Of a stretch of 32,498 nucleotides of DNA, positions 1-32,498 are shown piece by piece. Location of the stretch: NCBI GenBank assembly GCA_016867965.1, contig VGIH01000007.1, positions 1 to 32,498 of the forward strand. The letters run 5' to 3'. A program made the position numbers and the translations under genes. Numbering within the stretch: the first letter of the stretch is position 1; each line of letters begins with the position of its first letter. This stretch comes from Betaproteobacteria bacterium. Its GTDB lineage: Bacteria > Pseudomonadota > Gammaproteobacteria > Burkholderiales > Burkholderiaceae. The notes below the pieces were generated by a model, which saw only the letters and a list, made by a program, of their open reading frames with translations, made no database searches and was not told where the DNA came from.

Positions 1-1228
1 CGGTGTAATCAGACGATAAACAATGACGCTGTACAGGTGATCCTGGTGCCAAGACATTTTGTGCTATGGCCCGAGCCTTTTGTAAAAAACCCTCAGCCTG
101 ATCAAAACGACCCTGGCGTTGGGCAACTAAGGCCAAGCCATAGAAACCCTCCATTTGCTTTTCAGGAGAGGCTTGTTTACTCAAACTCTCAAATAAATTA
201 CGCAGATCAAATAATCCGCTAGTGCTCCCACTTTGTTCGATGCGAGCTCGGGCTTTAACTAAATAAAACTCGAGCGCACTCGGGACTCGATTTTGTGAGA
301 CCGTCCTTGCCCGATCTTGCATATCAGCAATTCGGTCGGTGGTTAAGGGATGAGTTCGTAAATATCCCGGCACACCGCTATCCATAATTCCGTAAGCTTT
401 CTGTAAGCGCTGAAAAAATGCGGGTGCACCATTCACATCGTAACCACTCGCTTGCAAGATCTGATAACCAATCCGATCAGCCTCGCGCTCCGCATCCCGC
501 GAATACGAGAGCTGATTCTGAATCGCAAGCGCTTGACCACCCGTAATTAGGCCGGCAGCAGCACCAGGGTTACTAGCCGCCGCTAGTGCACCAAGCACAA
601 TGCCCGCCAATGCAATGATGGAATTGGTGCCTTGGCGCTCTAGAGAGCGTGCTAAGTGGCGTTGCAATACATGGCCAATCTCATGGCCCATCACCGAAGC
701 AACCTCTGAATCGGTCTCTGCAGCAATTAAGAGCCCCGTATGAAAACCAATAAATCCACCGGGTAATGCAAACGCATTAATCGATGGGTCCTTCACCGCA
801 AACACCTCATAGTCATACGCCGCACTGCCTTGAGCATTCGCTCCGCCCAGTTGCAAGCGTTTTGCGGCTTGCATGAGACGCCGCTCCATCGAGTTAAGGT
901 AATCGTAGATGGGCCAATCATTCGAGAAATCCCGATCCCTACGAATCTCACGCATGATCTGTTCACCAATCTTGCGCTCATCTAAGGGACTTAAAGCATC
1001 ACCGCCAGGATCACCCATATCAGGCAATACCAAGGTGGGTTGCGATTGCAGGGTATTGCGGGAAGGCAAATTGGCTGAGCGTGCTTCCGGTGACTGAATC
1101 ACGCGCCCAAGGTTCTCTTTTGCGGCACTGTCTTGGGTGACCGACACCCCTGGCTGTTGGGCCAAGGAGGGGATACTCAAGATCCCGCTTAAAATCAATG
1201 CAATGATTCGTTTTACTTGCTTACCCAT
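1..1228 (-). CDS. M48-family periplasmic metalloprotease with TPR tail, BepA/YfgC-like (partial)
   Basis: The gene runs off the left edge, leaving about 409 residues. Translating the minus strand from ATG at 1226-1228 gives a signal peptide (about residues 1-23, ending SLA before QQPG), then a zinc protease domain with the HEIGH motif (182-186) and a downstream third-ligand region reading [10 protein letters not shown] helical tail follows, with a TPR-like stretch near residues 360-390. This order matches M48 proteases of the BepA/YfgC type, which in other proteobacteria assist or degrade outer-membrane beta-barrel proteins in the periplasm. The fold and catalysis are seen directly; the outer-membrane quality-control role is inferred from the family. 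Its start lies only 23 bases from the divergent moaC start, so the two promoters must overlap each other or the coding sequence. Confidence 0.88.
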
Positions 1229-1251
1229 GCCTATATGGTAAAACCTCTTGT

Positions 1252-1728
1252 ATGAACAAACTGACGCATTTTGATTCCAGCGGCCAAGCGCATATGGTTG
1301 ATGTTAGCGATAAAGCTTCTACCCACCGGGTAGCGATTGCGACTGGCTGTATCCAAATGAATCCTAACACCTATGAACTCATTGAGTCGGGCGGTCATAA
1401 AAAGGGGGATGTTCTTGGTATTGCCCGAATTGCGGGAATACAGGCGGCCAAGAAAACCGCTGATCTCATACCGCTTTGCCACCCAATTGCACTCACCCAT
1501 GTGAGCATTGAGTTCCGATCCGATCAATCCAGTCACACGATTTATTGCCAAGCCAGAGCCGAGACCACCGGACCCACCGGCGTTGAAATGGAGGCACTCA
1601 CCGCCACCCAAATTGCCCTACTCACTATCTACGACATGTGTAAAGCCGTAGACCGTGGCATGGTGATGAGCGATATCAAATTACTTGAAAAGAGTGGCGG
1701 TAAGTCAGGAGATTGGAAGGCGGGCTAA
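1252..1728 (+). CDS. moaC: Cyclic pyranopterin monophosphate synthase MoaC
   Basis: MoaC carries out the second step of molybdenum cofactor synthesis, turning the MoaA product into cyclic pyranopterin monophosphate. The 158-residue length is normal for the family. Family signatures are LIPLCHP (72-78), GVEMEAL (110-116) and [11 protein letters not shown] (127-137). Lys51, Asp128 and Lys131 line up with residues known to be needed in the E. coli enzyme. No other moa gene is adjacent; a molybdate-binding protein gene (24266) lies far to the right, so the pathway is scattered. The gene diverges from the M48 protease. No strong ribosome-binding site is visible in the short gap. Confidence 0.96.
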
Positions 1729-1750
1729 CTGCTCGCCCCAACTAGACTGA

Positions 1751-2254
1751 TTACTTTCCCACGCGGCACTCAGCCGGTAAGAGCTTAGCAGGCAGATTGG
1801 TTTGCTCCGATCGGCAAGACCAGCCACCCGACCAAGTCACTAAATTACTTTGTGACAGATCAATTGCTCGGGGCGAGGCTACATCTGGTTCATTGGTTGG
1901 AATCAAAATCAAGCTATTTTTACCATCAGGCGCCACCGAGGTTTGGTAATCAATTGCAATCGCCCCACTTGCCAAGATCTCAATGTCTTTCACACTTCGC
2001 GTTGGGGTAAATGAAAATGACTCTTGGGTAACCCGATCCATTGGGCTTGGCCCTTTGCTGGCATATGCCTCAGTCACTGCTAATTTAGCACTCGAGGCAA
2101 GATTTAAGCCTTCCACCACTCGTCCACGAGCAATGTAATCCTGATACTGTGGAACGGCGACGGCAACTAAGATGCCTATGATAGCCACGACGACCATGAC
2201 TTCAATTAATGTGAATCCGCGCTGATTGTCAGTGACTTGATGGTTTGTATGCAT
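1751..2254 (-). CDS. Type IV pilin-like protein (PilA/PilE family)
   Basis: The protein has a short positively charged leader ending at Gly, followed by the prepilin motif FTLIEVMVVVAIIGILVAVA. Cleavage after Gly13, Glu5 of the mature chain and the hydrophobic N-terminal helix are all present. The 167-residue length and a C-terminal cysteine pair (WSCRSEQ and PAEC) framing a D-region-like loop fit a major or minor type IV pilin. A strong ribosome-binding site (AAGGAGGGG) precedes the ATG. It would be processed by PilD and assembled into a pilus for twitching, adhesion or DNA uptake. No other pilus gene lies nearby, and I saw no sigma-54 promoter in the 96 bases upstream. Whether it is the major pilin cannot be told from sequence alone. 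Confidence 0.9.
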   Translation of the reverse strand: MHTNHQVTDNQRGFTLIEVMVVVAIIGILVAVAVPQYQDYIARGRVVEGLNLASSAKLAVTEAYASKGPSPMDRVTQESFSFTPTRSVKDIEILASGAIAIDYQTSVAPDGKNSLILIPTNEPDVASPRAIDLSQSNLVTWSGGWSCRSEQTNLPAKLLPAECRVGK

Positions 2255-2350
2255 AAAAAATCCCCTCCTTAATGGACCTCTATCTTCGGACAGAAATCCA
2301 TCGCAGAGGGGCTTATTAGTTGTCAGTAATCCTTGATTTTAATATCAGTA

Positions 2351-3055
2351 CTATGCAGCTTTTGAATTCTTGGCACGGAGCTTCATCAGTTCACCGAAGG
2401 CCATGACACCCACCGCACCAGCGATGCCAGCGATGGTCGCATAGGACTCCAATCCCTCGCCAAACTGCTTAATGAGAGCAGGATCCGTCACCATCATTCC
2501 GCCTGCAATCCAACCTAATAACCCTGCACCAGCGGTCACAATCAATGGGAAGCGATCAATTAAATAAAGGACGATTCGGCTACCAGCAACGATGATTGGA
2601 ATGGATACGATCAAACCAAAAATCACATAACCAATTTGATGAGCAGCATTGTCAACCTGACCAGCGGCACCAGCAATCGCTAGAACATTATCTAGACTCA
2701 TCACAATGTCAGCAATGATAATTGTCTTAATCGCAGCAAATAATTTGTCTGGTGCATCTAAGTTATGTTCACTTTCATCCTCTTGCACCATTAACTTATA
2801 GCCAATCCACAAGAGTAATGCACCCCCCACAAGTTTTAAGAACGGGATTTGCAACATTACGACCGCAAATGCAACCAAAATAACGCGCAGAATAATGGCA
2901 CCAGCAGTTCCCCAAATAATGCCTTTTCTGCGTTGATTTGGATGTAGATTACGGCAAGCCAACGCAATCACAACAGCGTTATCTCCCCCGAGTAAAAGGT
3001 CGATGATGATGATTTGAATCACGACCGACCAGTCAATCATTGTGAAAAATTCCAT
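2351..3055 (-). CDS. TerC-family integral membrane protein (YjbE/YkoY type)
   Basis: A 234-residue multi-helix membrane protein with the two TerC hallmarks: LLLGGDNAVVIALA near residues 20-34 and MSLDNVLAIAG near 118-128. The acidic and Asn residues in these repeats are thought to bind metal within the membrane. Family members are linked to manganese export to secreted or membrane proteins, or to tellurite resistance; the substrate here is unknown. A GAGGA ribosome-binding site supports the first ATG (3055). I looked for a yybP-ykoY manganese riboswitch in the 78 bases between this gene and sucD, but the gap is too short and shows no such fold. The pilin gene follows 96 bases downstream on the same strand. 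Confidence 0.9.
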   Translation of the reverse strand: MEFFTMIDWSVVIQIIIIDLLLGGDNAVVIALACRNLHPNQRRKGIIWGTAGAIILRVILVAFAVVMLQIPFLKLVGGALLLWIGYKLMVQEDESEHNLDAPDKLFAAIKTIIIADIVMSLDNVLAIAGAAGQVDNAAHQIGYVIFGLIVSIPIIVAGSRIVLYLIDRFPLIVTAGAGLLGWIAGGMMVTDPALIKQFGEGLESYATIAGIAGAVGVMAFGELMKLRAKNSKAA

Positions 3056-3133
3056 GTCTTCCTCTAATAGTTATAACTATTTACCCAAACACTTTGTTTT
3101 TACATCGCTTGCCATTACAACTGAATTCACAAA

Positions 3134-4027
3134 CTAAATCATTGCTTTTAGTAAAGCCGCCATCTCGGAAGGGTTTTTGGTTACCTTAAAGCCACACTGT
3201 TCCATTACCGCTAATTTGGCATCGGCGGTATCGGCTCCGCCAGAAATCAATGCGCCCGCATGACCCATCCGTTTTCCTGGAGGGGCAGTGACGCCAGCTA
3301 TAAACCCAACAACCGGCTTTTTCATATTGGTCTTACACCAACGTGCTGCCTCAACCTCATCGGGGCCACCAATCTCGCCGATCATAATGACCGCATCTGT
3401 CTCGGGGTCTTCGTTAAACATCTTCATGATGTCGATGTGCTTTAAGCCGTTGATGGGGTCTCCGCCAATGCCAACCGCAGTTGACTGGCCAAGACCAATC
3501 GCAGATAACTGCCCCACGGCTTCATACGTCAGAGTGCCAGAACGACTGACAACCCCAATCCGACCTTTACGGTGAATATGACCGGGCATGATGCCAATCT
3601 TAATTTCGTCGGGTGTGATGAGACCAGGACAGTTAGGTCCTAATAATAAAGTTTTCTTGCCCCCCTTGGCTTCTTTTTGCAACATCTTGTTACGAACCTC
3701 AAGCATGTCGCGAACCGGAATTCCCTCGGTGATGCAAATGACTAAATCGAGATCCGCTTCAACGGCTTCCCAAATTGCAGCAGCAGCTCCTGGAGGCGGA
3801 ACATAGACCACCGAAACGGTTGCTCCTGTTTCCTTGGCCGCATCTTTAACTGTTCCGAAAATTGGTATCCCGAAAATTGACTCGCCAGCTTTTTTGGGAT
3901 TCACACCAGCCACAAAACAATTTTTACCGTTGGCATATTCCTGGCACTTCTCTGAATGAAACTGACCGGTCTTACCCGTAATTCCTTGCGTGATCACGCG
4001 TGTATTTTTATTAATCAAGATTGACAT
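3134..4027 (-). CDS. sucD: Succinyl-CoA ligase [ADP-forming] subunit alpha
   Basis: The alpha subunit of the TCA-cycle enzyme that converts succinyl-CoA to succinate with formation of ATP. Visible features are the N-terminal CoA-binding Rossmann region (ITQGITGKTGQFHSEK), the GVNPKKAG segment and the phosphohistidine loop near the end (GHAGALISGG, where the His is phosphorylated). The length of 297 residues is typical. The gene lies 27 bases downstream of sucC on the same strand, the usual sucCD operon order. Confidence 0.97.
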   Translation of the reverse strand: MSILINKNTRVITQGITGKTGQFHSEKCQEYANGKNCFVAGVNPKKAGESIFGIPIFGTVKDAAKETGATVSVVYVPPPGAAAAIWEAVEADLDLVICITEGIPVRDMLEVRNKMLQKEAKGGKKTLLLGPNCPGLITPDEIKIGIMPGHIHRKGRIGVVSRSGTLTYEAVGQLSAIGLGQSTAVGIGGDPINGLKHIDIMKMFNEDPETDAVIMIGEIGGPDEVEAARWCKTNMKKPVVGFIAGVTAPPGKRMGHAGALISGGADTADAKLAVMEQCGFKVTKNPSEMAALLKAMI

Positions 4028-4054
4028 TGTGATTTCCTCAAATTAGATGGTCGC

Positions 4055-5221
4055 TTACTTACCCTTTACAGCCGCAACAACTTTCGTTGCCGCTTCGGCC
4101 ATGGAATCAGCACTGATGATGGGTAACCCAGAGTCGGCCAAGATTTTCTTGCCTAACTCTTCATTGGTACCCTTCATCCGAACCACCAAAGGAACTGATA
4201 AATTGACTGCCCTACACGCTGTCACTACGCCATCGGCAATCACATCGCAACGCATGATGCCGCCAAAAATATTGACCAAAATGGCCTTCACACTCTTGTT
4301 CTTGAGCATGATCTTGAAGGCTTCGGTTACTTTCTCTGCCGTTGCGCCACCGCCCACATCCAAAAAGTTGGCGGGCTGGCCACCAAATAATTTGATGGTA
4401 TCCATCGTGGCCATTGCCAGACCCGCACCATTTACTAGGCAACCAATATTGCCATCCAAGGAAATGTAAGCGAGATCAAATTTAGATGCCTCAATCTCAG
4501 CAGCATCTTCTTCGTCGACATCGCGATAGGCCACGATTTCAGGATGGCGATAAAGCGCATTTGAATCAAAGTTAAATTTCGCATCGAGAGCCTTAATCGT
4601 GCCATTACCCTCAAGAATGAGTGGATTAATTTCGACTAGAGATGCGTCCGTATCCCAGTAGGTTTTGTAAAGATTCTTCAATACCTCACGCGCCTGAGCT
4701 TGCGAACCTTCCGGAACCCCAATACCTTTACTCAGTTGATCGCACTGCGCATCGCTTAAACCAGTTAAGGGATCAACAAATACTTTGATGATTTTCTCAG
4801 GGGTCTTTGCAGCGACTTCTTCGATATCCATGCCGCCCTCACTGGAGGCCATGACCACCACTTTCTGAGTGGCGCGATCGGTCAAAATTCCCAAGTAGTA
4901 CTCTTTTTTAATATCAGCGCCGTCCTCAACGAGTAAACGACGCACTTTTTGTCCTTCAGGTCCTGTCTGATGGGTCTTTAATTGCATGCCCAGAATTGCG
5001 CTGGCGTATTGCTTTACCTCATCCATGCTTTTGGCTACTTTCACGCCACCACCTTTACCGCGACCGCCCGCATGAATTTGTGCCTTTACAACCCAAACTG
5101 GTCCACCTAACTTCTTTGCTGCTTCGATGGCCTCATCAATACTAAACGCTGGAATACCATTGGGTACCGGTACATTAAATTGGCGCAGAATCTCCTTGCC
5201 TTGGTACTCATGAATTTTCAT
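4055..5221 (-). CDS. sucC: Succinyl-CoA ligase [ADP-forming] subunit beta
   Basis: The ATP-grasp beta subunit partnering SucD. The N-terminus ([12 protein letters not shown]) is typical of the family, a glycine-rich nucleotide-binding loop ([12 protein letters not shown]) follows, and the C-terminal ligase domain contains [11 protein letters not shown]. The length of 388 residues is normal. CAGGAG precedes the ATG. About 50-80 bases upstream lies a nested inverted repeat (5272-5309) that may be an operator or a structured leader. Confidence 0.97.
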
Positions 5222-5271
5222 AGCAACTCCTGGAATGATTAAATTTCAAAGCCAGCGTGAAAAGCTATTTT

Positions 5272-5309
5272 CCTTGATGAGGCCCCTGGGTCATTGACCC
5301 AAATCAAGG
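5272..5309. promoter_or_regulatory. Nested inverted repeat upstream of sucC
   Basis: The inner repeat TGGGTCATTGACCCA (5287-5301) is a perfect palindrome around one central base. It sits inside an outer perfect pair, CCTTGAT (5272-5278) and ATCAAGG (5303-5309). No T-run follows on either strand, so it does not look like a terminator for recX. Its place 50-88 bases before the sucC ATG suits a transcription-factor operator or a leader RNA hairpin. The function is inferred from position only. Confidence 0.5.
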
Positions 5310-5373
5310 CAAAAAAGGCTTAATACGCCCTTAAAAGACCCACAAGTCTAACATTTTCACTGCCCCAAATTGG

Positions 5374-5871
5374 CTATTTTGAGGGGGTCCGGCCGCTAAT
5401 GAGTCGATTGACGAGCTCTGGATTAAATCCTTTTGAAACCAAGAATCGGTACTGCTTGGCGCGCTCCTTTTGATCGGAGGAAATTTCACCAAATTTACGT
5501 GCCCATAAGGCCTGGGCGCGCTCAAATTCAGAAGAGCTTAACTCATGACTTAGACTGGAAATCATATTCGGGTCAATTCCAGCTCTCTGTAACTCATCGG
5601 CCACGCGGCGCAAACCGTAGCGCTGACTACGCCGTCGCACAAGGGCCTGAGCATACCGTTCATCGGATAACCAACCTTTCGCCTCAAAGTCATTCAAAAC
5701 TTGGGTAATTTGCTCTTCAAGGTCAGCAGGTGGATTGTCATCTGCCTGACTGGATAAACGCATCAACTTTTGCGCTAACTCGTGACGGCTGTACTCGCGT
5801 CGCGACAAAAGACGCAAAGCCCGAGCTTTGAGACTCGGGCTTTGTTTAGCAGCGTGTTCCAATCCTGGCAT
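5374..5871 (-). CDS. recX: Regulatory protein RecX
   Basis: A 165-residue RecX protein, a modulator that caps or inhibits RecA filaments. It shows the three-helix RecX repeats: ARALRLLSRREYSRHELAQKL near residue 16, and the region around GWLSDERYAQALVRRR and YGLRRVADEL. The ATG overlaps the recA stop by one base (TAATG), so translation is probably coupled and the gene is co-transcribed from the LexA-controlled recA promoter. The stop is TAG at 5374-5376. Confidence 0.95.
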   Translation of the reverse strand: MPGLEHAAKQSPSLKARALRLLSRREYSRHELAQKLMRLSSQADDNPPADLEEQITQVLNDFEAKGWLSDERYAQALVRRRSQRYGLRRVADELQRAGIDPNMISSLSHELSSSEFERAQALWARKFGEISSDQKERAKQYRFLVSKGFNPELVNRLISGRTPSK

Positions 5872-6965
5872 TAAGCGCTCGCTGATTCAATCTCCTCATC
5901 GTCTAAGGTTTCGCTAATGAGGGTGCCGCCACTCTTGACCCCAAGCTTCTGCCGAATCTTAGCTTCGATTTCCTTTGCAATCTCAGGATTCTCTTTTAAG
6001 AACTCGCGCACATTATCTTTACCCTGACCGATACGATCGCCGTTATAGCTATACCAAGCGCCTGACTTTTCAACGATCTCAGCCTCAACGCCCATATCGA
6101 TAATTTCGCCTTCACGGGAAATGCCTGAGCCATACATGATGTCAAAGATCGCTTCGCGGAATGGCGGGGAAACCTTGTTCTTCACAACCTTCACGCGGGT
6201 CTCGTTACCGATCACCTCATCGCCCTTCTTAATGCTACCAATCCTGCGAATATCAAGACGCATCGAGGCATAGAACTTAAGGGCATTGCCGCCAGTCGTG
6301 GTTTCGGGGGAACCGAACATCACACCAATCTTCATACGAATTTGGTTAATGAATATCACCATCGAATTGGTACGCTTGATGGTGCCAGTTAACTTACGTA
6401 AGGCTTGGCTCATCAGGCGCGCCTGCAGACCTGGTAATGAATCACCCATATCGCCTTCAATCTCAGCCTTTGGAACCAAAGCTGCGACCGAGTCGATCAC
6501 GATTAAATCAATTGAACCTGAACGCACCAACGCATCGGCAATTTCCAATGCCTGCTCACCGGTATCGGGTTGAGAGATTAGTAGATTATTGACGTCCACG
6601 CCCAACTTAGCGGCGTACTGCACATCAAGCGCATGTTCGGCATCAATAAATGCGCAGGTACCACCGAGCTTTTGCATCTCAGCCACAGCGTGCAGGGTTA
6701 ATGTGGTTTTACCGGAGGACTCTGGGCCATAGATTTCAATCACGCGCCCGCGCGCTAAACCACCCACGCCAAGAGCAATATCGAGTCCCAAGGAGCCGCT
6801 CGATACCACCTGAATATCTTGATTAATTTCTGCGTCGCCAAGACGCATGATCGAGCCCTTACCAAAGTGCTTTTCAATTTGGGCCAAGGCAGCCGTTAGT
6901 GCTTTTTGTTTCTCGCCACTCATCCCTGCAAACTCTGATGAGGCTGATTTTTTCTTGTCGTCCAT
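5871..6965 (-). CDS. recA: Recombinase RecA
   Basis: DNA recombinase and SOS co-protease. Present are Walker A (GPESSGKTT), Walker B ([10 protein letters not shown]), the L1/L2 DNA-binding loop regions including [14 protein letters not shown], and an acidic C-terminus. I chose the ATG at 6965 (MDDKKK, 364 residues) because AAAGGA sits six bases before it. The ATG two codons upstream (6971) has AGG directly abutting it, leaving no spacing. A near-perfect LexA box lies at 7032-7051, so the gene is almost certainly SOS-induced together with recX. Confidence 0.97.
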
Positions 6966-7031
6966 GGCCATCCTTTTCTAGATATCGGTTCGGTTTTACT
7001 TGCTTAATTGCTGAAATTCATACTGTACGCT

Positions 7032-7051
7032 TACTGTATATAAAAACAGTA
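7032..7051. promoter_or_regulatory. LexA (SOS) box of recA-recX
   Basis: TACTGTATATAAAAACAGTA fits the proteobacterial LexA consensus CTGT-N8-ACAG with TA flanks on both sides. It lies 67-86 bases before the chosen recA start, where it would overlap the core promoter. A further CTGT half-site occurs just to the left in the same spacer. Confidence 0.9.
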
Positions 7052-7104
7052 TTGTTTGCAAGTGGGCATTTCTGATTTATTGGTGCGATTGGCTTGATAT
7101 TCAT

Positions 7105-7133
7105 ATAAGTAAGTACTTATTCACTTATAAGTA
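7105..7133. repeat. Cluster of ATAAGTA-type half-sites between DUF2878 gene and recA
   Basis: ATAAGTA (7105-7111) faces TACTTAT (7114-7120), and a second perfect palindrome ACTTATAAGT (7123-7132) follows two bases on. The cluster is AT-only apart from the half-site cores and has no terminator T-run. It lies between the stop of the DUF2878 gene and the recA promoter. It may be a binding site or simply AT-rich spacer. Confidence 0.35.
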
Positions 7134-7152
7134 ATTGATTTATATATAAATA

Positions 7153-7689
7153 TTACTTTTCTTTGGCAAAATATAGAAATACTGGCATTGCAATGGCCCA
7201 AACCACCGCCAAATAAATCAATGCAAAAACCCGATCTTCTGAGCTTGGCCAGGAGGCGGCACCAAGGCGCACACCCGCTTCGTAGCATAGGGGTCCTGCA
7301 ATCGCGCCTAATACAGCTGCTAAGCCATTTTTCCCTTGTAGCCAAGCCATCGACTCTTTTAGGGTGGTAGCAAAGATGAGCCATAGCGCCCACATCCAAA
7401 CCGGTGAAATCACCGCAAATGGAAAGTCCGACTCAAACCGAATCCACCCCAGCTGAACCAAAATCGTGTCCGCAATCAGGCCATAAATAAATACTTTGAG
7501 AAGCAGTTCATGTTCGCTGCGGGCATTGCGATGTAACCAAAGATAAACCCCGATGCAAATGAGCGCAATCGTAATCGCCAAACTTAGTTGCTGATGTGCA
7601 GCGCCTAAGATGCAAGCAAACCAACCAATCTGAAATAAAACGAAATTCCAGATCTTGCGCCAAGTAGCCCTCGTAATTGCCAGATTCAC
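7153..7689 (-). CDS. DUF2878 family membrane protein
   Basis: A 178-residue protein with about five hydrophobic helices and the DUF2878-type start (NFVLFQIGWFACILGAAH, residues 16-33). The start codon is GTG, ten bases after the stop of the DUF3833 gene, with no clear Shine-Dalgarno, so translational coupling is likely. It is the last gene of a three-gene operon with a DUF3833 lipoprotein and a chalcone-isomerase-like protein. In other proteobacteria these families cluster with photolyase, cyclopropane-fatty-acid-synthase-like and lipid-oxidation genes under light or singlet-oxygen regulators. That link is family knowledge; none of those partners is in this window. The molecular function is unknown. 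Confidence 0.85.
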   Translation of the reverse strand: MNLAITRATWRKIWNFVLFQIGWFACILGAAHQQLSLAITIALICIGVYLWLHRNARSEHELLLKVFIYGLIADTILVQLGWIRFESDFPFAVISPVWMWALWLIFATTLKESMAWLQGKNGLAAVLGAIAGPLCYEAGVRLGAASWPSSEDRVFALIYLAVVWAIAMPVFLYFAKEK

Positions 7690-7699
7690 AATAATTAAT

Positions 7700-8257
7700 C
7701 TAGCGTTTATAGAAAGCTAAAGTGACTTCACCCAAATAAATTCCGAACTTACTCATTTCGGCTTTATTGAGCATGACCTTATCGTCCATCAGGTACATCC
7801 AATCATTAAATTGCACATGGTAAATTTTCCCATCCACTGGCAAAGCCAAGGTGTAGCGCCAGTTGAGCGCATTACCCGCTAATTCACCCACTGCTTCACC
7901 AATCACGTCACTGGCCGTGCCACTGTAACGGCCGGGGGCCACCTCGGTGAGCGTCCAAATCCGTTTTTGCTTGGTGCCATCGGAGTAAACAAAATCTTCG
8001 TCCAAGGTACCGACGCGCTTCCCATCTTTCATTTCCCATTTCGCTTTAATCAGAACCTTAAAGCGCTTAACGACTTCGCCACTTCGATCGGTAAAGATGC
8101 CATACGCATCAATTTCACCGTTAAAGTAAGTCGCTAAATCGAGCTTTGGCTGCTCCTTGCTATACATTTGCACGCTTGGACTGGAGCACGACATTACCCC
8201 TATCGATAGGAGAGAAAGCAAAAAAATGGTTGTTAGACGCTTGAGTCTAGTAAACAT
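7700..8257 (-). CDS. DUF3833 family lipoprotein
   Basis: I start at ATG 8257 (MFTRLKRLTT), which gives a clean signal sequence with a lipobox-like GVMSC. The frame stays open upstream to a TTG at 8269, but that start would add only a few residues. The mature domain has the DUF3833 features, including a FNGEIDAYGIFTDRSG segment and a long run of beta strands rich in aromatics, as expected of a lipocalin-like envelope protein. The function is unknown. It is the middle gene of the operon, between the chalcone-isomerase-like gene (20 bases upstream) and the DUF2878 gene (10 bases downstream), suggesting that the three act together in the envelope, perhaps on lipids. Confidence 0.85.
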   Translation of the reverse strand: MFTRLKRLTTIFLLSLLSIGVMSCSSPSVQMYSKEQPKLDLATYFNGEIDAYGIFTDRSGEVVKRFKVLIKAKWEMKDGKRVGTLDEDFVYSDGTKQKRIWTLTEVAPGRYSGTASDVIGEAVGELAGNALNWRYTLALPVDGKIYHVQFNDWMYLMDDKVMLNKAEMSKFGIYLGEVTLAFYKR

Positions 8258-8277
8258 AGTGGGCACCAAATAAAAAA

Positions 8278-8847
8278 TTAAGGATTAGGGCAGTTTGCTG
8301 CAATCAGAGCGGGTGGACAACGACTGGCAATCAGCGCCGAGCGTAACCTTGGCGCACTGGTTCGTTCATCAAGCCAGATGCCAAAAAAGGCTTTCGCAAA
8401 TGCGTCGCCAGGAACATCACCAACGGGTTTGCCGTTGTGTAAAAACAAAGTACCCCGATCGGGCAAGTGAATACCAATCAAGGTGTCCCCCGAAGCAATA
8501 TCAGGAAAAATTTTCTCAAGACTTTGCAACCAAATCATTCGCTGCTTTTCAGAAACGCCTAAGCGAGTCATTTCATCGATCGTGCGCTTAGTAAGATCAG
8601 CGCCCTTAAAAGATCGAATGTAATGAATTTCGAGAGCAAAGCCATTTTGACCTTTTGGATCGGCTACGTAATAGCGAGCGTCGTAGACATCAAAACCCCA
8701 AAATGTGAGTCTTCCCTGACCTTGCAGGCTAGCGCTCTCAATGTAGCGATAAACCGGTGATTTGCCGCCTGAGGCATTCGCAGACACCCAACTCGGCCCC
8801 AAAAGAGCAAGCAATAAACAAGCGATTCGAATAGAGGTCCAGTTCAT
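8278..8847 (-). CDS. Chalcone-isomerase-like periplasmic protein
   Basis: I chose ATG 8847 (MNWTSIRIACLLL) because it places a signal peptide at the N-terminus, with cleavage near SANA-SGGK. Upstream in-frame codons (8859 and a non-ATG start at 8883) would add residues that do not fit a signal sequence. The mature protein carries the chalcone-isomerase-like pattern: GRLTFWGFDVYDARYYV, ALEIHYIRSFKGADLTKRTIDEM and a C-terminal AFFGIWLDERTSAPRLR. Bacterial members bind fatty-acid-like ligands in plant relatives of the fold, but their own role is not established. The frame ends near two cysteines (SRCPPALIAANC). Confidence 0.82.
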   Translation of the reverse strand: MNWTSIRIACLLLALLGPSWVSANASGGKSPVYRYIESASLQGQGRLTFWGFDVYDARYYVADPKGQNGFALEIHYIRSFKGADLTKRTIDEMTRLGVSEKQRMIWLQSLEKIFPDIASGDTLIGIHLPDRGTLFLHNGKPVGDVPGDAFAKAFFGIWLDERTSAPRLRSALIASRCPPALIAANCPNP

Positions 8848-8911
8848 GCCATTTAGCATAGAGGAGTTTTGTGACCCTTGCACAAAGCCATTTACTAAAG
8901 GCCTAAATAAA

Positions 8912-8937
8912 AAAACCCGCTCCGAAGAGCGGGTTTT
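8912..8937 (-). terminator. Rho-independent terminator of the symporter operon
   Basis: A perfect 11-base stem, AAAACCCGCTC (8912-8922) with GAGCGGGTTTT (8927-8937), and a tetraloop. Read on the minus strand the hairpin is followed by TTTTTTTATT, and it lies 20 bases after the symporter stop. On the plus strand it is followed only by TTTTAAG, so its main direction is minus. Confidence 0.9.
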
Positions 8938-8956
8938 AAGTGCTAGAGCCTCTATA

Positions 8957-11101
8957 TTAGGTAGCGACGGTATTCACCGTATCGCCACGTAAGTCTGGAT
9001 AACGAACATGGTCGATCAACTCCTGGATCTCTTTCTTAGGAGCTGGGGTTACCAAGCTCACCAAAATGAGAACCGCAAAACCGACTGGCACTCCGAAGAT
9101 ACCAGCCGAGATTGGCTGAATACCCCACCAGAGTTCAACTGGAGATGTCACATTAAACACGCCGCGCAACCAGGGCTGGGTCATGATCATGTAGTAACCA
9201 GTGACTGCTAAGCCGGAAACCATGCCTAGGCAAGCACCTGCTTTGGTAGCTTTCTTCCAAAAGATTCCCATTACCAAGGCGGGGAAGAAGGATGCTGCAG
9301 CAAAGGAGAACGCTGCGCCCACCAAGAACAAGATATCTGCTGGTTTTTGAGATGCTACCCAAGCTGCCGCCAGAGCCACAACGAGCAACAAGGCTTTCGA
9401 AATCGCAACGCGACGAGCTGCAGAAGCGTTAGGATCGATCATCTTGTAGTACAAGTCATGCGACAAAGCGTTAGCGATGGTCAATAGCAATCCGTCAGCA
9501 GTTGACAGCGCAGCAGCCAAACCACCCGCTGCCACCATACCGGAAATCACATAAGGTAAGCCACCAATTTCTGGGGTTGCCAACACGATGATGTCACCAC
9601 CAATGGTCATCTCAGCCAATTGGAAGATACCGTCCTTATTGATATCCACTACCGACAGAAGCGCAGGATCAACTTTTGTCCATGCTGCAATCCACGCTGG
9701 TAACTTATCAAACGGCGTTCCAACTAGAACGTTAAAGACCTCGTATTTGACCAAGACTGCTAATGCAGGCGCAGTGAAATACAACAAGAAGATGAAGAAC
9801 AATGACCAGGTCACAGACTCACGCGCTTGTTTTACCGACGGGGTCGTGTAAAAACGCATCAGAATGTGTGGCAAGGCAGCTGTACCCACCATCAAGCAGA
9901 AGATCAATGCTAAGAAGTTACGGCGTGATGTATCAAATGCGGTACGTGCTTTTTCGTCCCCATTGGGATCGCCCGCAAACTGCTGACCATGACGGGGCAT
10001 ATTTGCTAATGGGTTTGCACGATTATTCGCACCGGTTCGCTGGGCAGTCCAAGCTTTCTTCGCAGCTTCCGCATCTTTTGGAACGGCAGCTAGGGCTTTT
10101 TCAGCAGCAGCAATTTCAGGCGCAGGAGCATTCGCAGCTTTCAAATCAGCTACTTTCTTTTCAGCAGCTTCTTTATCAGCAGCTAATGCAGCTGGAACAT
10201 CTTTTAACTTCTCTCCGAGCGCATCAGCACGTGCTTTGAAAATCGCACGAACTTCAAGCTCTTTCGGATCCTTGATGAGTTCTGCTTCACGAGCGGTCAC
10301 TTTTTCAAGCTGTGAACCATAGATCAACTGAGGAATTGGGACACCGGTTTGCTTCACCGATAACCAAACCACTGGAATCATGTAGGCAATGATCAGAATG
10401 ATGTACTGCGCAACCTGTGTCCAAGTTACCGCACGCATACCACCCAAGAATGAGCACACCAAGATACCAGCAAGACCCACGAAAACACCAATCTCGAAGT
10501 CAATACCGGCCAAACGTGTCGTAATCAAACCGACACCGTAAATCTGAGCAACCACGTAAACGAAGGAGCACAAAATAGCTGCAAAGATTCCGATAAAGCG
10601 TGGGAGATTGCCGCCGTAGCGTGCACCTAAGAAGTCTGGAATCGTGAACTGGCCAAATTTACGGAGATACGGAGCAAGGAATAGTGCCACTAAGCAATAT
10701 CCACCCGTCCAACCCATAATGAAGGCTAAGCCGCCATAACCGGTGAGGTACAAAGTACCCGCCATACCGATAAACGATGCTGCCGACATCCAGTCTGAAC
10801 CGGTTGCCATACCGTTATATACCGCCGGTACGCGCCGTCCTGCCACGTAGTATTCCGCAGTATCATTGGTACGACTCATCACACCAATACCGGCATAGAG
10901 TAATACGGTTGCACCCAAGAAGACGTAACCAATCATGGCACGACCCATGCCCATTTGCTCGGCTATACCAACGAGAACAATAAATGCTAAAAAGCCAAAG
11001 GTGTAAAAACCATAGATCTTATTTAGCTGCTTTTTAAAGGCTGCATTGCTTTTGCCAGATCCGCCAAAAGCACCGCCTGAATCAGGTGTCATTTCAGCCA
11101 T
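8957..11101 (-). CDS. Sodium:solute symporter, VC_2705-type (acetate-permease-like) large subunit
   Basis: A 714-residue member of the sodium:solute symporter family. Visible are many membrane helices, the segment NDTAEYYVAGRRVPAVYNG after the second helix, and the GSDWMSAASFIGMAG stretch typical of the family. It is paired with a small DUF4212 subunit whose stop lies two bases upstream, the hallmark of the VC_2705 subfamily of two-component sodium/substrate symporters. The substrate is probably a short-chain carboxylate such as acetate, but this is not certain. An Ala/Lys/Glu-rich, likely helical insert (about residues 262-392) separates two membrane helices and makes the protein longer than ActP. 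GAGGAGG precedes the ATG. Confidence 0.92.
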   Translation of the reverse strand: MAEMTPDSGGAFGGSGKSNAAFKKQLNKIYGFYTFGFLAFIVLVGIAEQMGMGRAMIGYVFLGATVLLYAGIGVMSRTNDTAEYYVAGRRVPAVYNGMATGSDWMSAASFIGMAGTLYLTGYGGLAFIMGWTGGYCLVALFLAPYLRKFGQFTIPDFLGARYGGNLPRFIGIFAAILCSFVYVVAQIYGVGLITTRLAGIDFEIGVFVGLAGILVCSFLGGMRAVTWTQVAQYIILIIAYMIPVVWLSVKQTGVPIPQLIYGSQLEKVTAREAELIKDPKELEVRAIFKARADALGEKLKDVPAALAADKEAAEKKVADLKAANAPAPEIAAAEKALAAVPKDAEAAKKAWTAQRTGANNRANPLANMPRHGQQFAGDPNGDEKARTAFDTSRRNFLALIFCLMVGTAALPHILMRFYTTPSVKQARESVTWSLFFIFLLYFTAPALAVLVKYEVFNVLVGTPFDKLPAWIAAWTKVDPALLSVVDINKDGIFQLAEMTIGGDIIVLATPEIGGLPYVISGMVAAGGLAAALSTADGLLLTIANALSHDLYYKMIDPNASAARRVAISKALLLVVALAAAWVASQKPADILFLVGAAFSFAAASFFPALVMGIFWKKATKAGACLGMVSGLAVTGYYMIMTQPWLRGVFNVTSPVELWWGIQPISAGIFGVPVGFAVLILVSLVTPAPKKEIQELIDHVRYPDLRGDTVNTVAT

Positions 11102-11103
11102 GA

Positions 11104-11367
11104 TTAATCCTCCTCGACTTCAGCACAACCGTATTCTTGATCGAGCTTATTCATGTAATGCGCGTAGTAAGCGATGATGAGAACATAAATCACTAATGCT
11201 CCTTGACCACCAACCCAAAAGCTAAAAGGCCAGCCAAAGAAATTAAAATTTAGATCTCGCGCGTAAAAGCCAACAACAAAGGTCACAACAAACCAAATGG
11301 CTAACAAGAAACTTGTCATCCTTAGGTTCTTCGACCAATATTCTTTTTGCGATTCTGTTAACTGCAT
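11104..11367 (-). CDS. DUF4212 sodium/substrate symporter small subunit
   Basis: An 87-residue protein with two membrane helices and the family pattern YWSKNLRMTSFLLAIWF, then FFGWPFSFWVGGQGAL and the motif YAHYMNKLDQEYG. It is found in front of VC_2705-type symporters and is presumed to form a complex with them. TAAGGAG lies before the ATG. The stop is two bases from the large-subunit start, and the large-subunit ribosome-binding site sits inside its last codons, so the pair is translationally linked. Confidence 0.93.
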   Translation of the reverse strand: MQLTESQKEYWSKNLRMTSFLLAIWFVVTFVVGFYARDLNFNFFGWPFSFWVGGQGALVIYVLIIAYYAHYMNKLDQEYGCAEVEED

Positions 11368-11429
11368 AACAGTTTCTCCTTAGGTTATTAAAAACATCTA
11401 CAACAAACTTCGTACTGCAACATCATTAG

Positions 11430-11996
11430 CTAAGCCGTTAAACCGGTCTCCCGTTCCAACTGTTTAGCAAATTTGGGCTCAAACCCCTTTAAGTGCTTAA
11501 TGATTTTTACCGCTTCTTCAGGCTCTTGGCGATCCACATAAACCCTTGCTAATTGGTACCAACCATAAGGGCTCATAGGCTGAAGTTGGGTATTTTTCTT
11601 TAAAGCCTTCACAGCATCAGCAAAACGGCGCTGCTGAATTAGGGTTAACCCTAGTCCGTACCATGCTAAATCCAGTTTTTCATCCAGCTTTAACGCCTTA
11701 CGAAAACTAAATTCGGCATCTTCGACCTGCCCCGTCTCTTCTTGTAAAAATCCGAGGTTATACCAAGTTTGGGCGTTGGCATCTGAACGCGAGACCACTT
11801 TTTTGTACATTTCAATCGCACCAAGTTTGTCGCCTTCCTGGGTCTTTAAATAGGCCAGACTTGATAACGCGTATGGATCGTTTGGAAACTCAGCGAGCAT
11901 TTGGTCAAAAATTTCAATTGCCTTTTGACGAAGGCCCAGAACAATAAAGACCGAGGCATAAAAACGAAATAAATACCAACGAAGCTTTACTGACAT
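11430..11996 (-). CDS. Tetratricopeptide repeat protein
   Basis: A 188-residue protein with an N-terminal hydrophobic stretch and about four TPR units. Examples are FDQMLAEFPNDPYALSSLAYL, AQTWYNLGFLQEETGQVEDAE, DLAWYGLGLTLIQQRRFADAV and PYGWYQLARVYVDRQEPEEAV. TPRs mediate protein-protein contact. Its start overlaps the end of the upstream membrane-protein gene by ten bases, so the two are likely one translational unit. The partner and role are unknown. It lies 62 bases before the symporter small subunit on the same strand order (that is, downstream of it) and may belong to the same operon. Confidence 0.85.
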   Translation of the reverse strand: MSVKLRWYLFRFYASVFIVLGLRQKAIEIFDQMLAEFPNDPYALSSLAYLKTQEGDKLGAIEMYKKVVSRSDANAQTWYNLGFLQEETGQVEDAEFSFRKALKLDEKLDLAWYGLGLTLIQQRRFADAVKALKKNTQLQPMSPYGWYQLARVYVDRQEPEEAVKIIKHLKGFEPKFAKQLERETGLTA

Positions 11997-12283
11997 ATTT
12001 CGATCCCAATCGTAATGCAGTACTCAATCTTAGCGAGCGTGACCGCCATATAAAGTACGGCAATGATACAAAAGGCAACGAAAGGCGTTTGATGGTCCGC
12101 AATTTGCTTGGGCGAAATAAACCGTGCAATCTTGGTCCACGGTTTATTGATAATCTGAAAAATCTGATAAAAAAGGTTGGTATCGCGCTTTTGCCCAGAT
12201 AAAACAAACAACAATGCCTGGCCCATTAAAGCGAGTCCGCCAATATATAAAATCAGTTGTGCAATGTTGAGAAATAAAAGCAC
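11987..12283 (-). CDS. Small membrane protein upstream of the TPR gene
   Basis: 98 residues with two likely membrane helices (about 5-30 and 67-85) around a basic cytoplasmic loop (RFISPKQIADHQT). I do not recognise the family by name. Its reading frame overlaps the TPR gene by ten bases, which argues strongly that it is real and that the two proteins work together. Similar short membrane protein/TPR pairs occur in betaproteobacteria, but I know no assigned function. Confidence 0.7.
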   Translation of the reverse strand: MLLFLNIAQLILYIGGLALMGQALLFVLSGQKRDTNLFYQIFQIINKPWTKIARFISPKQIADHQTPFVAFCIIAVLYMAVTLAKIEYCITIGIEICQ

Positions 12284-12422
12284 AGAAGCCTTTTGGGAAT
12301 TGAAAAAATGCCAATGGGGATTATGGTTGGGTCACAAAAATGCCCAAATCAGTGATTTCCCTAGTAATTTAAAAATACTTGGCTAAGTGCTAAGGGCTTA
12401 CCCTTAATTTGTAAAGTTTAAT

Positions 12423-13070
12423 TTACGCTCTAGGGATCCAGGCCCCCGCTTTGGCTAGGTTTTTAAGCTCAGCAAGGCTCTTTGCCTCTCTCCGAATTGA
12501 ATCCCAAAGGCACAAAATAAGCTCACATGTAGCAAGTGTATCGGCGGCCGCTTGATGGCGAACGCTGCATTCAATACCAAAGAGCTGCAACCAGTCATCT
12601 AAGGCTCGTGCTTTAGGATGAATGCCTGATACTGCAGCCAACGGTTCAATATCAATCCAATCATTTGCTAGCGGTGATAGGCCAAATCGTTTGTAAGCGC
12701 GAGTAATCATGCCCTGATCAAAAGGAGCATGAAATGCGAGTAAGGGGGAGCTTCCCACCCATTGTCGAAACTCCTCCAACACTTCAACCGGTGGTTTGCC
12801 AGTTGTTTGTGCGCCGACGCCAATATGGTGAACCAAAATATTGTCTTTATCGGACGCTAAATCTTGTTTTAAGACCGCTTCAAAACTATCCCCAATCACA
12901 ATCGTAGGTTTTGTGAATCCCGGTCCAACTTCAATCGCAATAGCTGCGATCGCAAGCAATCGATCACGACTAGGATCCAAACCCGTTGTTTCAACATCCA
13001 ACACAACCCAACGACTGGGTTCAATTCTGGATTGGCCAATTCCAAAACGGGCTAATAGATTAGCGAACAT
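12423..13070 (-). CDS. DnaQ-like 3'-5' exonuclease
   Basis: A 215-residue DEDDh exonuclease. ExoI is LDVETTG (Asp25, Glu27 from this start), ExoII is in FHAPFDQGMI, and ExoIII is the HQAAAD motif with His and Asp. I start at ATG 13070, which lies inside the last codons of the upstream CBS/DUF294 gene (11-base overlap, TATGTTCGCTAA). The frame is open further upstream but would overlap more of that gene and lacks a good start. This exonuclease/DUF294 pair next to an acetate-type symporter is a recurring gene neighbourhood in proteobacteria. The substrate (DNA, RNA or a nucleotide) is not known. Confidence 0.9.
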   Translation of the reverse strand: MFANLLARFGIGQSRIEPSRWVVLDVETTGLDPSRDRLLAIAAIAIEVGPGFTKPTIVIGDSFEAVLKQDLASDKDNILVHHIGVGAQTTGKPPVEVLEEFRQWVGSSPLLAFHAPFDQGMITRAYKRFGLSPLANDWIDIEPLAAVSGIHPKARALDDWLQLFGIECSVRHQAAADTLATCELILCLWDSIRREAKSLAELKNLAKAGAWIPRA

Positions 13071-14967
13071 AATCGAGTTCAAGTCGTTGCTGCAGATTAC
13101 GGACCTCGGAGAGAGACTCCCGCAAAATTGTCTTATCAACAGCATTCAATTTATCAACATCGACCGCATTGGGATTGCCACCAATCGCATGGCCATCAAT
13201 TTGCGCAGCAAGCCGTAAGGTCTGCAAATACTCAAACGCAGCAATCCATGCAAGACTTTCGGCCTCATCAAGATTTAATGCACGGCCAATCGCCGCTAAT
13301 CGCTCACGCGTATTCACAGCACTAATACCATTCGCTAGCGAATAAATACGGGCACAGTCAACCACGATTGCGGTACCCTGTAGTTTGATATCGATGATTT
13401 GCTTACCATCGAGGTCTTTGGTTTCTAAACTACCAAACCAATTGAATGGCACTTTCCATTTCAATGAGTTTTCAACGAGTAATTTGATAAATCGTGGTGT
13501 AGCCTCAGCGCGCTTTACAACATACTCGCGCAATGGCTCCAGCAAAGACTCATTCCCTGCAAGCGCTCTAAAGTCAAAGAAGATGCTGGCATTGAGAAGA
13601 TCCTCTGGATTGCCCTGCTCAATCCAGCGTGCAAAACGCTCTAGCCACTCTTGTTGACTGATGCAAAGCTCTGGGTTACTTGCCATAATGTTTCCCTTGC
13701 ACAAGGGATACCCGCATGCATCAAGTGCCTGATTGACATCGTTCGCAAAAGCTAAATAGTGACTCTTCTGAGAAGCTTCACTATCCATATAAATCAACGC
13801 ATTGTCTTGATCGGTAGCAATCGTTTGCTCACTACGCCCCTCAGAACCCAGTGAGATCCAGGCAAAACTCTCTAAATTTAAATGATGCCGTTTGGCAAAG
13901 AGAGTGATGAGTTGTGCGGTCAACACATCATTGAGATGACTAATGAGTGCAGTTAATTGCCTTGCCTGCACTCCCTGACCCAAAAGATTACGAGCAAATT
14001 TACGAATATTGCTCGCACAATCTTTTAAGGTGTCTACATCCTCAGCCGACCGAATCGCACTGCTAATGTTATTAAGCGATAAACGTTGCAAAGAGAATAA
14101 GTCGCGTTCAGAAATGATTCCAACCAGTTCCTTGCCCCGCAATACTGGTAAATGGCGAATGTGATGGCGCGACATCGTAAGCCCAGCAGTCTCCGCGGTA
14201 TCGTCAATCGACAGAGTTTTAACGGATCGCGACATTACCTGTTCAATCGGTGTAGTTAGGGGAACTTGAGCAAGTGTCACGCGACTTAAGACATCGTAAC
14301 GGGTCAAGATACCAACAATACCCCCGCCTTCGTCGACTACCAAAACCGAGCCTACCTTTTTATCATGAATCAACTGCAATGCATCTTGCAAGGAAGTATT
14401 TGGACTTACAGAGATTGGCTTTTTTAAAGGAAGATCCCGCAATGGACTCTCGAGGGACTGCTCGGTTAAGGCCTTAGATGCAAATGTATTTCTGAGTGCC
14501 GCTCTGGATTCCTCAAGCAGCTTGAGAATGCGATTGTTTAGAAAATCACCAAATGACTTCGATTGGCTTGCCAGTTCGTGCATCCGCTCCAATGGCAATG
14601 CCAAACAAAAACAATCATCGACTGCCACATACTTCACGGTTGTTGGAAGCCCGGCATAGCACGCACTGACTGCCAATATATCGCCAGGATCTAATTCAAA
14701 TCCCGTTTCCTCAAAGCCAGGTATCAAACGCCGACCGGATACCCGTCCTTGCCGTATTAAATACAGGGCTTTCGGAACGCCATCGGCAGGCGAAAGAATG
14801 ACCTCCTGTGGGGCAAAGTACGATTCCACCGAGTAGCGAAGAAAAAAATCAACATCTTCTTCTGCCATCTGCGAAAAAGGCAAAATGCGCATCAACTGCT
14901 GGCGCAAATTCTGAACCAGGCTGTACGAAATCGAAGGCTTTTTTAAACGATCACCAGATTCCATCAT
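13060..14967 (-). CDS. cNMP-binding / CBS / DUF294 putative nucleotidyltransferase
   Basis: A 635-residue multidomain regulator. Domains in order: cyclic-nucleotide-binding-like domain (about 30-150), two CBS domains (about 180-235 and 245-297), a DUF294 nucleotidyltransferase domain with GSEGRSEQ...DQDNALIY (374-393; the G-S and D-x-D positions expected of the polymerase-beta fold) and a helical DUF294 C-terminal domain. The architecture resembles GlnD-like signal transducers. It is likely cytoplasmic and may modify a partner or sense adenylate ligands. The neighbouring symporter is a plausible target, but this is inference. GAGG precedes the ATG-ATG start. Its end overlaps the exonuclease start. 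Confidence 0.92.
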   Translation of the reverse strand: MMESGDRLKKPSISYSLVQNLRQQLMRILPFSQMAEEDVDFFLRYSVESYFAPQEVILSPADGVPKALYLIRQGRVSGRRLIPGFEETGFELDPGDILAVSACYAGLPTTVKYVAVDDCFCLALPLERMHELASQSKSFGDFLNNRILKLLEESRAALRNTFASKALTEQSLESPLRDLPLKKPISVSPNTSLQDALQLIHDKKVGSVLVVDEGGGIVGILTRYDVLSRVTLAQVPLTTPIEQVMSRSVKTLSIDDTAETAGLTMSRHHIRHLPVLRGKELVGIISERDLFSLQRLSLNNISSAIRSAEDVDTLKDCASNIRKFARNLLGQGVQARQLTALISHLNDVLTAQLITLFAKRHHLNLESFAWISLGSEGRSEQTIATDQDNALIYMDSEASQKSHYLAFANDVNQALDACGYPLCKGNIMASNPELCISQQEWLERFARWIEQGNPEDLLNASIFFDFRALAGNESLLEPLREYVVKRAEATPRFIKLLVENSLKWKVPFNWFGSLETKDLDGKQIIDIKLQGTAIVVDCARIYSLANGISAVNTRERLAAIGRALNLDEAESLAWIAAFEYLQTLRLAAQIDGHAIGGNPNAVDVDKLNAVDKTILRESLSEVRNLQQRLELDYVR

Positions 14968-15094
14968 CTCGATTCCTCAATGTAAATCAGCGATAAGGGG
15001 TTATTTGATTATGATGACTATGGATTTCGATATCAATACAATGATGGTATTGCGGGTATTATTGATTGTTTTAGTCAACTTCTAGGAAACAACT

Positions 15095-16360
15095 ATGTCG
15101 ATGTCGCCGACCCTGATCAATATTGTTAGCACAACAATTTTTACCTTGGCAGTCATTCACACCTTCTCAACAAAATTTTTTGAGCATCTTGCACACAAGC
15201 AACCCAATCATGCGGGAGTATGGCATCTGTTGGGTGAGGTTGAGGCAGTCTTTGGTTTTTGGGCCATGGTTCTTGTTGCCTTCTTCTTCATGCATACCGG
15301 CAATCAGGCAACCATTCAATACTTAGAGAGTTTGAACTTTACCGAGCCTTTGTTTGTCTTTGTGATTATGGTGATTGCTGCCAGTAAACCGGTCTTGGAA
15401 TTTTGCCTGTCTTCAGTGACGCACGTAGCGGCACTGATTCCAATCAAAAAATCAGTTTCTTTCTTTTGGGTCACCCTCTCCCTCGTTCCTCTCTTGGGCT
15501 CGTTTATTACTGAACCGGCAGCAATGACGGTTGCTGCTTTATTGCTGAGGGATCACTATTTTTCTAAGAAGATATCCCCAAAATTAATGTATGCCGCTTT
15601 GGGAGTTTTATTTGTCAATATTTCGATTGGCGGTACCTTAACTCCCTATGCCGCTCCTCCAATCTTGATGGTTGCCGCCAAGTGGAATTGGGATATTGTT
15701 TTTATGCTTCACGAATTTGGATGGCGATCTTCGTTGGCCGTTGTTGTGAACTCAACCATTCTTTGCCTACTGTTTTATCGTCAACTAGAGCAAATTGAGA
15801 CAAATCCCACCGGCAAGGGAGTTGATCGGATTCCCTTTGGTGTCATCCTCATCCATCTCCTCTTTTTGCTAGGTGTAGTTGTCTTTGTACACCACTCAGT
15901 TATTTTCATGGGTCTTTTTCTCTTCTTTATTGGCTACACCACAGCGTATGCGCGCTATCAAAACAAACTTATTTTTAGAGAGAGTTTGATGGTGGCGTTT
16001 TTCTTGGCAGGCCTCGTGGTTCTTGGGGGGCAGCAAAAATGGTGGTTACAGCCTCTGCTAGCTAATTTAGATGCCGATACGGTCTACTACGGCGCGACTG
16101 CCCTCACCGCCATTACCGATAATGCAGCCCTCACCTATCTTGGATCATTGGTGGATGGCTTATCCGATGAGTTTAAATATGCCTTGGTAGCTGGTGCAGT
16201 TACGGGCGGGGGCTTAACCGTCATCGCAAATGCTCCTAATCCAGCTGGGTACTCCATTTTGCGACCCAGTTTTGAAGATGGCGCAATTAGTGCTCTCTAC
16301 CTCTTTATTGCAGCACTACCGCCAACCCTCGTTGCGATTATCGCTTTCCGCTTTATATAA
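15095..16360 (+). CDS. Putative Na+/H+ antiporter
   Basis: A 421-residue integral membrane protein with about 11-12 helices. It matches the putative Na+/H+ antiporter family PF07399 through its N-terminal segment (HTFSTKFFEHLAHKQPNHAGVWHLLGEVEAVFGFW) and the acidic, Asp/Asn-containing segment TALTAITDNAALTYLGSLVDGLSDEF near residue 340. Ion specificity is unproven. The start is ATG 15095 with AGGAAA upstream. It diverges from the CBS/DUF294 gene across a 127-base spacer. The haloacid dehalogenase follows directly, with its ATG one base after the stop. Confidence 0.85.
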   Translation: MSMSPTLINIVSTTIFTLAVIHTFSTKFFEHLAHKQPNHAGVWHLLGEVEAVFGFWAMVLVAFFFMHTGNQATIQYLESLNFTEPLFVFVIMVIAASKPVLEFCLSSVTHVAALIPIKKSVSFFWVTLSLVPLLGSFITEPAAMTVAALLLRDHYFSKKISPKLMYAALGVLFVNISIGGTLTPYAAPPILMVAAKWNWDIVFMLHEFGWRSSLAVVVNSTILCLLFYRQLEQIETNPTGKGVDRIPFGVILIHLLFLLGVVVFVHHSVIFMGLFLFFIGYTTAYARYQNKLIFRESLMVAFFLAGLVVLGGQQKWWLQPLLANLDADTVYYGATALTAITDNAALTYLGSLVDGLSDEFKYALVAGAVTGGGLTVIANAPNPAGYSILRPSFEDGAISALYLFIAALPPTLVAIIAFRFI

Positions 16361-16361
16361 G

Positions 16362-17072
16362 ATGCGATATCAGCTGATTGCATTTGATGCCTATGGAACC
16401 CTATTTGATGTGTATTCCATCGGCACACTTGCTGAAAAGCTATTTCCAGGTCAAGGCAAAGCGCTCTCACTGCTATGGCGCAATAAACAACTTGAATATA
16501 CGCGCCTCATTTCATTAGCAGACCCCAATCCGTTTGGCAGTCAACATTACCAATCCTTTTGGGATCTGACAATTGCAGCCTTGCATTTTTCTTGTGCGCA
16601 ATTAAAACTTGACCTGTGCCCGGACAATGAATCAACCCTTCTGAAGCAATACGCTCAACTTGATTCTTTTCCAGAGTCTGCTGCAGTTCTTGAAAAGATA
16701 AAAACAACGGGTATTAAAACGTGCATTCTTTCAAACGGTAATCATCAGATGTTGTCTTGGGCAAACCAGTCAAGTGGATTGGATCAATACCTTGACCGAG
16801 TGATATCGATTGAAGAGGCCCGTCAATTCAAAATTACGCCCAGTAGTTACCAATTGGTTCTGAATCATTACCCAATCCCGAAAGATCGAATCTTATTTGT
16901 GTCGTGTAATGCCTGGGACATCATTGGTGCCAATTGGTTTGGCTTTGATACCTATTGGGTCAACCGCTATCAATTGCCGTTTGAGAAAATTGGTCATCCA
17001 CCTACTTACGTTGGCTCCAATCTTGATGCGCTGATACCCTGCCTTGGTTCTACTCCATCAGCATTGCAATAA
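16362..17072 (+). CDS. Haloacid dehalogenase, type II
   Basis: A 236-residue HAD-superfamily hydrolase. The nucleophile is Asp9 in FDAYGTLFD. The second motif is the SNGN segment (motif II). The late motif VSCNAWDIIGANWFGFDTYWVN is characteristic of (S)-2-haloacid dehalogenases. The reaction would be hydrolytic removal of halogen from a short 2-haloacid, although many such proteins act on other phosphate or halide substrates. I place the start at ATG 16362, one base after the antiporter stop; an upstream extension of the same frame runs over the antiporter gene and is not used. The end overlaps the next gene (convergent) by 23 bases. Confidence 0.88.
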   Translation: MRYQLIAFDAYGTLFDVYSIGTLAEKLFPGQGKALSLLWRNKQLEYTRLISLADPNPFGSQHYQSFWDLTIAALHFSCAQLKLDLCPDNESTLLKQYAQLDSFPESAAVLEKIKTTGIKTCILSNGNHQMLSWANQSSGLDQYLDRVISIEEARQFKITPSSYQLVLNHYPIPKDRILFVSCNAWDIIGANWFGFDTYWVNRYQLPFEKIGHPPTYVGSNLDALIPCLGSTPSALQ

Positions 17073-17295
17073 ATTCATAAATTAAGTAGCCCACCCCAAT
17101 TGTAAGCGTGGTGTATACAAAAGTCTGAACAAAGGTTTTCCCCAGGGCACCAAGGCGTTCGAGCAAAAAGGCTAAAAATGTGGAATCAGGGTTGGGGTCA
17201 TTTCGCCAATCACGATAAGCGACTCCAAACTGATAAACGTTAAAAATCAGCCAAAGCACGAGGGCGACTTGGATAGCGATGACAATATATTGCAT
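17050..17295 (-). CDS. Small membrane protein, unknown function
   Basis: 81 residues with an N-terminal membrane helix (about 4-24), a polar loop with WRNDPNPDS and a second helix (57-77). I do not recognise the family by name. It is convergent with, and overlaps, the haloacid dehalogenase by 23 bases. A 17-base perfect palindrome (17307-17323) lies 12 bases upstream of its ATG, between it and the divergent DedA gene. Confidence 0.65.
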   Translation of the reverse strand: MQYIVIAIQVALVLWLIFNVYQFGVAYRDWRNDPNPDSTFLAFLLERLGALGKTFVQTFVYTTLTIGVGYLIYEFIAMLME

Positions 17296-17306
17296 GCCGT
17301 CATTCT

Positions 17307-17323
17307 AGAGCTTTTTAAGCTCT
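17307..17323. promoter_or_regulatory. Palindrome in the divergent spacer before the DedA gene
   Basis: AGAGCTT-TTT-AAGCTCT is a perfect seven-base inverted repeat around a three-base centre. It lies between divergent starts at 17295 and 17366, where a shared operator would be expected. The same sequence could be a weak hairpin; no T-run follows it. Confidence 0.35.
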
Positions 17324-17365
17324 CCCCTATATCATTACAATCGCAGCAACACATAAAGGTTGATC

Positions 17366-18013
17366 TTGGACTTTTCCTACCTCATCGATTTATTTTTCAA
17401 TCTAGATAAAAACCTTGCGCTGATTGCCAGTGAGTGGGGTACCTGGATTTATGTTCTCCTTTTTGCAATTATTTTTATTGAAACTGGCTTAGTTGTCATG
17501 CCATTCCTCCCCGGCGACTCCTTATTATTTGTTGCCGGAGCACTTACTGCAGCAGGTGATTTGAGTTTGCCAGTTCTCATGATCTTACTTACCAGTGCCG
17601 CCATTTTGGGCGATGCTGTCAATTACTCGGTTGGGCGATTTGTCGGCAATAAAGTCTTCTCGTGGGAGAACTCACGATGGTTTAATAAAAAAGCGTTTGA
17701 CGAAGCGCATGCCTTTTATGAAAAATATGGACCCATCACGATCGTGATCGGTCGCTTTCTACCGTTTGTCAGAACCTTTGCCCCCTTTGTGGCCGGTGTA
17801 GCCCAAATGCGCTATCCCGTATTTGTTTTCTATAACATCATTGGGGGCATCATTTGGGTCTGTAGCTTAACGGGGCTAGGCTATTTGATTGGCGAGCATC
17901 CATGGGTAAAAAGTAATTTTTCGATCGTCGCATTAGCAATGATCATTATTCCTGGTCTACCTGCTCTATGGATTTTTTTGAAAGAACTAACCGCTCGCTT
18001 TCGAAAGCGTTAA
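17366..18013 (+). CDS. DedA family membrane protein
   Basis: A 215-residue DedA/SNARE-associated-type integral membrane protein. Seen are FIETGLVVMPFLPGDSLLFVAGAL (about 39-62), the re-entrant-helix motif region GRFVGNKVF, and the conserved FYEKYGPITIVIGRFLPFVRTFAPFVAGV. Family members flip polyprenyl phosphate or phospholipids and are proton-motive-force linked. The start appears to be TTG. I favour TTG 17366 because AAAGG ends six bases before it; the TTG at 17360 abuts the same site. It is followed six bases downstream by the flavoprotein gene, so they probably share an operon. Confidence 0.92.
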   Translation: MDFSYLIDLFFNLDKNLALIASEWGTWIYVLLFAIIFIETGLVVMPFLPGDSLLFVAGALTAAGDLSLPVLMILLTSAAILGDAVNYSVGRFVGNKVFSWENSRWFNKKAFDEAHAFYEKYGPITIVIGRFLPFVRTFAPFVAGVAQMRYPVFVFYNIIGGIIWVCSLTGLGYLIGEHPWVKSNFSIVALAMIIIPGLPALWIFLKELTARFRKR

Positions 18014-18019
18014 AACCCT

Positions 18020-19198
18020 ATGTCAAATTCAGCGCAACCCATTTGCATTATTGGTAGCGGCCTAGCAGCCTATACCCTTATTCGTGAGTATCGCAAGATC
18101 AATGCAGAGCACCCCATCACCCTAGTGACTCAGGAAGCTGGTGATTTTTATTCTAAGCCAATGTTATCCACTGCGATTGCTGGTAAAAAATCTGCCGAGC
18201 AACTCGTCACGAGCCCGGCAAACAAAATGGCTCAGCAATTCAATCTTGTTATTCATACCCATACAACAGTTAAGCAGATTGATCCGGCACATCAAAAAAT
18301 TTCTGTGATGTCAAATAATGGGCAATCCTTTGATATTGAATACAGTCAATTGGTTTTAGCTCTGGGTGCTGATCAAATTCGCGTTCCGATCGATGGGGGC
18401 GCTAGTGATGCAATTTTGTCGGTCAATGATTTACATGAATATGCAGAATTTCGAAAAAGGCTCGATGGTAAGAAAAAGGTTGCCATTCTTGGTGCAGGTT
18501 TAATTGGCTGTGAGTTTGCAAATGATTTGGCAAGTGGTGGCTATCACGTAGAGCTCGTTGATCTTGCTGATCAAGCCCTCAGTCGTCTATTACCTAAACC
18601 GATTGCGCAAGCACTTAAACAGCGCTTATCGAGTCTTGGTGTCTTGTGGCATTTGGGAGTCAGTATTCAATCGGTATCTCGCGATGGCGATCAACTTCAA
18701 GTCATCTTAACGAATGGCGAAATAATCCAAGCTGATTTGGTGTTATCGGCTTTGGGGCTAGCCCCGAGAATTCAATTGGCTAAAGAAGCAGGCATTACTA
18801 CCAATCGAGGAATTGTTGTCAATCGCCAGCTAAAAACTAATCTCCAGAATATTTATAGCCTAGGCGATTGCGCAGAGGTAGAGGGTCATGTGCTCCCATA
18901 TGTGATGCCAATTATGCAAGCAGCGCGTACCTTGGCGACGGTTTTGGCTGGGCAAGAAGCTTCACTCGCCTATCCAGCGATGCCGGTGATGATTAAAACA
19001 CCCGCACTCCCTTTAATTGTGTCCCCACCGCCGATCGGAAGTACTGGCTCGTGGTCAATTAAGCTGTTAGACGGTGGAATGGAGGGGCTCTTTCATAACG
19101 ACCAATCCGAACTCATCGGCTTTGCCCTAGCAGGATCAGCAACCAGTCAGCGCGCTAATCTCACCAAACTGCTGCCACCGATTTTGGGATCTACTTAA
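18020..19198 (+). CDS. FAD-dependent oxidoreductase, rubredoxin-NAD(+) reductase-like
   Basis: A 392-residue flavoprotein. An N-terminal FAD-binding GxGxxA motif (IIGSGLAAYTL), a second NAD(P)H-binding motif (LGAGLIGCEFANDLASGG, about 157-174) and the FAD ribityl motif (YSLGDCAEV) give the two-dinucleotide-domain fold of rubredoxin reductases (AlkT/RubB type). The expected reaction is electron transfer from NADH to a rubredoxin, but no rubredoxin gene is in the window. It follows the DedA gene at a six-base gap and ends convergently with the next gene (4-base overlap). Confidence 0.88.
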   Translation: MSNSAQPICIIGSGLAAYTLIREYRKINAEHPITLVTQEAGDFYSKPMLSTAIAGKKSAEQLVTSPANKMAQQFNLVIHTHTTVKQIDPAHQKISVMSNNGQSFDIEYSQLVLALGADQIRVPIDGGASDAILSVNDLHEYAEFRKRLDGKKKVAILGAGLIGCEFANDLASGGYHVELVDLADQALSRLLPKPIAQALKQRLSSLGVLWHLGVSIQSVSRDGDQLQVILTNGEIIQADLVLSALGLAPRIQLAKEAGITTNRGIVVNRQLKTNLQNIYSLGDCAEVEGHVLPYVMPIMQAARTLATVLAGQEASLAYPAMPVMIKTPALPLIVSPPPIGSTGSWSIKLLDGGMEGLFHNDQSELIGFALAGSATSQRANLTKLLPPILGST

Positions 19199-19614
19199 GG
19201 GCGCCAGAACAAGGTTAGCTTTTGCGGGTCTCCCTCTTTAAGGACGATGCCTCGCTTTAGTAACTTGCCTTGATAGCTTGCCTCAACAGTGTATTGACCT
19301 GAAGGTGCATGAAGAAGCATCAAGGGGCCATCGCATACGGTCTCTAAAAGAATTTGTTGTTTGTCGTTGAGCACACGAATATCGACACCCGCAATCCAAA
19401 CACCGCGCCCACTACTATCAATCTCCGACATCTCTATGAGTAATGGCCACTTTTTAGTGGCTGCAAAGATGGCACTCGATTCATCACTACCAATACCCCC
19501 CGTAATGAATGTGATATTTCCTTGCACTTTACTGGGTGGTAACTGAGCAAGACTGGGGCCAGATAGAAAACCGGCACAAACAATTAGGCATTGAATTAGG
19601 AATTGACGCATCAA
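19195..19614 (-). CDS. Secreted protein with carboxypeptidase-regulatory-like domain
   Basis: 139 residues with a signal peptide ending SLA-QLPPS. The mature part looks like a small beta sandwich: a VDIRVLNDKQQILLETVCDGPLML segment, then APSGQYTVEASYQGKLLKRGIVLKEGD, the pattern of carboxypeptidase-regulatory-like (CarboxypepD_reg) domains. Probably periplasmic; the partner is unknown. Its stop overlaps that of the upstream convergent flavoprotein by four bases. Confidence 0.75.
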   Translation of the reverse strand: MMRQFLIQCLIVCAGFLSGPSLAQLPPSKVQGNITFITGGIGSDESSAIFAATKKWPLLIEMSEIDSSGRGVWIAGVDIRVLNDKQQILLETVCDGPLMLLHAPSGQYTVEASYQGKLLKRGIVLKEGDPQKLTLFWRP

Positions 19615-19662
19615 TCATCTCCTCACGGATCGCGGCTATTTCATATTCTTTTCTAAAGTTGG

Positions 19663-19836
19663 TTACGAACCCACTGAATTCCAGCACTTGCACTTGATGC
19701 TAGACGATAAGGCAATCAAGAAGTAACTAATAATCCCGATGGTAAAAAGAGTTGCGTCTTGAGAATCAAAGTACATTAACAAGCCAATAATGGTTACAGC
19801 AACAGCCAGACAACTGAGTATGGTTTTAGCGAACAT
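19663..19836 (-). CDS. Small membrane protein (57 aa)
   Basis: ATG at 19834-19836 preceded by GGAGG at a good distance. The 57-residue product has two hydrophobic segments separated by FDSQDATL, and ends with a CKCW motif. The strong ribosome-binding site and compact reading frame support a real gene. I do not recognise a family. Confidence 0.6.
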   Translation of the reverse strand: MFAKTILSCLAVAVTIIGLLMYFDSQDATLFTIGIISYFLIALSSSIKCKCWNSVGS

Positions 19837-19903
19837 GGCTCCTCCAATAATGAATGATTAAGTATAAAAGTGATTTAGGAATTCGAATAGGGCTCAACGA
19901 TCC

Positions 19904-20263
19904 CTATGCCCTAAACATGAAATACACGGCACCTAATAAACACAACCCCGCCCAGAGGTAATCGGTCTTAAATGGCTCGCCCATATAAAAGATTGCAAAT
20001 GGTATGAATACACTCAATGTAATGACCTCTTGGGCAATTTTTAATTGGCCAAGGGAGAAATACTCATAGCCAATTCGATTGGCAGGAACTTGCAAAACGT
20101 ACTCAAAGAATGCGATCCCCCAGCTCACAAAAACAGCGATCCACCAGGGTTTAGCACTTAGGTCTTTTAGGTGGGCATACCAAGCAAAGGTCATGAATAC
20201 ATTCGACAGAATTAAAAGCCCAATGAATGAAAAGGGGCCAGTTAGGGAGCTAAATGTGGGCAT
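19904..20263 (-). CDS. DUF486 family membrane protein (DMT superfamily)
   Basis: 119 residues and four membrane helices. Family features are NVFMTFAWYAHLKDL, WGIAFFEYVLQVPANRIGY and the C-terminal EPFKTDYLWAGLCLLGAVYF. DUF486 proteins are small relatives of drug/metabolite transporters with no proven substrate. Divergent from the small cysteine-containing gene at 20379. Confidence 0.85.
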   Translation of the reverse strand: MPTFSSLTGPFSFIGLLILSNVFMTFAWYAHLKDLSAKPWWIAVFVSWGIAFFEYVLQVPANRIGYEYFSLGQLKIAQEVITLSVFIPFAIFYMGEPFKTDYLWAGLCLLGAVYFMFRA

Positions 20264-20378
20264 TGGGCAATTCTCAACGGTTAGAAAGACTTCACTTTAC
20301 TAAAAACATCTGACTTTTTGATCTAGCGCAAATTGCCCTGCCCAAATCTTGCTAGACTGAGCTCATCTCGAGGTAAAT

Positions 20379-20555
20379 ATGCGACTTATATTATTTTGCG
20401 AACAAACTGGTGCCCGTCTAGATCCAAAGCAATCGGCAACCGTCTGTGCTGCCCAGTACCGCTGTGACTCATATACAAACTGCCCTTTGATATCAAAGCC
20501 ATTGGAGCTGAATCACAAAGCAAGTTCTTTGCAGCCAACTAATACTTCATCGTAA
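20379..20555 (+). CDS. Small cysteine-containing protein (58 aa)
   Basis: ATG at 20379 with GAGG six bases upstream. The product has 58 residues with cysteines at 7, 23, 29 and 35 and no membrane helix. Four cysteines in so small a protein suggest metal binding or disulfide bonds. I do not recognise the family; the good ribosome-binding site and composition support it being real. Confidence 0.55.
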   Translation: MRLILFCEQTGARLDPKQSATVCAAQYRCDSYTNCPLISKPLELNHKASSLQPTNTSS

Positions 20556-20596
20556 AGTAAAACTGTTTACACTCTCTATGAACGGAGAGAGCTCAA

Positions 20597-20860
20597 ATGC
20601 GAATGGTTTTGTATCTATTGATTGCGTTAATCCCAATTGCGATGGTTTATTCACGCCTGTTGGATCACTCAAAATTACGGGATTTTTTTATTGCCATTTC
20701 GTATCTAAGCATGATGGCATGGGCATTTTTCTTTGCCCTTGTCTTAGAAATGCTACTTCGGATTCCAGTCAAATATTCAGTAGCCATTTTGGCAATCGTG
20801 ATGGCTTATGCGCATTTTCGTACCATCACTTACTTACAGAAAAAACGGCGGGGGAACTAG
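20597..20860 (+). CDS. Small membrane protein (87 aa)
   Basis: 87 residues dominated by hydrophobic helices, with a basic end (YLQKKRRGN). GGAGAG lies about ten bases before the ATG. Its TAG stop abuts, without a gap, the stop of the convergent cysteine-rich gene (TAG then TTA). I do not recognise a family. Confidence 0.65.
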   Translation: MRMVLYLLIALIPIAMVYSRLLDHSKLRDFFIAISYLSMMAWAFFFALVLEMLLRIPVKYSVAILAIVMAYAHFRTITYLQKKRRGN

Positions 20861-21040
20861 TTAGTCCTTACCATCTTTATTTTCAAGCCTGATTTGCATT
20901 TCCTCATCTTGGGGCGTTTCAAGATTTAAGGGCATGTGTACCATCTTTTCACCATCCCATTTTTGACCACACCAGCACTCTCCAGCGTCATTGATGATGC
21001 AAACACCGGATCCACAACAACGGCTATCCGACTTTGTCAT
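20861..21040 (-). CDS. Cysteine-rich small protein (59 aa)
   Basis: Begins MTKSDSRCCGSGVC and continues IINDAGECWCGQKWDG. Five cysteines occur within 17 residues, spaced CC-x4-C-x7-C-x-C, which is strongly suggestive of a metal-binding knuckle. The rest is acidic. ATG at 21038-21040; the stop is at 20861-20863. Likely conserved in relatives, but I know no function. It sits in the same minus-strand run as the DUF2452 gene, 17 bases downstream of it. Confidence 0.7.
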   Translation of the reverse strand: MTKSDSRCCGSGVCIINDAGECWCGQKWDGEKMVHMPLNLETPQDEEMQIRLENKDGKD

Positions 21041-21057
21041 AGTTTTACCTCATTGAT

Positions 21058-21483
21058 TTAGTCTTCAACCACTTCCCAGGTACTATCGCCCAACTTACGG
21101 ACTACTTGGCAAAAAGACCAGCCCGCTGGAATACCACAACTCCACTCGCTCGGAGAGTTCTGAACTAAACGATAGGAACCCAGGCTCTGATCTTGGTATA
21201 GATAATATTTTTTTCCATAAACTGGACTAAAACTAAACTTAGCCGCATGAACCATTTCGGTTGCATCTAAGCGGGCTTGCAGCGCTTTTGCTTGGCGCAT
21301 TAAAACCGCTGCCTGCTCCATGATGCGCTCGTATTCTTGATTGGCATGCGCTCTAGCAATATTGATGGCCTTGTCTTTTTCCTCGCGAATCGGAACGGGC
21401 GCAAACTTAGGTGCGCCCACTTCCATGGGGTACTCAATAGCGTTATGACGGTCTGGATCGGTATCTTCAATGCGCATAATCAT
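21058..21483 (-). CDS. DUF2452 family protein
   Basis: 141 residues. The N-terminal half carries a conserved EVGAPKFAPVPI segment and a long helical REEKDKAINIARAHANQEYERIM region. The C-terminal half has YGKKYYLYQD and SPSEWSCGIPAGWSF. This is the DUF2452 pattern as I recall it. Soluble; function unknown. No clear ribosome-binding site is visible, and the second methionine (two codons in) is an alternative start. Confidence 0.75.
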   Translation of the reverse strand: MIMRIEDTDPDRHNAIEYPMEVGAPKFAPVPIREEKDKAINIARAHANQEYERIMEQAAVLMRQAKALQARLDATEMVHAAKFSFSPVYGKKYYLYQDQSLGSYRLVQNSPSEWSCGIPAGWSFCQVVRKLGDSTWEVVED

Positions 21484-21551
21484 TGAATTCTAGTGGTTTA
21501 TCACCAAAATCACAGGGCTCAACCTAGGGTTTTTAATTACTGATAAATCTG

Positions 21552-21633
21552 TATAGTGAAATTGACAGTCTTACGCTCAAATAAGGATTGATTTATTTCC
21601 TTTGAATTTAAGCCCCGCAAGGGGCTTCTTTTT
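21552..21633 (+). ncRNA. Candidate small RNA ending at an orphan terminator
   Basis: A perfect terminator hairpin, AAGCCCC (21610-21616) GCAA GGGGCTT (21621-21627), is followed by TTCTTTTTT on the plus strand. No plus-strand gene precedes it: both neighbours (DUF2452 and fpr) are on the minus strand. A TATAGT -10-like box at 21552-21557 would start a transcript of about 70 bases. The -35 region is weak. It could also be a bidirectional terminator for the minus-strand fpr gene, but the T-run is on the other side. Confidence 0.35.
21610..21633 (+). terminator. Rho-independent terminator (plus-strand T-run)
   Basis: Seven-base GC-rich stem with a GCAA loop followed by a run of T on the plus strand. 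It lies just past the stop of fpr, but in the opposite sense. Confidence 0.75.
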
Positions 21634-21638
21634 TGGGC

Positions 21639-22415
21639 CTACTTCTCGACAAAAGCCCGCTCGAAGACATAGTCGCCCAACTCTCCAGAAGATGGAGACA
21701 CCTTAAAGCCCCGTTGATCCAATAACTGGCTGGTTTCTTTAAGCATCGCGGGGCTTCCACAGATCATGGCGCGATCCACCGCTGGATCGAGTGGTGGCAA
21801 TCCAATATCGGTAAACAGTTTTCCAGACTCAATCGCGGTAGTTAAGCGACCAGTATGGGAATATGCTTCGCGTGTAACCGTGGGATAATAAATCAGTTGA
21901 TTGCGCACCAACTCTCCCAAAAACTCATCATTGGGTAATTCGTTTGTGAGGTACTCTTGGTACGCAAGCTCACTCACCACCCGCACACCGTGAACTAAAA
22001 CAATCTTTTCAAACCGTTCGTAGGTCTCTGGATCGCGAATAATGCTCAAAAACGGAGCTAATCCGGTTCCCGTACTAAATAGATACAAATGCTTTCCTGG
22101 ACTTAGATCATCAATCACCAATGTGCCGACGGATTTCTCGCTCACAAGAATGGGGTCGTCCACCTGAATGTGTTGCAGTCGCGAAGTTAATGGGCCATTG
22201 GGAACTTTGATGCTAAAGAACTCGAGGTGCTCGGCATAATTTGGGCTTACCACACTGTAGGCACGAGCCAATGGCTTGCCATCCACCTCAAGACCAATCA
22301 TTAGGAAATGGCCATTACGAAAACGTAATCCTCGATTTCGGGTGGTAGTAAAACTAAATAAACTTTCGTTCCAGTGTTTGACAGAGAGCACGCGCTCTGT
22401 TTGATAGGTGGCCAT
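21639..22415 (-). CDS. fpr: Ferredoxin--NADP+ reductase
   Basis: 258 residues. FAD-binding motif RAYSVVS (51-57), NADP-binding GTGLAPF (116-122), MICGSPAM near the end, and the ending VEK, typical of bacterial Fpr proteins whose C-terminus contacts FAD. The enzyme moves electrons between NADPH and ferredoxin or flavodoxin, often in response to oxidative stress. It is cytoplasmic. It lies apart from other redox genes; the Old Yellow Enzyme gene next upstream on the same strand is also a flavoprotein, 55 bases away. Confidence 0.95.
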   Translation of the reverse strand: MATYQTERVLSVKHWNESLFSFTTTRNRGLRFRNGHFLMIGLEVDGKPLARAYSVVSPNYAEHLEFFSIKVPNGPLTSRLQHIQVDDPILVSEKSVGTLVIDDLSPGKHLYLFSTGTGLAPFLSIIRDPETYERFEKIVLVHGVRVVSELAYQEYLTNELPNDEFLGELVRNQLIYYPTVTREAYSHTGRLTTAIESGKLFTDIGLPPLDPAVDRAMICGSPAMLKETSQLLDQRGFKVSPSSGELGDYVFERAFVEK

Positions 22416-22469
22416 AACTATTCGGGTGTTCGCATATAAGAATCAATCCATCCATTGTAATGAATGGTC

Positions 22470-23557
<1,088 letters not shown>

Positions 23558-23620
23558 TGCCAACCTTTATCAAGTTCCATGTAAAGTGAGGATTTTATAG
23601 GTTATCCATATAATTTTCTG

Positions 23621-23821
23621 ATGAACACTACAGCGAAATTTCAGGCGGGGGACCAATTAATTAATCTCAAGTCAGGTGGACTCTATCGTGTGATTGGCCT
23701 AGGTAAGATTGAAGCCAATCTTGATGACGTATATATCTATGAGGCGATGCGTAACCAAACCTTATGGGTCCGACCCAAAGCGGAAATGGAAGATGGCCGC
23801 TTTGTAAAGCAACTCGGATGA
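23621..23821 (+). CDS. DUF1653-like small protein
   Basis: 66 residues of mostly beta structure. The segment SGGLYRVIGLG followed by VYIYEAMRNQTLWVRPKAEM resembles DUF1653 domains, which share a YRV..G, a Y.A and an LWVRP motif. No Shine-Dalgarno is seen. Instead TATAAT (23609-23614) ends six bases before the ATG, which suggests a leaderless transcript. The function is unknown. It starts a plus-strand run to modA. Confidence 0.7.
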   Translation: MNTTAKFQAGDQLINLKSGGLYRVIGLGKIEANLDDVYIYEAMRNQTLWVRPKAEMEDGRFVKQLG

Positions 23822-23828
23822 TGATTCG

Positions 23829-24269
23829 ATGTTTTTAGAAGAGCACGATTTACAAACGTCAACCAAGATCGATGACTTGGAAGCAAAATATCAAGAGATT
23901 GAAGTATTCACTCGCGCTCTATTTGACGACATGAATGATGCAGAACGAAATCGTCTTGAGACCATCAAGCATCGATTTGAAAAGCTCAAAGAAACTCTTT
24001 TCCAAAACTCGGATCATATCTTAAGTCATGCTAAACATCCCGATTTAGGATCTGCCCAAAAGGCACTGCGCGAGGCACAACTCAATATGATGTTTGATTG
24101 GGAGCAATTTGGGCTAACTGAGGACATGTTTTTTAAGTTATATCAATGCCACCGCAATCAATTGATCGGTGATGCCGATCTGAAAGCGCGAGCCACTTTA
24201 ATCCAACAGATATTGGCCATTGAGATCAATCTCACCTTGCTCTTTAAAATCCGGCAAATAACTCCATGA
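23829..24269 (+). CDS. Helical protein of unknown function
   Basis: 146 residues, almost entirely predicted helix, acidic in the N-terminal half, with heptad-like patterns (DLEAKYQEIEVFTRALFDDM and ETIKHRFEKLKETLF). I do not recognise a family. It starts seven bases after the DUF1653-like stop, and its end overlaps the modA start by four bases (ATGA), so the three genes are likely one operon. Confidence 0.6.
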   Translation: MFLEEHDLQTSTKIDDLEAKYQEIEVFTRALFDDMNDAERNRLETIKHRFEKLKETLFQNSDHILSHAKHPDLGSAQKALREAQLNMMFDWEQFGLTEDMFFKLYQCHRNQLIGDADLKARATLIQQILAIEINLTLLFKIRQITP

Positions 24270-25018
24270 TCATTCGTAAGTTCCTACTAATCCTTTCTTG
24301 CTCACTCTTTGCTGGGCTTGTACACGCTCAAGCGACATTTGTCGTGGTCGCAGCCAATATGAAAGATGCATTTATTGAGATTCAGAATCAGTTCCAGAAA
24401 GAAAACAGGGGTGATTTAAAGGTCATCTATGGCTCCTCGGGTAACTTTTCCTCACAAATCATGAACGGTGCCCCATTTCACTTGTTTATCTCTGCAGACG
24501 AGCAATACCCTCTCGAACTATTTAAAAAAGGGAAAACGGTTAATGAGGGCACTATTTATGCCATTGGAAAATTAGCGCTGATTGCAAATAATGGTAAGAG
24601 AATTACTCTGGATAACTCCAAAGAAAAAATTGTAGATGCCGTTAAGAAGGCCAACAAGATTGCTCTGGCAAAGCCCGAACTTGCACCTTATGGCCGTGCC
24701 AGTGTTGAATATCTAAAAGCTAGCAACCTATGGGAACTGGCAAATACGAAGATTGTATATGCAGACAATATTGCGATGGTAGCGATGTTTGTAACAACGG
24801 GCTCTGCAGATATTGGCTTTACTGCTCTCTCGATTGCGAAATCACCCTCCGTTGCCAAGCAGATCTCCTCTGTTGAACTAAAAGATGGCTATCAGCCAAT
24901 TAAACAACGGATGGTGCTCATTAAAAATCCTACGCCTGATGCAGTTCGTCTTTATGAGTTTATGCAATCTACTAAGGCCAAAGAGGTTTTACGCTCCTTT
25001 GGATATCAAACCCCATAA
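24266..25018 (+). CDS. modA: Molybdate ABC transporter substrate-binding protein ModA
   Basis: A 250-residue periplasmic binding protein with a signal peptide ending VHA-QATF. The mature N-terminus VVVAANMKDAFIEI and the segment YGSSGNFSSQI, which holds the Ser residues that hold the oxyanion, match ModA, as does the HLFISADEQYPLEL stretch and the later APYGRASVEYL. It would capture molybdate (or tungstate) for a ModBC permease, but no modB or modC gene follows; pagP does. Orphan modA genes often work with a permease encoded elsewhere. The ATGA overlap with the helical protein gene is notable. Confidence 0.9.
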   Translation: MIIRKFLLILSCSLFAGLVHAQATFVVVAANMKDAFIEIQNQFQKENRGDLKVIYGSSGNFSSQIMNGAPFHLFISADEQYPLELFKKGKTVNEGTIYAIGKLALIANNGKRITLDNSKEKIVDAVKKANKIALAKPELAPYGRASVEYLKASNLWELANTKIVYADNIAMVAMFVTTGSADIGFTALSIAKSPSVAKQISSVELKDGYQPIKQRMVLIKNPTPDAVRLYEFMQSTKAKEVLRSFGYQTP

Positions 25019-25076
25019 CTAAAGCCCCTTAAGTATTAGGGCTACCCTAACTGGGAATTCATGATTAACTAGTGAG

Positions 25077-25649
25077 ATGAACACTAGCAATAAAAGCAAA
25101 CTCCGAATGCGATTTCCTTTGTTCTTATTTTTTCAGTTGGGCATAATCACTCTAGTGCATGCGAATACCTCTTTAGTGGATTCGGTCAAATCGAAGGTTG
25201 AAACAATTTGGGCTCAAGGAGATGTGGTCGGATATTTACCCCTATACACCTACCACATGCCCTATGCCTATCCTCCAGAGAAATTAGATCAGTACACCGA
25301 TATTCCACTGGGGCTTGGAATTGGTAAAGGTTTGTATAACAATCGCGGCAATTGGGAGGGGCTCTATGCCATGGCATTTAGAGACTCTCATGGCGTTTAT
25401 CAATACATGGCTGGCTACGGTTGGATTCCAACCTGGAAGTTGTCTACCAATGGAAATTGGAGGGTGGGCGCTGGAGCAACGGTATTTATGATGTCGCGGC
25501 AAGATATTTTTAATTACATCCCATTTCCTGGCTTGCTCCCAGTTGGTTCATTGGGCTATAAAAATCTCAGCCTTCAAACCTCATTTGTGCCTGGTGGTGA
25601 TGGTTTTGGTAATGTCCTTTTTACATGGGCAAAATGGACATTTAAGTAA
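25077..25649 (+). CDS. pagP: Lipid A palmitoyltransferase PagP
   Basis: 190 residues with a signal peptide (to about VHA-NTS), then a small outer-membrane beta barrel. His60 in YHMPYAY, and Asp103 and Ser104 in AMAFRDSHG, line up with the catalytic His, Asp and Ser of E. coli PagP. Also typical are NWEGLYAMAFRDS, AGYGWIPTWK and FNYIPFPGLLPVGSLGY. The enzyme moves a palmitate from a phospholipid to lipid A in the outer leaflet, changing permeability and resistance to cationic peptides. In enterobacteria it is under PhoPQ control; I see no such box here. Confidence 0.93.
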   Translation: MNTSNKSKLRMRFPLFLFFQLGIITLVHANTSLVDSVKSKVETIWAQGDVVGYLPLYTYHMPYAYPPEKLDQYTDIPLGLGIGKGLYNNRGNWEGLYAMAFRDSHGVYQYMAGYGWIPTWKLSTNGNWRVGAGATVFMMSRQDIFNYIPFPGLLPVGSLGYKNLSLQTSFVPGGDGFGNVLFTWAKWTFK

Positions 25650-25660
25650 GATAGCTATAA

Positions 25661-26584
25661 ATGCTCAGATACCTAGCCCTCTTAGCCAGCTTTATTCTCC
25701 TTGGTGGGCATAGTCTCCTCTCTTTGGCCCAGCCCGCCGGTATTGCTCAAAGTCCTGGACTGAAAGCATCTGTCAGTGTGGTTGGCATTAATCAATTTAA
25801 TACCAAGCTTAATTCTGGGGGTAACTTTGGTTGGTCTCATGCTAGCGCATCACTCAGACTTCTAAACAATATTTCTCCGGTCACTACGGTTGGCGTGTCA
25901 TTGCGCTATGAAACTGAGTTTTGGAACTGGAGCAATATGCAGGCCTATAACTTAGGCGGTAAAAATCCTTGGGGTACCATCCAAAGCCCTGGGGTCAGCT
26001 TTGTGTACACCCATAAATTCGATTCGGATTGGAAGCTCAACTTGATACCAACCATCGAGTCGACTGCTGAACAGGGTGCTGAGCTCGGTAACTCATTAAC
26101 CTATGGTGCGATTATCAATGCATCAAAGCAGCTATCGCCCACTCTCAATCTCGGTTTAGGTAGCGGAGTCTTTCGACAAATTGATACAAACCGTATTTTT
26201 CCTTTCATTGTGATTGATTGGAAAATTACCGACCGTTGGAATCTTAATAATCCATTTCCTGGAGGGCCTGCTGGTGGTGCAGGCCTGGAATTGAGTTATG
26301 CGGTCACACCACAATTTAAGATATCAGGTGGTGCGGCTTATCGCAGTTACCGTTTTCGTCTGAGTAGCTCCAATGCCTATGCTGGCGGCGTGGGTCAAAA
26401 CAAATTTGTTCCCATCTTTGCACGATTCTCCTACGCATTTGATCGAACCACTTTGCTAGATCTTTATACGATTGCAAACGTTGGTGGCAGCGTTTCAGCA
26501 TTTGATCAAAGTGGTAATACCGTGCTCAGCACTAATTACAAAACAGCTCCTGCGATTGCCGTGAGTCTAGTAAAGCGCTTCTGA
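25661..26584 (+). CDS. Outer-membrane beta-barrel protein (DUF6268-like)
   Basis: 307 residues with a signal peptide ending SLA-QPAG, alternating hydrophobic strands, many Gly/Tyr/Trp, and a C-terminal Phe (VKRF) as expected for BAM-assembled barrels. It resembles DUF6268 proteins in overall pattern, but I am unsure of the name. It follows pagP at an 11-base gap on the same strand and may share its transcript. The ligand is unknown. The last core gene before the tRNA-Met junction. Confidence 0.75.
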   Translation: MLRYLALLASFILLGGHSLLSLAQPAGIAQSPGLKASVSVVGINQFNTKLNSGGNFGWSHASASLRLLNNISPVTTVGVSLRYETEFWNWSNMQAYNLGGKNPWGTIQSPGVSFVYTHKFDSDWKLNLIPTIESTAEQGAELGNSLTYGAIINASKQLSPTLNLGLGSGVFRQIDTNRIFPFIVIDWKITDRWNLNNPFPGGPAGGAGLELSYAVTPQFKISGGAAYRSYRFRLSSSNAYAGGVGQNKFVPIFARFSYAFDRTTLLDLYTIANVGGSVSAFDQSGNTVLSTNYKTAPAIAVSLVKRF

Positions 26585-26630
26585 TTCTAGGAATCCACCT
26601 CTTATTAATGCCGTATTTACTGCATTTTGT

Positions 26631-26636
26631 TAAAAT
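26631..26636 (+). promoter_or_regulatory. -10 box of the first tRNA-Met 5' half
   Basis: TAAAAT, nine bases before the tRNA 5' end. The second copy has TATAAT at exactly the same spacing. No convincing -35 is visible. Confidence 0.45.
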
Positions 26637-26645
26637 TCTTAGTTC

Positions 26646-26681
26646 GGCGAATTAGCTCAGCTGGTTAGAGCGACGGAATCA
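26646..26681 (+). tRNA. tRNA-Met(CAU) 5' half, copy 1 (broken at the anticodon loop)
   Basis: The acceptor strand, D-arm (AGCTCAGCTGGTTAGAGC) and the 5' side of the anticodon stem (ACGGA) of an elongator tRNA-Met are intact, then the sequence changes after ATCA of the anticodon loop. The matching TCCGT, T-arm and acceptor 3' strand do not follow. It is therefore not a working tRNA as it stands. Upstream bases, including an AATTCTNAG block, match copy 2. Confidence 0.85.
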
Positions 26682-26707
26682 ACCATGGCTGAGGATGCCT
26701 GATTCTA
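26676..26707. repeat. 32-base direct repeat, left copy (putative attachment arm)
   Basis: Starts with GAATC of the tRNA anticodon loop and continues ACCATGGC-GAGGATGCCTGA. It matches 27605-27636 at 29 of 32 positions. The left copy contains a GAATCA/TGATTC inverted pair, and its last three bases are the stop codon of the hydrolase gene on the other strand. Confidence 0.7.
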
Positions 26708-27475
26708 CTTAAAAAGCTTATCTAGAAACTTTTTTGTATTTTCTTGGGACTCTTTGGCAGCACTGGGATCATATTGATGTAAAAAGTTCAGTCTTACCGT
26801 GCTGGATATTGATACGTCAAAAGCATGTGTTGCGCCTATATATTTATGAACGTCATACATAGGATCATCCAGTGGAACACAAAATCCTATAAAGGCTAAA
26901 GTATCATCTCCAGCCAAATGAATCTGGGTGGGAATGGTTGGCTTTATTGGTGGCGGACTCAGAGTACATGCTGGATAAAAAGCTACTGCGCCAGCAAATG
27001 GAATTTTTTGTCCCTTTTTAACAACCTTAAAGTACTCAACATCCTCTTGTTTGGCCACCAAGGCAAGAACTCCACCGCCACCCTGACTAAAGCCAATTAC
27101 CGCCATATTACCCTTATGCCAAGGCTGCTTAGAAATCCAATAGCCTGCTTGAACCATATCTCTTGCCCTATCTTCACCCCTGACGCCGGGGATGAACTGG
27201 CCAGTATGCGCACCTACCCCACGCAATGAGTAGTGATCAATGATGACCGCGTTATAGCCCCATGATTGAACTCGCATTGCCCACTCACGATGAAAGTTCT
27301 GAACACCATCAGAGCCATGCGCAATTAGAACGGTGGGGGTTGTTTTTTTCTCATCAACAGGACTTGCGCTAAGCAAAACAGGGATAGAGTTTCCATCCTG
27401 ATCTTTTAACCAATGGGTTGAGCAACCACTAAGCGCCAATAAAATCGCAAGCACTATTGGGCGGGTAAATTTCAT
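26705..27475 (-). CDS. Lipoprotein alpha/beta hydrolase (dienelactone-hydrolase-like)
   Basis: I start at ATG 27475 (MKFTRPIVLAILLALSGC), with GGAGG eight bases upstream. This gives a lipobox LSGC, so the protein is a lipoprotein of 256 residues. The alpha/beta hydrolase core shows the nucleophile elbow GFSQGGG, an oxyanion-like region (TVLIAHGSDGVQNFHREW) and a late His in GATHAFD. Substrates are unknown; the dienelactone hydrolase family includes many general esterases. It lies between the two tRNA-Met halves, inside a 929-base unit bounded by direct repeats, and so may have arrived as cargo of an integrative element. Confidence 0.82.
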   Translation of the reverse strand: MKFTRPIVLAILLALSGCSTHWLKDQDGNSIPVLLSASPVDEKKTTPTVLIAHGSDGVQNFHREWAMRVQSWGYNAVIIDHYSLRGVGAHTGQFIPGVRGEDRARDMVQAGYWISKQPWHKGNMAVIGFSQGGGGVLALVAKQEDVEYFKVVKKGQKIPFAGAVAFYPACTLSPPPIKPTIPTQIHLAGDDTLAFIGFCVPLDDPMYDVHKYIGATHAFDVSISSTVRLNFLHQYDPSAAKESQENTKKFLDKLFK

Positions 27476-27520
27476 AATCATAGCCTCCAATGATTCTAAA
27501 TATTAGCACCAGCCTAATGT

Positions 27521-27535
27521 GTCCTTTTAAAGGAC
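27521..27535. repeat. GTCCTTTTAAAGGAC palindrome upstream of the hydrolase gene
   Basis: Perfect seven-base inverted repeat around one base, about 45 bases before the hydrolase start. It belongs to a loose set of GTC-TTAAA-GAC palindromes seen in this part of the window (27647, 31066, 31770). Possible operator. Confidence 0.4.
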
Positions 27536-27604
27536 GATGCTGGGATAGAGGGAAAGAAAAAACCGCCCGAAGCTGGTTTTAGTGATTCTTAGTAACCCGG
27601 GGTT

Positions 27605-27636
27605 GAATCGACCATGGCAGAGGATGCCTGACTCTA
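27605..27636. repeat. 32-base direct repeat, right copy
   Basis: 29 of 32 identical with 26676-26707. Preceded by CCGGGGTT, unlike the left copy, where the tRNA 5' half precedes. This is what one would expect if the right copy keeps the free attachment-site arm of the element. Confidence 0.65.
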
Positions 27637-27646
27637 ACACTAGACT

Positions 27647-27661
27647 GTCTTTTTAAACGAC
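27647..27661. repeat. Second GTC-TTAAA-GAC near-palindrome
   Basis: GTCTTTTTAAACGAC, an imperfect version of the 27521 motif. Together with 27491-27745 it forms a gene-free stretch holding these motifs and the right direct repeat. Confidence 0.25.
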
Positions 27662-27730
27662 ACATTCCACAACCTCATGGATGAGATATTCCCCAGTTTG
27701 GGCCTGGCCAGCTCTTGAAGCCTTTTACCT

Positions 27731-27736
27731 TATAAT
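27731..27736 (+). promoter_or_regulatory. -10 box of the second tRNA-Met 5' half
   Basis: TATAAT nine bases before the tRNA 5' end, at the same spacing as TAAAAT in copy 1. It suggests that copy 2 brought its own promoter. Confidence 0.5.
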
Positions 27737-27745
27737 TCTCAGTTC

Positions 27746-27784
27746 GGCGAATTAGCTCAGCTGGTTAGAGCGACGGAATCATAA
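27746..27784 (+). tRNA. tRNA-Met(CAU) 5' half, copy 2 (junction with the integrase element)
   Basis: Identical to copy 1 through GACGGAATCA and continues to ATCATAA, which is the whole CAU anticodon loop. The 3' stem (TCCGT) is then replaced by CGATGATT, so the tRNA is cut at the 3' side of the loop. AATCAT-AACG-ATGATT (27777-27792) forms a perfect six-base inverted repeat at the junction, typical of a tyrosine-recombinase core site. The integrase gene starts 205 bases further on. Confidence 0.88.
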
Positions 27785-27989
27785 CGATGATTTTGAGTAA
27801 TGAAACAGTTTTACATCATTGAGTTAAGCATACGCTCACTGTGTTGTTCGATTCGCACCACTCAACACGGCTCTCACTAATCTAAAACACTTTCGCAGTA
27901 GCGTTCGCAGAACATCGTGTGAGATTTTGACAACGATATAGCGGTTAATCGTCGCAGAAAATTTCAAACGACAGCACACTACGCTGTAT
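27785..27989. other. Gene-free region between attachment site and integrase
   Basis: 205 bases without a credible gene. Holds an inverted pair GTGTTG (27841-27846) and CAACAC (27863-27868), which could be arm-type integrase sites, and repeated GTTCGCA-like words. No clear promoter hexamer pair for the integrase was found. Confidence 0.4.
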
Positions 27990-29201
27990 ATGAAAGACCT
28001 TCGGTTTATTTTCACCACAGCCACCGAAAAAATTCCCTCATCCCTAAAACTCTTTGACGGCAAACTCACTGTCTATAAGCGTTCGCAGTCCGCACAGTGG
28101 CAATGTCGCTTTAAGCTTAGCAATGGTAAATGGCATAGTGCAAGCTGCGCAACGACTGATTTAAGTGCAGCGAAACAACAGGCTGTGGTGCTATATGAAA
28201 TTATCAAACTGAAAGTGGATGCGGGTTTAGCGATTCACACGAAAACATTTGGGCAGATTGCTCGCGAAGAGATTACACGTTTAGCGCGAATTGCAACTAC
28301 ACGACAGAGTGAGCGCAAATACAAAGACTATTTGTTTATTTTAGAAAAGTATCTCATTCCGTTTTTTGGTAGCTACGCAGTTGCTGACATTAGTGATGAA
28401 GTGGTTGCTGAGTTTAGTGCGTGGCGTTTATCTGAGATGGGTAAAGATGCAAAAGCGATAACAAAGAAACATCACGCAATGGCATTTAATCGAATTGTGC
28501 AGATTGCACGTGAGTGTGGTTATGTATCTGCTAATAAAGTAGTTGCACAGTTAGATATTAGTGGCGCAAAGAGCGAACCACGTCCTGCGTTTAGCAATGA
28601 AGAGATGGAGCAACTGTATGCCTATATGCCGCTGTGGCAAAAGAACATAATCCACAAAGACTCTGAAGCAGCACGAATCTTATGCTCTGTATATGTCAAG
28701 TTTTTAGTCAATACGGGTGTGCGACACAGCACCGAATCGATGCCACTGCGGTGGAAACACTTACAGTGGCACTATATTGGTAGTAAGCGCTATTTGCGTG
28801 TATGGGTGAGTGGTAAAACAGGCGCACGTTATCTAATTGCGAAGCACGAAGTCATTAGCGTATTAGAAGAACTGCTTAAGTGGCAACAATTACCTTATCG
28901 CACATTAGATGAAGTGATTAAGGCTAAATTAGATAGACGCATCTTTACGCTACCCACCGGCGAGATGCCGCACCTACTCGAAAACATCTTTCGGCACTTA
29001 ATGATGAAGAGTGGATTACAAAAGAATGCTGCGGGACAGAATCGAACCTTATACAGCTTACGACATACCTATGCAACGGAAGCGTTAGCAAAAGGAATTG
29101 ATATTCACACATTAGCCAAACAAATGGGAACGAGTGTAGTAATGATTGAAAAGCACTACAGCAAGCTAACTGCGATGATGAGTGCGGAGCGATTGGCTTA
29201 A
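27990..29201 (+). CDS. Tyrosine-type site-specific integrase
   Basis: A 403-residue integrase. An N-terminal arm-binding region (1-80), a core-binding SAM-like domain (about 85-185) and a catalytic domain follow each other. Catalytic residues: Arg245 (NTGVRHST), Lys276 (SGKTGAR), Arg358 with His359 (YSLRHTYAT) and the nucleophile Tyr390 (EKHYSKL). The usual box II histidine is Tyr355, and the late Gly-His is Gly-Thr, both common in this branch of integrases. It lies next to the tRNA-Met junction and probably cuts the anticodon-loop core site. It converges with the second recombinase, two bases between stops. Confidence 0.93.
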   Translation: MKDLRFIFTTATEKIPSSLKLFDGKLTVYKRSQSAQWQCRFKLSNGKWHSASCATTDLSAAKQQAVVLYEIIKLKVDAGLAIHTKTFGQIAREEITRLARIATTRQSERKYKDYLFILEKYLIPFFGSYAVADISDEVVAEFSAWRLSEMGKDAKAITKKHHAMAFNRIVQIARECGYVSANKVVAQLDISGAKSEPRPAFSNEEMEQLYAYMPLWQKNIIHKDSEAARILCSVYVKFLVNTGVRHSTESMPLRWKHLQWHYIGSKRYLRVWVSGKTGARYLIAKHEVISVLEELLKWQQLPYRTLDEVIKAKLDRRIFTLPTGEMPHLLENIFRHLMMKSGLQKNAAGQNRTLYSLRHTYATEALAKGIDIHTLAKQMGTSVVMIEKHYSKLTAMMSAERLA

Positions 29202-29203
29202 AT

Positions 29204-29779
29204 TCAAACCAACTCTACTGCCTTACGCTTCATCTCATCATTCACATCAATATAAGCCTGCGTCGTTGTAATACTTCGATGTCCTGCTAAGCTCATTAGC
29301 ACCCGCACACCGATGCCCTTATTCGCTAAATTTGTAATAAACGTGCGTCTGCCACTATGCGAGCTCGCTCCATCAATACCCACACGCTTATACAGATAAT
29401 GAAAGAGCTGCGTTAGGGTATTAGCACTAAAGCCATTGCTATTGGCTTTTTGACTGTAAAACAGCTTTTGATTGAGATTAGTGGGCATGTATCTACGGCA
29501 ATACAACTCTAACTCTTTACGCAGTCGCTCATTCACAAACACGATACGTGCGTGATTGCCCTTCGTTTGTGTAGCTGAGAGTCGTATTTCTGCTTTTATA
29601 ACACCGCTGCTATCAACCACATCACCGTATGTAAGGCTCGCAACCTCACCCACCCGCATTCCACTTAAAAATGAAGTCATTATGATGGCGCGATTACGTG
29701 CTGCGTGTTTGCGAGTAGCGACGTAGTCTAATACGCGTCGCAGTTCTGTTTGCGTCAGTGTCTTTGCTTGCTTACTCAT
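29204..29779 (-). CDS. Short tyrosine recombinase, catalytic domain only
   Basis: 191 residues holding a complete catalytic set: Arg42 (GMRVGE), Lys73 (QTKGN), His141 and Arg144 (HSGRR), His167 (AGHRS) and Tyr176 (AYIDV). It lacks the N-terminal core-binding domain of ordinary integrases, a size and layout like FimB/FimE invertases. AGAGGAG precedes the ATG, so it is likely expressed. It could act as an inversion or excision partner, or serve dimer resolution. Convergent with the large integrase. Confidence 0.9.
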   Translation of the reverse strand: MSKQAKTLTQTELRRVLDYVATRKHAARNRAIIMTSFLSGMRVGEVASLTYGDVVDSSGVIKAEIRLSATQTKGNHARIVFVNERLRKELELYCRRYMPTNLNQKLFYSQKANSNGFSANTLTQLFHYLYKRVGIDGASSHSGRRTFITNLANKGIGVRVLMSLAGHRSITTTQAYIDVNDEMKRKAVELV

Positions 29780-29972
29780 TGTGTGTTTCTCCTCTAAATC
29801 TAAGCATTACTTAAGTAATACTATGTATTCTTTGTTTGTTAATTCCTACCTCTTTTTATGTGCTGTTTGTGCTATTAATTTCTTTCCACAAAACAATGAG
29901 ATAGCAGCAGTAGCATTACAGATATAACAAAATTAGTATTTCCTTATATCTGCCTATTTAGTGCAGCACATA

Positions 29973-29997
29973 TTGACTACTTCATTTTTGTAGTCAA
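29973..29997. repeat. Perfect eight-base inverted repeat
   Basis: TTGACTAC (29973-29980) and GTAGTCAA (29990-29997) with a nine-base spacer. Spacer and arm lengths are in the range of a tyrosine-recombinase core or a repressor site. It lies about 200 bases upstream of the short recombinase start. No T-run in the right place for a terminator. Confidence 0.45.
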
Positions 29998-30153
29998 AAA
30001 GCCACATTCACAGCTGACTATTTTTTTAGCTTCGCTGCATAGTGTTCTGTGTCGTTAATACATAGACACGTGAAGATTGCTAAAACGTGCTTATTTGACG
30101 TTTTTGACGTATTTAAGCAGTGGTTTTGTTAGTGCAGTGCTTTATGAGTAATG

Positions 30154-30172
30154 AAGCAAACTGCGTTTGCTT
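30154..30172 (+). repeat. Inverted repeat, weak terminator-like
   Basis: AAGCAAAC-TGC-GTTTGCTT, a perfect eight-base stem with a three-base loop, followed by TTGCTC. The T-run is short, so termination would be weak. No plus-strand gene ends before it. Confidence 0.4.
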
Positions 30173-30631
30173 TTGCTCAGCACTTCTTTTCTTTCTTTTT
30201 CTTTTTTATTTCTTTTGTTTGATGGATTGCTTATTTGATTACTTAAATGAGAAATAATAAAGAGATATAAAGCAATATTGATTTATATGATTACACTGGT
30301 TTTTGAGCAAAGAACGGCTATACGCATACTCTTTAAAGTATTCGTTTAGTCGTCCTTACTAATTAACTTAACCAATCTGGTTCCGTCGCATAGTCCTGTA
30401 ATACAGTTTTACGTAAGACAATCGTATTAAAACTTACAACTCACTTCTGCATTGATTTGCATTGTGAGCAACTGTGCGGCACTTACTCTATTGTGTGATT
30501 TGCTATTACAGCAACAAATCACAGAGCACAGACGCATTAGCCGTCATATTCCAATCTGCGTTTTTGTCCTTTTTTATTGCAGTGACTTATCTGCCGTATT
30601 TGCCCATCTTTGCCTATTCTTCTTACTGTGT

Positions 30632-30991
30632 TTATTTAGGTGCTTGTCGCTTTGCCTTAATTTTTCTACGTGCTTTTTTAGTATGTCGATTTGCCTTAAA
30701 TTCTGCTCGTTTTAGTTTTTTGCCTAAATTCATTACCTCATACGTTTGGCGCTTTGTAATACTGCTGCGCTTTTGACTGTGATTAGCGCAATAGTAAAAG
30801 TCCATTAATGCGTCTTTTTGTGCTTCACTTAATAGCTCGATTTTGTGCTTAAGTAAGTAAAACGCGGTCTTTTGCGCTTGTAATAGCCATATGTCCGTTT
30901 TTTCAAACTGCGCAGTGCTAATGCCATTCGCTAATAGCCACTGTGCAGTTTTTTGCTCATTTTTAAGGGTTTTAAAGTCTGCTGTATTCAT
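30632..30991 (-). CDS. Basic protein of unknown function in the element
   Basis: I choose ATG 30991 (MNTADFKTLKNEQ), 119 residues; a TTG five codons upstream is the other option. The first two thirds are helical (AQWLLANGISTAQFEKTDIWLLQAQKTA), the end very basic (KRAEFKANRHTKKARRKIKAKRQ), which suggests nucleic-acid binding. No strong ribosome-binding site. I do not recognise a family. It lies in AT-rich DNA between the recombinases and the DUF6641-like gene. Confidence 0.5.
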   Translation of the reverse strand: MNTADFKTLKNEQKTAQWLLANGISTAQFEKTDIWLLQAQKTAFYLLKHKIELLSEAQKDALMDFYYCANHSQKRSSITKRQTYEVMNLGKKLKRAEFKANRHTKKARRKIKAKRQAPK

Positions 30992-31318
30992 ACATTTATT
31001 TAGCAATACCTAATAAAAGCCTAAAATTTTCTATTTTTCTTATATAAATCAGCTACTTACAAATAGTCGTGTTAAAGCGACTTTTTGCTGCTTTTGCCTT
31101 ATTTGCAGCTGCTTTTAAGTCCTATTTGCGTAGTGCTGCATATGCCTAAATCTATTAAAAATAGGCTGTTTTTAAGCTTTTATTAGGCTTTTGTAAGCTT
31201 ATTTAGATGCGTATGTGGGATAGCGTCAAAAACACGCTAAAAACCACCTAAAAATTGGTAGGAATTGCGTTTTATCGAAACTACAGTGTGCGTATTACAT
31301 TGATTTGGAGAAACGCAA
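30992..31318. other. Gene-free leader region of the DUF6641-like gene
   Basis: 327 AT-rich bases. Contains the GTCG-TTAAA-CGAC hairpin (31066-31081), a perfect TAGCGT/ACGCTA pair (31221-31239) and several AGGCT/AGCCT words in both orientations. Probably carries promoters for the genes on both sides. Confidence 0.4.
31066..31081. repeat. GTCGTGTTAAAGCGAC hairpin, left copy
   Basis: One base different from the copy at 31770-31785, which lies on the far side of the DUF6641-like gene. AGTCG and CGACT form a five-base stem followed by TTTTT on the plus strand, so it may also act as a terminator. Confidence 0.5.
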
Positions 31319-31762
31319 ATGAGCACACTTACTTCATTAAAACTGTCTGCCGCTAAAAAACCCGCGCATTTAAGCGCAGTGGTGATTCGGCGCAATAAAT
31401 TGATTGCGAAACTGTGGGAACAAATCCAACTCGCTAAAAGTCAAATGGAAGGCACTGCATTTACGGTAAAGAAGTTTCGAAGTATTAAAGATACGGAAAC
31501 GGGGCTGCGTAAAAGTGTGGAAGTGAATAAACGCATACGCGAGTGGTGGTTTAGGAATGATGCTGGTAAGGTCTGTGTCAGTATTAGCTACGGCACACAA
31601 GTGATTGAGTTAGCGAAGGGCAAACACAGTATTGAAGTAGAGAATGCGCAAGCATTGATTAAAGCATTAGAGACAGTAAAGCAAGCGGTGGAGGCGGGCG
31701 AATTGGATATGCAGATTGAGAATGCAGGTAATCATTTGCGCAGTGGCTTTCGTAAATCCTAA
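31319..31762 (+). CDS. DUF6641-like protein of the element
   Basis: 147 residues. The segments VVIRRNKLIAKLWEQIQLAK, KRIREWWFRNDAGKVCVSISYG and a C-terminal EAGELDMQIENAGNHLRSGFRK match, as I recall, the DUF6641 family, which is often found on integrative elements and plasmids of beta- and gammaproteobacteria. The function is unknown. GGAG lies eleven bases before the ATG. Bracketed by two near-identical hairpins (31066, 31770). Base composition and codon use look less AT-rich than its surroundings. Confidence 0.7.
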   Translation: MSTLTSLKLSAAKKPAHLSAVVIRRNKLIAKLWEQIQLAKSQMEGTAFTVKKFRSIKDTETGLRKSVEVNKRIREWWFRNDAGKVCVSISYGTQVIELAKGKHSIEVENAQALIKALETVKQAVEAGELDMQIENAGNHLRSGFRKS

Positions 31763-31769
31763 TACGTGC

Positions 31770-31785
31770 GTCGTGTTAAAACGAC
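31770..31785. repeat. GTCGTGTTAAAACGAC hairpin, right copy
   Basis: Perfect five-base stem (GTCGT/ACGAC) eight bases after the DUF6641-like stop; 15 of 16 identical with the left copy at 31066. Confidence 0.5.
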
Positions 31786-31825
31786 ACAGTGAATAGCGAT
31801 AGGCGCATATGGCTTAAATAGTTGT

Positions 31826-32032
31826 ATGCGCTTTTTTGAGATTACCAATAATCATTCCGTCGCTCCAACGAAACCACAGACGTCTGCACAAGTAAGGATT
31901 AGGTCATTGCAGCAGCAAAAGGACGGTGTCAATCGTGCGCTGCAAGCAGAACGTAAGCGTCAGCGCATCGCACGTGCGCAGCAGTCATTAGCACGTGCCA
32001 CTGCGCCCACCACTACGATTGAACAGATTTAG
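31826..32032 (+). CDS. Small charged coiled-coil-like protein (68 aa)
   Basis: 68 residues, strongly basic and helical (LQAERKRQRIARAQQSLARA), with a short hydrophobic-poor head. Lacks a membrane helix. Similar short proteins accompany DUF6641-type genes on elements, but I am not sure of that. No clear ribosome-binding site. Function unknown. Confidence 0.5.
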   Translation: MRFFEITNNHSVAPTKPQTSAQVRIRSLQQQKDGVNRALQAERKRQRIARAQQSLARATAPTTTIEQI

Positions 32033-32236
32033 ACACCCTAAAAACAGGATTAGAGCCCGACGCCACAATGGTTTGAGCTATTTGACAGAGTTAGCAGCAA
32101 TTACATTAATACAGCACCATAGTCAATTTACTATAGTTCAAAGTCATATGCATTAAGAAAATAGTTAATGCATCATGGTTTTATTCCTAAACTACATTAT
32201 AATTTTTGATATGTTTAGAAATTTTATAAATTGTTT

Positions 32237-32498
32237 ATGAAAAATCTTAAATTATTTTTTTTATTCTCACTTTTTATTTTTTCACAAGCAGCTTTTTCTC
32301 TTGAAGAGCCTCCAGGCACTACAGCTCAAACTGAAGAAGAGGAAATTGCCTATCTTAACCAATTAAAAAAGGATAGGGGTGAGGGAAAAATACACATGGA
32401 ACCTGGTATTGAAAAAAGTTGGATTAATGCAGATGTTTATGTTCCAAATAACTTTTTCCCAAAAAAAATAACAAACTTAACTCTTGATAAAAAATATC
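32237..32498 (+). CDS. Secreted protein, N-terminal part (runs off the right edge)
   Basis: ATG at 32237; 87 residues seen. A Phe/Leu-rich signal peptide with a likely cleavage after SQAAFS (about residue 21), then an acidic segment EEPPGTTAQTEEEEIAYL and VYVPNNFFPKKITNLTLD. Very AT-rich coding. I do not recognise the family; the C-terminal part lies outside the window. Confidence 0.6.
   Translation, partial: MKNLKLFFLFSLFIFSQAAFSLEEPPGTTAQTEEEEIAYLNQLKKDRGEGKIHMEPGIEKSWINADVYVPNNFFPKKITNLTLDKKY

Follow-up and report, generated by a model that had tools for sequence, protein, structure and literature searches.

The window analysed here, a stretch of 32,498 nt that makes up the whole contig C7 of a genome of the freshwater bacterium Polynucleobacter (1.98 Mb, 227 contigs), contains two 5' halves of a tRNA-Met(CAT) gene in tandem, which raises the question of how they came to stand there. 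The halves start at 26646 and 27746, with a spacing of 1100 bp as originally reported, and are identical over 36 nt from GGCG to GGAATCA; the longer blocks 26630-26681 and 27730-27781 (52 nt) share 96% identity. The -10-like boxes TAAAAT (26631) and TATAAT (27731) each end nine bases 5' of the tRNA half, as a reading of the sequence confirms. The original reading was that both halves are cut at the anticodon loop, that no 3' half exists in the window, and that elements replacing the 5' part of the tRNA gene may have inserted here, each leaving the old 5' half as an orphan at its left end. ARAGORN calls no tRNA within the window, Rfam gives no match there, and the tRNA-Met 3' half occurs twice in the genome, on contigs C49 and C8, and not in the window. 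The cut at the loop holds for half 2, whose identity with the intact gene is extended by TAA and reaches the last base of the anticodon loop, but half 1 diverges (ACC) three bases before the end of the loop. The 5' half pattern has only three occurrences in the genome (two on C7 and one on C49); the halves are not a repeat scattered over the genome.

It had been predicted beforehand that a further 5' half, this one continuing into the anticodon stem and T-arm, would lie beyond position 32498. Such a gene is found at C49:736-812, an intact tRNA-Met with the anticodon CAT and an identical 5' half, which is the only intact copy found in this genome and is placed to the right of the window by synteny and by a gene split over the contig ends. 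C49 opens with the later part (3-497) of a hydrolase-like gene whose first part may end the window (32237..32498, + strand) and would belong to a probable unit 3. The two pieces match in order in four of five homologous loci with 72 nt between them, the N-terminal matches being weak (E 0.003-0.04). In the relative G050, whose site is empty, tRNA-Met lies between the gene corresponding to 24266-25018 of the window and the gene found 3' of tRNA-Met on C49, indicating that C7 and C49 flank one insertion; since they are separate contigs, the array of the window is pieced together by synteny across a contig gap. Relatives with an uninterrupted tRNA-Met (G050, G007, G020, G081, and G127) show the junctions expected. 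When the empty G007 is compared with the occupied G096, the left alignment runs unbroken to tRNA nt 39 and the right alignment starts 21 bp before the tRNA, and in G020/G100 and G081/G059 the left alignment also stops at nt 39, with the flank in two pieces.

The window is ordered as host flank, half 1, unit 1, half 2, unit 2, and a probable unit 3 that continues on C49 as far as the intact tRNA. The evidence for two insertions, as originally proposed, is good, and a third is probable. The left flank ends with a substrate-binding protein gene (24266..25018, + strand), presumably ModA-like from our reading of its protein, which lies directly before tRNA-Met in G050 and before the orphan half in G126. 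PagP and DUF6268 genes (25077-26584) are located between this flank and half 1; they also precede the first half in G128 and are absent there in G050 and G126, and no tRNA remnant was seen by eye before them. The putative promoter end with TAAAAT (26630..26645, + strand) leads into the 36-nt orphan half 1 (26646..26681, + strand). Unit 1 (26682..27745) is a remnant with an altered left end, consisting of a hydrolase gene (26705-27490, - strand, Pfam Peptidase_S15/DLH) and a right end that carries the -10-like TATAAT and aligns, from 27582 onward, with the sequence preceding half 2 in G128; no integrase ORF appears for it in the ORF list. A 32-nt direct repeat (26676-26707 and 27605-27636, 91% identity) starts inside the end of half 1 and has its second copy towards the right of unit 1; we rejected it as a scattered repeat, as it is present in only these two places in the genome.

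Half 2 (27746..27784, + strand) comprises 39 nt through the anticodon loop and is followed by the left end and leader of unit 2 (27785..27989, + strand), which were aligned with G001 and G128. The tyrosine integrase Int403 (27990..29201, + strand), assigned by Pfam PF00589, a PHROG integrase match and its place in the tree, begins 236 bp downstream of the half 2 D-arm, and a second tyrosine recombinase, Int191 (29204..29779, - strand), is represented by a catalytic domain (Pfam PF00589, E=1.9e-28, and PHROG). Downstream lie orf124 (30632..31006, - strand), which has no Pfam or PHROG match and is 95-96% identical in G001 and G128, the closest elements; a DUF6641 gene (31319..31762, + strand, Pfam) that belongs to the element backbone and is found in several relatives; and a small basic ORF of 68 aa (31826..32032, + strand) near the right end, whose C-terminal reading is similar in relatives by eye and which, at a guess, could encode a directionality factor. 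An inverted near-copy of the tRNA-Met anticodon arm (31851-31869, - strand, 89% over 19 nt) is kept in G001 and G128; because the match is inside the small ORF, no site is claimed. Palindromes of the type GTCGTTTTAAACGAC occur at 31066-31081 and 31770-31785 and at the ends of the elements in L078, L088, and L089; the type recurs at element ends and also after the integrase genes of relatives, and is possibly a recombination site or a terminator. The right end of unit 2 (32033..32139, + strand) has no tRNA half, and the ends of both units 1 and 2 are decayed. The segment 29206-32139 aligns at 90% with G128, where the intact tRNA begins 8 bp beyond the point matching window position 32139.

We searched 186 genomes of the genus with the 5' half pattern, allowing three mismatches. 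The pattern matches in 174 genomes, with two or more matches in 24, while a reversed control pattern gives 0 matches in the 186. True tRNA-Met orphans, 25 of them distinct, are present in 18 of the 174 genomes; six of the 24 multi-match genomes (G025, G119, G137, G158, G164, and G169) were left uncounted because their copies are intact or contig-cut, and G032 is an additional decayed case, recognized by eye, in which the half is broken by small duplications. In 15 genomes an orphan can be compared with the intact gene on one contig, and the 19 orphans concerned are without exception located upstream on the same strand; two orphans with one intact gene are found on a single contig in G060, G062, G128, and G184. 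The same arrangement applies to two other tRNAs among the genomes then examined: 19 orphans from 14 genomes are followed, on their own contig and strand, by an intact tRNA-Phe, and an intact second CAT tRNA (CAT2) is so placed in four genomes; these genomes were picked where the integrase pointed, so their frequencies are no estimates. The Phe copies of G100 are on two contigs and those of G142 on fragments, and no intact CAT2 gene was found in G045 and G103. A third type of CAT-tRNA half, ending with CATGG or CATAG, followed by shared sequence and lacking the usual promoter, is seen in L202, L204, and L214 of the latter two genomes.

Identity to the intact gene stops at the last anticodon-loop base in 21 of 25 Met orphans, 22 of 23 Phe orphans, and 8 of 11 CAT2 orphans, that is, in 51 of 59 altogether, a count that includes the Phe row L116 (4 mismatches), probably no orphan. 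Junctions at this base are as expected if the overlap region of the tyrosine integrase is the 7-nt loop, and strand exchange would then take place within the anticodon loop. Many of the Met orphans (18 of 25) match the genus consensus through the loop and keep a -10-like box, and some copies are decayed (G032, G044, G048, and G128). Eight genomes (G006, G047, G076, G079, G086, G107, G121, and G123) have two tRNA-Met 3' halves to a single 5' half and carry ordinary 3'-restoring elements at tRNA-Met, as seen in detail in four of them; the integrases of these four have 28-30% identity and lie just downstream of the intact gene. In the genome of the window, the second 3' half, of a tRNA-Met variant, is located at G000:C8:436-474 (- strand) with one mismatch to the pattern, and is perhaps the trace of a 3'-restoring element or of a second gene.

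To compare promoters, six pairs of an occupied genome and an empty relative were aligned upstream of the tRNA. From -120 to -20, the orphan is 85, 76, 65, 60, 75, and 58% identical to the empty relative, while the restored gene is 48, 51, 49, 51, 48, and 48% identical to it in the same order, so that the orphan is closer to the near-promoter sequence of the empty site in 6/6 pairs. The baseline from 60 random 100-mers has a mean identity of 49% and a maximum of 54%, against which the orphan values of two pairs are only 58 and 60%. From -400 to -120, the likeness of the orphan to the empty relative is 69-88% in five pairs and 51% in G001/G127, where likeness ends near -120 and the left flank therefore differs. 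Downstream of the tRNA the relation is reversed, with the restored gene 79, 90, 77, 55, 95, and 81% identical to the empty relative and the orphan 47-51%. The flank comparisons indicate that the displaced half retains the host promoter region, while the working tRNA has one borne by the element. Within about 20 bp of the tRNA, the orphan and restored promoters are often alike, perhaps from later exchange.

The position of the half relative to the integrase gene is also conserved. Eleven distinct tRNA-Met elements have a related integrase of at least 64% identity, and the half lies at 233-236 bp in ten of them by pattern and in G032 by eye; relatives of 52-57% identity have a half of tRNA-Phe at 216-241 bp, in most cases at 233-241 bp, or of the second CAT tRNA at 193-201 bp. 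Upstream inspection of 103 integrase rows (some genes are in two loci) found a D-arm within 420 bp in 41 and none in 62, and six of the 41 D-arms belong to intact tRNAs. In a maximum-likelihood tree of 89 integrases, with identical proteins collapsed and with L083, L043, L148, L164, and L175 left out as too short in frame, all 26 rows with the 5' label belong to a single 35-member group (UFBoot/SH-aLRT 100/98, midpoint root). The tree row L178 carries the label Ile3, but its tRNA is Met. Among the eight unlabelled rows in this clade, seven have a Phe orphan on one side and the intact gene on the other, and the remaining one is from G142; one further row had too little upstream sequence. The Met rows and the CAT2 rows each form one group (100/100 for both); the Phe rows do not. 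Three integrases of 3'-restoring elements in the tree are placed far outside the 5' clade.

The 5' mode extends beyond the 35-row clade. Integrases of about 40% identity outside it lie in the tRNA-Met arrays of G041, G060, G062, G131, and G184; in Limnohabitans sp. MMS-10A-178, two tRNA-Met orphans precede integrases of 39-40% identity, with the intact gene further on in the same contig and strand; and integrase relatives in three MAGs, two of Methylophilaceae and one of Burkholderiales, are preceded by Phe halves. Other relatives, such as L303 and L319, follow an intact tRNA-Phe, which is the ordinary mode. Among the 39 of 86 further loci that were inspected, seven have a half, three an intact tRNA, and 29 neither. 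Outside the 5' clade, the integrase relatives L126, L129, L130, L131, L134-L137, and L142-L145 have no tRNA and an upstream motif like GGGTCG-TTTGAGCC-GCC-AAGTAGGG, which, judged from the motif, may mark another target type. A phage nature of the elements is unsupported: when viral contigs were scanned, integrase relatives turned up at two and six loci, mostly as short matches, and the viral-contig locus L319 (39% identity) is the one mentioned above behind an intact tRNA-Phe.

Elements hold two or three recombinases, and the order Int403, cargo, Int191, DUF6641, and right end recurs with gaps (no DUF6641 was seen in G089). An ORF of 341-343 aa near the right end is present in five of eight integrase-bearing elements; one of these ORFs was scanned and proved to be a third tyrosine recombinase. 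In the window, Int403 and Int191 stop 2 bp apart (29201-29204) with no cargo between, and about 3 kb is located there in G001 and G128; the stop junction is a possible cargo entry point. Among the cargo are a HpaII-type restriction-modification pair in G184, a cytosine methylase in G059, and an autotransporter in G100. That the cargo is regularly defensive is unsupported, with PADLOC matches for three of ten cargo proteins scanned. The orphan and the intact gene are arranged as elsewhere around the units of G126 (GGDEF, HD, glycosyltransferase, and P-type ATPase) and G055 (sulphur transport, rhodanese, and OmpA), in which there is no match to Int403 or Int191 and no integrase among the 13 of 18 ORFs scanned. 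No relaxase or conjugation genes were found among the subset of element ORFs scanned.

We consider it highly probable that the halves are the attL sites of tyrosine-integrase elements that insert into tRNA-Met at its anticodon loop and rebuild the 5' side of the gene, and the 5'-replacing integration originally suggested is supported in essence by the junctions, the empty sites, and the promoter replacement. The free element would be a circle whose right end, bearing a promoter and nt 1-39 of the tRNA, adjoins the left end and the integrase gene. Recombination over the 7-bp anticodon loop, probably by Int403, would join the promoter and 5' half of the element to the 3' half of the host and so form a new intact gene, and would leave the old host promoter and 5' half at the other end of the element, aimed at the integrase gene some 240 bp further on. 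With every insertion into a restored gene, one more orphan half would be added upstream, so that the array grows at the tRNA end, and unit 3, over the contig end, probably supplies the promoter of the present tRNA-Met.

If the elements were instead ordinary 3'-restoring islands, the 5' halves would be stumps of tRNA genes cut by later deletions. Islands of that kind do exist at the same tRNA-Met, in the eight genomes noted above (in four with the integrase just 3' of the intact gene), and the decayed ends of units 1 and 2 would suit such a history. Deletions, however, would not share one endpoint, and 51 of 59 orphans stop exactly with the anticodon loop; the break is at nt 39 in the empty-site pairs, and the near-promoter sequence of the restored gene differs from that of the host. 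Stumps are therefore a very unlikely origin. A local tandem duplication of the 5' part of the tRNA with no mobile element agrees with copies in tandem on one strand, but the distances between copies range from 1 to 92 kb, the DNA in between is dissimilar, an integrase of one clade comes after most of them, and clean empty sites in relatives refute it, which leaves it a negligible chance.

Given integration with restoration of the 5' side, the enzyme could be Int191 or another recombinase, with Int403 a passenger. The Phage_integrase match is better for Int191 (1.9e-28) than for Int403 (1.7e-6), the ORF of about 341 aa adds a further recombinase in the element scanned, and the G126 and G055 units have ends and no integrase found. 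Nevertheless, Int403 adjoins the left junction, and its tree tracks the target for the Met and CAT2 rows, if not for the Phe rows; we regard the passenger role as improbable. It is possible, though on balance doubtful, and compatible with 5'-restoring integration, that the orphan half and its promoter are kept for a job of their own, as the int promoter or as a source of tRNA-half RNA. The 18 orphans equal to the genus consensus in the loop and with a -10-like box, which in the clade mostly face int, would fit such a job, as would ICEKp1, where the host tRNA-Asn promoter is described as driving int when integrated and a 3'-end promoter when excised (PMC13023037). Young insertions or the need to keep attL would yield equal identity, however, and some copies are decayed.

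Restoration of the 5' side is rare, as predicted, but this mode is already known in print. Islander lists 159 of 3919 tDNA islands with a 5' fragment (PMC4383910), and by their description these share with the present elements a tyrosine integrase, a downstream intact tRNA gene, an upstream displaced 5' fragment in line, and an anticodon-centred site. Of these features, an integrase is present in unit 2 but not in unit 1, half 2 but not half 1 ends with the loop, and the upstream in-line fragment is seen directly in 15 genomes and, for the window, by synteny across the contig gap. A 3' fragment at the far end and a tRNA that keeps its promoter, which mark 3'-restoring islands, are not what we find: the window has no 3' half and the promoter changes. 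The Islander cases are described as single mapped islands (PMC4383910), whereas here one integrase clade is found at three tRNA genes, with stacked arrays and measured promoter replacement.

According to the accounts compared here, 5'-restoring integration is seldom met in bacteria, and pTN3-like elements of Thermococcales archaea perform it; these likewise part the restored tRNA from its original promoter, but their integration splits the integrase gene, whereas Int403 is an intact 403-aa ORF (PMC8371274, PMC5495485). In the switching described for the ICEKp1 and ICEclc type, the host tRNA promoter reads int in the integrated state and a 3'-end promoter does so after excision; the geometry here allows the same, but there the host promoter remains with the restored tRNA, whereas here, as read from the sequence, it would be lost to it (PMC13023037). 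The tycheposons and tRNA-Met islands of Methylophilaceae are similar freshwater cargo islands bordered by tRNA-Met with a tyrosine recombinase, and the text compared mentions neither a 5' fragment nor a promoter change (PMC10872708). In the tRNA-dependent lysogeny of mycobacteriophages the element also answers for an essential host tRNA after integration, as described, but a whole phage tRNA gene replaces the unrebuilt one, whereas here the gene is rebuilt from the 5' half of the element (PMC10865867). We found no report of Polynucleobacter elements of the 5'-restoring kind in the open-access literature searched. What is new here is an integrase clade given to 5' restoration, arrays built by two and probably three rounds of insertion, a tRNA promoter that is replaced repeatedly, and units with no integrase found.

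Bacterial tRNA islands are described as leaving the tRNA on its original promoter with very few exceptions (PMC8371274), and the opposite behaviour is found here in a whole integrase clade, at three tRNA genes, and repeatedly in one genus. Questions that become testable are whether the dosage of an essential tRNA is under the control of mobile elements, whether an element can no longer be deleted once its orphan half has decayed, and what allows a lineage of integrases to switch the restored side; 5'- and 3'-restoring elements at one anticodon loop in sister genomes offer a natural comparison. A broader reading, which we put forward tentatively and at somewhat less than even chances, is that the promoters of tRNA-Met, tRNA-Phe, and CAT2 in Polynucleobacter, whose genes are apparently single-copy, are mobile parts. 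The integrase clade given to 5' capture would swap the promoter and 5' half at each insertion, the element would take over expression of an essential tRNA, the displaced host promoter would read int, the halves would be matched to the host 3' half, and integrase-less cargo units would ride along in an array resembling a one-way cassette array anchored at the tRNA. Under such matching, the stem pairs of the tRNA would set the host range.

Stem variants of tRNA-Met do exist within the genus, and a variant A 5' half on a variant B 3' half would place A opposite A in the acceptor stem and C opposite A in the anticodon stem. Orphans occur in 0 of 23 variant-B genomes versus 16 of 103 others in a hand count among the genomes listed (G000-G129; Fisher two-sided P = 0.04, kinship ignored); variant B already has the 3 mismatches that the pattern allows, so the search would overlook decayed orphans there, and we treat the absence as a lead. 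Elements of the 3'-restoring kind seem to occur in variant B, as two 3' halves are present in G079 and G086.
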